Source: Shinella granuli (GTDB lineage: Bacteria; Pseudomonadota; Alphaproteobacteria; Rhizobiales; Rhizobiaceae). From it: 64,000 nucleotides of DNA. This document shows, in pieces, positions 1 through 64,000 of the stretch. The notes beneath the pieces are model-generated. The model had not been told where the DNA came from. It worked only from the letters and a program-made list of their open reading frames with translations, and did no database searches. How positions within the stretch are numbered: the first letter of the stretch is position 1; every line of letters begins with the position of its first letter. A program made the position numbers and the translations under genes. The stretch is taken from contig NZ_SLVX01000001.1 in NCBI RefSeq assembly GCF_004341885.1, positions 1 through 64,000 of the forward strand. Reading direction: 5' to 3'.

Positions 1-55
1 CGCTCGGGCTTAAGCCCTCCCGGCGGTCTCAGGCCGGCGCCGCAGTGGCCGACTT

Positions 56-484
56 TTGCTCCGCCCCGTGGCCGGTTTTTACTCCGCCGTTGACATCAGC
101 CGTTGGGAGGTTCCCCGCACAGGCAAGACAGCGAACGCGCTCGCCCGCAATCGCGCTTGCCAGGCCAAGGTGCTTTCGGAATACCGGCAGAAGCTCCGCC
201 TTTCAAAAGAGTATCACGCCGAGACGGCGCGCTTGCGGCAGGCGTCCGGCGTCGATCGGGTCAAGCAGCGGATCAAAACCGCCAGGGCCGGACTGGAGCG
301 GGCTTGCAGCGATGTTTCCTATGAGCCGGCTTTCACTGTAAATGGTTTGCACTTCAAGGCCGAAGTCCTCCAAACCCAAGATGATGGGATGGCGCCTTAC
401 ATGCGCGACAAGGGCGGCGCCCTCGGCGCCATGGCGCGCTTCATCGACGCCACGCTGGACGTTATCGGGCGGGCCTCGGCATGA
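56..484 (+). CDS. Hypothetical protein, phage-like cassette gene 1
   Basis: This is a 142-residue reading frame that I cannot assign to a family. The frame is open from position 14, so the start is uncertain: TTG at 56 or GTG at 68 are both possible, and the gene might even be the end of a longer one cut by the window edge or a mutation. The product is soluble-looking, basic and rich in Arg/Lys/Gln between about residues 25 and 90, with no signal peptide or membrane segment. Its stop overlaps the next start in an ATGA, the first of three such overlaps in a row. The tight overlaps and small sizes suggest a phage or integrative-element origin, which is inference only. Confidence 0.45.
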   Translation: MLRPVAGFYSAVDISRWEVPRTGKTANALARNRACQAKVLSEYRQKLRLSKEYHAETARLRQASGVDRVKQRIKTARAGLERACSDVSYEPAFTVNGLHFKAEVLQTQDDGMAPYMRDKGGALGAMARFIDATLDVIGRASA

Positions 485-687
485 GAAGCCTCAGTATCCA
501 GCGTTTCCGTCGCGCCGAGCTTGAGCGCCGCATAGAAGAGATGATTTCTCTTCTCGACCTCATCGATGACGACCCCGATCTTGAGGACGGCGGCGATGAC
601 GAGCCATTGATCGGCAGCCGAGCCATCCGCATCGGCAGTAGGATCCAAGACGATGTCGAATTTGTCGAAAAGGTACGCCGCAAATGA
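481..687 (+). CDS. Small acidic hypothetical protein, phage-like cassette gene 2
   Basis: A 68-residue protein with a basic helical N-terminal half and an acidic centre (DDDPDLEDGGDDEP, about residues 28-42). Similar short proteins with a DPDLEDGGD-type acidic core are common among prophage-associated hypothetical proteins of rhizobia; that is recollection of a family pattern, not a search result. The start ATG lies in an ATGA overlap with the upstream gene and the stop lies in another ATGA overlap with the downstream gene, so it is probably translated by coupling. Function unknown. Confidence 0.6.
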   Translation: MRSLSIQRFRRAELERRIEEMISLLDLIDDDPDLEDGGDDEPLIGSRAIRIGSRIQDDVEFVEKVRRK

Positions 688-821
688 GGTTCATTGCCCT
701 CTTAATCGCGATTGGTCTTCTGAAGGCCGCAAAGCGCGTCGCTTGGGTGGCGGAGCTCATGGCCGACGGCGGGGTATGGATTATCGACCAGTGCGACCCC
801 AAGGCAAGGAGGCGCACATGA
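684..821 (+). CDS. Small hydrophobic-N-terminus protein, phage-like cassette gene 3
   Basis: A 45-codon frame starting MRFIALLIAIGLLKAAKR, a short hydrophobic segment followed by basic residues, which could be a membrane-anchoring helix. It starts in an ATGA overlap with the gene before and ends in an ATGA overlap with the gene after. Being flanked on both sides by coupled genes is the main reason to believe it is translated. No family is recognised; small one-helix proteins of this kind occur in phage gene strings. Confidence 0.5.
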   Translation: MRFIALLIAIGLLKAAKRVAWVAELMADGGVWIIDQCDPKARRRT

Positions 822-1039
822 GTGCGACCTCTGAACTGCAAGCGCCTGAACCTGCGCCCGTGCCGCGCCCCTTGGCGGATCTGGACCGGTACGCCTGCCG
901 GTGGCCGGTGAACAATGCCGAACTTTCAGAAGCGCATTTATTCTGCGGCGAGCGAGCAGCGACTGCAAAGCCGTATTGCACGCGGCATTGCCGACTCGCC
1001 TATCGCGCTGCGCCGACTGCGACGCGCAAGAGAGGATAG
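818..1039 (+). CDS. Short GcrA-like C-terminal domain protein
   Basis: A 73-residue protein whose residues 26-62 resemble the C-terminal zinc-finger-like part of GcrA-family proteins: CRWPV, then FCGE, then PYCTRHCRLAY, giving Cys, Cys, Cys, His, Cys spaced as in the GcrA tail. GcrA is the alphaproteobacterial cell-cycle regulator that binds sigma70 and methylated GANTC sites. The usual N-terminal helix-turn-helix half of GcrA is missing here; the first 25 residues are a Pro-rich linker. It is the last of four ATGA-coupled genes and ends 141 bp before the tRNA-Arg 3' end. A short TTG-started frame (1042-1116, 24 residues) follows with an AGAGGA ribosome site, but I cannot support it as a gene. 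The GcrA resemblance is by motif only. Confidence 0.6.
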   Translation: MSATSELQAPEPAPVPRPLADLDRYACRWPVNNAELSEAHLFCGERAATAKPYCTRHCRLAYRAAPTATRKRG

Positions 1040-1180
1040 AGTTGGCGAGACGCCGGAAAAAATTGCGCGACTTCCGAGGAATACCGAGGCGTTCCGACGG
1101 CTATTGGGGGAAGTAAGGGTGGAAAGGATCGCCTTCGTCTCCGAATTTCGGAACAAAAGCATGCACTTAGGGAGAATGAT

Positions 1181-1257
1181 TGGCGCACCCGACAGGATTC
1201 GAACCTGTGACCTTTGGAATCGGAATCCAACACTCTATCCAGCTGAGCTACGGGTGC
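1181..1257 (-). tRNA. tRNA-Arg (anticodon CCG)
   Basis: Read on the minus strand the sequence folds as a standard cloverleaf: acceptor arm GCACCCG/CGGGTGC, D arm GCTC...GAGT, anticodon arm TTGGA/TCCAA around the loop TTCCGAT giving anticodon CCG, T arm ACAGG-TTCGAAT-CCTGT, discriminator G and an encoded CCA end (1181-1183). It reads CGG codons for arginine. The 3' end points toward the phage-like genes at 56-1039, the arrangement seen where integrative elements use a tRNA 3' end as attachment site. Confidence 0.96.
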
Positions 1258-1386
1258 TCGCAAGGCGATGACTCGCCTGTCCGATGAGAGGGTTCTTAAC
1301 CCAGGTGGGGGCGGGCTTCAATCGGGAAAATGCAGAAAGGGCGATCTGTTCTGAGGGGGGCGCGCGCTTTGGAGCCACCCTTGCGG

Positions 1387-1416
1387 AAAAGCCGCCGGGG
1401 GTATCCGGCGGCTTTT
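1387..1416 (-). terminator. Intrinsic terminator after the xylose ABC operon
   Basis: An 11-bp perfect stem (AAAAGCCGCCG at 1387-1397 with CGGCGGCTTTT at 1406-1416) and an 8-nt loop. Read on the minus strand it follows the ATPase gene stop by 12 bp and ends in a T run, so it works as a rho-independent terminator; the symmetric A/T flanks make it usable in both directions. Confidence 0.85.
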
Positions 1417-1427
1417 GGTGATTTGGG

Positions 1428-2213
<786 letters not shown>

Positions 2214-2227
2214 TGGATGGGCTCCTC

Positions 2228-3541
2228 TTACTTGGCGCGGGCGCGGTAGACCGTGTCGAGCCAGACGGCGACGACGAGGACCATACCGACCACGATGCGC
2301 TGGAACGGGGTATCGATGCCGACCAGCACCATGCCCGATTGCAGCGATTGCATGACGAGGGCGCCGAGCATGGCGCCTGCGATTGTGCCCATGCCGCCGG
2401 CAAGCGAGGTGCCGCCGATGACGGCCGCGGCGATGGTGTAGAGTTCGTCGAGTTCACCCTGCGCGTTGGTCGCGGCGTTGAGGCGGGCGGTGGAGATCGC
2501 CGCGGCGATGGCGCAGAGCATGCCCATCAGCGCGAAGATCTTGACCGTCACCCAGCGGGTCTTGATGCCGGCAAGCTCCGCGGCCTCCGGGTTGCCGCCG
2601 AGCGCGAAGACGTAGCGGCCGAAGCGCAGGCGCGTCGAGATGAAGGTCATGACGATGCCGACCACGATGGCGATCAGCACGGGAATGGCGATGCCGTGCG
2701 GGATGAAGAGGCCACCCTCCGGCCAGGCGATGCCGTTGGCGTCGGCATAGCGGCGGGCGATGGCGACCGGCCAGGGATAGCTGTTGACCACGGCGATGGC
2801 GCCGAGCACCAGCGCGCAGCCGACGGCGGTCAGGAAATATTCGGCCCACATGGGACGCAGCGGAAAGCCGAAGCGCTGGCGCTGCTTGCGCGAGTTGACG
2901 ATCGTCGCGACGATGGCGATGCAGGCGACGACGCCGACGATCCAGCTGGCGGTGGCGCCGATCGAGCCTTCCGTGCCGCCGCCCATCAGGCGGAAGGTCG
3001 CGTCCATCGGGGCGACCGTGCGTCCGCTCGTCACGAACCAGGTGGCGCCGCGCCAGACGAGCAGGCCGCCGAGCGTGACGATGAAGGAGGGCACGTTGAG
3101 GAAGGCGATGATCGCGCCGTGCAGGGCGCCGATGCCCGCGCCGAGCAGGAGGCCGGCGAGAAGGGTGACGATCCAGGTGGCGGGGTGGTTGAAGCCGAGA
3201 AGCTGCGGCAGCAGCTCGGCCTGCAGCACGCCCATGATCATGCCGACGAAGCCGAGGATCGAGCCGACGGAGAGGTCGATGTTGCGCGTGACGATGACGA
3301 GCACCATGCCGGTCGCCATCACGGCGACGGAGGCGGTCTGGACCGAGAGGTTCCACAGGTTGCGCGGCGTCAGGAACAGGCCGCCGGACAGGATGTTGAA
3401 GCCGATCCAGATGATCAGCATGGCGCCGACCATGCCGAGCAGGCGCGTGTCGATCTCGGTGGCGCGGAAGAAGCGCTTCACCGGGTTCTCGCTTGCCGAT
3501 CGTGCGCGATTGGCATGCGTGGTATTCGTGATGTCGGCCAT
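2228..3541 (-). CDS. xylH: Xylose-type sugar ABC transporter, permease
   Basis: A 437-residue inner-membrane permease of the BPD_transp_2 (CUT2/ribose-type) family. About ten hydrophobic segments are visible, from [15 protein letters not shown] near residue 34 to the last near 415. The family loop [16 protein letters not shown] occurs near residue 375, matching the EAA-like contact region with the ATPase. The length fits XylH-type permeases, which are longer than RbsC (about 320) because of an extra loop, here about residues 185-265. It follows the binding-protein gene after a 176-bp gap that contains a strong hairpin, and precedes the ATPase by 14 bp. Confidence 0.87.
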
Positions 3542-3653
3542 GGCTTTGCCGTCCCCCCACTTTTGTTGAACGTGTCGTTCGGGCGCTCGGTTGATATCCC
3601 GCCTCGAGGATGTATCGCCGCCTCATCCTCCGCCCGCTGCCCATCTTGCGCAA

Positions 3654-3680
3654 GCGCCGCAACGGTTGCCGTTGCGGCGC
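3654..3680 (-). promoter_or_regulatory. Hairpin between xylF and xylH
   Basis: A perfect 12-bp stem, GCGCCGCAACGG (3654-3665) with CCGTTGCGGCGC (3669-3680), closed by a 3-nt TTG. It lies 37 bp past the xylF stop in the transcribed direction and has no following T run, so it looks like an mRNA 3'-end stabiliser or partial attenuator rather than a full terminator. Similar strong hairpins follow the binding-protein genes of the other two sugar ABC operons in this window. Confidence 0.7.
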
Positions 3681-3717
3681 CTGGCGATGGTCAGGTCAGT
3701 ACCGGATTCGCGGCGGC

Positions 3718-4758
3718 TCAGTCGCAGGCCGCGACCGAACCGGCGGCGACGCCCTGGCAGGCCGTTTCCTTCGGAATCCAGCCGGCCTCGATGACGACGT
3801 TCAGGTTGTCCTTGGTGATCGGTACCGGCGCGAGGAAGACCGACTTCATCTCGACGCCCTTCGGGCCGCCGTTGAAGGTGGTGACGCCCTCGATCTCGTC
3901 CATGGTCTTGCCGGAGGCGAGTTCAGCCGCGATTTCCGCGGCGCGCTTGCCGAGGTCGCGCGAGTCCTTCCAGACCGAGACGGTCTGCGTGCCGAGCGCG
4001 ACGCGGTTGAGCGCGGCGTGGTCGGCATCCTGGCCGGAGACCGGGACGGAGCCGGCAAGGCCCTGGGCCGTCAGCGCGGCGATCGCGCCGCCGGCCGTGC
4101 CGTCGTTCGAGGCGACGACCGCATCGACCTTGTTGTCGTTCGCCGTCAGGAACTGTTCCATGTTCTTCTGGGCGTTCTCCGGCTTCCAGCCATCGGTATA
4201 GGCTTCGCCGACGGTCTTGATCTTGCCGGCGTCGATGGCTTCCTTCAGCACTTCCTGCTGGCCAGCGAAGAGGAAGTCGGCGTTCGGGTCGGACGAGGAG
4301 CCCTTGATGAACACGTAGTTGCCTTCCGGCTTCACCTTGAACACTTCGCGGGCCTGCATGCGGCCGACTTCCTTGTTGTCGAAGGTGATGTAGAAGGCGG
4401 CCGGGTTCTCGATCAGGCGGTCGTAGCCGACGACCGGGATGCCTTCCGCGGCGGCCTTTTCGATGGCCGGGCCGATGGCTTCACTATCCTGGGCGAGAAC
4501 GATGATGGCGTTGGCGCCCTGGGCGATCAGCGATTCGACGTCGGTCAGCTGCTTGGCGGCGGACGACTGGGCGTCAGCCGAAATGTACTTGTCGCCGGAG
4601 GCTTCGAGTGCTGCCTTGATGGCGGCTTCGTCGGTTTTCCAGCGCTCTTCCTGGAAGTTCGACCAGGAAACGCCGACCACGAGGTCCTTGGCGTGCGCGA
4701 CGGAATGCAGGGAAACGATGACGGCAGCCCCTGCCATCAGCTTCAGAACGAACTTCAT
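3718..4758 (-). CDS. xylF: D-xylose-type periplasmic binding protein
   Basis: A 346-residue exported receptor that delivers sugar to the XylHG transporter. It starts with a signal peptide, [20 protein letters not shown] then AHA|KD (cleavage near residue 23). Family features of the Peripla_BP_4 xylose/ribose group include [13 protein letters not shown], the [13 protein letters not shown] segment, VVGYDRLI and VSGQDAD. The start at 4758 was chosen because it gives the signal peptide and has a GGAGG ribosome site (complement of cctcc just upstream); the frame continues further 5' but only as non-signal sequence. First gene of the operon, behind a promoter and palindromic operator at 4865-4914. 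Confidence 0.9.
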
Positions 4759-4864
4759 AATATCCTCCCAAGTGAACACCGGCCGCCTGGACGAACCTCC
4801 CGCCCAATCAACGACCGGCCACGATAACACTGTCTCGATGCCCCTCCCGACGGTGCCGGGACTT

Positions 4865-4885
4865 TTTTCTCGACAGTCGAGAAAA
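4865..4885. promoter_or_regulatory. Palindromic operator of the xylose operon
   Basis: A perfect 10-bp inverted repeat around one central base: TTTTCTCGAC, A, GTCGAGAAAA. It lies between divergent xylF and the ROK repressor gene, abutting the proposed -10 of xylF. A perfect long dyad in this place is the expected binding site for the ROK-family (XylR/NagC-like) repressor encoded next door; the link is inference. Confidence 0.8.
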
Positions 4886-4914
4886 TAAATGGCAGAAGTT
4901 TCGGAGGCTGTCAA
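4886..4914 (-). promoter_or_regulatory. Likely sigma70 promoter of xylF
   Basis: On the minus strand there is a -35 TTGACA (4909-4914), a 17-bp spacer and a -10-like CATTTA (4886-4891). The operator dyad begins at the next base downstream, so bound repressor would block RNA polymerase. The -35 is perfect; the -10 is weak. Confidence 0.55.
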
Positions 4915-5002
4915 CACGGCTTGAAAGGCCTTGAACGACGGCGTGACAGATGCTTTGGGAGGGGTATGTGTTGCATCCTGTGAAAGCGAGCGGAAACCGA
5001 CG

Positions 5003-6223
5003 ATGCTGACCAAGTCGAGCACGGAGCTTGTGCGTCAGCAGAACAGCGCGCTGGTGCTCGCCTCGCTGCGCCGGCACGGGCCGCTCGCCCATACAGACAT
5101 CTCCCATCATACGGGGCTCGCCTCGGCGACCGTCTCGGTGATCACGGCGGAGCTGGAGAAGGCCGAAGTGCTGGAGCGGCGCGAGCAGCAGGCGTCGGCC
5201 TCGCGCGGGCGGCCGCGCGTCATCTTCGGCCAGCGGCGCGATGCCGGCTATCTCGTCACCGTGCGCATCTCCTCCGACATGGTGCAATATTCGCTCGCCG
5301 ATTACGGCGGCACGCTGCTCGACCGTTTCGAGGAGCCGCGCAACCATGCCGACACCGCGACACGGCCCTTCACGGAGGCCTTCGTCGCCGCGCTCGACAG
5401 GCTGGCGGATCGGTCGCGGATCGACCGCGGGCAGGTGCTGGTCGTGTCGATCAGCAGCAAGGGCCTTGTCGATCCCCTGACGGCGCGGCTCGTCTGGTCG
5501 CCGGTCTTCGGCGCGCAGCAGGTGGATTTTGCCGCGCTGCTCCAGCCGCCCTGGCGGGCGAAGATCCTCATCAGCAACGAGACGCTGCTCGTCGCCCATG
5601 CCATGGCGCTGCGCATGGAGAAGGCGGGGGCGCGCGATCTGCAGGCGGTCGCCGCGCTCTCGCTCGGCCACAGCATCGGTCTTGGCATTGCGCGGTTCGA
5701 CCGGTCGGGGGAGCTCTCGGTCACGGCGCCGAATTTCGGGCACATGCTGAATTCGTCGGATGGCAAACTGTGTCGCTGCGGCGCGCAGGGCTGCATCGAG
5801 GCCTCCGCCGGCTTCTACGGCATCCTGCGCACGGCCTTCGAGGTGCCCCCGGACACGATCCCGGCGAAATTCGTGCCGCTCGCGGAGATGGACAAGATCG
5901 CGCTGCGCGCCCGCCAGGGCCACCGCATGTCGGAATATGCCTTCCGCCAGGCCGGGCTGGCGCTGGGGCAGGGGCTTTCGCGGGTGGTGAGCCTCTACGA
6001 GAACATGCCGATCGCCATCACCGGCCCCGGAACGCGCTATTTCGACCTCATCCAGCGGGGCCTGGAGGAAGGCCTTGCGCAATCCCAGCAGGTCCGCCTC
6101 TTCGGCGCGCCGCCGATCTCCGTCGTGCCGGAGGAGGCGACGCTGGTGCTGGAGGGGCATCTCGACCGGGCGCTGGCGGAGATGGACCATGATGTCATCG
6201 CCGCGAGGGCGGTGGGAGAGTGA
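5003..6223 (+). CDS. ROK-family transcriptional repressor (XylR-like)
   Basis: A 406-residue protein with an N-terminal winged helix-turn-helix ([20 protein letters not shown], about residues 30-50) and a C-terminal ROK sugar-kinase-like domain. The ROK zinc/signature segment [11 protein letters not shown] is present near residue 255, with [11 protein letters not shown] before it. Some kinase catalytic positions look degenerate, as in regulatory ROK proteins. ATG at 5003 is preferred over an upstream in-frame extension because the helix-turn-helix starts shortly after it. It is divergent from xylF, with a perfect palindromic operator between them, so it most likely represses the xylose operon and is relieved by sugar. 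Confidence 0.85.
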
Positions 6224-6292
6224 GGGCGCGGGGACCGCGGGATTTCGGAACTGAACTTCGGCTTCAATGATCGGAGGCACCCACCTCTCCTC

Positions 6293-6382
6293 CGTCATCC
6301 TCGGGCTTGACCCGAGGATCCACGCATCACCGCTCACCTGGAGTTTGTGGCCTGGATCCTCGGGTCAAGCCCGAGGATGACG
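6293..6382. repeat. Mirror repeat between convergent genes (copy 1)
   Basis: Two 29-bp arms, 6293-6321 and 6354-6382, are perfect inverted copies (CGTCATCCTCGGGCTTGACC... and its reverse complement), separated by 32 bp. Each arm itself contains the smaller dyad CCTCGGGYTxGACCCGAGG. The element sits between convergent genes and has a close relative at 54899-54987 and a distant one at 33107-33263. It behaves like a dispersed rhizobial palindromic repeat that can form a long cruciform or RNA stem. Confidence 0.85.
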
Positions 6383-6408
6383 TGGAGGGTGGGGTAGGCG
6401 TCCCAAAC

Positions 6409-6437
6409 AAAAAAGACCGGGCGAGAAAATCGCCCGG
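6409..6437 (-). terminator. Intrinsic terminator after the inositol dehydrogenase gene
   Basis: On the minus strand an 8-bp perfect stem CCGGGCGA/TCGCCCGG with loop TTTTC is followed by TCTTTTTTG. It lies 25 bp past the iolG stop and is a standard rho-independent terminator for the minus-strand operon. Confidence 0.85.
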
Positions 6438-6462
6438 CCAGTTGCTTGGGAGGTGGTTTCCG

Positions 6463-7455
6463 TCAGGCGACGGAAATCTGGCGCTTTTCTTCGACCGACT
6501 TCACGGCCGCATCGGCAAGCGCAAGGGCCGCGAGGCCGTCGGCGCCCGAGGGCGAGATGGTCGCGCCCTTTTCGATGGTCGCGATGAAGGCCGCGATCTC
6601 GTTGGCGTAAGCTTCCGTGTAGCGGGTCATGAAGAAATCGTGCAGCGGCGGGCGGGTGTAGCCGTCGCCGTTTGCGACCTCGATGGAGACCGGGCGCTGG
6701 TTCTCGGCAGACACCATGCCCTTCGAGCCGTGCACCTCGATGCGCTGGTCGTAGCCATAGGTGGCGCGGCGCGAGTTGGAGATGACGGCCTGCTTGCCGG
6801 ACTTGGTCTGCAGGATGACGGAGACGCTGTCATAGTCGCCGGCCTTGCCGATGTCAGGATCGACCAGCACGGCGGCGGTGGCAAAGACCGAGACGACCTC
6901 CTCGCCGAGCAGGAAGCGGGCCATGTCGAAGTCGTGGATCGTCATGTCGCGGAAGATGCCGCCGGAGCGCTTGATATAGTCGACCGGCGGGGCACCGGGG
7001 TCGCGGGACGTGATCGTCACCATCTCGACATCGCCGATGCGGCCGTCGTCGATCGCCTGCCTGACGGCCATGAAGTGCGGGTCGAAGCGGCGGTTGAAGC
7101 CGACCATCAGCTTGCCCTTGGTCTCGTCGACCACCTTCATGCAGGCCTTCACACGATCGACATCGAGGTCGATCGGCTTTTCGCAGAAAATGGCTTTTCC
7201 AGCGCGGGAGAAGCGCTCGATGAGGTCGGCATGGGTGTCGGTCGGCGTGCAGATCACGACGGCGTCGATGTCCTTCGCCGCTTCGATCGCCTCGATGGTG
7301 CGGACCTCGCAGCCATATTGCCTGGCGATCGCGTCGGCGGCGGCCGGGAAGGCATCCGCGACGGCGACGAGCACGGCGTCCGGGTTGCCGGTCACGGCCT
7401 TGGCGTGGACCTTGCCGATGCGGCCTGCGCCGAGAAGACCAAATCTTACAGTCAT
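6463..7455 (-). CDS. iolG: Inositol 2-dehydrogenase
   Basis: A 330-residue NAD-dependent oxidoreductase of the GFO/IDH/MocA family that oxidises myo-inositol to scyllo-inosose. The N-terminal Rossmann motif GLLGAGRIGKVHAKA (residues 6-20) binds NAD; EKPIDLD (near 95) is the conserved catalytic-loop motif with Lys; DYIKRSGGIFRDMTIHDFDM (about 154-173) carries the Asp and His of the active site. Length and sequence agree closely with rhizobial IdhA/IolG. The same family includes MocA of rhizopine catabolism, so a related inositol derivative as substrate is possible. ATG 7455 was chosen over an upstream extension because it starts directly at the Rossmann strand. It lies downstream of the inositol-type ABC genes on the same strand. 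Confidence 0.88.
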   Translation of the reverse strand: MTVRFGLLGAGRIGKVHAKAVTGNPDAVLVAVADAFPAAADAIARQYGCEVRTIEAIEAAKDIDAVVICTPTDTHADLIERFSRAGKAIFCEKPIDLDVDRVKACMKVVDETKGKLMVGFNRRFDPHFMAVRQAIDDGRIGDVEMVTITSRDPGAPPVDYIKRSGGIFRDMTIHDFDMARFLLGEEVVSVFATAAVLVDPDIGKAGDYDSVSVILQTKSGKQAVISNSRRATYGYDQRIEVHGSKGMVSAENQRPVSIEVANGDGYTRPPLHDFFMTRYTEAYANEIAAFIATIEKGATISPSGADGLAALALADAAVKSVEEKRQISVA

Positions 7456-7488
7456 GTTGTCCTCGTTATGTGGGGGCGAATAGGAAGC

Positions 7489-7568
7489 AGCGAATAGGGG
7501 GGAGGCAATAGGCAAGAGCAAGCGGTCTGCGCCGGTAACTATTCGCTATTCGCCATTCCCTATTCGCT
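7489..7568. repeat. Inverted repeat with CTATTCGC units between iolG and the permease gene
   Basis: An 11-bp inverted repeat (AGCGAATAGGG at 7489-7499 and CCCTATTCGCT at 7558-7568) encloses 58 bp that contain further ATTCGC/GAATAGG units in both orientations. It lies between two genes of the same operon direction, so it is not a simple terminator; a dispersed repeat or RNA processing structure is likely. Confidence 0.6.
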
Positions 7569-7576
7569 CTTTAAAA

Positions 7577-8596
7577 CTACGTCTTGCGCTTCTTCTGCCG
7601 GTAGACGTCGACGACGACGGCGGCGACGATGATGATGCCCTTGACGATCTCCTGGTAGAAAGCATCGACGCGCAGGAAGGTAAAGCCCGATGTCATGACG
7701 CCGAGGATGACGGTGCCGATGACCGTGCCGGTGATGCGCCCGACGCCGCCGGCAAGCGAGGTGCCACCGATGACGGTCGCGGCGATCGCATCGAGTTCGT
7801 ACATCACGCCCATGCCGGCCTGGGCGGTCTGGGCGCGGGCGGCGGTGACGACGCCGGCAAGACCGGCGAGTGCACCGGCGATGGCGTAGACCTTGACCAG
7901 ATGGGATTCGACATTGATGCCGGACACGCGGGCGGCCTGCACATTGGCGCCGATCGCGTAGGTGAACTTGCCGTAGCGGGTGTAGCGCAGCGCGATGTGG
8001 AAGATCACGGCGACGACGAGGAAGATCACGACGGGCCAGATGCCGGTGCCGATGAAGTTGAACTGTTCCGTCAGGCCCGAGACCGGCTGGCCCTTCGTGT
8101 ACCACTTGGAGATGCCGCGGGCGGAGACCATCATGCCGAGCGTGGCGATGAAGGGCGGGATCTTCGTCTTGGCGATGAGCTGGCCGTTGATGAAGCCGGC
8201 GAGCAGGCCGACGCCGATGCCGAGCGCGACGGGCACGATGACCGGCATGTCCGTCAGCGAGGGATAGAGCGCGCGCGGCCAGGTGGAGGCCTGCGCCAGC
8301 GAGGCGGTGAACATCGCCGTCATGCCGACGACCGAGCCGGAGGAGAGATCGATGCCCCCGGTGATGATCACCTGCGTGACGCCGACGGCGATGATGCCGA
8401 TGACCGAGACCTGCAGGATGATGATCGTCAGGCGCTGCGGGTTCATCAGGAAGCTCTGGCCGACGAAGATCCAGCCGAGGATTTCATAGACCAGCGCAAT
8501 GCCGATCAGGACGAGAAAGATGTTGAGTTCCGGCGGGAGCCGGCGGGCAGATTTCTGCGCAGCGGCCTGGGCCTGCGCGGCGGAATTCGTGCTCAT
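7577..8596 (-). CDS. Inositol-type sugar ABC transporter, permease
   Basis: A 339-residue inner-membrane permease of the CUT2 family with eight to ten hydrophobic segments from residue 25 on and the conserved cytoplasmic loop [18 protein letters not shown] near residue 275. Together with the ATPase and binding protein encoded just upstream it should import an inositol. In Caulobacter and Sinorhizobium the equivalent gene is called iatP. The strong basis is family and gene order with iolG; the exact polyol is not visible in the sequence. Confidence 0.85.
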
Positions 8597-8648
8597 GATT
8601 ACCTCCCTTGCGGCCGCTCGGCGGCCCTGAATATCCCTTGGGCTGATT

Positions 8649-10187
8649 TCACTGGGCAGCCAGTTCCATGACCTTGACCTGCGTCGCCTCCGCCCGGTCG
8701 AGGATGCCGGTGACGCGGCCCTCGTGCATGACCATGACGCGGTCGCTCATGCCGAGCACTTCCGGCATTTCCGACGAGATCATGATGACGGCGACACCGT
8801 CGCGGGCGAGCTCGGTGACGAAGCGGTGGATCTCCGCCTTGGCGCCGACGTCGATGCCGCGGGTCGGCTCGTCGAGGATGAGGATGCGCGGATGGGTGAG
8901 CAGCCAGCGGCCGATCAGCACCTTCTGCTGGTTGCCGCCCGACAGGTTCTCGATGCGCTCGTGAAGGTTCGGCGTCTTGACCCGCAGCTTCCGGCTCATC
9001 TCCTCGCAGACCCTGGTCAGTTCGCGCTCGGCAACGAAGCCGTTCTTGACGAACTTGTCCTGGAGGACGGCGATCTGCATGTTTTCCAGGATGTCGAGGA
9101 TCAGCAGGCAACCGGTGTCCTTGCGGTCTTCCGTCAGGAAGGCCATGCGATGCCGGATCGCCGTGTTCGGGCTGTCGATATTGACCGGCTTGCCGTTGAT
9201 CTCGATCGTCCCGGAGCTTGCTGGCGTGACGCCAAAGATCGTCTCGGCGACGTTCGAGCGGCCGGAGCCGACGAGGCCGGCAAGGCCGAGGATCTCGCCG
9301 GCGCGCACGTCGAAGGAGACGTCGTGGAAGACGCCCTTGAGCGTGAGGTTCTTGACCGACAGGATGACATCGCCGATCGGCACCTCTTCCTTCGGGAACA
9401 TCTGGGTGATCTCGCGGCCGACCATCATGCGGATGATGTCGTCGCGCGTCACGTCGGTCGAGGCATGCGTGCCGATATACTTGCCGTCGCGGAACACCGA
9501 GAACTCGTCGGCGATCTCGAACAGCTCGTTCATCTTGTGGGTGATGTAGACGATGCCGATGCCCTGCGCGCGCAGATCGCGGATGATGGTGAAGAGGTGC
9601 TCGACCTCGCGCTCGGTCAGCGCCGAGGTCGGCTCGTCCATGATGAGCACGTCGCTCTCGTAGGAGACGGCCTTGGCGATCTCGACCATCTGGCGGTTGG
9701 CCACCGAGAGGTCGCGCACCTGGGTTTCCGGGTCCATCACGATGTTGAGGCGCTTGAAGAGCGCGGCCGTCTTGCGGTGCATCTCGCCGTGGTCGACGAA
9801 GCCGAAGCGGTTCTTCGGCTCGCGGCGGATCCAGATGTTCTCCGCAACGGTCATGAAGGGCATCAGGTTGAGTTCCTGATGGATCATGGCGATGCCGTTC
9901 TCCAGCGCGTCGAGCGGCGATTGCAGGCGGATCTTCTGGCCCTTGAGCAGCACCTCGCCCTGGTCGGGCGTGTAGATGCCGGCGAGGATCTTCATCAGCG
10001 TGGATTTGCCCGCGCCGTTTTCACCCATCAGGGCATGAACGGTGCCGCGCTTCAGCTTGAACTCGACGTCGTCAAGCGCGACGACGCCCGGAAATTCCTT
10101 GCGGACACCTTCCGCGGACAGCAGATATTCAGCATTCGGAATGGCGCCGCTTGCACGAACCGCGGCCATGGTGGTTGGACTGACCAT
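8649..10187 (-). CDS. Inositol-type sugar ABC transporter, ATP-binding protein
   Basis: A 512-residue tandem ATPase of the RbsA/MglA/IatA type. Domain 1 has Walker [10 protein letters not shown] near residue 56 and Walker [10 protein letters not shown] near 180; domain 2 has the degenerate first loop [12 protein letters not shown] near 312 and signature [15 protein letters not shown] near 415 with [13 protein letters not shown]. This pattern of one strong and one weak ATP site is normal for the family. The start at 10187 has a strong GGGAGGGG ribosome site. It lies 52 bp upstream of the permease gene and 103 bp downstream of the binding-protein gene, with a 15-bp-arm palindrome in the latter gap. 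Confidence 0.88.
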
Positions 10188-10222
10188 CGTCCCCTCCCTC
10201 CCGGAGCAACCTGAAACGGGTC

Positions 10223-10252
10223 GGACGCGCGCACGCCGGCGTGCGCGCGTCC
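10223..10252 (-). promoter_or_regulatory. Long GC palindrome between binding-protein and ATPase genes
   Basis: A perfect palindrome with 15-bp arms (GGACGCGCGCACGCC and its complement, centre between 10237 and 10238). In RNA it would form a very stable hairpin with a tight loop, 38 bp past the binding-protein stop and with no T run. It is the inositol-operon equivalent of the hairpins after xylF and chvE. Confidence 0.7.
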
Positions 10253-10290
10253 TTCACAGACTGGTCGTTTTCAAGCGACTGGTGAGCCGG

Positions 10291-11220
10291 TCAGTTCTTG
10301 GCCTGGAAGTCGGCGATGTTGGCCGGGGTCACGAGCTGGAAGGGGATATACACCTTGGTGTCGACCTGCTCGCCCCTGGCCAGCTTCAGCGCGGCGTCGA
10401 CCGAGCCCTTGCCCTGGCCGGCGGCGTCCTGGAACACCGTCACGTCGAGATCGCCGGCCGCCATGGCGGCAAGCGCGTCCTGTGTGGCGTCGATGCCGGC
10501 GACGACGACGCTGTCCATCGAGCGGCCGGCGGCCTTCAGCGCCTGGATGGCGCCGATCGCCATCTCGTCATTGTTGGAGATGACGGCGTCGAATTCCAGG
10601 CCTGCGGAGAGCCAGTTGGTCATGAGGTCGGAGCCCTGCGTGCGCGACCAGTTGGCGGTCTGCTCCTCGACGATTTCGAGGCCCTTGCACTCGTCGGTGG
10701 CGATGACGTCCTTGATGTCCTGGGTGCGCACGCGTGCGGCCTGGTTGGAAAGCTCGCCCATCATGACGACGACCTTGCCCTTGCCGTTCAAGAGGCGGCA
10801 GACTTCCTTGGTTTCCAGCGTGCCGGATTCCTTTTCGTCCGAGGCGACGAAGGCCTGCTTTTCCGGCAGCTCGTTGACGTTGACCGGCTCGCGGTTGACA
10901 TAGACCAGCGGAATGCCCGCATCGGCCGCGGCCTTGGAGAGCGCGGCGGTCGCGTCGGTGTCGACCGGGTTCACGATGATGGCGCTGACGCCCGAGGCGA
11001 TGAAGTTCTGCACCTGGCTCTGCTGCTTGGCGACGTCGTTCTGGGCGTCCTCGATCTGCAGATCGACGCCGTCGAGGGTCTTGGCGTAGTCGGACATGCC
11101 GTTGCGCAGAACGGTCAGGAAGTTGTCGTCGAACAGCGCCATGGACACGCCGATCGTCTCGGCATGGGCGGCGGTGGACATCATCACGGCAAGCGCCGAG
11201 CTCAGAATGAATTTTTTCAT
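10291..11220 (-). CDS. Inositol/rhizopine-type periplasmic binding protein
   Basis: A 309-residue exported binding protein (Peripla_BP_4). The signal peptide MKKFILSSALAVMMSTAAHA is followed by mature ETIGVSM; start ATG 11220 was picked for this. Conserved parts include VNPVDTDATAAL, PLVYVNREP, ISNNDEMAIGAIQAL and VAGIDATQDALAAM. The family contains myo-inositol binding protein IbpA of Caulobacter and MocB of rhizopine catabolism; the length matches both. It heads an operon with ATPase, permease and iolG, and is behind a promoter with palindromic operators at 11349-11395. Whether the ligand is myo-inositol or a methylated/aminated inositol cannot be read from sequence. Confidence 0.85.
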   Translation of the reverse strand: MKKFILSSALAVMMSTAAHAETIGVSMALFDDNFLTVLRNGMSDYAKTLDGVDLQIEDAQNDVAKQQSQVQNFIASGVSAIIVNPVDTDATAALSKAAADAGIPLVYVNREPVNVNELPEKQAFVASDEKESGTLETKEVCRLLNGKGKVVVMMGELSNQAARVRTQDIKDVIATDECKGLEIVEEQTANWSRTQGSDLMTNWLSAGLEFDAVISNNDEMAIGAIQALKAAGRSMDSVVVAGIDATQDALAAMAAGDLDVTVFQDAAGQGKGSVDAALKLARGEQVDTKVYIPFQLVTPANIADFQAKN

Positions 11221-11348
11221 GTCGTTCTCCTCCTCAACGTGGCGTCCGGCAGCGCCACTCGATTGTCCGGACGGCTGGCCCTTGCGGGCAGCCGGCCTCT
11301 TGCTCCTCCCGGGAGGCAAGAGGCCAAAACAGAATAAACAAACCGCGA

Positions 11349-11374
11349 ATTCCGTATTGCGGAATGTTTATTCC
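11349..11374. promoter_or_regulatory. Paired palindromic operator of the inositol transporter operon
   Basis: Two overlapping dyads: ATTCCG-TATTG-CGGAAT (11349-11365) and GGAAT-GTTT-ATTCC (11361-11374). They cover the proposed -10 and the bases just downstream, as expected for a repressor site. Related GCGGAATG and ATGGAAT words recur in the lacI-mocD intergenic region (13514-13540), so the LacI-family protein at 12453-13484 is the best candidate ligand. The assignment is inference. Confidence 0.6.
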
Positions 11375-11395
11375 ATTTTCTGTTCGGGACGTCAA
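11367..11395 (-). promoter_or_regulatory. Likely promoter of the inositol transporter operon
   Basis: On the minus strand: -35 TTGACG (11390-11395), 17-bp spacer, -10 AATAAA (11367-11372). It lies about 150 bp ahead of the binding-protein start and is overlaid by the ATTCC/GGAAT dyads. Confidence 0.55.
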
Positions 11396-11476
11396 GCCCG
11401 TTCCATTTTTCAGGATCGGGAATCCCGCAAGGCCTGGGGAAAAGTGCCGGCGGACGGACCGCCGGCCCCGCCGGGC

Positions 11477-12289
11477 CTAGATGTTTTCGCGGATGAAGGC
11501 GAGGCTCTGCGCCACGGCCGCCCTGGGGTCGGCGACGTCGTGCACGGACGGCGAGAAGGGCTCGAAGGAGAGCGGTCCGGCATAGCCGGCGGCAGCCAGG
11601 GCCCTGATCTGGCTGATGTTTCCGAGCCGGTCCTGCGGGCCGACCAGCACGCGGTGGCCGTCGCGCATGGCGGAAACGGTGACATCGGCATCCTCGACGC
11701 CGGAAATATGGACGAGGCCGGTGAGCGCCGCGAAGAGGTCCGGTTCGCCGGCGAGGTGATGGTGGAACGTGTCGTGCACAAGGCGGAATGTCTGTTCCCC
11801 GCCCACGGCCTCGATCGCCTCGGCAGCCTCGCGCTTGGAGCGCAGCGAGCAGATCTCGAAGCCGAGCGGCTCGACGAGGCCGATGATTCCGGCCGCAGTC
11901 AGCATCGGCGTCAAGGCGGTCAGCGCCTCGGCGAGGTTGGCCTGCCGCTCGCCGTCGGCCTGGCCGGTGCCGTCGTTCTTCGGCACGAGCACGAGCGCGC
12001 GGGCGCCCGCCGCCGCGGCGTAGTCGATGAGGTCCTTGGCCTCGGCGGCGCGGGCGGGCGTCCATTCGTTGAAGCGCTGGAGCGCATTGATCGAGATGAT
12101 CGTGACGCCGTGGCGGGCGGCGAGCGTCTTCACCTCGGCTGGCGCGGTGCCGTCCAGGATGGCGTTGCCGGTAAGGTCGTTGCGGATCTCGACTTTCGTG
12201 ATGCCGAGCGAAGCGGCGAGGGCGAAGAAGGCGTCGAGGTTCAGCGCGGGCGTCGTCATGTGGTTGAGGGCGAAATCAAGGGGCGGCAT
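11477..12289 (-). CDS. Sugar phosphate isomerase/epimerase-family TIM-barrel protein
   Basis: A 270-residue cytoplasmic protein of the AP_endonuc_2 TIM-barrel family (xylose-isomerase-like), which includes inosose isomerase IolI, inosose dehydratase IolE and MocC of rhizopine catabolism. Metal-site segments visible are EPLGFE near residue 140, VHDTFHHH near 175, HISG near 205 and SFEPF near 245, giving the Glu/His/His/Glu pattern of the family. The exact reaction is not decidable; an inosose or inosamine isomerase fits the context between the inositol transporter and a LacI regulator. It reads on the minus strand and is preceded by the regulator gene with a 163-bp gap, possibly sharing its promoter. 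Confidence 0.72.
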   Translation of the reverse strand: MPPLDFALNHMTTPALNLDAFFALAASLGITKVEIRNDLTGNAILDGTAPAEVKTLAARHGVTIISINALQRFNEWTPARAAEAKDLIDYAAAAGARALVLVPKNDGTGQADGERQANLAEALTALTPMLTAAGIIGLVEPLGFEICSLRSKREAAEAIEAVGGEQTFRLVHDTFHHHLAGEPDLFAALTGLVHISGVEDADVTVSAMRDGHRVLVGPQDRLGNISQIRALAAAGYAGPLSFEPFSPSVHDVADPRAAVAQSLAFIRENI

Positions 12290-12424
12290 GGAATGGGGGT
12301 CCTCCGGTCTTCGGGGCCGCCGACAGGGCGGCCTCGCATGCACGCATGAGGATCGGGAAGCGCTTGACGGGCGTCAAAGCCGAAGGCGCCGGCCACGCCC
12401 TCATTGCTGACAGATTCATCGGGC

Positions 12425-12446
12425 GGATGATGGAAAACCATCATCC
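12425..12446 (-). terminator. Hairpin after the LacI-family gene
   Basis: A perfect 9-bp stem GGATGATGG/CCATCATCC with an AAAA loop, 7 bp past the regulator stop. There is no T run, so it may pause or stabilise rather than fully terminate transcription into the isomerase gene. Confidence 0.5.
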
Positions 12447-12452
12447 TGCCTG

Positions 12453-13484
12453 TCAGATATTCTCCGGAAGAAAGATGTCGAAGGGCAGGAATGTCTGCCC
12501 GGGCACGGCCGCCTCGCCCTTCTCGATGGCCGTCACCATCAGCGCGACGAGTTCGCGGCAGAGGGCGGGCAGGGGCGTGCTGATCGCCATGGTGACGACG
12601 TCATCGGCAAGGCCGGCCTTCGATTCTGGCGTCAGCTCGTTGACGATGAGCTGGATCTTCCCGCCGTAACCCTCTTCGCGGATGGCGGAAATCGCGCCTT
12701 CCATGCCGCCGCCGGCGACATAGAGGCCGACGAGATCGGGATGCTGGGCGAGCAGGTTGGCGGTCGCCTCGTGGGTGATCTCGCTGGTGTCGAGATTGAC
12801 GAGCGTGTCCAGCACCTCGAAATCCTGGCCCTTCTCGCGGAAGAAGGAGCGGAAGCCCATCTCGCGCAGTTCGTGGCCGTGGAAACGGTGGCTGCCGACG
12901 AAGATCGCCACCTTGCCGGGCCGGCGGGCGCTGCGGGCGATCATCCAGGCCGCCGTGCGGCCAACCTTCATGTTGTTGAGGCCGATATAGCCCTGGCGCA
13001 CGTCCATGGCGAAGTCGGAGAGCAGGCAGAAGAGGGGAATGCCACGGTTCCTCAAGTCCTCCACCATGGTGGTGGTTGCCGGATAGTCGGGGGCGACGAC
13101 GGCGAGGGCCTGGTTGCGGGCGGAGAGCTGCCGCAACATGTCCGTCATCGCGGCCGGCGTCTGCGCGTTGATGAAGTCGACCTGCGGCACGATGCGCGCC
13201 GTGGTGCAGGCATTGCAGGCGATCTCGATCTCGCGCGCGAAATTCTGGTAGAAGGCCTGGCCCGGGCGCTGGAAGCTGAAGCCCAGCCGGTATTGCGGCA
13301 GGTCCTCGAAGACCCGCTGCCGGATGAGCCCGATCGCGTGATAGCCGATCGTATTGGCGGCATCGTAGACCCGTCGCGCCGTTTCCTCGCGCACCTTGTG
13401 GCGCCCGTTCAGCACGCGATCGACCGTCGCCACGCTGACACCGGCGGCTTTCGCCAGATCCGTAATGGTGGGTCGCGATGCCAT
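12453..13484 (-). CDS. LacI-family transcriptional regulator
   Basis: A 343-residue regulator with an N-terminal LacI helix-turn-helix (ITDLAKAAGVSVATVDRVLN, residues 6-25), hinge region and a periplasmic-binding-protein-like effector domain (about 65-343). It lies between the inositol transport block and the divergent mocD-like operon, so it could control both. Repeated GGAAT/ATTCC words upstream of its own gene and upstream of the transporter operon are candidate operators. The effector is probably an inositol derivative. Its own likely promoter is at 13546-13575. Confidence 0.87.
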   Translation of the reverse strand: MASRPTITDLAKAAGVSVATVDRVLNGRHKVREETARRVYDAANTIGYHAIGLIRQRVFEDLPQYRLGFSFQRPGQAFYQNFAREIEIACNACTTARIVPQVDFINAQTPAAMTDMLRQLSARNQALAVVAPDYPATTTMVEDLRNRGIPLFCLLSDFAMDVRQGYIGLNNMKVGRTAAWMIARSARRPGKVAIFVGSHRFHGHELREMGFRSFFREKGQDFEVLDTLVNLDTSEITHEATANLLAQHPDLVGLYVAGGGMEGAISAIREEGYGGKIQLIVNELTPESKAGLADDVVTMAISTPLPALCRELVALMVTAIEKGEAAVPGQTFLPFDIFLPENI

Positions 13485-13514
13485 GATCCCCTCCCTGAAA
13501 TCTTTCCATCAAAG

Positions 13515-13575
13515 CGGAATGATAGCGAATGATGGAATTTGATGCATTCTATCATGGCAGGATTGAGAGATGCAA
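13515..13575 (-). promoter_or_regulatory. Regulatory region between lacI-type gene and the mocD-like operon
   Basis: On the minus strand a promoter reads -35 TTGCAT (13570-13575), 18-bp spacer, -10 TAGAAT (13546-13551). Just downstream are repeated words GCGGAATG (13514-13521) and ATGGAAT (13532-13538), and an imperfect dyad ATGATAGCGAATG (13519-13531) / CATTCTATCAT (13545-13555). The same words occur in the transporter operator at 11349-11374. This fits an autoregulated repressor that also reads the divergent promoter. Confidence 0.5.
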
Positions 13576-13647
13576 GCAGGGGCGGTATCGTTTGTGCATC
13601 AGGCGAGGCGGGTGCCTGCAAGCGCCGCCGCAGGGAGGAGACGAGGG

Positions 13648-14733
13648 ATGAAGCCGACGAAGCGGGACTACAGCCTTCTTGGCCGCGATGCCGAGGCCGC
13701 CGTGGCCAATGGCCTGGCCGCGGCCGAGTGGTATCACACCGAAATCGCCCGCAAGGACATGAAGGCGCTGATGCAGCGCAGCGACGCGCCGGCGATCCGC
13801 GACACCGCGATCTGGCTCGGCACCATGCTTGTCACCGGGGCTGCCGGCATCTGGTTCTGGGGGAGCTGGTGGGCGGTGCCGTTCTTCCTCGTCTATGGCG
13901 TGCTCTACGGCTCGGCCTCCGACAGCCGCTGGCACGAATGCGGCCACGGCACGGCCTTCAAGACGATGTGGATGAACGACGCCGTCTACCAGATCGCCTG
14001 CTTCATGATCATGCGCAATCCGGTGACCTGGCGCTGGAGCCACACGCGCCACCACACCGATACGGTCATCGTCGGCCGCGATCCCGAGATCGCCGTGATG
14101 CGCCCGCCGGATCTCGCGCGCCTCGTGCTCAACGTCTTCGGCCTGCTCGATGCCTGGCACGCCGTCATCGACATGCTGCGCAATGCGGCGGGCGTGATGA
14201 GCGCGGCGGAAAAGACCTTCATTCCCGCCTCCGAGCAGCCGAAGGCGATCCGTATCGCCCGCATCTGGTTCGCCATCTACGTTGCGACCATCGCCCTCTG
14301 TTTCGCGCTCGGCTCGATCCTGCCGGCCATGCTCATCGGCCTGCCGCGGCTTTATGGCGCCTGGCATCACGTTTTGACGGGGCTGCTCCAGCATGGCGGC
14401 CTTGCCGACAATGTCATCGACCACCGGCTGAACAGCCGCACCGTCTACATGAACCCGGTCAGCCGCTTCATCTACTGGAACATGAACTACCATGTGGAGC
14501 ACCACATGTTCCCGATGGTGCCCTACCATGCGCTGCCGCGGCTGCATGCGATGATCAAGCACGACCTGCCGGCGCCGAACCCGTCCATGTGGCACGGCTA
14601 CCGGGAGATGATCCCCGCCTTCCTGCGCCAGCTTCGCAACGAGGACTATTTCCTCAAGCGCGACCTGCCCGGGACGGCGCGGCCCTACAAGGAAGAATTC
14701 CACAGCGAGCCGGCCGTCGCGGCCGCCGAATAA
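13648..14733 (+). CDS. MocD-like membrane di-iron oxygenase (fatty-acid-desaturase fold)
   Basis: A 361-residue membrane protein with the three histidine boxes of the desaturase/hydroxylase superfamily: HECGHG near residue 95, HTRHH near 135 and HVEHHMF near 288, binding two irons. Hydrophobic segments flank them (IWLGTMLVTGAAGIWFWGSW near 53; IWFAIYVATIALCFALGSIL near 208). In Rhizobium leguminosarum MocD works with the ferredoxin MocE and reductase MocF in rhizopine (3-O-methyl-scyllo-inosamine) breakdown, proposed as O-demethylation. The same three genes follow in the same order here. ATG 13648 was chosen because the desaturase homology begins soon after and GGGAGGAG lies upstream. Substrate here is inferred, not shown. 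Confidence 0.78.
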   Translation: MKPTKRDYSLLGRDAEAAVANGLAAAEWYHTEIARKDMKALMQRSDAPAIRDTAIWLGTMLVTGAAGIWFWGSWWAVPFFLVYGVLYGSASDSRWHECGHGTAFKTMWMNDAVYQIACFMIMRNPVTWRWSHTRHHTDTVIVGRDPEIAVMRPPDLARLVLNVFGLLDAWHAVIDMLRNAAGVMSAAEKTFIPASEQPKAIRIARIWFAIYVATIALCFALGSILPAMLIGLPRLYGAWHHVLTGLLQHGGLADNVIDHRLNSRTVYMNPVSRFIYWNMNYHVEHHMFPMVPYHALPRLHAMIKHDLPAPNPSMWHGYREMIPAFLRQLRNEDYFLKRDLPGTARPYKEEFHSEPAVAAAE

Positions 14734-14758
14734 TCAGCACGTCATCGGAGGAGAGACC

Positions 14759-15073
14759 ATGAGCGACACCTGGATCGAGGTCTGCGCAGCGGACGAGATC
14801 GACGAGGAGGATGTGATCCGCTTCGACCATGCGGGCCGTACCTTCGCGATCTATCGCAGCCCGGAAGACACCTACCACGCGACGGACGGGCTCTGCACCC
14901 ACGAGAAGATTCACCTCGCCGACGGGCTGGTGATGGATCACATCATCGAATGTCCCAAGCATAACGGCCGCTTCGACTACAAGACCGGCGAGGCCAAGGG
15001 CGCACCGGTCTGCGTCGACCTCAGGACCTATCCGGTCAAGGTCGAGGGCGGCACGGTCTTCATCGGGCTCTAG
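14759..15073 (+). CDS. Rieske [2Fe-2S] ferredoxin (MocE-like)
   Basis: A 104-residue Rieske ferredoxin, the electron carrier of an oxygenase system. The cluster ligands are visible as C-T-H in CTHEKIH (near residue 47) and C-P-K-H in CPKHNGRFD (near 65). Length and layout match soluble NAD-linked Rieske ferredoxins and MocE. It starts 26 bp after the mocD-like stop with a GGAGGAGAG ribosome site and passes electrons from the reductase encoded next to the desaturase-like oxygenase. Confidence 0.88.
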   Translation: MSDTWIEVCAADEIDEEDVIRFDHAGRTFAIYRSPEDTYHATDGLCTHEKIHLADGLVMDHIIECPKHNGRFDYKTGEAKGAPVCVDLRTYPVKVEGGTVFIGL

Positions 15074-15125
15074 CTTTCTTGTTTTCGCGCTTCCGGCTGC
15101 CGGAACCGTTCGGGAGGATCATGCC

Positions 15126-16349
15126 ATGGCGGATTTCGTCATCGTCGGCGCCGGCGAATGCGGCGCACGCGCAGCCTTCGCGCTCAGGGAAAAGGGTTTC
15201 GACGGCACGATCACCCTGATCGGCAGCGAAACGCATCTGCCCTATGAGCGTCCGCCGCTCTCCAAGGAGGCGCTGGTCGCCGGCGCCGGCCCGAAACTCG
15301 TCGCGGACGCGGAGCGTTATGCCGCCGCCGGTATCGCGGTGCTTTCCGGCCGCACGGTCCTTGAGATCGACCGGGCCGGCCGGCGGGTACGACTCGACGA
15401 TGGCACGGCGCTTCCCTATGACAAATTGCTGCTGGCGACCGGTGCGCGCCCGCGCACCCTGCCGGGCATGGCCTGCGGCGGGCGCATCGCCGCCCTTCGC
15501 AGCCATGACGATGCAACGCGCATTCGCGCCCATCTCGTGGAGGGAAGCCACGTCGCCATTCTCGGCGGCGGGTTCATCGGCCTGGAGCTGGCGGCGAGCG
15601 CCTGCACGCTCGGTGCGAGCGTGACGCTCATCGAGGGCCTGCCGCGCGTCCTCAGCCGCGGCGTGCCGGCGGAGATCGCCGCGATTATCGCCAGCCGCCA
15701 TGCGGCCGAAGGCGTCGAGGTGCTGTGCGGCGCGAAGGTTGCCGGCATCGCGGAGCGGCCGGGCGAGGTTCGCCTCACGCTGGAGGACGGCCGCATCGTC
15801 GCGGCCAGCCTGCTGGTCGTCGGCATCGGCGCCGTGCCGAACACGGAGCTGGCGGAGGCGGCGGGGCTCGCGGTGGACAACGGCATCGCCGTCGACGGCC
15901 TGCTGTGCACCTCAGATCCCGATATCCTCGCGGCCGGCGACTGCACGTCCTATCCGCTGCCGCTCTACGGCGACCGACGCGTCCGGCTCGAATCCTGGCG
16001 CAATGCGCAGGAGCAGGGCCAGCTTGCGGCGGCCAACATGCTCGGCGGCGGCGAGGCGCATTGTGCCGTGCCGTGGTTCTGGTCGGACCAGTACGACATG
16101 ACGCTGCAGATCGCGGGGCTTGCCGACGGTGCGGCGGCGACCGTGCGGCGCGATCTCGGCGAGGGCGCCTTCCTCCTCTTCCATCTCGATGCCGAGGGCC
16201 GGCTGATCGCGGCGAGCGGCATCGGCAAGGGCAATGCGGTCGCCCGCGACATCCGCCTTGCGGAAATGCTGATCGCCGCCCGGCGGCATCCCGATCCGGC
16301 CGCGCTTGCCGCGCCGGAAACCAGACTGAAGACATTGCTTGCCGCCTGA
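15126..16349 (+). CDS. Ferredoxin reductase, NAD/FAD-dependent (MocF-like)
   Basis: A 407-residue flavoprotein of the rubredoxin/ferredoxin reductase type (BphA4/ThcD family). FAD-binding motif IVGAGECGARAAFALRE is at residues 5-21, NAD-binding ILGGGFIGLELAASA near 145, and the second FAD segment ILAAGDCTSYPL near 268. It should transfer electrons from NADH to the adjacent Rieske ferredoxin. It is the third gene of the moc-like set and is followed 20 bp later by the PanB-like gene. Confidence 0.87.
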   Translation: MADFVIVGAGECGARAAFALREKGFDGTITLIGSETHLPYERPPLSKEALVAGAGPKLVADAERYAAAGIAVLSGRTVLEIDRAGRRVRLDDGTALPYDKLLLATGARPRTLPGMACGGRIAALRSHDDATRIRAHLVEGSHVAILGGGFIGLELAASACTLGASVTLIEGLPRVLSRGVPAEIAAIIASRHAAEGVEVLCGAKVAGIAERPGEVRLTLEDGRIVAASLLVVGIGAVPNTELAEAAGLAVDNGIAVDGLLCTSDPDILAAGDCTSYPLPLYGDRRVRLESWRNAQEQGQLAAANMLGGGEAHCAVPWFWSDQYDMTLQIAGLADGAAATVRRDLGEGAFLLFHLDAEGRLIAASGIGKGNAVARDIRLAEMLIAARRHPDPAALAAPETRLKTLLAA

Positions 16350-16369
16350 AGGGCGGCCCGGAGGACAGG

Positions 16370-17164
16370 ATGAAGACCAGGAGACCAACCGTTGCCGACC
16401 TCAAGGCGATGAAGGGCAGGCGGCAGCTCACCATGCTGCGCGTCGTGACGCTGGAGGAGGCGGAGGCCGCCGAGAAGGCGGGCATCGACCTCGTCTCCGT
16501 GCCGCCGGCGCTGCTGGGGCCGGCCTTTCGCGAGGCCGCGCCCACGGTCTTCGCCTTTCCGGGGCTGGAATACGGCGATTTCGTCACGGCGGACGATTAC
16601 CTGCGCGGCGCCTTCCAGGCGATGAAGGCGGGGGGCGATGCCGTCTATTGCGCCGCCGGGCTTTCCACCGTCCGGCGCCTGCGCGAGGAGGGCATCCCGG
16701 TCTGCGGCCATGTCGGGCTCATCCCCTCCAAGGCCACCTGGACCGGCGGCTTCCGCGCCGTCGGCAAGACGGCCGAGAGCGCGCTGGAGATCTTCCGGCA
16801 GGTCAAGGCGCTGGAGGAGGCAGGCGCCTTCGCGGCCGAGATCGAGGTGGTGCCCGGCGAGATCGCCGCGGCGATCAGCGCGAGGACGGGGCTCGTCATG
16901 CTCTCCATGGGCGCGGGCGCGGGCTGCGATGCGCAATATCTCTTCGCCGAGGACGTGCTCGGCCAGAACCGCGGGCATTATCCGCGCCATACGAAGGTCT
17001 ACCGCAACTTCGCCGCCGAATACGACCGGCTGCAGCAGGAGCGCATCGCCGCCTTCCGCGAATATGCCGACGACGTGCGCTCGGGCGCCTATCCCGAAAA
17101 GGGCCACCTCGTCGGCATCGCGCCGGCCGAGCTTGCGGCGTTCCTGGAACGGGTCGATGCCTGA
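16370..17164 (+). CDS. PanB-like protein lacking the metal-site residues
   Basis: A 264-residue TIM-barrel protein that aligns along its length with ketopantoate hydroxymethyltransferase PanB (same size). Conserved parts are GIPVCGHVGLIPSKATWTGG (keeping the His of PanB GHLGLTPQ), EIEVVP (keeping the Glu of LECVP), MGAGAGCDAQ, and the C-terminal SGAYPEKGH. But the metal and substrate ligands of PanB are gone: LVGDSLG is replaced by LVSVPPALLG, the LADLPF Asp by FAFPGLEYG, and the MVKIEGG Lys/Glu pair by AVYCAAG. It is therefore unlikely to make ketopantoate. It is in the same operon direction as the mocDEF-like genes, 20 bp after the reductase, so a role with them is likely but unknown. Confidence 0.75.
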   Translation: MKTRRPTVADLKAMKGRRQLTMLRVVTLEEAEAAEKAGIDLVSVPPALLGPAFREAAPTVFAFPGLEYGDFVTADDYLRGAFQAMKAGGDAVYCAAGLSTVRRLREEGIPVCGHVGLIPSKATWTGGFRAVGKTAESALEIFRQVKALEEAGAFAAEIEVVPGEIAAAISARTGLVMLSMGAGAGCDAQYLFAEDVLGQNRGHYPRHTKVYRNFAAEYDRLQQERIAAFREYADDVRSGAYPEKGHLVGIAPAELAAFLERVDA

Positions 17165-17225
17165 AAGCCGGTTCCCTCGCGCGGGAAAACCGCCTATGTA
17201 GGCGCTGAAGCGTGAGGAGACGTTC

Positions 17226-17450
17226 ATGAAGTTCATCGATCCCGATCATCCGTTCTACCGTCCGCTCTGGCGGCGGCTGCTTCTGGTCGGGGCCTGTGCG
17301 GCATGGACGGCGGTGGAATTCTACAATGGCGAGCAGACCTGGGGCACGATCTTCCTCGTCGTCTCGGCCTATACCTTCGCGCAGCTCATCCTCTTCTTCA
17401 AGCCCTCCGATCCGGCCGCAAAGCCGCCGGAGCAGGAGCCGAAGGGCTAG
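17226..17450 (+). CDS. Small two-helix membrane protein
   Basis: A 74-residue protein with two hydrophobic segments, LLLVGACAAWTAVEFY (about residues 19-34) and IFLVVSAYTFAQLILFF (about 41-57), and a charged, Pro-rich tail. The N-terminus (DPDHPFYRPLWRR) is a pattern I have seen in small conserved rhizobial membrane proteins of unknown role. It has a GAGGAG ribosome site and follows the PanB-like gene by 61 bp. Confidence 0.7.
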   Translation: MKFIDPDHPFYRPLWRRLLLVGACAAWTAVEFYNGEQTWGTIFLVVSAYTFAQLILFFKPSDPAAKPPEQEPKG

Positions 17451-17451
17451 A

Positions 17452-17496
17452 GCAATTCCAGCAAAAGTGCGAAGCGGTCTTGCGTTCGGAATTGCG
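17452..17496. repeat. 45-bp dispersed repeat, copy A
   Basis: The segment beginning GCAATTCCAGCAAAAGTGCG and ending TTCGGAATTGCG recurs, inverted and diverged, at 34806-34850. The ends are complementary (GCAATTCC / GGAATTGC), so each copy can fold. It lies between convergent genes together with a following imperfect hairpin (AGCGTTTTCGC...GCGGAAACGCTT, 17514-17555) and probably ends transcripts. This kind of element is a common intergenic repeat in rhizobia. Confidence 0.75.
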
Positions 17497-17564
17497 TAAA
17501 AACAAAGAGCCAGAGCGTTTTCGCGATTCGAGGAAAAGCGGAAACGCTTTCAGGCGCATTGCCA

Positions 17565-18068
17565 TCAGCGCGACAGGCCGAGGCTCCTTTCGACATTGAT
17601 CCGCCGGATCGTCTCGTCGATCAGCATGTTGGCGATCTTCATGCGCAGCGTCGCATTGGCACGCAGCTCCTCCGGTGCGCGATCGGGATGGTTTTCCCGG
17701 GCAAAACCGCGCCGGCGGGCGAGCAGCTCGTCCACGCTTTCCTTGCCGTCAAGGCCAAGGTCGCTGGCCACCTCCTCCGGCGCGATGCGCAGGAGATGCG
17801 GTGGGGGCGGAGGCGGTTCGGCGGGCGCCGGTTGCTCCGGCTCGGCCGGAGCGGGTTCCTCGTAGAGATCGAGATAGGCGGCGGCCGCCTGCGAGCCGGA
17901 GACGAAGGCGCCGCCCGTGCCGAGGCCGGCAAAGCCGGAGGGCAGGCCGCGCACCTCGGCCGGGCCGTCGTCCTCGCGCGCTTCGTCCTCCGCGGCATCC
18001 TCGGCCGCCTGGCGCGCCTCGGCCTTCAGCCGCTCCAGCACGGATTCGAAAACGGTCATGCCGAACAT
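17565..18068 (-). CDS. J-domain-like protein with HPD motif
   Basis: A 167-residue protein. The N-terminal part (MTVFESVLERLKAEAR, then an acidic Glu/Ala stretch) looks helical; residues 70-90 are a Pro/Ala-rich linker with a run of six prolines; the C-terminal 75 residues contain LLARRRGFARENHPDRAPEE, with the HPD tripeptide that stimulates DnaK. It is a degenerate J-domain at the C-terminus rather than a classical DnaJ. It lies 12 bp from the LysR gene stop on the same strand. Start could be ATG 18068 or 18059. Partner unknown. Confidence 0.68.
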   Translation of the reverse strand: MFGMTVFESVLERLKAEARQAAEDAAEDEAREDDGPAEVRGLPSGFAGLGTGGAFVSGSQAAAAYLDLYEEPAPAEPEQPAPAEPPPPPPHLLRIAPEEVASDLGLDGKESVDELLARRRGFARENHPDRAPEELRANATLRMKIANMLIDETIRRINVERSLGLSR

Positions 18069-18079
18069 GAAAGACCTCC

Positions 18080-19087
18080 TCAGTCCGGCGAAAGCATCCG
18101 GCTGCGTTGCAGGATCAGATCATAAAGCAGTTTGGCGCTCGGCGGCAGCGCCCTGCCTTTTATGGAGATAAGGCTGTACGGCTTGATGTCGATCTCGAAA
18201 TCGGTGTTGAGGATGCTGATTTCGCCGGCCTGCGCGCCGACATCGGCGATGAAGACGGCCATGTCGCGGGCGACGGGGGCGATTGCGTTCGAACCGCAGA
18301 CGATCGCGGTCGTCAGCAGGATGGACGAGGTGTTGACCACGGTGGAGGGCAGCGGCACGCCGGCGGCGAGGAACAGGTCCTCGATGCGCCGGCGAAGCAG
18401 CGTGCCGGCCGGCTGGAAGACCCAGTCGTAATGCGGCAGGTCGGCAAGGCTGGCGGCGGGTTTTTCGAGCAGCGGATGGCCCTTGCGCACGATGAGGCAG
18501 GCCTTTTCGATGCCGATCTCGGTGACGTTGAAGAGCCGCGGGTTGAGATCGTCGGGCACGCGGGCGATGATGAAGTCCTGCCGTGCCGCCAGCAGCTCGC
18601 GGGCGAGCACGTTGCTCGTCTCCAAGCGCACATTCACCTCGATGCCGGGATAGGCGGCGCTGACCTGCTGGATCGCCGGCACGGCAAGGCTGATCGCCGG
18701 CGCCGTCACCGAGCCGAGGAAGACCGAGCCGCCGGTGCCCGATTTCAGGGCGGACAGCTCGCGGTCGACTTCGCGCAGCTCGAGCAGAATGGTGCGCGCC
18801 CGGCGCGCGAAGGCCCGGCCGAAGGCCGTGAGCGCCACGCCGCGCGAGACGCGCTCGCACAGTTGCGCCTTGAGGATGGTCTCCATTTCCGTCAGCATGC
18901 GGGAGGCGGCGGGCTGCGAGATGTTCAGCGCATCGGCTGCCGCGCTGACCTGCCTGTGCTCCTCGATGGCGACGATCATGCGCAGGTGATTGAGCTTCAG
19001 GCCGCTGCGTAGGAGGCCGACACCCTGGAGGTCGCCGCCGCTCTCGCCGGGAAAGAGCTGCTCGTCGATGTCATCGTCCAGACGCAT
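18080..19087 (-). CDS. gbpR: LysR-family regulator, GbpR-like
   Basis: A 335-residue LysR regulator. The helix-turn-helix RQVSAAADALNISQPAASRMLTEME is at about residues 43-67, preceded by an unusual 35-residue N-terminal extension, and the effector domain follows from about 120. It is divergent from chvE. In Agrobacterium and related bacteria GbpR sits in exactly this place and activates chvE in response to arabinose, galactose and fucose. The name is given on position and family. Two palindromes in the intergenic region are candidate binding sites. Confidence 0.82.
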   Translation of the reverse strand: MRLDDDIDEQLFPGESGGDLQGVGLLRSGLKLNHLRMIVAIEEHRQVSAAADALNISQPAASRMLTEMETILKAQLCERVSRGVALTAFGRAFARRARTILLELREVDRELSALKSGTGGSVFLGSVTAPAISLAVPAIQQVSAAYPGIEVNVRLETSNVLARELLAARQDFIIARVPDDLNPRLFNVTEIGIEKACLIVRKGHPLLEKPAASLADLPHYDWVFQPAGTLLRRRIEDLFLAAGVPLPSTVVNTSSILLTTAIVCGSNAIAPVARDMAVFIADVGAQAGEISILNTDFEIDIKPYSLISIKGRALPPSAKLLYDLILQRSRMLSPD

Positions 19088-19110
19088 TGGTTACCTCGAT
19101 CAATAAAATA

Positions 19111-19147
19111 GTATATATCCGACATTATATACCAGATTTGATATCAA
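19111..19147. promoter_or_regulatory. AT-rich palindromes between gbpR and chvE
   Basis: A perfect 7-bp inverted repeat GTATATA-N8-TATATAC (19111-19132) and a 10-bp palindrome TTGATATCAA (19138-19147) lie in an AT-rich island that stands out from the GC-rich surroundings. LysR proteins bind T-N11-A dyads of this sort, usually in two adjacent sites. A -35-like TTGACA follows at 19166-19171, but I see no good -10 for it. Confidence 0.55.
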
Positions 19148-19343
19148 TTTAGAAGTTCATTGCATTTGACAGTTATGGCAATTCGTAAGAGGTTGCGCCA
19201 ATGTGCGCTGGGGTCCTTGGGAGTGGGGACCGGCGGGCTTTCTGCCCTCCAGTCCAGGCCGTCGTCTGAATGCGACCCCGCCCGTGCACAGAACAATGCC
19301 TGGCCGCAATTTCGGCCAGTGCGCACCAGGGAGAGACCTTTCA

Positions 19344-20417
19344 ATGAAAATGATCACTTCGCTTCTCGCCGCCGCTGCCGTCAGCGTCGCGTCGTTCGTG
19401 GCGCCGTCCTTCGCCCAGGACAAGGGCATGGTCGGCATTTCCATGCCCACCAAGACCTCGACCCGCTGGATTTCCGACGGCGAGACGATGGAAAAGCTTT
19501 TCAAGGAAGCCGGCTACACGCCGGACCTGCAGTTCGCTGACGACGATATCCCGAACCAGCTCGCCCAGATCGAGAACATGGTCACCAAGGGCGCGAAGGT
19601 CCTTGTCATCGGCGCCATCGACGGCACGACGCTTTCCGACATCCTCCAGAAGTCGGCCGATGCCGGCGTGAAGGTCATCGCCTATGACCGTCTGATCCGC
19701 GATTCGGGCAATGTCGACTACTACGCCACCTTCGACAATTTCCAGGTCGGCGTTCTCCAGGCCACCAGCCTCGTCGACGGCCTCAAGGCGAAGTTCCCGG
19801 ACACCAAGCCGTGGAACGTCGAACTCTTCGGCGGTTCGCCGGACGACAACAACGCCTTCTTCTTCTATGATGGCGCGATGTCGGTCATCCAGCCGCTGAT
19901 CGACAGCGGCGACATCGTCATCAAGTCGGGCCAGACCGGCATGGAAACGGTCGGCACGCTGCGTTGGGACGGCGCCGTCGCGCAGGCCCGCATGGAGAAC
20001 CTGCTCTCCTCGACCTACACGGACGGCCGCGTCGATGGCGTGCTCTCGCCCTATGACGGCCTGTCCATCGGCATCCTGTCGGCGCTGAAGGGTGTCGGCT
20101 ACGGCTCGGGCGACCAGCCGATGGCCGTCGTCACCGGCCAGGACGCCGAGCTGCCTTCCGTCAAGTCGATCCTCGCCGACGAGCAGTATTCGACGGTCTT
20201 CAAGGACACGCGCGAACTCGCCAGGGTCACGGTCGGCATGGTCAATGCCATCCTCGACGGCAAGGAGCCGGAAGTGAACGACACCAAGACCTATGACAAC
20301 GGCGTCAAGGTCGTTCCGTCCTACCTCTTGAAGCCCGTCGCCGTCGACAAGTCCAACGCGGAGCAGATCCTCGTCACGGACTCGGCCTATTACACGGCCG
20401 ACCAGCTGAAGAACTGA
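19344..20417 (+). CDS. chvE: Multiple-sugar periplasmic binding protein ChvE
   Basis: A 357-residue exported sugar receptor. The signal peptide [20 protein letters not shown] ends at PSFA|QD (about residue 24); ATG 19344 was chosen for it. Characteristic ChvE segments are [48 protein letters not shown] and [15 protein letters not shown]. ChvE binds galactose, arabinose, glucose and acidic sugars; in Agrobacterium it also signals to the virulence sensor VirA. Here it heads the chvE-gguABC operon and is followed by a hairpin with a T-rich tail that may lower transcription into gguA. Confidence 0.93.
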
Positions 20418-20434
20418 TCGTTTCTTCCCCTTCG

Positions 20435-20460
20435 GGGTTCGCGCCTGGCTGCGCGAACCC
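20435..20460 (+). terminator. Hairpin/attenuator between chvE and gguA
   Basis: A perfect 10-bp stem GGGTTCGCGC/GCGCGAACCC with loop CTGGCT, followed by TCTTTTC. It looks like a partial rho-independent terminator 17 bp after chvE, expected to let only part of the transcripts continue into gguAB. Confidence 0.78.
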
Positions 20461-20537
20461 TCTTTTCTCCGGATCGCAGAGCGAATAGGCTCGGTTACCC
20501 CATCGATGGGTGATGGCCGGCCGCTGGAAACTGGTAC

Positions 20538-22073
20538 ATGAGCAAGACCCTTCTCGAAATGCGCGGCATCACGAAGACGTTTCCGGGCGTGAAGGCCCTC
20601 GACAACGTCAACCTGAAGGTCCGCGAAGGCGAGATCCACGCCCTTGTCGGCGAGAACGGCGCCGGCAAATCCACCCTCATGAAGGTGCTGAGCGGCGTCT
20701 ATCCGGCCGGCTCCTACGAGGGCGAAATCCATTTCGACGGCGAGGTCCGCCGCTTCTCCACGATCTCCGACAGCGAGCATCTGGGCATCATCATCATCCA
20801 CCAGGAGCTGGCGCTGGTGCCGCTGCTGTCGATCGCGGAAAACATCTTCCTCGGCAACGAGGTGGCGACGAACGGCGTGATCGACTGGAAGCTCGCCTTC
20901 CGCCGCACGCAGGAGCTGCTCGACAAGGTCGGCCTCAAGGAGCCGCCGGGCACGCTGATCACCGATATCGGCGTCGGCAAGCAGCAGCTCGTCGAGATCG
21001 CCAAGGCGCTCTCCAAGAAGGTTCGCCTGCTCATCCTCGACGAGCCGACCGCTTCGCTCAACGAGAAGGACTCCGACGCGCTCCTGAAGCTGCTCATGGA
21101 GTTCCGAACGCAGGGCATGACCTCGATCATCATCTCGCACAAGCTGAACGAGATCAAAAAGGTCGCCGACCAGATCACCATCCTGCGCGACGGCGGCACC
21201 GTCGAGACGCTGGACTGTCATCACGAGGACATTTCCGAGGACCGCATCATCAAGGGCATGGTCGGCCGCGAGATGGAGGACCGCTACCCGGCGCGCGAGC
21301 CTGATATCGGCGAGACGCTGCTGGAGGTGAAGAACTGGAACGTCTTCCACCAGCATCACCGCGACCGGCAGTTCCTGCACGATATCAGCTTCAACGTGCG
21401 CGCCGGCGAGGTCGTCGGCATTGCCGGCCTGATGGGCGCGGGGCGCACCGAAACGGCGATGAGCCTCTTCGGCAGGAGCTGGGGCCACAAGATTACCGGC
21501 GACGTCTCCATGCGCGGCAAGCCGGTGGATGTCAGCACGATCCCGAAGGCGATCGAGGCCGGCCTTGCCTATGTGACCGAGGACCGCAAGCAGCTCGGCC
21601 TCGTGCTGATCGACAACATCATGCACAACACGACGCTCGCCAATCTCGGCGGCGTTTCGAAGGCGACGGTCATCGACAACCGGCAGGAGGCCAAGGTCGC
21701 CTCCGGCTATCGCCAGAAGCTGCGCATCCGCTCGCACTCGATCTATCAGGAGGCGGTCAATCTTTCGGGCGGCAACCAGCAGAAGGTCGTGCTGTCCAAG
21801 TGGCTCTTCACCAATCCCGAGGTTCTGATCCTCGATGAACCCACGCGCGGCATCGATGTCGGCGCCAAGTTCGAAATCTATACCATCATCAACCAGCTTG
21901 CCGCCGAGGGCAAGGGCATCCTGATGATCTCGTCGGAGATGCCGGAACTGCTCGGGACCTGCGATCGCATCTATGTCATGAACGAAGGACGCATCGTGGC
22001 CGAGCTTTCCAAGGCGGAAGCAAGCCAGGAATCCATCATGCGCGCCATCATGCGCTCCGGGGAGAAACACTGA
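20538..22073 (+). CDS. gguA: Sugar ABC transporter ATP-binding protein GguA
   Basis: A 511-residue tandem ATPase of the RbsA/MglA type. Domain 1 has Walker [10 protein letters not shown] (about residues 38-46) and Walker [10 protein letters not shown]; domain 2 has the weak loop GLMGAGRTE and signature [14 protein letters not shown] near 410, then [13 protein letters not shown]. It drives import of sugars bound by ChvE through GguB. No good ribosome site is visible ahead of the ATG, and a hairpin precedes the gene, so it is probably made at a lower level than ChvE. Its stop overlaps the gguB start (TGATG). Confidence 0.93.
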
Positions 22074-23281
22074 TGTCCACCGATACCGCGACCAAGACGA
22101 CCCAGCCTTCGGTGGGAGACTACCTGCGCAGGAACATCCGCGAATACGGCCTGCTCGTCGCGCTCGTCGTGATCATGATCTTCTTCCAGGTCATCACCAA
22201 CGGCGTGCTCTTCCGCCCGGTCAACATCACCAACCTCGTCTTGCAGAACTCGTTCATCGTCATCATGGCGCTGGGCATGCTGCTGATCATCGTGGCGGGG
22301 CATATCGACCTGTCGGTCGGCTCCATCGTCGCCTTCATCGGCGCGATCTCGGCGATCATGCTGGTGAAATGGGGGCTGCCGGCGATCGTCGTCGTGCCGC
22401 TCTGCATCCTCGTCGGCGCGATCATGGGCGCGGCGCAGGGCTATTGGGTGGCCTACCAGAAGATCCCGTCCTTCATCGTCACGCTCGCCGGCATGCTGGT
22501 CTTCCGCGGCATGACCTATGTCGTGCTCGGTGGCCGTCCGGTCGGCCCGTTCCCGAAGGATTTTCAGATCCTCTCCACCGGTTTCGTGCCGGATTTCCTG
22601 TCGCTCACGGACCCTGCGACGAGCCTCATCAAGAACTATTTCGCGCTCCTCGTCGTCATCCTGCTGGTCGGCTATGCCATCTATGCCGGGCTTCGCGAGC
22701 GGCGCATGAACACGCTGCACGAGACGGAGAACGAGCCCTTCGCCTTCTTCGCCGTGCAGATGGCGGTCATCAGCGCGGTGGCGATCTTCCTCGGCTTCCA
22801 GCTCTCCACCTATCGCGGCCTGCCGAACGTTCTCGTCGTCATGGGCCTGCTCATCGCGCTCTATACCTTCGTGACGACGCGCACGACGATCGGCCGGCGC
22901 ATCTACGCCATGGGCGGCAACGAGAAGGCGGCGAAGCTCTCGGGCATCAATACCGAGCGGCTGACCTTCTACACCTTCGTGAACATGGGGGCGCTCGCCG
23001 CGCTCGCCGGCATGATCATCGCCGCCCGCCTCAATTCGGCGACGCCGAAGGCCGGCGTCGGCTTCGAACTCGACGTCATCGCGGCCTGCTTCATCGGCGG
23101 CGCCTCGGCCTCGGGCGGCGTCGGCAAGATCACCGGCGCGGTCATCGGCGCCTTCATCATGGGCGTCATGAACAACGGCATGTCGATCATGGGCATCGGC
23201 ATCGACTACCAGCAGCTCATCAAGGGCCTGGTGCTGCTCGCCGCCGTGTTCTTCGACGTCTACAACAAGAACAAGGGCTGA
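22073..23281 (+). CDS. gguB: Sugar ABC transporter permease GguB
   Basis: A 402-residue CUT2 permease with about ten membrane segments, the first VALVVIMIFFQVITNGVLF near residue 27. [12 protein letters not shown] near 77 and IGGASASGGVGKITGA near 345 are the family signatures. The length exceeds RbsC because of an extra membrane/loop insert around residues 170-260, shared with XylH-type permeases. It overlaps gguA by one base and is part of the chvE-gguABC system. Confidence 0.93.
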   Translation: MSTDTATKTTQPSVGDYLRRNIREYGLLVALVVIMIFFQVITNGVLFRPVNITNLVLQNSFIVIMALGMLLIIVAGHIDLSVGSIVAFIGAISAIMLVKWGLPAIVVVPLCILVGAIMGAAQGYWVAYQKIPSFIVTLAGMLVFRGMTYVVLGGRPVGPFPKDFQILSTGFVPDFLSLTDPATSLIKNYFALLVVILLVGYAIYAGLRERRMNTLHETENEPFAFFAVQMAVISAVAIFLGFQLSTYRGLPNVLVVMGLLIALYTFVTTRTTIGRRIYAMGGNEKAAKLSGINTERLTFYTFVNMGALAALAGMIIAARLNSATPKAGVGFELDVIAACFIGGASASGGVGKITGAVIGAFIMGVMNNGMSIMGIGIDYQQLIKGLVLLAAVFFDVYNKNKG

Positions 23282-23411
23282 CCGGGGAACACCGGTCCGC
23301 CCAAGGATTGCAAACGTGTTTGACCGGCTGCGGATGCGGCCAGTGCGGTGACGTCTGTCCGCCGCAGGTGCGGAGCTTTGGCCGGGCCCAGGCTTCAGGA
23401 AGGAAACGAAA

Positions 23412-24407
23412 ATGCTGATGTCACAGGTCGCAAATGCCGACGGTTCGATCACGGTGGTCGTGCGCGAGGAGGGTGGCGAGGGCCGCGCGGTGAAGGGGGC
23501 GGACAGCGTCTATGCGCTCGCCATGGAAGCCGCCAACAGCGGGCAGTCCCTGAAGACCGTCATCGACGCGAAGGGCCTCGGCGCGGCCGTCGATCTGGAG
23601 GCGGCCTATGCCGCGGGCCGGCTGCTCTCGCCGATCACCCATCCGGACGCCGCCCATCTCCACCTGACCGGCACGGGCCTCACCCATCTCGGCTCCGCGG
23701 CCACGCGCGATTCCATGCACAAGAAGACGACGGAGGCGGCCGAGGAGAGCCTGACCGATTCCATGAAGATGTTCCGCATGGGCCTTGAAGGCGGCAAGCC
23801 GAAGCCCGGCGAAAAGGGCGTGCAGCCGGAATGGTTCTACAAGGGCAACGGCACGCAGGCGGTGGCGCCGGGCAGCCCGCTCACCTCGCCCTCCTTCGCG
23901 CTCGATGGCGGCGAGGAGCCGGAAATGGCCGGCATCTACGTCATCGCCGCCGATGGTGCGCCCTTCCGTATCGGCTTTGCCGTCTCGAACGAATTCTCCG
24001 ACCATGTGACGGAGCGCATCAACTATCTCTACCTCGCCCATTCGAAGCTTCGCCAGGCGAGCTTCGGACCGGAGATCCGCGTCGGCGCCGCGCCTGACGA
24101 TATCCGCGGTTTCTCGCGCATCGTCCGCGGCGGCAAGGTCCTGTGGGAAAAGCCCTTCGTCTCCGGCGAGGCGAACATGTCCCACACCTTCGCCAACCTT
24201 GAATACCACCATTTCAAATACGGCCTGTTCCGTGCCCCGGGCGATGTCCATGTCCATATGTTCGGCACGGCGACGCTCTCCTTCGGCGACGGCATCCGCA
24301 CCGAGGCGGGGGACGTGTTCGAGATCGGGGCCGACGGTTTCGGCCTGCCGCTGCGCAATCCCTTGGCGATTGCCAGGGAAGAAGAGATCGAAATCCGCCA
24401 ATTGTAG
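23412..24407 (+). CDS. gguC: GguC / AraD1-type FAH-family protein
   Basis: A 331-residue protein of the fumarylacetoacetate-hydrolase fold, GguC/AraD1 group. GguC was first named for its linkage to chvE; FAH-family members are known to dehydrate 2-keto-3-deoxy-pentonates. The C-terminal part, HTFANLEYHHFKYGLFRAPG (about residues 258-277) and VHMFGTATLSFGDG, includes family-conserved residues. Here it stands directly before an alpha-ketoglutarate semialdehyde dehydrogenase and an L-arabinonate dehydratase, so the middle step, 2-keto-3-deoxy-L-arabinonate to alpha-ketoglutarate semialdehyde, is the natural role. That role is inference from order. Start may be ATG 23412 or 23418; GGAAGG lies upstream. 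Confidence 0.85.
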   Translation: MLMSQVANADGSITVVVREEGGEGRAVKGADSVYALAMEAANSGQSLKTVIDAKGLGAAVDLEAAYAAGRLLSPITHPDAAHLHLTGTGLTHLGSAATRDSMHKKTTEAAEESLTDSMKMFRMGLEGGKPKPGEKGVQPEWFYKGNGTQAVAPGSPLTSPSFALDGGEEPEMAGIYVIAADGAPFRIGFAVSNEFSDHVTERINYLYLAHSKLRQASFGPEIRVGAAPDDIRGFSRIVRGGKVLWEKPFVSGEANMSHTFANLEYHHFKYGLFRAPGDVHVHMFGTATLSFGDGIRTEAGDVFEIGADGFGLPLRNPLAIAREEEIEIRQL

Positions 24408-24455
24408 GGGATGTGCCGCCTCCGTGCGGCACGGGACAGACAGGAGGCCTTGCCC

Positions 24456-25889
24456 ATGACGATCCACCAGAACCTGATTGCCGGCGAATGGGTCGGCTCG
24501 GACGCGATCCGGAACATCAACCCGTCGAACACGAACGACGTGGTGGGCGAATATGCCCGCGCCTCCGCCGAGGATACCGGGGCGGCGATCGCGGCGGCGA
24601 AGGCCGCGTTTCCGGCCTGGTCGCGCTCCGGCATCCTGGAGCGCCATGCGATCCTCAGGAAGACCGCCGACGAGATTTTGGCCCGCAAGGACGAGCTCGG
24701 CCGGCTGCTCTCGCGTGAGGAGGGCAAGACGCTGGCCGAAGGCATCGGCGAGACGGTGCGCGCCGGACAGATCTTCGATTTCTTCGCCGGTGAATGCCTG
24801 CGCCTTGCCGGCGAGGTGCTGCCTTCGGTGCGCCCGAATATCGGCGTCGAGATCACCCGCGAGCCGGTCGGCGTCGTCGGCATCATCACGCCGTGGAACT
24901 TCCCGATCGCCATTCCCGCCTGGAAGATCGCGCCGGCGCTCGCCTACGGCAACACGGTCGTCTTCAAGCCCGCCGAGCTGGTGCCTGGCTGTTCCTGGGC
25001 CATCGTCGACATCCTCGTGCGCGCCGGCCTGCCGAAGGGCGTGCTCAACCTCGTCATGGGCAAGGGCTCCGTCGTCGGCCAGACCATGCTCGACAGTCCC
25101 GATGTCAATGCCATCACCTTCACGGGGTCCACCGGCACCGGAAAACGCGTCGCGCTCGCCTCCGTCGAGCATAACCGCAAGTACCAGCTCGAAATGGGCG
25201 GCAAGAACCCCTTCGTCGTCCTCGACGACGCGGACCTTTCCGTTGCCGTGGAAGCCGCCGTCAACTCGGCCTTCTTCTCCACCGGCCAGCGCTGCACGGC
25301 CTCCTCGCGCGTCATCGTGACGGAAGGCATCCATGACAGATTCGTCGCCGCCGTCGGCGAGCGGCTGAAGAGCGTCGTCGTCGATGATGCCCTGAAGGCC
25401 GGCACGCATATCGGCCCGGTCGTCGACGAGAGCCAGCTCAAGCAGGACACGGACTATATCGAGATCGGCCAAAAGGAAGGCGCGAAGCTTGCCTTCGGCG
25501 GCGAGCGCCTGAAGCGCGATACGCCCGGCTTCTATCTCGCGCCCGCGCTCTTTACCGAGGCGACGAACGACATGCGCATTTCGCGCGAGGAAATCTTCGG
25601 CCCGGTCGCCGCGGTCATCCGCGTCAAGGACTATGAGGAAGCGCTCGCCGTCGCCAACGACACGTCCTTCGGCCTCTCCTCCGGCATCGCCACGACCAGC
25701 CTCAAGTATGCGACGCATTTCAAGCGCAATGCGGAGGCCGGCATGGTCATGGTCAACCTGCCGACGGCGGGCGTCGATTTCCACGTGCCCTTCGGCGGGC
25801 GCAAGGGCTCTTCGCACGGCCCGCGCGAGCAGGGCCGCTATGCCAGCGAATTCTACACAACCGTCAAGACCGCCTACACCCTGGCGTGA
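24456..25889 (+). CDS. Alpha-ketoglutarate semialdehyde dehydrogenase
   Basis: A 477-residue aldehyde dehydrogenase. The substrate/cofactor motif ITPWNFPIAIPAWKIAPALA (about residues 147-166), FTGSTGTGKRV near 226, catalytic Glu in LEMGGKNPF near 250 and catalytic Cys in FFSTGQRCTASS near 286 are all present. It should oxidise 2,5-dioxopentanoate to 2-oxoglutarate with NAD(P). The placement between gguC and the L-arabinonate dehydratase identifies this substrate over succinate semialdehyde. ATG 24456 has an AGGAGG ribosome site nearby. Confidence 0.87.
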   Translation: MTIHQNLIAGEWVGSDAIRNINPSNTNDVVGEYARASAEDTGAAIAAAKAAFPAWSRSGILERHAILRKTADEILARKDELGRLLSREEGKTLAEGIGETVRAGQIFDFFAGECLRLAGEVLPSVRPNIGVEITREPVGVVGIITPWNFPIAIPAWKIAPALAYGNTVVFKPAELVPGCSWAIVDILVRAGLPKGVLNLVMGKGSVVGQTMLDSPDVNAITFTGSTGTGKRVALASVEHNRKYQLEMGGKNPFVVLDDADLSVAVEAAVNSAFFSTGQRCTASSRVIVTEGIHDRFVAAVGERLKSVVVDDALKAGTHIGPVVDESQLKQDTDYIEIGQKEGAKLAFGGERLKRDTPGFYLAPALFTEATNDMRISREEIFGPVAAVIRVKDYEEALAVANDTSFGLSSGIATTSLKYATHFKRNAEAGMVMVNLPTAGVDFHVPFGGRKGSSHGPREQGRYASEFYTTVKTAYTLA

Positions 25890-25942
25890 GACAAAGGCTG
25901 GCCGGTGCCCTGCGCCGGACGGCCCCTTCAAGGACTGGAAAG

Positions 25943-27682
25943 ATGAAGAAGAAAGCCGAATGGCCGCGCAGGCTGAGATCGCAGGAATGGTACGGCGGCA
26001 CCAGCCGCGACGTGATCTACCATCGCGGCTGGATGAAGAACCAGGGCTATCCGCACGACCTGTTCGACGGCCGCCCCGTCATCGGCATCCTCAACACCTG
26101 GTCGGACATGACGCCGTGCAATGGCCACCTGCGCGAGCTCGCCGAGAAGGTGAAGGCCGGCGTCTGGGAGGCGGGCGGCTTCCCGCTCGAAGTGCCGGTG
26201 TTCTCGGCCTCGGAAAACACCTTCCGCCCCACGGCGATGATGTACCGCAACCTCGCCGCGCTCGCGGTGGAGGAGGCGATACGTGGCCAGCCGATGGATG
26301 GCTGCGTGCTGATGGTCGGCTGCGACAAGACCACGCCGTCCCTCCTGATGGGCGCGGCATCGGTCGATCTGCCGTCGATCGTCGTCACCGGCGGCCCCAT
26401 GCTGAACGGTTATTTCCGCGGCGAGCGCGTCGGCTCGGGCACGCATCTGTGGAAATTCTCCGAGATGGTGAAGGCCGGCGAGATGACGCAGGCCGAGTTC
26501 CTCGAGGCCGAGGCCTCGATGAGCCGCTCGTCGGGCACCTGCAACACGATGGGCACGGCCTCCACCATGGCCTCGATGGCCGAGGCGCTGGGCATGGCGC
26601 TTTCCGGCAATGCCGCCATCCCGGCGGTCGATTCCCGCCGCAGGGTGATGGCGCAGCTTACCGGCCGGCGCATCGTCCAGATGGTCAAGGACGACCTGAC
26701 GCCGTCGGACATCCTGACAAAGGACGCCTTCGAGAACGCCATCCGCACCAATGCGGCCATCGGCGGCTCGACCAATGCGGTGATCCACCTGCTCGCCATC
26801 GCCGGCCGGGTCGGCGTCGACCTGACGCTGGACGACTGGGACCGCTGCGGCCGCGACGTGCCGACCGTCGTCAACCTGATGCCCTCTGGCAAGTACCTGA
26901 TGGAGGAGTTCTTCTATGCCGGCGGCCTGCCGGTGGTGCTGAAGCGCCTCGGCGAGGCCGGTCTTCTGCACAAGGACGCGCTGACGGTATCGGGCGAGAC
27001 GATGTGGGACGAGGTCAAGGACGTCGTCAACTGGAACGAGGACGTGATCCTGCCGGCGGAAAAGGCGCTGACGCAATCGGGCGGCATCGTCGTGCTGCGC
27101 GGCAACCTTGCGCCGAAGGGGGCGGTGCTGAAGCCATCGGCCGCCTCGCCGCATCTCCTGACGCACCGGGGCAGGGCGGTCGTGTTCGAGGACATCGACG
27201 ACTACAAGGCCAAGATCAACGACGACGCTCTCGATATCGACGAGACCTGCGTCATGGTCATGAAGAACTGTGGGCCGAAGGGTTATCCGGGCATGGCCGA
27301 GGTGGGCAATATGGGCCTGCCGCCGAAGGTGCTGAAGAAGGGCATCACCGACATGGTGCGCATCTCCGATGCGCGCATGTCGGGCACGGCCTATGGCACC
27401 GTCGTCCTGCACACCTCGCCGGAAGCGGCCGTCGGCGGGCCGCTCGCGGTCGTCAGGAACGGCGACATGATCGAGCTCGACGTGCCGAACCGCCGCCTGC
27501 ATCTCGACATTTCCGAGGAGGAGTTGGCGCGCCGGCTTGCTGCATGGACGCCGAACCACGACCTGCCCGCCTCCGGCTATGCCTGGCTGCACCAGCAGCA
27601 CGTCCAGGGCGCCGATACCGGCGCCGACCTCGACTTCCTCAAGGGCTGCCGCGGCAACGCGGTCGGCAAGGACAGCCACTGA
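25943..27682 (+). CDS. L-arabinonate dehydratase (IlvD/EDD family)
   Basis: A 579-residue [Fe-S] dehydratase. Cluster-binding cysteines are seen in DMTPCNGHL (near residue 56), VGCDKTTPS (near 126) and SGTCNTMGTAST (near 197), with ISDARMSGTAYGTVVLH near 478. The C-terminal part and length match sugar-acid dehydratases such as the structurally studied L-arabinonate dehydratase of Rhizobium leguminosarum rather than IlvD. It would convert L-arabinonate to 2-keto-3-deoxy-L-arabinonate, feeding the two preceding genes. Another pentonate or galactonate is possible. ATG 25943 lies 53 bp after the aldehyde dehydrogenase stop. Confidence 0.88.
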   Translation: MKKKAEWPRRLRSQEWYGGTSRDVIYHRGWMKNQGYPHDLFDGRPVIGILNTWSDMTPCNGHLRELAEKVKAGVWEAGGFPLEVPVFSASENTFRPTAMMYRNLAALAVEEAIRGQPMDGCVLMVGCDKTTPSLLMGAASVDLPSIVVTGGPMLNGYFRGERVGSGTHLWKFSEMVKAGEMTQAEFLEAEASMSRSSGTCNTMGTASTMASMAEALGMALSGNAAIPAVDSRRRVMAQLTGRRIVQMVKDDLTPSDILTKDAFENAIRTNAAIGGSTNAVIHLLAIAGRVGVDLTLDDWDRCGRDVPTVVNLMPSGKYLMEEFFYAGGLPVVLKRLGEAGLLHKDALTVSGETMWDEVKDVVNWNEDVILPAEKALTQSGGIVVLRGNLAPKGAVLKPSAASPHLLTHRGRAVVFEDIDDYKAKINDDALDIDETCVMVMKNCGPKGYPGMAEVGNMGLPPKVLKKGITDMVRISDARMSGTAYGTVVLHTSPEAAVGGPLAVVRNGDMIELDVPNRRLHLDISEEELARRLAAWTPNHDLPASGYAWLHQQHVQGADTGADLDFLKGCRGNAVGKDSH

Positions 27683-27881
27683 GTTTTTCGGGCGCGGTCT
27701 TCGGATCGCGCTCGTTTCCGTTTCATTTCGGCACGGTCGGGCCTGTCTTCCCGTCTGTCGCAACGCTTCCTTTCCCTTTGCACCGCGCCGGTTGCATCCG
27801 TGCGGAACTGTCCGCGGCCATCCGACCTTCGTTTCGCAAGGCCGGTCCACTTCCGGGCCGGTCGCGGAAAGGGAGGTTCCC

Positions 27882-28583
27882 ATGTCTGGAACGTCAAATC
27901 GCAAATCGCTTCTCCGCCTTTCGGCCGGTGTGCTGGTCGCGGCGGTCCTTGCCCTGCCGGTACAGGCGGCCGACCGCGGCAAGCGGGACGGCCTCGGGCT
28001 CGGTGTCGGTGTCAGCGTCGGCGGCATAAAGGCCGGTGTCGATGCCCGGGTCGGAGGCAGCAGAGGGCTCGTCGACGCGGATGTCCGGGCGCGGGCCGGC
28101 GGCCGGAACGGCCTCAAGGCCGATGCCAAGGCGAATGTCGGCGGCAGCCGGGGGCTTGCCGATGCGGATATGAAGGCGGGCCTTGGCGGACGGGACGGCG
28201 TGAACGCGCGTGCCAAAGCCAATGTCGGCGGCTCGGACAGCCTTGCCGATGCGGATATCCGGGCAACGGTCGGCGGGCGTGACGGTCTTGCGGCCGGGGT
28301 CGGCGCGACGGTGGGCGGGCGTGGTCTTGTCGATGCGGATGTCGATGTCAGCCTCGGCGACGACGACGTGCTCACCCGGCCGGATCGCCGCGACCCGCGC
28401 ACGCCCGGCGACGACGATCGGTGGCGCCCTGATCCGGATGACCGCACCGTCGTGCGCGAATTCTCGCGGCTTTCCGGCGGCGAGCGCATGCAGCTCATCA
28501 AGCGCTGCCGCGGCGTCACCAGCGATGGTTATGATGTGGCGCTGGTGAAACTCTGCCGCCTGCTCGAAACGGCAGCGCGTTAA
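27882..28583 (+). CDS. Exported 29-residue-repeat protein of unknown function
   Basis: A 233-residue protein. The signal peptide (basic SNRKSLLR, then LSAGVLVAAVLALPVQA|AD, cleavage near residue 30) is followed by Gly/Ala/Asp-rich tandem repeats. Three full 29-residue units start at residues 57, 86 and 115 (28050, 28137, 28224), each of form VGGS-x-x-L-x-DADxxA-x-x-GGRxG-x-x-A-x-AxA-x, with partial units before and after. Each unit looks like two related half-repeats, suggesting a beta-solenoid. An Asp/Arg-rich linker (about 165-190) leads to a conserved-looking C-terminal segment with two cysteines (LIKRCRGVT, LVKLCRLLE). No family recognised. It has GGGAGG upstream and ends at a long hairpin. 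Confidence 0.75.
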   Translation: MSGTSNRKSLLRLSAGVLVAAVLALPVQAADRGKRDGLGLGVGVSVGGIKAGVDARVGGSRGLVDADVRARAGGRNGLKADAKANVGGSRGLADADMKAGLGGRDGVNARAKANVGGSDSLADADIRATVGGRDGLAAGVGATVGGRGLVDADVDVSLGDDDVLTRPDRRDPRTPGDDDRWRPDPDDRTVVREFSRLSGGERMQLIKRCRGVTSDGYDVALVKLCRLLETAAR

Positions 28584-28590
28584 AGCGTTT

Positions 28591-28630
28591 TCACAAGCCC
28601 TTAAAGCGGAATCGCTTTAAGGGCTTGTGA
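28591..28630. terminator. Long perfect hairpin between convergent genes
   Basis: An 18-bp perfect stem (TCACAAGCCCTTAAAGCG / CGCTTTAAGGGCTTGTGA) with a GAAT loop, placed between the repeat-protein gene and the convergent transglutaminase gene. It lacks a T run on either strand but the stem is strong enough to block or stabilise transcripts from both sides. Confidence 0.75.
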
Positions 28631-28686
28631 GTCGATTCAGGGGCTTATGGCGCGCTTTGCGCATCCTGATTCAAGTGCGGCCCGCG

Positions 28687-29508
28687 TCAGCTCTGGCTCT
28701 GCGACTGGCTCTGGCCGGCAGGCGCCACCGTGATGGCGACGCTCATCGTTTCGGCCGCCGTGCCGACCACCATGCCGGAAACCGGGGCGGCGTCCTTGTA
28801 GTCGAGGCCGCTCGACAGGCGTACATAGCGCGCGTCCGGGCAGATCTTGTTGGCCGCGTCGAAGCCGACCCAGCCGAGGCCCTGCAGGTGCACCTCCGCC
28901 CAGGCGTGGCTTGCCGTCTGCTCGGGCGTTTCCATCAGCAGGTAGCCCGAGACATAGCGGGCCGGCAGGCCGAGATGGCGTGCGGCGGAGATGAAGATAT
29001 GGGCATGGTCCTGGCAGACGCCCTGCTTCCTCTCCAGCGCCTGCTCGGCCGTCGTGTCGGAGGCGGTTTCGCCCGGCTTGTAGGCGACGGTCTCGTGGAT
29101 GGCGGCCATCAGCGCATGCATGCGCGCCAGTTCATTCTCGCCGCTGGCAGATTTGGCGAGGTCGCGGACCAGCTTGCCGGGCCTGGTCAGCGGCGTTTCG
29201 CGCAGATAGAGCCAGAGCGGCACGAAACCCTGGTGCGGGCCGAAGACGCCGGCGCGGTCTTCCGTCTCCACCTCGCCCTCGGCGACGATGCGGATCGCCA
29301 CCTGCTCGGCATTGGTGCTGACGAGATCGACATGGTTGCCGAAGTGATCGGTATAGCCGGCCTCCAGCCGTGCGCCGTGCACGGTGGTCTTCCAGTCGCG
29401 CACGATCTGGCCCGGCTGGGTCTTCGGCGTCAGGCGAAGCCGTTGCAGGGAATACTGCACCGGGTCGTCATAGTGATATTCGGTCGTGTGGCTGATCTTC
29501 AGTCGCAT
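28687..29508 (-). CDS. Transglutaminase-like protein
   Basis: A 273-residue protein with an N-terminal beta domain (MRLKISHTTEYHYDDPV, the bacterial transglutaminase-like N-terminal pattern) and a transglutaminase-core domain. The catalytic triad is visible: Cys in KQGVCQDHAH near residue 165, His in ASHAWAEV near 203, Asp in GFDAAN near 218. The C-terminal tail is a QS repeat. Last gene of the ATP-grasp / alpha-E / transglutaminase trio (gaps 4 and 12 bp). These trios are widespread and are thought to act in an amide-bond forming or breaking pathway on an unknown peptide; no secretion signal is present. Confidence 0.85.
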   Translation of the reverse strand: MRLKISHTTEYHYDDPVQYSLQRLRLTPKTQPGQIVRDWKTTVHGARLEAGYTDHFGNHVDLVSTNAEQVAIRIVAEGEVETEDRAGVFGPHQGFVPLWLYLRETPLTRPGKLVRDLAKSASGENELARMHALMAAIHETVAYKPGETASDTTAEQALERKQGVCQDHAHIFISAARHLGLPARYVSGYLLMETPEQTASHAWAEVHLQGLGWVGFDAANKICPDARYVRLSSGLDYKDAAPVSGMVVGTAAETMSVAITVAPAGQSQSQSQS

Positions 29509-29520
29509 CGCTCGCCAGCC

Positions 29521-30462
29521 CTATCGATAGAAGCGGTAGCCTTCGGAGATTTCCTCTCCGAGGCGGTTGTTGTGCACGATGAACTCCTCGATGAACTCAT
29601 GGAGCCCCTGTTCCATGATGTCGTCGATGGTGCGGCTTCTCAGCAGCATCAGCGTGGCGGAGGCCGTCTCGTGCGCCGCGTGGTTGTCGCCGTAGAGCTT
29701 TGCGAGATAGCCGAGATTGCTGACGATCTTGTCGTAGCTGTAGGCGAGCGAGCGCGGCATGCGGTCGTTGAGGATGAGGAAGTCGGAAATGTTGGTCGAG
29801 GAATAGTCGCCGTCATAGACCCAGCTATAGGAGCGGTGTGCGGAGACCGAGCGCAGGATCGATTCCCACTGCATGTTGTCGAGCGAGGAGCCGACCTTGG
29901 CGATCGCCGGCAGCAGCACGTAATACTTGACGTCGAGGATGCGGGCCGTGTTGTCCGCCCGCTCGATGAAGGTGCCGATGCGCGAGAAGTTGTAGATGTC
30001 GTCGCGCAGCATCGTGCCGTGGAAGGCCCCGCGGATGAGGCCGGTACAGCGCTTGATGCCGTCGATCACCTCGGGCATTTCCGCCGGGCGGACGCGCTTG
30101 GCCAGCATGTCCTTGAAATTGATCCAGCATTCGTTGGTCGCTTCCCAGGTCTCCCGGGTCAGCGCCGTGCGCACCATGCGCGCATTGTTGCGCGCCGATT
30201 CGATGCAGGACATCACGCTCGACGGGTTGGAGCGGTCGCGCAGCAGGTAGTCGATCGCGTCGGCGCTGGTGAGCTTGCCGTGCACCGCGTCGAAATCCTC
30301 GCGCACGCCGGCGCTTTGCAACACGCCGTCCCAGTCCTCGTCGGAGGAGCCGGAGCGCGTCAGCGCCATGCGCAGGCCCGCATCGATGAGGCGGGCGATG
30401 TTTTCGCCCCGCTCGATATAGCGGAACATCCAGTAGAGGCCGTTTGCAGTTCGTCCCAGCAT
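29521..30462 (-). CDS. Alpha-E domain protein
   Basis: A 313-residue all-helical protein of the alpha-E (DUF403) family. The start MLGRTANGLYWMFRYIERGENIARLIDAG and the later FIERADNTARILDVKYY are the two related helical repeats with conserved ER-x-x-N/D-x-A motif. Function is unknown but the gene is almost always found with a DUF404/407 ATP-grasp gene and a transglutaminase gene, as here. It starts 4 bp after the ATP-grasp stop. Confidence 0.88.
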   Translation of the reverse strand: MLGRTANGLYWMFRYIERGENIARLIDAGLRMALTRSGSSDEDWDGVLQSAGVREDFDAVHGKLTSADAIDYLLRDRSNPSSVMSCIESARNNARMVRTALTRETWEATNECWINFKDMLAKRVRPAEMPEVIDGIKRCTGLIRGAFHGTMLRDDIYNFSRIGTFIERADNTARILDVKYYVLLPAIAKVGSSLDNMQWESILRSVSAHRSYSWVYDGDYSSTNISDFLILNDRMPRSLAYSYDKIVSNLGYLAKLYGDNHAAHETASATLMLLRSRTIDDIMEQGLHEFIEEFIVHNNRLGEEISEGYRFYR

Positions 30463-30466
30463 CGGC

Positions 30467-31891
30467 TCAGTCCTCCAGTACCCAGGTGTCCTTCGTGCCG
30501 CCGCCCTGGCTGGAATTGACCACCAGCGAGCCTTCCTTCAGCGCCACGCGGGTGAGCCCGCCGGGAATGATCTGCACCTTGTCGGAAACAAGCACATAGG
30601 GCCGGAGGTCGACGTGCCGGGGCGCGATGCCCTTGTTGACGAGGATCGGGACCGTGGAGAGCGACAGCGTCGGCTGGGCGATGTAGTTCGCCGGCCGGGC
30701 CTTCAGCTTTTCGGCGAAGGCCGCGCATTCCTTCTTCGAGGCGGTGGGGCCGACGAGCATGCCGTAGCCGCCCGAGCCGTGCACCTCCTTCACAACCAGT
30801 TCTTCGAGATGTTCGAGCACGTATTTCAGGCTGTCCTCTTCCGAGCAGCGCCAGGTCGGCACGTTTTCGAGCATCGCCTTGCGGCCGGTATAGAACTCGA
30901 CGATCTCGGGCATGTAGGAATAGATCGCCTTGTCGTCGGAAATGCCGGTGCCGGGAGCGTTGGCGATCGTGATGTTGCCGGCCCTGTAGACATCCATGAT
31001 GCCGGGAATGCCGAGTGCCGAATCCGGCCGGAAGGTGAGGGGGTCGAGGAAATCGTCGTCGACGCGGCGGTAGAGCACGTCGATGGCCTCGTAGCCGCGG
31101 GTGGTGCGCATCTTGACCTTGCCGTCGACGACGCGCAGGTCCGAGCCCTCGACCAGTTCCACGCCCATCATGTCGGCGAGGAAGGCGTGTTCGTAATAGG
31201 CGGAATTGAAGATGCCGGGCGTCAGCACCGCGACACGCGGCTTGCCCGAACAGCCGGGCGGGGCGAGCGAGGCGAGGCTCTGGCGCAGGAGCTTCGGATA
31301 GTCCTCGACGGGCCGCACCTTGTTGATGTGGAACAGCTCCGGGAACATCTGCATCATGGTTTCCCGGTTTTCCAGCATGTAGCTGACGCCGGACGGCGTG
31401 CGGGCATTGTCCTCCAGCACGTAGAACTGGTCTTCGCCGGTGCGCACGATGTCGGTGCCGACGATGTGGGTATAGACGCCGCCCGGCGGCTTGAAGCCGA
31501 TCATCTGCGGCAGGAAGGCTTCGTTGCGCTCGATCAGCTCGCGGGGAATGCGGCCCGCCTTGATGATTTCCTGCTTGTGGTAGATGTCGTCGAGGAAGGC
31601 GTTGAGGGCGATGACCCGCTGTTCTATGCCCTGGGCGAGCCTGCGCCACTCTCGGCCGGAAATGATGCGGGGAATGATGTCGAAGGGGATGAGCTTTTCG
31701 GAACTGTCCTCGTGTCCGTAGACTGCGAAGGTGATGCCGGTCTTTCGAAAGAGGTTCTCGGCGTCCCTTGATTTGGCGATCAGGCGAGCCCGATCCTGTC
31801 CTTCGTACCAGTCATGGTAGTTTTCGTATGGCTGCCGCGGGCCTTGGTCCGCATTCATCATTTCATCAAATGCCAAAGGCGTGTTCCCCAT
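30467..31891 (-). CDS. Circularly permuted ATP-grasp protein
   Basis: A 474-residue member of the CP_ATPgrasp (DUF404/DUF407) family. Family segments are FYVLEDNARTPSGVSYMLENR (split: FYVLEDNAR near residue 155, SGVSYMLENR near 167), PGIFNSAYYEH near 226, VHGSGGYGMLVGP near 368 and VNSSQGGGTKDTWVLED at the C-terminus. It probably uses ATP to make a carboxylate-amine bond; partners are the alpha-E and transglutaminase proteins that follow. First gene of the trio on the minus strand. Confidence 0.88.
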   Translation of the reverse strand: MGNTPLAFDEMMNADQGPRQPYENYHDWYEGQDRARLIAKSRDAENLFRKTGITFAVYGHEDSSEKLIPFDIIPRIISGREWRRLAQGIEQRVIALNAFLDDIYHKQEIIKAGRIPRELIERNEAFLPQMIGFKPPGGVYTHIVGTDIVRTGEDQFYVLEDNARTPSGVSYMLENRETMMQMFPELFHINKVRPVEDYPKLLRQSLASLAPPGCSGKPRVAVLTPGIFNSAYYEHAFLADMMGVELVEGSDLRVVDGKVKMRTTRGYEAIDVLYRRVDDDFLDPLTFRPDSALGIPGIMDVYRAGNITIANAPGTGISDDKAIYSYMPEIVEFYTGRKAMLENVPTWRCSEEDSLKYVLEHLEELVVKEVHGSGGYGMLVGPTASKKECAAFAEKLKARPANYIAQPTLSLSTVPILVNKGIAPRHVDLRPYVLVSDKVQIIPGGLTRVALKEGSLVVNSSQGGGTKDTWVLED

Positions 31892-32206
31892 TTTTCGCCA
31901 TTTGAGTACAACATCAGGGGCAATGCAAGAACCATGCTCAATTAGCAGGAAAGAATTCTCACACCGCTTTGGGAACGGTCAAACCGGCCGGCAGGACGGT
32001 TTTCCGGCGAAAGAACCGCACGGGAGTTCCCTCCACGCCGGTCTGCGGGAAGCAGGCGGGACAGGGTCTGCCGAAAACATGGGCAAATGCCGAAAAAGCG
32101 GTTTTGCCCGGTCTTTCGTTGAACCTAATCATCAAGGAAATTCCTTTGACCATCGTGGAGGCGGCGCCTATCGCTCGCGCACCGATTGTCCTATGCCGGA
32201 AGTCCC
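31892..32206. other. Intergenic region without recognised features
   Basis: This 315-bp stretch separates the divergent ATP-grasp and EamA genes and must hold both promoters. I see no strong dyad, repeat or convincing -35/-10 pair, and no short gene I can support. Confidence 0.6.
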
Positions 32207-33091
32207 ATGTCCCTCGATCGCCTGGCTCCGGCCATCTTCGTCCTGCTCTGGTCGACCGGCTGGGTCGTCGCGAAATTCGGCGCCATCGTCTCCGAGCCGC
32301 TGACGTTCCTGAGCATCCGCTATGCCGCTGCCGCCATTCTGTTCGCCGGCCTGTGTCTTGCCTCCGGCGTCGCCTGGCCGCGAGACCGGCGCACGATCGC
32401 GCATGCCGTCGTCTCCGGCGCCTTCCTGCACGGCCTTTATCTCGGGGCGGTCTGGTGGGCGATCGGCGAGGGCGTGCCGGCGGCGCTCTCCTCCATCATC
32501 GCGGCGCTCCAGCCGCTGATGACGGCGCTGGCCGCGCCCTTCTTCATCGGCGAGCGGCTGAGCCCGACGCAGAAGGCCGGCCTCTGTCTCGGCTTCCTCG
32601 GCGTGCTGCTGGCGGTGCTGCCGAAATTCTTTGGCCAGGGGGCCGCGGCAATCCCGGCCTTCGCCATCATCGTCAACATGCTCGGCATGGCCGCCGTCAC
32701 CTATGGCACGATCTACCAGAAGCAGCATCTCCAGGCCGGCGACATCAGGGCCATCGCGACCCTGCAATATGTCGGGGCGCTCCTCGTCACCGTGCCCTTC
32801 GCGCTCTTCCTGGAAAGCCTGCACGTCGAATTCGGCTTGGCTTTCGTCGCGCTGCTCGCCTGGTCGGTGCTCGGCATCTCCATGGGCGCGGTCCTGCTGC
32901 TCCTCTACCTTCTTCGCCGCGGGCAGGTCTCCCGCGCGGCCTCCCTCATCTACCTCGTGCCGCCGATCGCCGCCCTGCAGGCAGCCGCCGTCTTCGGCGA
33001 GGAACTGACGATGCCGATGATCCTCGGCACGGCGATCGTCGTGGTCGGGGTCTATCTCACCAACCGCAAGGATGTCGCTCCGGCGGAATAA
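32207..33091 (+). CDS. EamA/DMT-family transporter
   Basis: A 294-residue membrane protein of the drug/metabolite transporter superfamily with about ten hydrophobic segments in two EamA halves (roughly residues 1-135 and 145-288). The first starts APAIFVLLWSTGWVVAKFGA. Members export amino acids, metabolites or drugs; the substrate cannot be told here. ATG 32207 was preferred to an in-frame TTG 21 bp upstream since it begins directly with the first helix. The end is followed by a long mirror repeat. Confidence 0.85.
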   Translation: MSLDRLAPAIFVLLWSTGWVVAKFGAIVSEPLTFLSIRYAAAAILFAGLCLASGVAWPRDRRTIAHAVVSGAFLHGLYLGAVWWAIGEGVPAALSSIIAALQPLMTALAAPFFIGERLSPTQKAGLCLGFLGVLLAVLPKFFGQGAAAIPAFAIIVNMLGMAAVTYGTIYQKQHLQAGDIRAIATLQYVGALLVTVPFALFLESLHVEFGLAFVALLAWSVLGISMGAVLLLLYLLRRGQVSRAASLIYLVPPIAALQAAAVFGEELTMPMILGTAIVVVGVYLTNRKDVAPAE

Positions 33092-33106
33092 GGTGGCAGT
33101 CGGTGG

Positions 33107-33263
33107 GTGTCGCGTGGATCCTCGGCGCGGAGGCCGAGGATGATGGGGGGAGGTGAGGCTGCCCGCCCGTCAAACCGTGCGGCATGCGGCTTCGTTGCCT
33201 TGAGCCTGCAAACCTCTCTTCTTTCGTCATCGTCGGCCTCCGCGCCGAGGATCCACGCGACAC
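33107..33263. repeat. Mirror repeat between convergent genes (copy 2, variant)
   Basis: Arms of 37 bp (33107-33143 and 33227-33263) are inverted copies with a single mismatch, separated by 83 bp. The core GGATCCTCGGCGCGGAGGCC differs from copies 1 and 3 in the inner half but shares the GGATCCTCGG...CGAGGATGA frame, so it is a second sub-family of the same element. It again lies between convergent genes (EamA and rhlE). Confidence 0.82.
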
Positions 33264-33287
33264 CCGCGACGCCGGTGGTTGGCGCAA

Positions 33288-33317
33288 ACGAAAACGGCGG
33301 GCCGAAGCCCGCCGTTT
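33288..33317 (-). terminator. Intrinsic terminator of the RNA helicase gene
   Basis: On the minus strand an 11-bp perfect stem AAACGGCGGGC/GCCCGCCGTTT closes on a TTCG tetraloop and is followed by TTCGTTTG after the stem Ts. It lies 22 bp past the helicase stop. Confidence 0.85.
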
Positions 33318-33339
33318 GCTCATCTTCTGATCAACCTGC

Positions 33340-34767
33340 TTACGCCTGCTCGCGGCGCTGGCCTTCCGAGCGGCGCGGCTTGCCGTGCTGGCTCGGGCGG
33401 CCCTGGCCGTTGCCGGCGCCGTGGTTGCGGTTCTGGCGCTCGCCCTGCTTCTGCTGCGGGCGGCCGCCATGGGCGCGCTTGCCGGCAGCCGGAGCGGCGC
33501 CCTCGGAGGCGGCCTGTGCACCATCGCCGAAGGGCTTGCGCTGCGGGCGCTGGGCGGCGCGGCCGTTGCCGGAACGCTGGCCGCCATTGTTGCGGCCCTT
33601 GCGCGACTTGCCGCCGGGGCCGGCCGTCACGATGGCCGGGGCCTCGCCGCTGGCGACCGTGATCTTGATGCCCATCAGCTTCTCGATGTCGCGCAGCAGA
33701 TGCGCTTCGTCCGGCGCGCAGAACGCGATGGCGATGCCGTCGCGGCCGTTGCGGGCCGTGCGGCCGATGCGGTGGACATAGGCGTCCGGTACTTCCGGCA
33801 GGTCGTAGTTGTAGACGTGGGTGACGCCCGGAATGTCGATGCCGCGGGCGGCGACGTCGGTGGCGACCAGCACGCGGATCTCACCGTCACGGAAGGCCTT
33901 GAGGGCGCGCTCGCGCTGGCCCTGGCTCTTGTTGCCGTGGATGGAGGCGGCCTTGAAGCCGATATGGTCGAGATGCTTCATCAGCTTTTCCGCGCCATGC
34001 TTGGTGCGCGAGAAGACGAGCGACAGGCCATCCGGATTGGCGGTGAGCGTCTGCTTGAGGATCTGTGTCTTCTGGTCCTTGCCGGGCACGAAGTGCACGT
34101 ACTGCTCCACCTTGTCGGCAGCCTTGCCGGGCGGGGTGACCTCGACCTTCTTCGGGTTGACGAGGTATTCCCCGGCAAGCTCGGCGATCAGCTTGGGCAT
34201 GGTGGCCGAGAAGAGCAGCGTCTGGCGGTTCTTCGGCACGAGCTTGGAGATCTTGCGCAGGTCGTGGATGAAGCCAAGGTCGAGCATCTGGTCGGCTTCG
34301 TCGAGCACGAGGTAGCGGGCCTGCGTCAGCGTCACGGCCTTGCGGGCAACGAGGTCGAGCAGGCGGCCGGGGGTGGCGACGAGGATGTCGGTGCCGCGCG
34401 AGAGCATTTCCGACTGCTTGTTGATGGAGGCGCCGCCGACGACGGTGACGACGCGCAGCGGTGTCTTCTTCACGAAGTCGCGCAGGTTGTCGGCGATCTG
34501 GTTCACCAGTTCGCGGGTCGGGGCGAGGATGAGGGCGCGGATGTTGCGCGGATCGGGGCGGCGGGCTTCTGCAAGGAGCTTTTCGATCATCGGCAGGCCG
34601 AAGGCGGCCGTCTTGCCGGTGCCGGTCTGGGCAAGGCCGATCAGGTCGCTGCCTTCGAGGACGAGCGGGATGGCCTTTTCCTGGATCGGCGTTGCCTTTT
34701 CAAAGCCGAGGGCGGAGAGCGTGGCGACGATGGTCTTCGAGAGGCCGAGGTCGTGGAACGTGGTCAA
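33340..34767 (-). CDS. rhlE: DEAD-box RNA helicase, RhlE type
   Basis: A 475-residue ATP-dependent RNA helicase. Motifs in order: Q motif (FEKATPIQEKAIP near residue 20), I AQTGTGKTAA (near 46), Ia PTRELVNQ, II DEAD near 154, III SAT near 185, IV LVFSRTK, V DVAARGID, VI HRIGRTARNGRDG near 335. The C-terminal 105 residues are a low-complexity Arg/Gly/Gln-rich RNA-binding tail. The start is read as TTG 34767 with AAAGGT upstream, since the homology begins there (TTFHDLGLS) and no ATG lies near. The role is probably ribosome assembly or RNA turnover in the cold. A 354-bp untranslated region precedes it. Confidence 0.88.
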   Translation of the reverse strand: MTTFHDLGLSKTIVATLSALGFEKATPIQEKAIPLVLEGSDLIGLAQTGTGKTAAFGLPMIEKLLAEARRPDPRNIRALILAPTRELVNQIADNLRDFVKKTPLRVVTVVGGASINKQSEMLSRGTDILVATPGRLLDLVARKAVTLTQARYLVLDEADQMLDLGFIHDLRKISKLVPKNRQTLLFSATMPKLIAELAGEYLVNPKKVEVTPPGKAADKVEQYVHFVPGKDQKTQILKQTLTANPDGLSLVFSRTKHGAEKLMKHLDHIGFKAASIHGNKSQGQRERALKAFRDGEIRVLVATDVAARGIDIPGVTHVYNYDLPEVPDAYVHRIGRTARNGRDGIAIAFCAPDEAHLLRDIEKLMGIKITVASGEAPAIVTAGPGGKSRKGRNNGGQRSGNGRAAQRPQRKPFGDGAQAASEGAAPAAGKRAHGGRPQQKQGERQNRNHGAGNGQGRPSQHGKPRRSEGQRREQA

Positions 34768-35121
34768 GTCTAATACCTTTCGGGGCGCCAGGCGACTGTC
34801 CCGACCGCAGTTCCGGACGCAAGACAGCGTCACGCTTTTGCTCGAACTGCATCAGGCCGGAACCGCACCATGCGCTTCCGGTTTCGTCTGGCGTCAAGAA
34901 CCCCGCGTGAATTGGGAACTTGTGGGTTGGTTGGCAATCGTCTGCGCAGTCATCCGCAATGGGAGGCGGATCGTTCTCTTGCGCTTGTCCTTCTTAGCAT
35001 CCCGTTGCGGGGAAATCTCAGGCTCGCTCACGCGGCGGCCGAAGGGCGACGCTGCGGCTCATGTCGTTGTTTTGCGGCGAAAAGTCAAGTCCTAGTTTTC
35101 GCAGATGCGAAAAGACGGCCC
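34768..35121. other. Long 5' leader region of rhlE
   Basis: 354 bp without a supported gene, upstream of rhlE on the minus strand. It contains the inverted 45-bp repeat (34806-34850) near the start codon and, on the minus strand, a 14-codon ATG frame (35062-35018) with no clear ribosome site. Long leaders are usual for cold-inducible helicase genes, but no cold box is identified here. Confidence 0.5.
34806..34850. repeat. 45-bp dispersed repeat, copy B
   Basis: In reverse complement this reads GCAGTTCGAGCAAAAGCGTG and so on to TCCGGAACTGCG, matching copy A at 17452-17496 over its length with about eleven differences and keeping the complementary ends (GCAGTTCG/ GGAACTGC). It is in the 5' leader of rhlE rather than between convergent genes. 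Confidence 0.7.
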
Positions 35122-36222
35122 TCACGCCATGCGCAGATCGAAGTCGGCGGCGGCGCAGACCGCCCCGTTGATCAGGATCTCGATGCGGTGCCTGCCGGGA
35201 TAGTAGCGCCGCGTGGTGATCGCACGGATCGCGTGGTCCCGTGCGATCGCTTGGCTGGCGCCGGCCGGCAGGTCGAGTTGCTTCCACTTGAAGACCTTCG
35301 GCGCCAGCGTGCCGTTCGCCTTCACATGGTGGATCGCATAGTCGATCATCAGCCGCTGCGGCGCCGCATCCGCATTCGTCACGACGATGGAAAAGCTGAG
35401 CTTGTCGCCGAAGACCACGGCGGGCGCTGCGAGGGCGAGGGTCGCCTCGATGCCCCTGGCCACCGCAAAGCCGAAATTGGCAAGCGCTTTCGCATCGCCC
35501 TTCTTCAGCAGCGTGCGCGAGGCATGGCGCAGCAATTGCCGGCGCTCGGCGGAGGCGCCCTCGATATGCCGCTCGACGAAATCGGCGACGAGGGCCGGAT
35601 GGTCCTTGGCGATGTCGTTGAGGCTGTTGGCGACGGAGCGGCGCACATAGTCTTCCGGATCGTCGAGGAGGGCGACAAGGATGGGCAGGATCGGCGCCGG
35701 GTCCCTGACCAGTGCCGGCAGGCGCATCGCCCAGGGCAGGCGCGGGCGGGTGCCCTCGCTGGCAAGCCGGCGGACGTGATGGTCGCCATCGGTCGTCCAG
35801 CCCGAGATTTCCGCAAGCGCCCGGTCCTGCTCGGCATGGATGAAGCGGCGGATGCCGAACTCCGCGGTAAAATGCGGCGTCAGTGCCTTGAGGAGGGCAA
35901 GCGACAGGTCCAAATGCGAAAGGCCCTGCTGCGCGACGAACTGGTTGACCGGCAGCAGCGCCCAGCCGGAAAGCCCCGGTCCCTCGGCATGCGGCAGCGC
36001 CTTTCGAAGGATCGCCGCGGCTGCGGCATAGTCGGCGGGCAGCGTCTGCACCAGCGCGTCCTTGATCCGCTCGGCGCGCTGCATGAGTTCCAGCGCCTCC
36101 ATGCCGTCGCTTGCAAGCCGCGTGAAGCGGTCCGCGTCGAAATCCGGCGCGGCGCGGGAGACATGCTCCGCCATCTCCCTCACCAGTCCGGGATGCAGCA
36201 GGTTCTTGAGCGGTTCGGCCAC
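35122..36222 (-). CDS. DNA alkylation repair protein, HEAT-repeat type
   Basis: A 366-residue protein of the AlkD-like DNA alkylation repair family, built from HEAT-like helical repeats. Visible segments are EFGIRRFI near residue 119, the EGTRPRLPWAMRLPALV run near 156, and PEDYVRRSVANSLNDIAKDHP near 188, which is a HEAT unit with conserved Arg and Asn. The C-terminal ~110 residues form a beta-rich domain (DYAIHHVKANGTL, KVFKWKQLDLPAG). AlkD proteins excise alkylated purines; this larger sub-group has a less certain activity. Standalone gene on the minus strand. Confidence 0.82.
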   Translation of the reverse strand: MAEPLKNLLHPGLVREMAEHVSRAAPDFDADRFTRLASDGMEALELMQRAERIKDALVQTLPADYAAAAAILRKALPHAEGPGLSGWALLPVNQFVAQQGLSHLDLSLALLKALTPHFTAEFGIRRFIHAEQDRALAEISGWTTDGDHHVRRLASEGTRPRLPWAMRLPALVRDPAPILPILVALLDDPEDYVRRSVANSLNDIAKDHPALVADFVERHIEGASAERRQLLRHASRTLLKKGDAKALANFGFAVARGIEATLALAAPAVVFGDKLSFSIVVTNADAAPQRLMIDYAIHHVKANGTLAPKVFKWKQLDLPAGASQAIARDHAIRAITTRRYYPGRHRIEILINGAVCAAADFDLRMA

Positions 36223-36337
36223 GGCGTTCTCCTGTCTTTCGCGGGCACCCTAGCGAGCGACGGCGGCACGCGGATAGGGGGCACACGGCTTTCCAACAGC
36301 TTCGCGATGCATGCCACCCGGAACATGCGCCCATCCC

Positions 36338-36351
36338 TTGCGTTGGATCAA
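36338..36351 (+). promoter_or_regulatory. FixK/FNR-like box upstream of the host-attachment gene
   Basis: TTGCG-TTGG-ATCAA fits the anaerobox TTGAT-N4-ATCAA with one exact half and a TTGCG half, a variant common among rhizobial FixK sites. It lies 84 bp ahead of the start codon at 36435. This suggests induction at low oxygen; it is a motif match only. Confidence 0.5.
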
Positions 36352-36434
36352 CGCGCATCCTGCCACAATCCTGTTGGATGCTTTGCAGGGCGGATTCATC
36401 CGCCTGTCCATGAACCTCGCTACGGGAGTGAAAC

Positions 36435-36887
36435 ATGACCGCTACGACTTGGATTCTCGCCGCTGACGGCAATCAGGCACGCCTTCTCAAGGGGGTGAAC
36501 CTGTTGAAGGATGGCCAGCAGAGCCCGGAGCAGGAGGTCTTTCGCTGGGAGCCGAAGAAGGCGCAGGACATCATGGCCGACAAGCCCGGCCGCAGCCATT
36601 CCTCCGTCGGCCACGGCCGTTCCGCGATGGAATATTCGAGCGATCCGGTGCGCGAGGAGCAGCAGAAGTTCACCGCTGAGGTCGCCGGCCGCATCGACGA
36701 CTATGCCGCCGAGGGTGCCTTCGACCGGCTCGTCGTCTGCGCCGCGCCGCAGACGCTCGGCGACCTGCGCAACAAGCTCTCCGACAAGTCGCGCACGCTG
36801 ACCATGGCGGAGATCGACAAGAACTTCTCCAACCTGCCGACGGAGAAGCTGATCTCCTCCGTTCGCTCCATCATGTTCAATGCCTGA
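36435..36887 (+). CDS. Host attachment protein
   Basis: A 150-residue protein of the Host_attach family (described as required for attachment to host cells, related to the baeRF release-factor-like fold). It starts TTWILAADGNQARLLKGVN, has the charged middle GRSHSSVGHGRSAMEYSSD, and the later FDRLVVCAAPQTLGDLRNKLS that carries the family core. The exact biochemical action is unknown. The stop is 6 bp from the convergent MttB gene. A FixK-like box lies upstream. The ATG has GGGAG at proper distance. Confidence 0.87.
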   Translation: MTATTWILAADGNQARLLKGVNLLKDGQQSPEQEVFRWEPKKAQDIMADKPGRSHSSVGHGRSAMEYSSDPVREEQQKFTAEVAGRIDDYAAEGAFDRLVVCAAPQTLGDLRNKLSDKSRTLTMAEIDKNFSNLPTEKLISSVRSIMFNA

Positions 36888-36893
36888 CCCTTT

Positions 36894-38489
36894 TTAGAAG
36901 TCGGTCGGAACGCCGCCCTCTTCCTTGCGCCTGGCGACGAACGCTTCCAGTTCGTCCGCGATCGCCGGGTCGAGTGGCGGCCTTTCGTAGGCGTTGAGCT
37001 TTTCCTTGAAGACCCGGTTGGCATGGTCGTAGGTGGTCGGCCGGCCGGCTTCCGTCCAGGTCTCGAAATTGCGCCAGTCCGACAGGATCGGCGAGTAGAA
37101 CGCCGTCTCGTAGCGGGCGAGCGTGTGCGGCGTGCCGAAGAAATGGCCGCCCGGGCCGACGTCCCGCACGGCCTCGATGCCCAGCGCGTCGGGGCTGACA
37201 TCGAGCGGCGCCAGATATTCGGCCACCATCTGCAGCATGTCCACGTCGAGGATGAATTTCTCGAAGGAGGCCGTCAGGCCGCCCTCGCTCCAGCCGGCGG
37301 AATGCATGATGAAATTGCCGCCACCCTGCGTCAGCGCCCAGAGGGAAAAGGCGGATTCATAGGCGGCCTGCGCATCCAGCGTGTTGGAGGCATTGGTGTT
37401 CGAGGTGCGGTAGGGGATGTTGTACTTGCGGGCGAGCTGGCCGCCGGCGATCACCGCCTTCATGTATTCCGGCGTACCGAAGGCGGGCGCGCCCGTCTTC
37501 ATGTCGACATTGGAGGTGAAACCGCCATACATGACCGGCGCGCCGCGCCGCACCATCTGCGTGAAGGCGATGCCGGCCAGCGCCTCGGCATTCTGCTGCA
37601 CGACGGCGCCTGCGATCGTCACCGGCGCCATGGCACCAGCCAGGGTGAAGGGCGTCACCACCACGACCTGGCCCCGTGACGACATCTCGATGATGCCCTG
37701 CAGCATCGGCCCGTCGAGCCGCAGCGGCGAGGAGGTGTTGATGATGGTGAAGAGCGAGGGCTCGCGCTCCATCTGCTCCATCGGGATGCCGCGCCCGATG
37801 CGGGCGATCTCGATGCCGTCGAGATTGCGCTGCCGGCCGAGCGAATAGACGTGGAACACCTTGTCGGTCAGCGTCACCAGGTCCGACAGGCAGTCGAGAT
37901 GGCGGACGGAGGCGTGGATGTCGACCGGCTCGACCGGGTAGCCGCCCGTCGTGTGGATGACGTCGTAGGACTGGGCCAGCTTCACCAGCTTGCGGAAATC
38001 CTCCTGGTTGCCGGCACGCCGGCCGCCATCGCGGTCGGCGACGAAGGGGGCGGAGGCGACCTGCGCGAAGACGAGGTTGTTGCCGCCGATCTCGACATTG
38101 CGCAGGGGATTGCGCGCATGCATCGTGAAGGCGGGCGGGACGGAGGCCATCATGTCCAGGATGAGCCCACGGTCGAAGCGCACGCGGTCCGTGCCGGGCG
38201 TCACCTCGGCGCCCGCCGCCTTCATGCGCTCGCGCGCCTCCGGCAGGATGATGTCCATGCCGATCTCTTCGAGGATGGCGAGCGAGGCCTGGTGCACGGC
38301 CTCCAGTGCGTCCTCGGAAAACACCGCGGAGGGGGCCGTCGTGTTGACGAGATTGAGGTATCTGGAGGTGGCCGGCGGCCGGCGGATGCGCTCTGCGCTG
38401 CGCCCGCCGCTGCGGCGCCGGCGTTCGACGGGCGTCTCGGACGCCTCCGGTTGTTCGAGGTGATTTTCGAGTTTGATCACGTCGCCCAT
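36894..38489 (-). CDS. MttB-family (trimethylamine methyltransferase superfamily) protein
   Basis: A 531-residue corrinoid-methyltransferase-like TIM barrel of the MttB superfamily. The methanogen MttB uses pyrrolysine at an in-frame amber codon; no amber interrupts this frame, so it belongs to the non-Pyl group, which includes glycine betaine demethylases. Segments seen are GYPVEPVDIHASVRHL near residue 180, FTSNVDMKTGAPAFGTPE near 320 and GGNFIMHSAGWSEGGLTASFEK near 385. N-terminal 45 residues are charged and disordered. ATG 38489 was chosen; the frame continues upstream to a TTG at 38543. No corrinoid protein or reductase is encoded nearby, so the methyl acceptor must come from elsewhere. 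Confidence 0.82.
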   Translation of the reverse strand: MGDVIKLENHLEQPEASETPVERRRRSGGRSAERIRRPPATSRYLNLVNTTAPSAVFSEDALEAVHQASLAILEEIGMDIILPEARERMKAAGAEVTPGTDRVRFDRGLILDMMASVPPAFTMHARNPLRNVEIGGNNLVFAQVASAPFVADRDGGRRAGNQEDFRKLVKLAQSYDVIHTTGGYPVEPVDIHASVRHLDCLSDLVTLTDKVFHVYSLGRQRNLDGIEIARIGRGIPMEQMEREPSLFTIINTSSPLRLDGPMLQGIIEMSSRGQVVVVTPFTLAGAMAPVTIAGAVVQQNAEALAGIAFTQMVRRGAPVMYGGFTSNVDMKTGAPAFGTPEYMKAVIAGGQLARKYNIPYRTSNTNASNTLDAQAAYESAFSLWALTQGGGNFIMHSAGWSEGGLTASFEKFILDVDMLQMVAEYLAPLDVSPDALGIEAVRDVGPGGHFFGTPHTLARYETAFYSPILSDWRNFETWTEAGRPTTYDHANRVFKEKLNAYERPPLDPAIADELEAFVARRKEEGGVPTDF

Positions 38490-38735
38490 GTGCAGCGCAG
38501 CCCCGGTCTGGTTTGCCTCCTGGCCTTGTTGCACATCTTGCAACGGTCTGCCCCGCCATTTGCGACAGCGAAATGCCCTGGTGGATAAGCGGCGCCGGCG
38601 CCGTGCTCTTTCGGGGCGACCCTGCCCGGATGCGTGACTTCCGGCAACGAAGGGTTAACCATCCGTTCAAGGATTGCTGATACTCCCCGAGGGGTAGAAA
38701 TTTCTCCCTCCGTCCCGCTTTGGGGAGCACTTGGC

Positions 38736-42398
<3,663 letters not shown>

Positions 42399-42402
42399 GC
42401 GC

Positions 42403-43125
42403 TCAGGCCGCCGGCCGTTCTCCGCACAGCATCTCGCGTTTTCCGGCAAAACCCGGCCGGCGCTCCACCGTGAAGCCGGCCGCAGCAAGGTTGCGCCGCA
42501 CGAAGCCGGCCGCCGCATAGGTGCCGAAGCGCCCGCCGGGAACGGTGAGGCGGAAGACCGCCGCCATCAGCTCGGCCGACCACATGTCGGGATTGCGCGC
42601 GGGCGCGAAGCCGTCAAGGAACCAGGCGTCGAAGGGCATCGTCTCGTTCCCGAGGCTTTCGAGCGCCGCGCCGCAGACCAGGGTGAGATGGACGCCGGGC
42701 GCAAGGTCGATCTCGACGTGTCCGGCCGGTGCATCCGGCCATTTCTCGGTAAGGATCGTGCGTTCGTGCTCGATTTCCGGCCAGTGCGCGAGCGCCCGGG
42801 CGATATCGGCGCGCGCCATGGGAAAACGCTCGAAGGAGGTGAAGTGGAGGCTTGCGCCTTCTGGCGCGGTCCCGCGCCATTGCCGCCAGGTCTCGCAGAG
42901 GTTGAGGCCGGTGCCGAAGCCGAGCTCGGCGATGCGGAAAGGCGCTTTCCGCTGCCAGCGGGCCGGCAGCTCGTTGCCGGCGAGGAAGACGTGGCCGCAT
43001 TCCAGCCGGCCGTCGCTGCGGCAATAAAAGTGGTCGTCAAAGGCCCGGGAATAGGGCATATCGCCGTCATGCCAGTCGAGGACGGCTTCGGTCTGCGGCG
43101 CATTTTCAGGATTGTGGTCAGCCAT
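42403..43125 (-). CDS. mnmD: tRNA mnm5s2U methyltransferase MnmD
   Basis: A 240-residue SAM-dependent methyltransferase that completes mnm5s2U at the wobble base of tRNAs. Motif I is FRIAELGFGTGLNLCETW (about residues 63-80) and the family motif WFLDGFAPARNPDMWS is near 167. In E. coli this is the N-terminal half of the fused MnmC; here it is a separate gene. Its start codon at 43125 overlaps that of the divergent FAD oxidase gene (43124), so the two parts of MnmC are encoded back to back. Confidence 0.88.
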   Translation of the reverse strand: MADHNPENAPQTEAVLDWHDGDMPYSRAFDDHFYCRSDGRLECGHVFLAGNELPARWQRKAPFRIAELGFGTGLNLCETWRQWRGTAPEGASLHFTSFERFPMARADIARALAHWPEIEHERTILTEKWPDAPAGHVEIDLAPGVHLTLVCGAALESLGNETMPFDAWFLDGFAPARNPDMWSAELMAAVFRLTVPGGRFGTYAAAGFVRRNLAAAGFTVERRPGFAGKREMLCGERPAA

Positions 43126-44302
43126 GGCGAATGCCGATAATCGCGGGAAGGCCGCCGGTCAACCGGCCGTGGACCTCATCGTCGCCGGTGGCGGGGTGAT
43201 GGGCCTGTGGACCGCGCTTCTTGCCGCCCGGCAGGGCCTGTCCGTGCATCTTGCCGAGCGGCGGGCGATCGGGGCCGGCGCCAGCGGCGGCGTGCTCGGC
43301 GCGCTGATGCCGCATCTGCCGGACCGCTGGAATGCCAAGAAGGCCTTCCAGTTCGCCGCGCTGGTCTCGCTCGAAGCGGAGATCGCGGCGCTGGAGGCCG
43401 AAACCGGGCTTTCCGCTGGCTATCGCCGCTCCGGCCGCCTCATTCCCCTGCCGAAGCCCCACAACCGCGCCATCGCGCTCGGCCATGCGCAGGATGCGCT
43501 TTCCGTCTGGACGACGCCCGGCCGGACCTTCGCCTTTAAGGTGCTGGATGCGTCCCCCGTCGCCGGATGGCCGGCCGAGGCGGCGATGGCCTCCGGGCTC
43601 GTGCACGACCATCTCGCCGCCCGCCTCGCGCCGCGGGCGCTGCTCGCCGCGCTGCGTGCCGCCCTCATGCGCCTGCCGAATGTCACCATCCGCGAGGGGG
43701 TGGGGTTTCGGTCGCTGGACCCCGCCACGGCCGTCGCCCGGTTCGACGATGGCACCAGCCTGGCGTTCGGCCATTGCGTGCTGGCGGCCGGTGTCGAGAC
43801 CTTCGCCTTGCTCGCTCCCCTTGCTCCTCCGTTGGCAAGACCGGTGGGCAGCGCGGTGAAGGGGCAGGCGGCGCTTCTTCTGGCGCCTGTCGATCCGGCA
43901 TTGCCGGTGATCTTTGCCGACGGGCTCTACATCGTGCCGCATGAGGACGGCCTCGTCGCCATCGGCAGCACCAGCGAGAACAGCTTTGCCGATCCCTTTG
44001 GCACCGACGGCCTTCTCGACGCGTTGATCGCCAAGGCGCGGCAGATGGCCCCGGTCCTGGCGGATGCGCCGGTCGTGGAGCGCTGGGCAGGGCTGCGGCC
44101 CAAGGCGGTCGGCCGCGAGCCGATGGTTGGCCGCCATCCGGATCACCCGACCGTCAGCCTGATGACCGGCGGCTTCAAGGTGAGCTTCGGCCTGGCGCAT
44201 GAACTGGCGCGCGCGGTGCTGGGCGAAATCAAGGGCGGCACGCTTGGCGTACCGCCCTCCTTCACCGTCGCGGCCCATTTCGAGGAAGCCGGACGGGTTT
44301 GA
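43124..44302 (+). CDS. FAD-dependent oxidase, MnmC C-terminal-like
   Basis: A 392-residue DAO-family flavoprotein. FAD-binding motif LIVAGGGVMGLWTALLAARQG is at about residues 18-37 and the C-terminal MTGGFKVSFGLAHELA near 350. The back-to-back placement with mnmD indicates the oxidase half of MnmC, which turns cmnm5U into nm5U in tRNA; without that context it would be a general amino-acid oxidase. The start is ambiguous: ATG 43124 overlaps the mnmD start by 2 bp, but GTG at 43112 or 43170 could also serve. Confidence 0.78.
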   Translation: MANADNRGKAAGQPAVDLIVAGGGVMGLWTALLAARQGLSVHLAERRAIGAGASGGVLGALMPHLPDRWNAKKAFQFAALVSLEAEIAALEAETGLSAGYRRSGRLIPLPKPHNRAIALGHAQDALSVWTTPGRTFAFKVLDASPVAGWPAEAAMASGLVHDHLAARLAPRALLAALRAALMRLPNVTIREGVGFRSLDPATAVARFDDGTSLAFGHCVLAAGVETFALLAPLAPPLARPVGSAVKGQAALLLAPVDPALPVIFADGLYIVPHEDGLVAIGSTSENSFADPFGTDGLLDALIAKARQMAPVLADAPVVERWAGLRPKAVGREPMVGRHPDHPTVSLMTGGFKVSFGLAHELARAVLGEIKGGTLGVPPSFTVAAHFEEAGRV

Positions 44303-44309
44303 CCCGTGC

Positions 44310-44684
44310 TTACATCCAGTAGGGCGGCACGCCGTAATAGTCGTGGATCACCTTGCCGTTGCGGCGGTTCCAGTCGTATTCGGCATCGCTTTCATAGTGC
44401 GGCGCGCGCTCGACCTGCTCCTTCGTCACGTCGACGCGGTAGCCGCCGAGGCCTTCGTCATAGCTTAGCTTCGCCCAGGGCAGGGGATAGTGGTCCTGGC
44501 CGAGGCCGAGGAAGCCGCCGAAGCTGAGCACGGCGTAGGAAACATGACCGCTGCGCTTGTCGAGGATCAGGCGTTCGACCGAACCGATATGCTTGCCGTC
44601 CGCGCCGTAAACGCTCGTGCCCTCCACCTTGTCGCTGGCGATCAGATCCTGGGTTTCACGAATGTTTGCATCCTGCATGGCCAT
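44310..44684 (-). CDS. PRC-barrel domain protein
   Basis: A 124-residue soluble protein with one PRC-barrel domain. Residues 13-75 carry LIASDKVEGTSVYGADGKHI then SVERLILDKRSGHVSYAVLSF, typical of this beta-barrel. Members interact with other proteins or RNA or are envelope-stress accessories; no specific role can be given. C-terminus is aromatic (DYYGVPPYWM). Convergent with the FAD oxidase, 7 bp apart. Confidence 0.85.
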   Translation of the reverse strand: MAMQDANIRETQDLIASDKVEGTSVYGADGKHIGSVERLILDKRSGHVSYAVLSFGGFLGLGQDHYPLPWAKLSYDEGLGGYRVDVTKEQVERAPHYESDAEYDWNRRNGKVIHDYYGVPPYWM

Positions 44685-44820
44685 AGGTGTTTCTCCTTGC
44701 TTGTGATGGACAGGAAACGGGGCAAGACGGTAATGGTTCCTTTCATGAGGGTATGCATCGGATTCAATTCGGCTTCCGGCCGTCCGATGCAGCGGCTCCG
44801 CCCATTGTCGAGGTGATCGA

Positions 44821-45753
44821 ATGATTGAGAAGACCTATCCGCGCGACCTGATCGGCTACGGCCGCACGCCCCCCAAGGTGCGCTGGCCGGGCGATGCCAA
44901 CATCGCCGTGCAGTTCGTCATCAACTATGAGGAGGGCGGCGAAAGCTGCATCCTCGACGGTGACGGGGCGTCGGAGTGCCTGCTCTCGGAAATCGTCGGC
45001 GCGCAGCCCTGGCCGGGCCAGCGCAACCTCAACATGGAATCGATCTACGAATACGGCTCGCGCGCCGGCTTCTGGCGCCTGCACCGCCTGTTCACCAGCC
45101 GCAACGTCACGACCACCGTCTACGGCGTGACGCTCGCCATGGCGCGCAACCCGGAAGCCGTCGCCGCCATGAAGGAGGCCGGCTGGGAAATCGCCAGCCA
45201 CGGCTACCGCTGGCTGGAATACAAGGACTTCTCGGAAGAAAAGGAGCGCGAGCACATCCGCGAGGCCGTGCGCCTGCACAAGGAGCTGACGGGCTCCCAT
45301 CCGCTCGGCATGTACCAGGGCAAGCCCTCCGGCAACACGCTGCGTCTGGTCATGGAGGAGGGCGGCTTCGTCTATTCCTCCGATTCCTATGCGGACGACC
45401 TGCCTTACTGGGTGCCTGGCCTCGACGGCGAGCCCTTCCTCATCATCCCCTATACGCTCGAAACCAACGACATGCGCTTTGCGACCCCGCAGGGCTTCAA
45501 CACCGGTGATCAGTTCTTCACCTACCTGAAGGACGCCTTCGACGTGCTCTACCAGGAGGGCGCCGAAGGCAGCCCGAAGATGCTGAACATCGGCCTGCAC
45601 TGCCGCCTCGTCGGCCGGCCCGGCCGCGCCGCCGCGCTCGCCCGCTTCGTCGATTACGTGCTCGGCCATGAGAAGGTCTGGATCCCGCGGCGTATCGACA
45701 TCGCGCGCCACTGGATCGAGAACCACCACCCGTCGAAGGGGAAGGGCGCATGA
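44821..45753 (+). CDS. puuE: Allantoinase PuuE (polysaccharide deacetylase fold)
   Basis: A 310-residue NodB-fold hydrolase of the cofactor-independent allantoinase group. Segments are YPRDLIGYGRTPPKVRWPG near residue 6, FVINYEEGGE near 32, ASHGYRWLEYKDFSEEKE near 125 (with the SHGxRW motif replacing deacetylase SHTxxH) and NIGLHCRLVGRPGR near 260. It converts allantoin to allantoate. First of three same-strand ureide genes; its stop overlaps the next start (ATGA). Confidence 0.9.
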   Translation: MIEKTYPRDLIGYGRTPPKVRWPGDANIAVQFVINYEEGGESCILDGDGASECLLSEIVGAQPWPGQRNLNMESIYEYGSRAGFWRLHRLFTSRNVTTTVYGVTLAMARNPEAVAAMKEAGWEIASHGYRWLEYKDFSEEKEREHIREAVRLHKELTGSHPLGMYQGKPSGNTLRLVMEEGGFVYSSDSYADDLPYWVPGLDGEPFLIIPYTLETNDMRFATPQGFNTGDQFFTYLKDAFDVLYQEGAEGSPKMLNIGLHCRLVGRPGRAAALARFVDYVLGHEKVWIPRRIDIARHWIENHHPSKGKGA

Positions 45754-46247
45754 TCGACCGGGCCGATTTCCTCGCCCGCTTCGGCGGCGTCTTCGAGCAT
45801 TCGCCCTTCATCGCCGAGCGGGCGCTCGATGTCGGCGCCGTCGCCCTGCCGCTGACGGCAGCCGGCGTGCATGCCGCGCTCGTTGCGGTTTTCCGCAAGG
45901 CGAGCGAGGCCGAGCAGCTCGGCGTGCTGCGCGCCCACCCGGACCTTGCCGGCAGGCTCGCGATTGCCGGCGAGCTGACGGAGGACAGCCGCAACGAGCA
46001 GGCCGGCGCCGGCCTCGACCGGCTCTCCCCCGCCGAGCACGCCCGCTTCACCGAGCTCAACACCGCCTATACGGAAAAGTTCGGCTTCCCCTTCATCATC
46101 GCGGTGAAAGGGCTTACCAAGGACGACATCCTCGCCGCCTTCGAGGCCCGCATCGGCAACACGGCAACGGCGGAGTTCGAAACCGCGAAAACCCAGGTGG
46201 AGCGCATCGCGCTCCTCAGATTGACCGCCGCTCTGCCCGGAGAATGA
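45750..46247 (+). CDS. uraD: OHCU decarboxylase
   Basis: A 165-residue all-helical enzyme that decarboxylates 2-oxo-4-hydroxy-4-carboxy-5-ureidoimidazoline to S-allantoin. Family residues are seen in FLARFGGVFEHSPFIAERA near residue 7, LRAHPDLAG near 59 with catalytic-type His, FPFIIAVKGLTK near 110 and IGNTATAEFETA near 134. It overlaps puuE by 4 bp. No gene for 5-hydroxyisourate hydrolase, the preceding step, is found in the window. Confidence 0.9.
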   Translation: MIDRADFLARFGGVFEHSPFIAERALDVGAVALPLTAAGVHAALVAVFRKASEAEQLGVLRAHPDLAGRLAIAGELTEDSRNEQAGAGLDRLSPAEHARFTELNTAYTEKFGFPFIIAVKGLTKDDILAAFEARIGNTATAEFETAKTQVERIALLRLTAALPGE

Positions 46248-46298
46248 ACATGCCCGACCACCAACGACCGCCCTTCCTCTCCCCGGGAGGGCTGTCCG

Positions 46299-46793
46299 AT
46301 GGCTGAGAAACTGACGATCCGGCCGCTGACCCAGAATGCCTTCGCGCCCTTCGGCACGGTGATCGAGGCCGATCCCGCCACGATGCGCCATATCAACGGC
46401 GGCAATACGGAGCGCTACCACGCGCTCGCCGAGGCCGAGGCTGTCGGCGAGGACGCGAAGGTCATCATCAACCTCTTCCGCGGCAGCCCGCGGGCCTTCC
46501 CCTATGCCGTCGACATGATGGAGCGCCATCCCTTCGGCAGCCAGAGCTTCTCGCCGATCGACGACCGGCCCTGGCTGGTCGTGGTGGCGGAGGACGAGGG
46601 CGGCAGGCCCGGCCGGCCGCAGGTCTTCCGCGCCGGCGGACGGCAGGGCGTCAACTATCGCCGCAACGTCTGGCACCATCCGCTGATGACCCTCGATACG
46701 GTGAGCGATTTCCTCGTGGTCGACCGCCTCGGCGGCGGCGTCAACCTGGAAGAGTTCTTCTTCGACGAGCCCTTCATCATCGAAGCGCCGTAG
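46299..46793 (+). CDS. allA: Ureidoglycolate lyase
   Basis: A 164-residue cupin-like protein of the AllA family that splits ureidoglycolate to glyoxylate and urea. It shows FAPFGTVIE near residue 14, [13 protein letters not shown] near 30, [16 protein letters not shown] near 69 and [15 protein letters not shown] near 112. It is third in the ureide gene string and converges on guaD with only 6 bp between stops. Confidence 0.88.
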
Positions 46794-46799
46794 GGCGGT

Positions 46800-48107
46800 T
46801 CAAAGCGCCGCCTTCATCGGCCGGCCGGCCACGTAGGTCTCGCGCACCGCCCGGTCGTCGCCGAGCGTCTGGAGCAGGAAGAGTTCGTCGGTCAGCGAGC
46901 GCACCACTTCCATCTTCAGCGCCATGGCGGGCGTCGCGGCGGCATCCAGAACCACGAAGTCGGCGTCCGTGCCGGCCTCCAGCGTGCCGATGCGGTCCTC
47001 GAGCGACAGCGCTTCGGCATTGCCGAGCGTCATGTGGTAGAAGCTCTCGAACGGGTTCAGCCGCTCGCCGAGCAGTTGCTGGATCTTGTAGGCCTCGTCC
47101 ATCGTCTTCAGCATCGAATAGCTCGTGCCGCCGCCGACATCCGTCGCGACGGCGATGCGCACCGGCCTGTCCCGGCGCGACAGCGCCTTGAGGGGGAAGA
47201 GGCCGGAGCCGAGGAAGAGGTTGGAGGTGGGGCAGTGCACCGCGACGGCGCCCGCCTCGCTCATCGCGTCCGCTTCCCGCTCGGAGAGGTGGATGCAATG
47301 GCCGAACAGGCTTTTCGGGCCGAGCAGGCCGTATTTCGCATAGACGTCCGTATAGTCGATCGCATCGGGATAGAGCTCGCTGGTGAAGCGGATCTCGTCG
47401 TGGTTTTCGGAAAGATGCGTCTGGATGTGGAGGTCCGGGAATTCGCGGGCGAGCGCGGCTGCCATCTCCATCTGCGCCGGCGTCGAGGTGATGGCGAAGC
47501 GCGGGGTGATGGCGACATGGTTGCGGCCCTTGCCGTGCCATTCGGCGATCACGGCGCGCGTCTCGTCATAGCCCGTTTCGGGCGTGTCCAGCAGGCCCTG
47601 CGGCGCGTTGCGGTCCATCATCACCTTGCCGCCTACCATGCACATGCCGCGCTTCAGCGCCTCTGCGAAATAGGCGTCGGTGGAGGTCTTGTGCACGGAG
47701 CAATAGGCGACCGCGGTCGTCGTGCCGTGGCGGATCATCTCGTCGTAGAAGTGGCGGGCGATGCGGGCGGCATGCTCGCTCTCCACGAAGCGGCATTCCT
47801 CCGGGAAGGTATAGGTGTTCAGCCATTCCAAGAGGTTGGCGGCATAGGAGCCGATCACCTGCATCTGCGGGAAATGCAGGTGCGTGTCGATGAGGCCGGG
47901 CAGGATGAGATGCGGGCGATGGTCGATCTCCTCCACCTCGGCGGGCGTAGCCGCGCGCATGTCCGCATAGGAGCCGACGGCGGCGATCTTCCCGTCCTCG
48001 ACCAGCAGGCCGCCGTCCTCCTCGTAGCGATAGCTTGCCGTATCGTCGATCGCGACCGGGCGGCGGAGGAAGGAGAGCAGGCGTCCGCGGATGAGGGTTG
48101 TCGTCAT
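46800..48107 (-). CDS. guaD: Guanine deaminase
   Basis: A 435-residue amidohydrolase converting guanine to xanthine. Metal-site motifs: GLIDTHLHFPQ near residue 76, IQTHLSENHDEI near 230, LFGHCIHLSERE near 270 and ATDVGGGTSYSML near 325; substrate-related NAEALSLEDRIGTLEAG near 365. Start ATG 48107 was chosen because upstream frame runs into puuD. It reads in the same direction as puuD, 5 bp after it, so the two are co-transcribed, opposite to the ureide genes. Confidence 0.92.
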   Translation of the reverse strand: MTTTLIRGRLLSFLRRPVAIDDTASYRYEEDGGLLVEDGKIAAVGSYADMRAATPAEVEEIDHRPHLILPGLIDTHLHFPQMQVIGSYAANLLEWLNTYTFPEECRFVESEHAARIARHFYDEMIRHGTTTAVAYCSVHKTSTDAYFAEALKRGMCMVGGKVMMDRNAPQGLLDTPETGYDETRAVIAEWHGKGRNHVAITPRFAITSTPAQMEMAAALAREFPDLHIQTHLSENHDEIRFTSELYPDAIDYTDVYAKYGLLGPKSLFGHCIHLSEREADAMSEAGAVAVHCPTSNLFLGSGLFPLKALSRRDRPVRIAVATDVGGGTSYSMLKTMDEAYKIQQLLGERLNPFESFYHMTLGNAEALSLEDRIGTLEAGTDADFVVLDAAATPAMALKMEVVRSLTDELFLLQTLGDDRAVRETYVAGRPMKAAL

Positions 48108-48112
48108 GGCGG

Positions 48113-49345
48113 TCAGCGTCCTTCTGCTGCGGTTTCGAACCAGGCGGTGATCAGGGCGCGTTCTTGCCCCGTCATGCCGGTGACATTGCCCGGCGGCATG
48201 GCATGGCTGCGCCCGGCCTGCAGATAGATCTCGCGGGCATGGAGGGCAATCGCCGTTTCGCTTTCGAGCACGACATCCTTCGGCGCCGCGCGAAGCCCTT
48301 CCCAGACGGGTTCGGCGGCATGGCACATCGAACAGCGTGTGGAGACGAGATCGCGCACCGCCGGGAAATGGCCGTTTGATGCGAACCGCTCGGCGGAGGG
48401 GGGAAGGCCGGCATTCGCGCTTTCGCCGGTCAGCACCTTCGGCACGGTGGAAAGCCACATTATGAGGAGGAAAAGGAGCGTGGTGACAAGCCAGGTCCAG
48501 GTGGGCTTGCCCTCGCGGGCATGGGTCGTGTTGAACCAGTGCCGGATCGTCACGCCCATCAGGAAGACCAGCGCGGCGATGATCCAGTTGAAGGCCGTCG
48601 CGAAGGCGAGGGGATAGTGGTTCGACAGCATGAAGAAGATGACGGGCAGCGTCAGGTAGTTGTTGTGCGTGGAGCGCTGCTTGGCGATGACGCCGTATTT
48701 CGGATCGGGCGTGCGGCCGGCGATGAGGTCGGCGACGACGACGCGCTGGTTCGGCATGATGATGAAGAAGACGTTGGCCGACATGATCGTCGCCGTGAAG
48801 GCGCCGAGATGGAGGAATGCGGCCCGGCCGGTGAAGGCCTGCGTGTAGCCCCAGGCCATGGCGACGAGGATGCAATAGAGGACGAGCATCAGTCCCCAGG
48901 TGTTCCTGCCGAGCGGCGACTTGCAGATGAGGTCATAGAGGATCCAGCCGAGCGTCAGCGAGGCGAGCGAGATGAGGATGGCGACCGGTGTCGAGACGTC
49001 GAGCACCGAGCGGTCGATGAGGAAGAGGTCGGCGCCGCCGTAATAGACGAGACAGAGCAGCGCGAAGCCGGAAAGCCAGGTCATGTAGCTTTCCCATTTG
49101 AACCAGGTCAGGTGCTCGGGCATCGAGGCCGGCGCCACCAGGTATTTCTGGATGTGGTAGAAGCCGCCGCCGTGCACCTGCCATTCCTCGCCATAGGCGC
49201 CGGCCGGCAGATGCGGCCGCTTCACGAGGCCGAGATCGAGCGCGATGAAATAGAAGGACGAGCCGATCCAGGCGATGGCGGTGATGACATGCAGCCAGCG
49301 GACCGCGAAGGTCAGCCATTCCCAGGCGATGGCATATTCATACAT
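48113..49345 (-). CDS. puuD: Urate hydroxylase PuuD (membrane, cytochrome c)
   Basis: A 410-residue inner-membrane protein of the PuuD type, which oxidises urate to 5-hydroxyisourate using a respiratory route instead of oxygen-dependent uricase. The N-terminal urate oxidase domain has about eight membrane helices from VRWLHVITAIAWIGSSFYF (near residue 15) to about 300; a heme c domain follows with CSMCH near 340 and a Met-containing AMPPGN near 385. First gene of the puuD-guaD operon, linking guanine and urate breakdown to the ureide genes next door. Confidence 0.9.
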   Translation of the reverse strand: MYEYAIAWEWLTFAVRWLHVITAIAWIGSSFYFIALDLGLVKRPHLPAGAYGEEWQVHGGGFYHIQKYLVAPASMPEHLTWFKWESYMTWLSGFALLCLVYYGGADLFLIDRSVLDVSTPVAILISLASLTLGWILYDLICKSPLGRNTWGLMLVLYCILVAMAWGYTQAFTGRAAFLHLGAFTATIMSANVFFIIMPNQRVVVADLIAGRTPDPKYGVIAKQRSTHNNYLTLPVIFFMLSNHYPLAFATAFNWIIAALVFLMGVTIRHWFNTTHAREGKPTWTWLVTTLLFLLIMWLSTVPKVLTGESANAGLPPSAERFASNGHFPAVRDLVSTRCSMCHAAEPVWEGLRAAPKDVVLESETAIALHAREIYLQAGRSHAMPPGNVTGMTGQERALITAWFETAAEGR

Positions 49346-49504
49346 CGGTGCGTCCCCTCATGCTCTTTCCGCACCGCGCACATTGCGCAATAATCGGCGG
49401 CGAGGGAAGGGCGGGCCGGCCGGCTATCCCTCTGATTTCGATTGCGGTGCGCCCGAAAATTCGCCCCGGGCGGAACCGCCGTCCGGCCAAGGGTGTTTTG
49501 CGCC

Positions 49505-50218
49505 ATGACCTACGAACTCTACTATTGGACCGGCATCCAGGGGCGCGGGGAATATATCCGCCTCGCGCTGGAGGCGGCCGGTGCGCCCTATCGCGACGTC
49601 GCGCGCGAGGAGGGCGACGGCATCCTGTCGAAGGTGAGCCGGGAAGTGGCCACGCCCTCCTTCGCGCCGCCCTTCCTGAGGGACGGTGACGTGGTCGTCG
49701 GGCAGGTGGCGGCCATCCTGCTCTATCTCGGCGACAAGCTCGACCTTGCGCCCGCCGAGCCGCGGCTGCGGCTCTGGACGCATCAGATCCAGCTGACCAT
49801 CGCCGACTTCGTCCTGGAGGGCCATGACGTCCATCATCCGATCGGGGCAGGGGAATACTACGAGAACCAGAAGCCCGAATCGCTCCGACGGGCGGCGGAA
49901 TTCCGCGCGCAGCGCGTTCCGAAATTCCTCGGCTGGTTCGAGGGCATCCTAGCGCGAAACCCGGAGGGTCAAACGCATCTCGTCGGCGACAGGCTCAGCT
50001 ATGCGGATCTCTCGTTGTTCCAGGTCATGGACGGCCTGGCCTACGCCTTCCCTGTGCTGATGGGCGAGCTCTATCCGCGTTATCCGAAGATCAGGGCGCT
50101 CTGCGCCGCGGTCGCCGGGCATTCGCGGATCAGGGCCTATCTCGCCAGCGAGCGCCGGCTTCCCGGCAACGAGAACGACCTTTTCCGCCACTATCCCGAA
50201 CTGGACGCCAAGGCGTAG
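49505..50218 (+). CDS. Glutathione S-transferase
   Basis: A 237-residue GST-fold protein. The N-terminal thioredoxin-like domain starts MTYELYYWTGIQGRGEYIRL with a catalytic Tyr/Thr region, residues 50-75 include APPFLRDGDVVVGQ in place of the usual cis-Pro/ES motif, and the helical C-terminal domain has LSYADLSLFQVMDGL near 180. It is of the sigma/alpha-like GST kind with an unknown substrate. Stop is 3 bp from the convergent LysR gene. Confidence 0.85.
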   Translation: MTYELYYWTGIQGRGEYIRLALEAAGAPYRDVAREEGDGILSKVSREVATPSFAPPFLRDGDVVVGQVAAILLYLGDKLDLAPAEPRLRLWTHQIQLTIADFVLEGHDVHHPIGAGEYYENQKPESLRRAAEFRAQRVPKFLGWFEGILARNPEGQTHLVGDRLSYADLSLFQVMDGLAYAFPVLMGELYPRYPKIRALCAAVAGHSRIRAYLASERRLPGNENDLFRHYPELDAKA

Positions 50219-50221
50219 CGG

Positions 50222-51109
50222 TCACACCGCTGCCGGCATCGTCGCGAGAATCCAGTCGCGAAAGGCCCGGATCTTCAGGATGTTGCGGCGGTTTTCCGGA
50301 TAGGCGAGCCAGTAGTCGCGGCCGTCGTTGCAGGTCAGCTCGAAGGGCTGGTAAAGCTGGCCGGCGGCGACTTCCGCCCGGAAATGGCCGGGATTGAGGA
50401 TCGCGACGCCCTGGCCGGCCATCGCCACCTGGGCGTCGATCGTCTGCACGCCGAGTTCGTTCGGGGGAAACCGTTCGAGGCCCGGATCGTCGATGCCCGC
50501 GGCGGAAAACCAGGTGCGCCACCAGATGTCCAGCGGGCTGATGATCGGCAGTTTCAGCAGGTCGGCCGGCTTTCTTATGCCGCCGATCGTCTCGACCAGC
50601 GCCGGGCTCAGCATGGGGGCGAAGTCCATGCGCATGACGCGATGGCAGGTAAGGCCCGGCCAGTCGCCCTTGCCCCAGCGGATCGAGACATCCGCCTCTT
50701 CCCGGGTAAAGTCGATCAGCTCCTGCGAGGTGGAAAGCCGGACGGCAATGGTTGGGTGCTTGAGCTGGAAGTCGCCGAGCGTGCGGCTCAGCCATTGCGT
50801 GGCGAAGGTGGGCGTCGAATGGATGTGCAGCTTCTGCTCGGCGGCCCCGCGCAGGTCCGCCACCGCTTCGGCCAGTTTCGTCAGCCCCTCGGCAACCTTG
50901 GGTGCCAGCCGCTCGCCGGCCTCGCTCAGCATCACCTGCCGCGGCTGGCGCAGGAACAGCGTCTCGCCGAGCGTCTCCTCCAGGAGCTTTATCTGGTAGC
51001 TGACGGCGGTCTGCGTCATGCCGAGCTCGTCGCCAGCGCGGGTGAAGCTGGCATGCCGCGCGGCCGCCTCGAAGACGCGAAGCGCGTTGAGCGGAAAGTT
51101 GCGCGACAT
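50222..51109 (-). CDS. LysR-family regulator, GcvA type
   Basis: A 295-residue LysR regulator. The helix-turn-helix ASFTRAGDELGMTQTAVSYQIK (about residues 20-41) with the FEAAARH helix before it is of the GcvA/AmpR sub-group. Effector domain from about 90. ATG 51109 is preferred over a TTG 12 bp upstream. It is divergent from the small DUF1127 gene, which is the nearest possible target. Function unknown. Confidence 0.87.
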   Translation of the reverse strand: MSRNFPLNALRVFEAAARHASFTRAGDELGMTQTAVSYQIKLLEETLGETLFLRQPRQVMLSEAGERLAPKVAEGLTKLAEAVADLRGAAEQKLHIHSTPTFATQWLSRTLGDFQLKHPTIAVRLSTSQELIDFTREEADVSIRWGKGDWPGLTCHRVMRMDFAPMLSPALVETIGGIRKPADLLKLPIISPLDIWWRTWFSAAGIDDPGLERFPPNELGVQTIDAQVAMAGQGVAILNPGHFRAEVAAGQLYQPFELTCNDGRDYWLAYPENRRNILKIRAFRDWILATMPAAV

Positions 51110-51216
51110 CTTCAAGGCCAAGTTCTCTTTATGGATACAGACGAAGCTTCGATTGGAGTTCCATCATCTTTCGGCGCATCCTGCAAGCCAATGGATGGAA
51201 TTTACGAGGTTTTACC

Positions 51217-51396
51217 ATGTCATGTATCGTCGACCAGGCCCCGGTGGCCCGCCTGCCGTTTCGCAAGGAAGGCCTTTGGCATAAGCTCTCCCGTGTCTTT
51301 CGGGGGCGGCAGCGCAAGCGCGTCCCCCGTCTCGATCCGCGCGATCTTTCCGACTACATGAAGCGCGATCTCGGCTTTCTCGACGGCCGCGGCTAG
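51217..51396 (+). CDS. DUF1127 micro-protein
   Basis: A 59-residue Arg-rich protein, MSCIVDQAP... then VFRGRQRKRVPRLDPRDLSDYMKRDLGFLDGRG. The LxxLxxDLGFLDGR-type C-terminus is the DUF1127 signature. These small alphaproteobacterial proteins are linked to RNA handling and phosphate or carbon metabolism. Its stop TAG (51394-51396) overlaps the stop of the convergent xdhC gene (51393-51395). It is divergent from a LysR regulator with a 107-bp gap. Confidence 0.82.
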   Translation: MSCIVDQAPVARLPFRKEGLWHKLSRVFRGRQRKRVPRLDPRDLSDYMKRDLGFLDGRG

Positions 51397-52232
51397 CCTG
51401 CCGCCGTGGGGGCGTCCCCCTTGTGCCGCCAGGCGGCGAAGGCGAGCAGCACTTCCGAGGCGGTCATCGCGGCGATGACCTCCGGGCGCTTGTCGTCCAC
51501 CGCCGTGCCGCCGATCGGCAGGACCAGCCGGTCGGCCGCGCCGCGGTCGATGCCCTGCCGTTCCAGGTGGTGCAGGAAGGAGGCGCGTTTCGACGTCGAG
51601 CCGACCATGCCGACATAGGCAAGGTCGGTGCGGGCAAGCGCTTCCTGCCCGATCAGGAAATCCAGCGCATGGTCATGGGTGACGATGACGACGGCCGAGC
51701 CCGGCGGAATGTCGGCGACCAGCGCCTCCGGCAGGGCGGCCAGGCGATGGTGCACTTCGGAGGTGAGCTGGTCGAGCTCGCTCTGGCGCGCCTCCACCAC
51801 GAAGATGTTGAGCGGCAGCATGGTCAGCGCATCCGCCAGCGCCCGGCCGACATGGCCGGCGCCGAAGACCCAGACCTGCGGCTTGCGCCGTTCCTCTTCG
51901 GCAAGGCGTGCCTCGAGCGCCTCGCGGGCCTGCGCGTCGGCAAAGGTGAAGGTGAGCTCGACGCGCCCGCCGCAACACTGGCCGATCTCGGGGCCGAGCG
52001 GAATGTCGAGCCTGGCCTCGCCGCCGGCATCCGCCAGCATCTTTCGCGCATTCTCGATGGCGTCGTATTCGAGCTGGCCGCCGCCGACGGTGCCGTGGAT
52101 TTCCGTCGGCGCCACCAGCATGAACGTGCCTTCGTCGCGCGGGGTCGACCCCTTGGCGGCGGTGACCTCGACGATGACGACGCGGTGTTCCCGGGCGAGA
52201 AAGCCCTCCAGACTGTCCTGCAGAAAGTTCAT
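51393..52232 (-). CDS. xdhC: Xanthine dehydrogenase accessory protein XdhC
   Basis: A 279-residue protein that loads sulfurated molybdenum cofactor into xanthine dehydrogenase. The N-terminal XdhC/CoxI part has VTAAKGSTPRDEGTFML near residue 23, GTVGGGQLEYDAIENA near 47 and GQCCGGRVELTF near 84 with the two cysteines for cofactor binding. The C-terminal Rossmann domain has VWVFGAGHVGRALADAL near 120. xdhA and xdhB normally lie directly upstream; here the upstream 154 bp are non-coding and then bdhA follows, so xdhC is separated from them. Confidence 0.92.
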   Translation of the reverse strand: MNFLQDSLEGFLAREHRVVIVEVTAAKGSTPRDEGTFMLVAPTEIHGTVGGGQLEYDAIENARKMLADAGGEARLDIPLGPEIGQCCGGRVELTFTFADAQAREALEARLAEEERRKPQVWVFGAGHVGRALADALTMLPLNIFVVEARQSELDQLTSEVHHRLAALPEALVADIPPGSAVVIVTHDHALDFLIGQEALARTDLAYVGMVGSTSKRASFLHHLERQGIDRGAADRLVLPIGGTAVDDKRPEVIAAMTASEVLLAFAAWRHKGDAPTAAG

Positions 52233-52386
52233 GTCATCCTTCTTTGACGGCCCTCAGTCGTCCGATGGCCCGCACGCGCCTGGGCGTGGGGCGGTTTGGC
52301 CGCCGCCGGGAAGGGGCGGCCTGTGGCGGAGCACGGTGCCCGCCATCGGGAACACGCGGATGCACAGGGTGCCCGCGCGTCCGTTT

Positions 52387-53160
52387 CTATTGGGCGGTCC
52401 AGCCGCCATCCACCGATATATGGGTGCCGTTGATCGACTTTGCCGCATCGGAGGCGAGGAAGAGCGCGATGGCCGCGACCTCGTCGACCCCGACGAATTC
52501 CTTGGTCGGCTGGAACTTCAGCATGACGTCGGACTTCACCTCAGCCTCGCTGATGCCGCGGGCCCTGGCCGTGTCGGGAATCTGCTTTTCGACGAGCGGC
52601 GTCAGCACGTAGCCGGGGCAGATGGCGTTGACGGTGATGCCGTTCTCGGCGACTTCCAGCGCGACGGTCTTCGTCAGGCCCATGATGCCGTGTTTCGCGG
52701 CCACATAGGCGGACTTGAACGGCGAGGCGACGAGGCCGTGCGCCGAGGCGACGTTGATGACGCGGCCCCAGCCCTTGCGCTTCATGTGCGGAATGGCGGC
52801 GCGGATCGTGTGGAAGGAGCTGGAGAGGTTGATCGCGATGATCTGGTCCCACTTCTCCACCGGGAAATCCTCGATCTTCTCGACATGCTGGATGCCGGCA
52901 TTGTTGACGAGGATGTCGACGCCGTCGAATGCCTCCACCGCCGTTTCGACGAGGTCGGAAATCTCATGCGGCTTCGTCATGTCGGCGGAATGATAGAGCA
53001 CGCGTCCCTTGCCGAGGCCGTCGAGCCGTGCGCGGATCGCCTCGATCTCGTCCGCCGCGCCGAACCCGTTGATGACGACATTGGCGCCGCTTTCGGCGAA
53101 GGCGGTGGCGATGGCAAGGCCGATGCCGCTGGTGGAGCCCGTTACGACGACGCTTTTCAT
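52387..53160 (-). CDS. bdhA: 3-hydroxybutyrate dehydrogenase
   Basis: A 257-residue short-chain dehydrogenase that oxidises D-3-hydroxybutyrate to acetoacetate in polyhydroxybutyrate turnover. The NAD motif TGSTSGIGLAIA is at residues 7-18, NNAGIQHVEKIEDFP near 87, catalytic Ser in VASAHGLVASPFKSAYVAAK near 137 with YxxxK, and GYVLTPLVEKQIPD near 184, which is typical for BdhA. Standalone on the minus strand, divergent from glpK. Confidence 0.92.
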   Translation of the reverse strand: MKSVVVTGSTSGIGLAIATAFAESGANVVINGFGAADEIEAIRARLDGLGKGRVLYHSADMTKPHEISDLVETAVEAFDGVDILVNNAGIQHVEKIEDFPVEKWDQIIAINLSSSFHTIRAAIPHMKRKGWGRVINVASAHGLVASPFKSAYVAAKHGIMGLTKTVALEVAENGITVNAICPGYVLTPLVEKQIPDTARARGISEAEVKSDVMLKFQPTKEFVGVDEVAAIALFLASDAAKSINGTHISVDGGWTAQ

Positions 53161-53285
53161 GCTTGCTGTCTCCCGATCATGCTGCGTTGCGGTAGCCTAC
53201 GCCCAAAACTCGCGCGATGACAATTGCGTTTTCCGCGCGGTACAGTCCCGCTGAGGGCAGAACGCGACTTGCGTTTTATTTTCCT

Positions 53286-53312
53286 TTGACATTCGTTTTA
53301 GTATCGTATTGA
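53286..53312 (+). promoter_or_regulatory. Possible glpK promoter
   Basis: -35 TTGACA (53286-53291), a 15-bp spacer and a -10-like TATTGA (53307-53312), about 45 bp ahead of the glpK start. The stretch ATTCGTTTTAGTATCG within the spacer resembles part of a GlpR-type operator, but the match is partial. The -35 is perfect; the spacer is short. Confidence 0.4.
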
Positions 53313-53356
53313 AGATTCCGAAGGGTCTGGGAGCGACCCGCAGCTGGGAGGAAGAG

Positions 53357-54850
<1,494 letters not shown>

Positions 54851-54898
54851 GTCCAGGCGGTTCTTCGCGGTTTTTCCTACCGGCGCGTCGCTCTCTTC

Positions 54899-54987
54899 CG
54901 TCATCCTCGGGCTTGACCCGGGGATCCATGCCCCAAACTCCGCGCGTGCCGTTTCGGTGGATCCTCGGGTCGAGCCCGAGGATGACG
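54899..54987. repeat. Mirror repeat after glpK (copy 3)
   Basis: Arms 54899-54927 and 54959-54987 are inverted copies with two mismatches. The sequence is nearly the same as copy 1 at 6293-6382 (CGTCATCCTCGGGCTTGACC core), and the loop is 31 bp against 32 bp there. Unlike the other copies it lies between same-direction genes. Confidence 0.85.
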
Positions 54988-55022
54988 GAGGAGAGGGCGG
55001 AGGATGAACAACGGAGGGAGGC

Positions 55023-55099
55023 GCGCCTGAACGGGGCGCCTGATGGACGGCGCCTGAAAGGCAGAGGGGCGTCTGGCGTGCCCGAACGGGGACGCCTGA
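55023..55099. repeat. Short degenerate GCGCCTGA repeats
   Basis: GCGCCTGA occurs at 55023-55030, 55036-55043 and 55050-55057 with 13-14 bp spacing, and a variant ACGCCTGA at 55092-55099. No gene is seen in this 378-bp stretch (54851-55228); the remainder holds the mirror repeat and the ECF-type promoter motif. Function unknown. Confidence 0.5.
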
Positions 55100-55179
55100 A
55101 GGAGCTGCGCCCGGTCATATTGTCCCGGCCGCCGTTTCACGCGGCTCATCCCATCGATCAAAAATATTCCGGTGCGCCC

Positions 55180-55206
55180 TGTCGGCTGAGACGCTACTCC
55201 TACGTC
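55180..55206 (+). promoter_or_regulatory. ECF-type promoter ahead of the DGPF-sigma pair
   Basis: TGTCGG (55180-55185), exactly 17 bp, then CGTC (55203-55206), 22 bp ahead of the DGPF gene start. The identical bipartite motif with the same 17-bp spacing occurs at 56868-56894 ahead of the SRPBCC gene. Promoters of ECF41/42-type sigma factors are known to have TGTC-type -35 and CGTC-type -10 elements, so this is likely the autoregulated promoter of the adjacent sigma factor. Confidence 0.72.
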
Positions 55207-55228
55207 TTTCAACCAACGGGAGTTCACC

Positions 55229-55603
55229 ATGCTGTATGCCGTTCTTTGTTACGACGCCGAAAGTGAAGTCAACGCCTGGAGCAAGGAGCTCGACGCGAAG
55301 GTCATGGCCGATCTCGGGGCGGTCAACCAGCGTTATGCCGAGGCGGGCAAGCTCGGTCCGGTCGCGCGGCTGATGCCGACGACGGCGGCGGTCACCGTGC
55401 GCAAGGGCGTGACGGACGATATCGTCATGGATGGTCCCTTCGCCGAAACCAAGGAACAGTTCCTCGGCTTCTTCGTGCTCGACGTGGAGACGCTGGAGGA
55501 GGCGATCACCTTCGCCCGCGAGCTTTCCGCGGTCAATCCGGCCAACGGTACCTATGAGGTCCGGCCGCTGCAGTATTTCAATCCGGGAGTACCCATCACA
55601 TGA
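55229..55603 (+). CDS. DGPF/YCII-domain protein, ECF42 partner
   Basis: A 124-residue ferredoxin-like-fold protein of the YCII-related (DGPF) family. The MDGPFAETKEQFLGFFVLD motif (about residues 70-88) is the signature. Such genes nearly always precede an ECF42 sigma-factor gene, as here, where the stop overlaps the sigma start (ATGA). Their biochemical role is unknown. The gene is preceded by an ECF-type promoter motif. Confidence 0.88.
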   Translation: MLYAVLCYDAESEVNAWSKELDAKVMADLGAVNQRYAEAGKLGPVARLMPTTAAVTVRKGVTDDIVMDGPFAETKEQFLGFFVLDVETLEEAITFARELSAVNPANGTYEVRPLQYFNPGVPIT

Positions 55604-56856
55604 CAGAGCTTGCCTGGATCGATCTGGCGCTGACCTCGGCGCGGCCGCAGGCCATGGGTGCGCTCCTGCGCTACTTCCGCGACCTCGACATGGCGGAGGA
55701 GGCCTATCAGGAGGCGTGCCTTCGGGCGCTGAAGACCTGGCCCGACAAGGGCCCGCCGCGCGATCCGGCAGCCTGGCTCATCTTCGTCGGCCGCAACAGC
55801 GGCATCGACCAGGTGCGCAAGCGCGCCAGGCACCAGCCGCTGCCGCCCGAGGAGGTGCTGTCCGACCTGGAGGACACGGAACGCGACCTCGCGGACCGGC
55901 TGGACGGCGCGCACTACCGGGACGACATTCTCCGCCTGCTCTTCGTCTGCTGCCACAAGGACCTGCCGGCGACCCAGCAGATCGCGCTGGCGCTGCGCAT
56001 CGTCTCGGGCCTGTCGGTCCGGCAGATCGCCCGCGCCTTCCTCGTCTCAGAGGCGGCGATGGAGCAGCGCATCACCCGGGCGAAAGCGAAGGTGGGCGCG
56101 GCCGGCATTCCCTTCGAGACGCCGGATGCGGTGGCGCGGGCCGAACGGCTCGGCCTCGTCGCGGCGATGATCTATCTCGTCTTCAACGAGGGTTACTCGG
56201 CGGGCGTGCCGGACAAGGCGGATACGCCCTTCTGTGCGGAGGCGATCCGGCTGGCGCGGCTGCTCCTGAAGCTCTTTCCGGCCGAGCCGGAGATCATGGG
56301 CCTGACGGCGCTTCTCCTTCTCCAGCATTCGCGGCTTGCGGCCCGCTTCGACAAGGACGGTCAGATCGTGCTCCTGGAGGACCAGGACCGCTCGCTGTGG
56401 GACCGCAGCCTGATCGACGAGGCGCTGGTGCTGATCGACAAGGCAATCCGCCACCGCGCGCCCGGCGCCTTCCAGATCCAGGCGGCGATCGCCGCGCTGC
56501 ATGCCCGCGCGAAAACGGCCGATGAGACGGACTGGCTCGAGATCGACCTGCTTTACCAGACGCTGGAGCGCCTGCAGCCCTCGCCGGTGGTGCGGCTCAA
56601 CCGCGCAGTCGCCGTCTCGAAGCGCGAAGGGCCGGAGGCGGCGCTGGCGCTCATCGAGCCGCTTGCCGACAAGCTGAACGGCTATTTCTATTTCCACGGG
56701 CTGCGCGGCGGCCTGCTCAAGCAGCTCGGCCGCTATGGCGAGGCGCACGAAGCCTTCGACCGCGCCATTGCGCTTGCCACGAGTTCGGCAGAGGCGGCCC
56801 ATATCCGCCAGCATCTCGACAGCATGCAGCGCGAACGGACCGCAGCCGAAAAATAA
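55600..56856 (+). CDS. ECF42-like RNA polymerase sigma factor with C-terminal extension
   Basis: A 418-residue sigma factor. Region 2 covers about residues 10-75 (LLRYFRDLDMAEEAYQEACL and WLIFVGRNSGIDQVRKRAR); region 4 is near 115-170 (LRIVSGLSVRQIARAFLVSE). The other 240 residues are the DUF6596/TPR-like C-terminal extension found in ECF42 proteins, with YLVFNEGYSAG near 195 and YHFxGLRGGLLKQLGRYGEA-like helices near 365. In this group the extension, not an anti-sigma factor, regulates activity. Coupled to the DGPF gene upstream; likely to drive itself and the SRPBCC gene through TGTCGG-N17-CGTC. Confidence 0.88.
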   Translation: MTELAWIDLALTSARPQAMGALLRYFRDLDMAEEAYQEACLRALKTWPDKGPPRDPAAWLIFVGRNSGIDQVRKRARHQPLPPEEVLSDLEDTERDLADRLDGAHYRDDILRLLFVCCHKDLPATQQIALALRIVSGLSVRQIARAFLVSEAAMEQRITRAKAKVGAAGIPFETPDAVARAERLGLVAAMIYLVFNEGYSAGVPDKADTPFCAEAIRLARLLLKLFPAEPEIMGLTALLLLQHSRLAARFDKDGQIVLLEDQDRSLWDRSLIDEALVLIDKAIRHRAPGAFQIQAAIAALHARAKTADETDWLEIDLLYQTLERLQPSPVVRLNRAVAVSKREGPEAALALIEPLADKLNGYFYFHGLRGGLLKQLGRYGEAHEAFDRAIALATSSAEAAHIRQHLDSMQRERTAAEK

Positions 56857-56867
56857 CCCCTTTTCGA

Positions 56868-56894
56868 TGTCGGATTGGCCGTCCGCCGGCCGTC
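56868..56894 (+). promoter_or_regulatory. ECF-type promoter ahead of the SRPBCC gene
   Basis: TGTCGG (56868-56873), 17 bp, CGTC (56891-56894), with the start codon at 56936. It repeats exactly the motif and spacing found at 55180-55206, which argues that the SRPBCC gene is a target of the sigma factor encoded just upstream. Confidence 0.72.
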
Positions 56895-56935
56895 CTTGAG
56901 ACGAACCACCGAACATATCCAACGAGGAGACAGAC

Positions 56936-57418
56936 ATGACCGACGCCGAGATCAAGCCCGCCAACAACCGCGAACTGGTGCTGACCCGCGTGCTGAACGC
57001 CACGCCCGCCCAGCTCTTCAAGGCCTGGACGACGCCGGAGCTGATGAAGGAATGGTTCGCACCGAAACCCTACGAGACGCCGGTCATCGAGATCGAGCCG
57101 TGCGACGGCGGCAAGTTCCGCACGGTCATGACCGGTCCGGACGGTTTCCACATGGACAACACCGGCATCTTCCTGAAGGTGGAAAAGGACAGGCGCATCA
57201 TCACGACCGATGCCTTCGGCCCCGACTGGAAGCCCACCGAAAAGGCCTTCTTCAGCGCCGAGATTCTCTTCGACGACCTCGGCGACGGCAAGACCCGCTA
57301 CACCGCCATCGCCCGCCACTGGTCCGTCGAGGACTGCGAGATGCACGAGAAGATGGGTTTCCACGAGGGCTGGGGCCAGGTGGCGACGCAGTTGGAAGCC
57401 GTGGCCTCGCGGCTCTGA
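56936..57418 (+). CDS. SRPBCC/AHSA1-domain protein
   Basis: A 160-residue START-like hydrophobic-cavity protein of the AHSA1 group. It starts ELVLTRVLNATPAQLFKAWT (about residues 14-33) then ELMKEWFAPKP, and ends MHEKMGFHEGWGQVATQLEA near 140, all typical. It may bind a small lipophilic molecule. SRPBCC genes are common third members of ECF42-DGPF loci. It has its own copy of the ECF-type motif and a terminator after it. Confidence 0.88.
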   Translation: MTDAEIKPANNRELVLTRVLNATPAQLFKAWTTPELMKEWFAPKPYETPVIEIEPCDGGKFRTVMTGPDGFHMDNTGIFLKVEKDRRIITTDAFGPDWKPTEKAFFSAEILFDDLGDGKTRYTAIARHWSVEDCEMHEKMGFHEGWGQVATQLEAVASRL

Positions 57419-57430
57419 TGGAGGGATGGA

Positions 57431-57457
57431 GGACGGGCGCCCTGCGTCCGTCCTTTT
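57431..57457 (+). terminator. Intrinsic terminator after the SRPBCC gene
   Basis: A 10-bp stem GGACGGGCGC/GCGTCCGTCC (one G-U pair in RNA) with a 3-nt loop, followed by TTTT, 12 bp past the stop. It marks the right end of the ECF42 locus. Confidence 0.8.
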
Positions 57458-57550
57458 CATCTTCGTGAACACACTGTTTCCCGAACGGCCCTTTCAACCT
57501 GCGTGTGCGGGCCATATCTCTGGGCAAATCCCTCTTGCCTGGAACATCCC

Positions 57551-58612
57551 ATGGAACTTGGCCTCTATACATTTGCCGACGTCGATCCCAATGCTGCCGA
57601 CAAGGGGCGGGAAGGGGAGCGGCGGCTGAAGGACCTCCTGGAGGAGATCGCGCTTGCCGATCAGGTCGGGCTCGACGTCTTCGGGCTCGGCGAGCATCAC
57701 CGGGCGGATTATGCCGCCTCGGCGCCGGCCGTCGTGCTGGCCGCCGCCGCCGCGCGGACCAAGGCCATCCGGCTGACGAGCGCGGTGACGGTGCTCTCCT
57801 CGGACGATCCGGTGCGCGTCTTCCAGCAGTTCTCGACGGTCGACCTTCTTTCCGGCGGCCGGGCGGAGATCATGGCCGGGCGCGGCTCCTTCATCGAATC
57901 CTTCCCGCTCTTCGGCTATGCGCTCGATGACTATGACCGGCTCTTCGAGGAGAAGCTGGACCTGCTGCTGGCGCTCAACGAGCGAGAGACCGTGTCGTGG
58001 AACGGCACGATGCGCCCGCCGCTGCCGGGGCTCGGCGTCTATCCGCGCCCAGCGCATGGCCGCCTTCCGATCTGGATCGCCGTCGGCGGCACGCCGCAGT
58101 CGGTGGCGCGGGCGGGGGCCTACGGGCTGCCGCTGGCGCTTGCCATCATCGGCGGCACGCCGTCGCGCTATGCGCCGCTCTTCGATCTCTACCGCGAGGC
58201 CGCGCGCCGCGCCGGGCAGGATGCGGGCGGGCTGAAGACCAGCATCAACGTGCACGGCTTCATCGCCGACACCACCGCGGCTGCGGCCGACACCTTCTAC
58301 GGCCCGCAGGCCGAGGTGATGAACCGCATTGGCCGCGAGCGCGGCTGGGGGCCGACGAGCCGGGCGCAGTTCGACCAGTCGACCGGGCCGACCGGCCATC
58401 TCTTCCTCGGCGATCCCGAAACGGTGGCGAAGAAGATCGTCGATCACCACCGGATCTTCCGCAACGACCGCTTCATGCTGCAGATGGCGATCGGCCCGAT
58501 GCCGCACGAGGCGGTGCTGCGCGGCATCGAGCTCTACGGCACGAAGGTCGCCCCGCTGGTGCGCGAGATGCTGGCGGACGACGCGAAGGGCGACGTGGCC
58601 GCTTCCGCCTGA
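57551..58612 (+). CDS. LLM-class flavin-dependent oxidoreductase
   Basis: A 353-residue luciferase-like TIM-barrel protein. It starts [15 protein letters not shown], with [20 protein letters not shown] near residue 44, [20 protein letters not shown] near 76, and [17 protein letters not shown] near 106. These agree with bacterial monooxygenases using reduced FMN. Substrate unknown; no flavin reductase is adjacent. ATG 57551 was chosen at the start of the barrel homology. Confidence 0.87.
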
Positions 58613-58657
58613 CAACGGCGCGCGGGCATGGTAAGAGGCCCGCGAAAGAGAGACGCG

Positions 58658-59410
58658 ATGACCCTGGAAAACGACGAAGACCTCAACGGCCTGAAGGCCA
58701 TCGGCCGGATTTGCGCCAATGTGCTGCAGCACATGTCGACCGCCATCCGGCCGGGCATGACGACGGCCGAGCTCGACCTGATCGGCCGGCGCATGCTGGA
58801 GGCGGCGGGCGCGCGCTCGGCGCCGGAAAGCTGTTATGCCTTTCCGGGCGCGACCTGCATCAGCGTCAACGAAGAGGTGGCGCACGGCATTCCGGGCGAG
58901 CGGGTGATCCGCGACGGCGACCTCGTCAACATCGATGTCTCCGCCGAGCTCGACGGCTATTTCGCCGATACGGGTGCCTCCTTCACGGTTGGGCGGTCGA
59001 CGCCGGCCGTCGAGCGCCTTTGCCGCGACGGCAAGCGTGCGCTCTGGGTCGGGCTGAAATCGGTGCGGGCCGGCAGGCCGCTTGCCGAGGTCGGCAATGC
59101 CATCGGCGAATTCGCCCGCAAGAACCGCTATACGCTGATCGCCAACCTCGCCAGCCACGGCGTCGGCCGTTCGCTGCACGAGGAGCCGACGGAAATCGCC
59201 ACCTGGCCGGACCCGCAGGAAAAGCGCCGCATGACGGAAGGCCTCGTCTTCACCGTCGAGCCGTTCCTCTCGCTCGGCGCCAACTGGGCGGAAGGCGGCA
59301 GCAACGACGAGTGGACGCTCTACAGCGAGCCGAGCGCGCCGACGGTGCAGTTCGAGCACACGGTCGTCGCCACCCGCAACGGGCCGCTCGTGGTGACGCT
59401 GCCGGGCTGA
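58658..59410 (+). CDS. map: Type I methionine aminopeptidase (second copy type)
   Basis: A 250-residue metallopeptidase removing N-terminal Met. Metal ligands are visible: Asp in VNIDVSAELDGYFADTGAS (two Asp, near residues 90-102), His in ASHGVGRSLHEEP near 167, Glu in FTVEPFLSLG near 203 and Glu in VQFEHTVV near 230. The AHGIPG substrate His is near 75. It is somewhat shorter and more divergent than the housekeeping Map and lacks ribosomal-context neighbours, so it may be an extra copy. Confidence 0.88.
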   Translation: MTLENDEDLNGLKAIGRICANVLQHMSTAIRPGMTTAELDLIGRRMLEAAGARSAPESCYAFPGATCISVNEEVAHGIPGERVIRDGDLVNIDVSAELDGYFADTGASFTVGRSTPAVERLCRDGKRALWVGLKSVRAGRPLAEVGNAIGEFARKNRYTLIANLASHGVGRSLHEEPTEIATWPDPQEKRRMTEGLVFTVEPFLSLGANWAEGGSNDEWTLYSEPSAPTVQFEHTVVATRNGPLVVTLPG

Positions 59411-59519
59411 ACCGGTCCGGCAGACCGCTGGCGCGGGCAGGGCGAGCCTTCACCGCCGCTGATCCGTCGATCAATAAATGTCGTTTGTCGCCTTTATGTT
59501 GCGGTGCGATGGTCTCGCC

Positions 59520-60710
59520 ATGATGCACCGCACTCCCGCCCCGTCGCATGAGCCTGTCCGGGCGGCGATCGCCGGCGCGCTCGCCATGGCCGTCGCCATG
59601 GGGCTCGGCCGCTTCTTCTATACGCCCGTGCTGCCCGGCATGATGGCCGGGCTCGGCCTGAACGCCGCCGATGCCGGCATCATCGCGGCGGCGAATTTCG
59701 CGGGGTACCTGCTCGGCGCCGTATTGGCCGCCTATGGCTGGGCGGCCGGTTTCGAACGGCGCCTTGCGCTCGGCGCGCTGGTTTCCACGGTGCTGCTGCT
59801 GCTTGCCATGGGGCTGCTCTCCGGCGTCGCCGCGCTCTCCGTCGTGCGCTTCCTCGCCGGCCTTGCCAGCGCCTTCGCCATGATCTTCACCTCCGGCATC
59901 GTGCTCTCCATCGGCCTCGTGCACCGGGACCCGCGCGTGCAGATGGCGCATTTTTCCGGTGTGGGCGGCGGCATCGCGGTTTCTGCCGTGCTCGTCTATC
60001 TCCTGTCGCTGGTCGAGTTTTCCGCCATGCCCGCCTGGCGCGTCGACTGGTTTGCCGGTGCGCTGCTCGGCGCGGCGGGCCTTGTCGCCGTCGCGATCCT
60101 GCTGCCGCGTCCGGAGGGCGGCGCGTCTGCATTGCGCGAGCCGCCGATCGCCTGGACCCGGCCGCTTGTCGCCCTGACGGCAAGCTACGGCCTCTTCGGC
60201 ATCGGCTATGTCGTTACGGCCACCTTCATCGTCGCCATCGCTCGGGAGGGAGCGGAAAGCCCGCTGCTCGAATGCCTCACCTGGCTCGTGACGGGGGCTG
60301 CCGCCGCGCTCTCGCTCCTCGCCTGGAAACCGCTGGAGCGGCGGTTCGGCGTGGCGATGGCCTATCTGCTCGCGATCCTCGTGGAGACGGTGGGCGTCGC
60401 GGCGACGGTGACGCTGCCCTTTCCCTGGTCGGCGCTTGTCGGCGGGGCGCTGCTCGGCATCACCTTCATCGTCGTCACGGCCTATGGGCTGCAGCTCGGC
60501 CGGGTCCTCGCCAGCCAAAGCCCGCGGCGCGTGCTGGCCCTGATGACGGCCGCTTTCGGCGTCGGGCAGATCCTCGGCCCGCTCGGCGCCGGCTTTCTGG
60601 CGGCGCGCACGGGGAGCTATTTCCTGCCCAGCCTTGCGGCTGCGGCCATCCTGCTTCTTGCCGCCGGCATCACCGTTCTTGGCGGGGCGCTTTCCATTAA
60701 ATCTCGGTAA
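59520..60710 (+). CDS. MFS transporter, YbfB/YjiJ family
   Basis: A 396-residue 12-helix membrane protein of the YbfB/YjiJ group of the major facilitator superfamily. It starts with helix [25 protein letters not shown] near residue 18 (the GRFxYTPxLP motif is typical) and [20 protein letters not shown] near 50. Substrate unknown. The start is uncertain: ATG 59520 or 59523, or 59478 with a longer N-terminus. Confidence 0.85.
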
Positions 60711-60805
60711 TCCGGGCGCTCGACGATTGTTGCTATGCGCAAACTCCTCTAGGTTCTGCGCGAACCGGCGGCGCTGCCGCCCCTTGCAAACGAGAGTTTC
60801 GCACC

Positions 60806-62071
60806 TTGTTCCATTCCTTCTTTCCGCAGCCGAAGCTGTTCTTTTCCTCCCTTGTCGCCTGGACGCTGCTTTCGATCGCGGTCTGGTACTCGGTCGGTGC
60901 CAATTTCGGTGCGCTGATCGGCCTGCCGCCGCTGCCGGCCGACACGGCGCCCCCGGTGGGCCTCGGCTATTTCGTGACGCCGGACAATATCTGGTTCTAT
61001 CTCTATTTCGTGATCTGCACCGGCCTCTTCGGCCTGTTCTGGCAGATCCGGGCGAAGGACCATCCCTGGACCAACTGGTCGATCTGGGGCTCGGCCTTCA
61101 TCATCTTCTCGACCTATTTCAGCGTGCAGGTGTCGCTGGCTATCAACAACTGGCGCCGGCCGTTCGGTGATACCTTGCAGAACGCGCTCCAGGGCACGGG
61201 CGGCGTCACCACACAGAACTTCTTCGACCTGATGCTGATCTTCTGCCAGATCGCCTTCATCAGCGTCTTCGTCTACGTGATGACGCGCTTCTTCGTCAGC
61301 CATTATGTCTTCCGCTGGCGCACGGCGATGAACAACTACTACATGTCGCTCTGGCCGCGCGTGCGCCATATCGAAGGCGCCTCGCAGCGCGTGCAGGAAG
61401 ACACGATGCGCTTCGCGACGATCACCGAAGGCCTCGGCGTCAGCCTGATCGACGCGGTGATGACGCTGATCGCGTTCCTGCCGGTGCTCTTCGCCCTCTC
61501 CGTGCATATCGGCCCGCTGCCGGTCATCGGCGAAGTGCCGCATGCGCTGTTCTGGGCGGCGATCCTCTGGTCGGCCTTCGGCACCTTCCTGCTCGCCTTC
61601 GTCGGGATCAAGCTGCCGGGCCTGGAGTTCCGCAACCAGCGTGTCGAGGCTGCCTACCGCAAGGAACTGGTCTATGGCGAAGACGACGAGACCAAGGCCC
61701 AGCCGCCGACGGTGCGCGAGCTCTTCGACAATGTCCGGATGAACTATTTCCGGCTCTATTTCCACTATCTCTATTTCAACGTCGCCCGCATGTTCTACCT
61801 GCAGGCCGACAACCTCTTCGTCTATTTCATCCTCGTGCCGACCATCGTCACCGGCAAGATCACCTACGGCATCCTGCAACAGATCCTGACGGCCTTCGGT
61901 CAGGTGTCCAGCTCGTTCCAGTATCTCGTGAATTCGTGGTCGACGATCATCGAGCTGCAGTCGATCCACAAGCGCCTTCGCGCCTTCGAAGCGGCGATCG
62001 AGGGGCAGGAACTGCCGAGCATCGACCAGCAGTTCATCGCGGCTGGCGGCAACGAGGAGCTGGCGCGGTAG
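60806..62071 (+). CDS. bacA: SbmA/BacA-family peptide transporter
   Basis: A 421-residue inner-membrane protein with seven to eight hydrophobic segments and no ATPase domain. The N-terminus [20 protein letters not shown] and the motif [34 protein letters not shown] (two parts, near residues 172-205) match rhizobial BacA closely. BacA imports antimicrobial and symbiotic nodule peptides and affects very-long-chain fatty acids of lipid A; it is needed for bacteroid formation in some legumes and for chronic infection in Brucella. Start is TTG 60806, as no ATG lies near the conserved N-terminus. Confidence 0.92.
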
Positions 62072-62080
62072 GCTTGACGA

Positions 62081-63094
62081 TCAGAGGGCGGCTCCGGCCG
62101 CCTTCTTCTCTTTCGCGAGAATGTCCATCGCCTGGGCATAGCTGACGCAGGCGACGTCCTGTTTGCCGCAGGTCTCTGTCAGGAAGCGGTCGAGCGCGCG
62201 CCAGTAGGCGCCGGCATTCATCTCGACGAAATGGAAGCCGAGCTGGAGGGGGATGCGCTCGCCGCCATATTGCTTCGTGAAGGCGTCGCGATAGGCTTGA
62301 AGGGTGCTTTCCTCGAAGGCGGCGCTCTTTTCCGGGGCCTCCTTGCCCTTGGAATGGCGGACATAGAGGTTGTAGTCCATGGCGATGACCGGGCGCCGGG
62401 CGGCGCCCTCCGGCACGAGGGGCAGGGCGAAGCGGGCGATCTCGCCGCTTGCGACCGGCAGGGCCGGGCCCTTCGAGACGAGGCTGGCATCATAGGTGAA
62501 GCCGTGCGCCTCCAGCGCCTTGATCAGTCCGCTGCCGGCGGAAAGATAGGGCGCGCGAAAGCCCTTGATGTCCTCCTTGACGAAGCGCTGCCAGTCCGCC
62601 GGCTCCCGCTCGCCGACGCCGGCATTCTGCCAGGCGTTCTTCAGCGCCTCGTGGAAGAAGGTGAACTCGCTCTTCCAGTCCTCCGCGCTCCACTTGCCGC
62701 CGTCGAAATGGCCGCAGGCATGGCTGCCGATATCGTGGCCCTCCAGCTTCGCCAGCCAGATCTCGCCAAGGCGCAGGATCGTGTCCTCCCGGTCCGGCGA
62801 GAAGCCGACATTGGAGCGGCCGCGCTTTTCGTGCGGCGCCTGGTATTTGGCGCGCTCGTCCTTCGGGAAGAGGAAGGTGCAGGAGAGGAAATAGGTGAAA
62901 TGCGCGCCGGTGCGTTTCGCCATGGCGCGGCTCTTCTCCCACAGGAGGTTGTCGTGTGCTCCGTCGAAGGAGACGATGACGAGCTGCTTGCGCTTTGCGG
63001 CCTCGACCGCATCGTCCTTGGCAAGGGCCGGGCCGGCGGCAAGCGCGACGGCGAGGGGAAGGAGGACTATACGGGACGAGACTGAAGACGACAT
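62081..63094 (-). CDS. Exported polysaccharide deacetylase-family protein
   Basis: A 337-residue secreted protein. The signal peptide SSRIVLLPLAVALAAGPALA|KD (cleavage near residue 26) is followed by a NodB-like fold. Motif 1 is VSFDGAHDNLLWEKS (Asp present but the second Asp of TFDD is altered), motif 2 DIGSHACGHFDGGKW (His-x-x-x-His), motif 3 GFRAPYLSAG. This indicates a metal-dependent deacetylase acting in the periplasm on an unknown polymer. ATG 63094 is chosen at the signal peptide; the frame extends to a TTG at 63109. Convergent with bacA, 9 bp apart. Confidence 0.82.
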   Translation of the reverse strand: MSSSVSSRIVLLPLAVALAAGPALAKDDAVEAAKRKQLVIVSFDGAHDNLLWEKSRAMAKRTGAHFTYFLSCTFLFPKDERAKYQAPHEKRGRSNVGFSPDREDTILRLGEIWLAKLEGHDIGSHACGHFDGGKWSAEDWKSEFTFFHEALKNAWQNAGVGEREPADWQRFVKEDIKGFRAPYLSAGSGLIKALEAHGFTYDASLVSKGPALPVASGEIARFALPLVPEGAARRPVIAMDYNLYVRHSKGKEAPEKSAAFEESTLQAYRDAFTKQYGGERIPLQLGFHFVEMNAGAYWRALDRFLTETCGKQDVACVSYAQAMDILAKEKKAAGAAL

Positions 63095-63233
63095 GGCTAC
63101 CCGCGACAATTTGCAAAGGGGTTTTCATGGGTCGCGAATGCGGCAATCCTTTGATCGGGCTGGAATTGTCGCCGTGCGAGGGCTATTCCAGAGGAAACGG
63201 CCGCGGGCCGTGTTTTCTTCAAGGGGCATTTTC

Positions 63234-63818
63234 ATGACGTTGCTCATCGCCGGTCTTGTTCTTTTCATCGTCACCCATCTTCTGCGCCCCTTCGCGCCGG
63301 GCCTGCGCAATGCGGGCATTGCCGCCATCGGCAAGCCGGGCTGGATGGCGCTGCATGGCGTCGTCTCGCTGCTCAGCCTCGTGCTCATCGCCTACGGCTT
63401 CGTCGATGCGCGCGAGAACGGCGGCCAGATGCTCTATTTCCCGCCGACCTTCCTGTCGCATATCGCGCTGACGCTGATGCTGATCGCCTCGATCTGTCTC
63501 GTCGCCGGCTTCCTGCCGGCCGGGCACATCCGCACGAAGCTGAAGTTCCCGATCCTCGTCGCCATCAAGATCTGGGCGCTGGCCCATCTCCTGGCGAATG
63601 GCGAAAGCTATTCCGTGCTGCTCTTCGTGACGATCCTCGCCTGGGCGGTCATCCTGCGCATCACGCTGAAGAAGCGCATCGCGGCCGGCGAGACGACGCT
63701 GCCGGTTTTCGTCTCGGCGAAATACGACCTGATTTCCATCGTCGTCGGTCTTGCGCTCTATGCCGTGATCGTCTTCAAGCTTCACGAATGGGTGATCGGC
63801 GTTCCGCCGCTGCCGTGA
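63234..63818 (+). CDS. nnrU: NnrU-family membrane protein
   Basis: A 194-residue inner-membrane protein with about six hydrophobic segments. It starts MTLLIAGLVLFIVTHLLRPF, with GWMALHGVVSLLSLVLIAYGF near residue 37 and HLLANGESYSVLLFVTILAWA near 120. NnrU genes are linked to nitric oxide/denitrification in some rhizobia but the family is broader, and no other denitrification gene is present here. A 36-codon frame (63127-63237) ends in an ATGA overlap with its start; I cannot support it as a gene. Confidence 0.85.
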   Translation: MTLLIAGLVLFIVTHLLRPFAPGLRNAGIAAIGKPGWMALHGVVSLLSLVLIAYGFVDARENGGQMLYFPPTFLSHIALTLMLIASICLVAGFLPAGHIRTKLKFPILVAIKIWALAHLLANGESYSVLLFVTILAWAVILRITLKKRIAAGETTLPVFVSAKYDLISIVVGLALYAVIVFKLHEWVIGVPPLP

Positions 63819-63920
63819 TCCCTTCGTCCATCCCGCGCTTTTCGCGCCTGCCCCCTTACAACGCCGCCAAAATGGGGTAGAAGGCGCAAACTCCAATCGT
63901 CAGCAAGAGCCGGGCAGGGA

Positions 63921-64000
63921 ATGGTAAATCAGGACGACAGCTTTATCCGCGAGGTGAACGAGGAGCTGCGCTCCGACCAGATGCGCCTGATCTGGAAGCG
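63921..64000 (+). CDS. Start of a further gene, cut by the window end
   Basis: A frame beginning ATG at 63921 with GGGCAGGG upstream runs to the window edge; the 26 visible residues start MVNQDDSFIREVNEELRSDQ. This N-terminus resembles rhizobial tetratricopeptide-repeat membrane proteins of the YfgM/DUF2659-like kind, but too little is present for a firm call. Confidence 0.6.
   Translation, partial: MVNQDDSFIREVNEELRSDQMRLIWK

Follow-up and report, generated by a model that had tools for sequence, protein, structure and literature searches.

The gene at positions 16370 to 17164 (+ strand) of a stretch of 64,000 nucleotides from Shinella granuli (contig NZ_SLVX01000001.1, positions 1 to 64,000; here called the window) encodes a 264-amino-acid protein resembling ketopantoate hydroxymethyltransferase (PanB) and lacking the PanB metal site. 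Its position at the end of an oxygenase operon raises the question of which reaction such a protein could serve. The reading given slightly better than an even chance is that of a neofunctionalized PanB, which moves the one-carbon (C1) unit from a demethylation onto tetrahydrofolate (THF). The gene starts with ATG at 16370, its stop codon ends at 17164, and a GGAGG at 16360 to 16364 (+ strand), five bases before the ATG, was read from the sequence as the probable ribosome-binding site. These coordinates and the gap of 20 bp behind the reductase open reading frame, which ends at 16349, agreed exactly with the preliminary description of the locus.

The protein was assigned to PF02548 (E 4.7e-42), the sole Pfam family found for it at E values up to 1, and with the PanB-specific NCBIfam models PRK00311 and TIGR00222 it scored 130.3 of 272 bits and 109.4 of 207.55 bits, both far below the cut-off. 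The best structural neighbors of its AlphaFold2 model (pLDDT 78.2, pTM 0.77, weak at residues 120-126 and 181-210) were the PanB structures 3vav and 1m3u, and since the rmsd was ~8 A over the entire chain, the model backs the fold and not its details. The length of 264 amino acids, described earlier as equal to that of PanB, was confirmed but is partly a coincidence, with ~19 residues lost after the former GDS motif and a C-terminal tail compensating for them. The closest relatives found were from Shinella (91-95% identity). A close copy (E below 1e-150) was present in 15 of the 21 genomes of the genus sample, and a family member (E 1e-35 or better, counting the intermediate group described below) in 32 of the 385 genomes of the class sample.

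Active-site residues were mapped onto E. coli PanB (1m3u) in a phmmer alignment, with D45 placed by the family alignment. PanB residues D45, D84, K112, and E114 corresponded to P46, G65, Y93, and A95, which bears out the earlier claim that the Mg and keto-acid motifs had been replaced; the motifs GHVGLIP, EVVP, and MGAGAGCDAQ, said to be kept, were all found. H136 and E181 were retained as H114 (codon 16709 to 16711, + strand) and E159, and V179 was replaced by a glutamate, E157 (E157-I158-E159 codons, 16838 to 16846, + strand). The side chains of residues 157 and 159 probably face the same side in the model, since both sit on one predicted strand.

Among 135 distinct relatives, counted with the window protein and without the fragments L041, L101, and L132 (also left out of the tree), D45 was retained in 2 (L159 and L171), D84 in 1, and K112 and E114 in none; none of the four was present in 133. 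H136 and E181 were retained in all 135, and all 135 had a glutamate at position 179, which is V or L in canonical PanBs. All four ligands were present in 15/15 canonical PanBs, and Glu179 in 0/15. The pattern of replaced and kept positions is not due to chance, because it is common to 135 distinct relatives, and a decayed pseudogene was rejected on the same grounds. No residues restoring the PanB ligand set were found, and a function other than ketopantoate synthesis, as suggested previously, is supported.

A tree of 74 representatives separated 63 Glu179 proteins from 11 canonical PanBs with an SH-aLRT of 98, and the metal-less proteins (55 in the tree) formed one clade with an SH-aLRT of 100, on a long branch and with long branches flagged by the program within it. 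An intermediate group of ten loci (L127, L158, and L172-L179) had D45, S46, K112, and Glu179 in 10/10 and D84 and E114 in 0/10, and this clade has perhaps a third function. The surroundings of the group included TRAP-type transporters (named by eye), PhyH, or GcvT-domain oxidoreductases; in L158 and L172, an FAD oxidoreductase with a GcvT folate domain was encoded nearby.

In S. granuli, the PanB-like gene is the last of four genes on the + strand, following those for a MocD-type desaturase-fold oxygenase (13570 to 14733; Pfam FA_desaturase; true start probably at ~13648, where homology begins), a MocE-family Rieske ferredoxin (14759 to 15073; TIGR02377, 178.6 bits, cut-off 136.15), and a MocF-type FAD ferredoxin reductase (15126 to 16349; profile matches). 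The order of the MocD, MocE, and MocF types is that of the mocDEF rhizopine set, but the window set has a LacI-type regulator beside mocD and an inositol dehydrogenase instead of MocR. The regulator gene (12453 to 13484, Pfam) diverges from the operon on the - strand, and the genes beyond it on this strand encode a TIM-barrel isomerase/epimerase-type protein (11477 to 12343, PF01261), the substrate-binding protein of a sugar ABC transporter (10291 to 11319; resembling RbsB/MglB, below their cut-offs), a sugar ABC transporter ATP-binding protein (8649 to 10187, named by reading the sequence), and inositol 2-dehydrogenase (6463 to 7521; TIGR04380, 428.9 bits, cut-off 355). These upstream genes, that of inositol 2-dehydrogenase among them, make an inositol derivative the probable substrate of the pathway. 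No purU adjoins the PanB-like gene in the window; two purU genes lie elsewhere in the S. granuli genome, one of them adjoining folD (a neighboring glyA was named by eye). Downstream, at 19203 to 24407, are the gene for a sugar-binding protein that scored above the curated ChvE cut-off and its transporter genes, which also follow the operon in L003-L006 (Shinella) and L013.

Six-frame profile searches, used because a simple gene caller misframed some genes, gave the neighbors of 124 metal-less members up to a distance of 5 kb; L041 (broken reading frame) was left out and the fragment L132 kept. Canonical panB loci (20, drawn largely from other classes) and random 18-kb regions of family-bearing genomes (20) served as controls. 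A MocD-type desaturase was found near 90/124 members and MocE near 95/124, purU near 30 (in 26 of these within ~160 bp, by open-frame distances), folD near 9, PhyH near 7, and a PF04116-type hydroxylase near 16, the last count overlapping that of the desaturase since the two profiles may share matches. Within the same distance, panC was found near 0/124 members versus 18/20 canonical panB loci. The canonical loci had folD in 1/20 and purU, desaturase, MocE, PF04116, and PhyH each in 0/20, and the random regions gave 0/20 for every neighbor scored. Fourteen of the 124 members had none of the searched neighbors within 5 kb.

The sample is biased in that 79 of the 124 members were top matches of the window protein; the remaining 45 came from genome samples, and this less biased draw gave desaturase 16, MocE 18, purU 4, folD 2, and PhyH 7. 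The linkage to mocDEF proposed in the preliminary description therefore stands insofar as the family does not occur mostly without these genes over all members, but the frequencies in the less biased draw and the other oxygenase partners make mocDEF the commonest partner, not the sole one. A role with mocDEF only was rejected, as PhyH, PF04116, and Rieske oxygenases are also partners in other branches.

The partner oxygenases of the different branches have no common fold. PhyH-type dioxygenases adjoin the PanB-like gene in L119, L153, L166, and L170, the partner in L113 was checked and is a PF04116 hydroxylase, and Rieske oxygenases are encoded near L122 and L155, that of L122 matching glycine betaine monooxygenase best, below its cut-off; Rieske alpha-subunit and DMGDH neighbors are cited solely for individually checked proteins. 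Across L113-L117, L128, and L129, a PF04116-type hydroxylase replaces the MocD desaturase, in some with MocE and a hydroxypyruvate-isomerase-like gene. Genome G614 (AT-rich, 1.6 Mb, 30% GC; L152, L153, L154) encodes five MocD-type proteins and has the PanB-like gene in four copies, a tandem pair of which faces two PhyH genes. Formaldehyde would be released by oxidative demethylation through any of these oxygenase types, and we infer that the partner oxygenases demethylate here. MocD-type genes also occur without the PanB-like gene; in 11 stretches around such genes, no replacement for the PanB-like gene was recognized, and L222, L225, L226, and L230 have a lone desaturase gene, whose function may differ.

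The linkage of the PanB-like genes to purU and folD is new here and goes beyond that to mocDEF. PurU and FolD beside the gene were confirmed by curated models, and public annotation gives the order desaturase, MocE, reductase, 'panB', purU, folD. Adjacency of purU was present in 15/54 tree representatives and required at least 9 changes on the tree. Locus L061 has the trio PanB-like-PurU-FolD without MocDEF, and in L048, from a betaproteobacterial MAG, the PanB-like gene diverges from purU, again without MocDEF. Locus L052, with a piece of mocF directly upstream, was not used as a case of PurU without oxygenase, and the purU genes of L035, L039, L041, and L056, which lie on the opposite strand at a distance of ~10 kb, were left uncounted. 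The earlier one-carbon (formaldehyde) idea thus gains independent backing from purU and folD beside the gene; it has to be loosened, since the gene has partners beyond mocDEF and some MocD-type proteins are encoded away from it, and its chemistry is one that we infer.

Rhizopine is a substrate bearing an O-methyl group, and the MocR of L024 (NF052281) scored 757.6 bits against a rhizopine-specific cut-off of 650. A MocR-like match was present in 33 plasmid records, with at least 86% identity in 14, and the PanB-like gene lay ~3 kb from mocR in all of these 14 (9 by coordinates, 5 by direct search). Seven of these close-MocR records were examined and had mocDEF between mocR and the PanB-like gene and purU after it, with a folD-like sequence following in six. 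In L237, the PanB-like gene and purU are both broken, and in L238 mocD is in two pieces. According to the available text of PMC10107442, the rhizopine catabolic units are mocDEF, mocR, mocBA, and mocC, and the mocD promoter was induced 93-fold; PanB is unmentioned in that text. The pSymB of S. meliloti 1021, a strain without rhizopine degradation (PMC8343143, available text), nevertheless carries the LacI-mocDEF-PanB-like operon, with no adjacent purU, so the LacI-type operon, that of the window included, probably serves an O-methylated compound other than rhizopine. LacI-type FixV homologues divergent from mocDEF have already been noted and an inositol derivative proposed, as the accessible part of PMC3538637 states. 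A role limited to rhizopine was rejected for the window on account of the LacI-type regulator, the inositol dehydrogenase, and the operon of S. meliloti 1021, which is present without rhizopine use.

The fold, the lost ligands, the kept and gained residues, and the gene linkage, all read from the sequence, form the basis of the proposed function; folate binding, formaldehyde as the substrate, the direction of the reaction, and the role of E157 would follow from it. Canonical PanB transfers the C1 unit from 5,10-methylene-THF to a keto acid bound by the metal, and the PanB residues kept here are presumably those acting on the C1 side. The C1/folate half of the PanB active site would be kept and the Mg/2-oxoacid half lost. 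The MocDEF-type oxygenase would hydroxylate an O-methyl group (elsewhere perhaps an N-methyl group), giving a hemiacetal or free formaldehyde, and the PanB-like protein would load the C1 unit onto THF to form 5,10-methylene-THF, either from free formaldehyde or directly from the hydroxymethyl intermediate, with H114, E157, and E159 as likely acid/base groups. FolD and PurU, adjacent in part of the family and encoded elsewhere in the S. granuli genome, would carry methylene-THF on to formate and free THF. This half-reaction is the simplest reading because the metal/keto-acid half is gone while the C1-side residues persist, with one glutamate added, and because the neighbors supply C1 (oxygenases) and consume C1-THF (FolD and PurU).

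Conversely, the demethylase operon could make use of purU and folD while the PanB-like protein makes no methylene-THF. Further points against the proposal are the low purU (4/45) and folD (2/45) counts in the less biased draw, the 14/124 members with none of the searched neighbors, the lack of an adjacent purU in the window and in S. meliloti 1021, the MocD-type genes found without a PanB-like gene, the panB deletion in E. coli described below, and two genomes (G677 and G801) in which PanC was found and canonical PanB was not. The alternative that survives best, though unlikely, is a lyase, either a retro-aldolase or a hemiacetal lyase, that works without metal on the hydroxylated compound and frees formaldehyde or another fragment without folate; FolD and PurU would act later on methylene-THF formed without it. 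It accords with the neighboring enzymes, which make hydroxylated products, and with the TIM-barrel group of the PanB-like fold, rich in lyases and aldolases among the lower-ranked structure matches. But it leaves unexplained both the invariance of H136 and E181 and the PanB-like-PurU(-FolD) loci without MocDEF (L061 and L048), and the differing oxygenase types suggest different parent compounds, for which one common product, the C1 unit, is simpler. A hydroxymethyltransferase working in the PanB direction, from methylene-THF to an acceptor other than ketoisovalerate, is decidedly less probable: PanB homology and the folate-gene neighbors agree with it, but the enolate-forming metal site is gone, PurU consumes C1-THF and does not supply it, and the surroundings (transporter, oxygenase, inositol dehydrogenase) look catabolic. 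Slightly less credence still is given to a non-catalytic binder of folate or formaldehyde, be it a carrier, a sensor, or an oxygenase partner; the loss of the catalytic metal ligands would fit, but the barrel residues, H114, E157, and E159 are strongly conserved, which speaks for catalysis.

The annotated function, ordinary ketopantoate synthesis, was followed into 22 family-bearing genomes. Genomes G004, G574, and G670 carry the PanB-like protein without PanC and without canonical PanB, and in G546 (94% complete) a mere trace of PanC and no canonical PanB were found. In G677 and G801, PanC was found and canonical PanB was not, the one finding that would still permit a PanB role; the gap in these two reflects either the assembly or another source of ketopantoate. 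Despite this result and the product name carried in public records, ordinary PanB activity is very improbable and was rejected, as the ligands are replaced, the same positions are replaced and kept in 135 distinct relatives, panC is absent within 5 kb of all 124 members, three genomes carry the protein with neither PanC nor canonical PanB, and the S. granuli genome already has a canonical panC-panB pair.

Compared with PanB (PF02548; 1m3u and 3vav), the protein shares the fold, the Pfam family, H136, and E181, but it is without D45, D84, K112, and E114, has Glu at position 179, is shorter after the GDS motif, and is encoded beside oxygenases and purU/folD, never with panC. A direct coupling of demethylation to THF is found in dehydrogenases of the dimethylglycine/sarcosine type, whose folate domain is GcvT; genes of this kind lie near the intermediate loci L158 and L172, and here a PanB fold would take the part of GcvT. 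The joining of formaldehyde and THF is usually treated as spontaneous. As described in the available text of PMC7073904 and PMC8343143, and as generally known, Fae (H4MPT) and Gfa (glutathione) join formaldehyde to a C1 carrier, the role proposed here, but the carrier of the PanB-like protein would be THF. A calculation from E. coli growth in the accessible part of PMC7073904 makes the spontaneous step far too slow for growth on C1 compounds, and a THF-using Fae variant is suggested there as something that might exist. The same text reports a test of two E. coli enzymes, canonical PanB being one, that might promote formaldehyde-THF condensation promiscuously; deletion of both had no effect in vivo, a result that concerns canonical PanB and not the derived PanB-like protein. 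A folate-cleaving side activity has been proposed for canonical PanB (PMC4814558, available text), and in the SAR11 C1 scheme the figure legend marks spontaneous reactions and unidentified enzymes (PMC3160333, available part). Searches of the open PMC literature gave no recognizable description of the PanB-like sub-family or of a formaldehyde + THF enzyme.

A broader form of the proposal is tentative and falls somewhat short of an even chance: a dedicated THF-dependent enzyme for formaldehyde activation, descended from PanB but metal-free and playing for folate the part of Fae, in a range of bacteria that extends from legume rhizobia, with the gene inside the rhizopine cluster, to small AT-rich alphaproteobacteria with several copies, each copy with its own demethylating oxygenase. 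If true, the PanB-like protein would be the missing THF-dependent formaldehyde-activating enzyme, a widespread PanB-derived enzyme that fills this gap and explains formaldehyde disposal by demethylating oxygenases. One to three genes would be added to the rhizopine pathway, a new tool would become available to synthetic C1 metabolism, and the wrong annotation as pantothenate synthesis would be corrected across the family. Public records such as NZ_CP139999.1 and NZ_CP071458.1 give the product as 3-methyl-2-oxobutanoate hydroxymethyltransferase, with a pantothenate GO term, for proteins in which the PanB ligands are absent.
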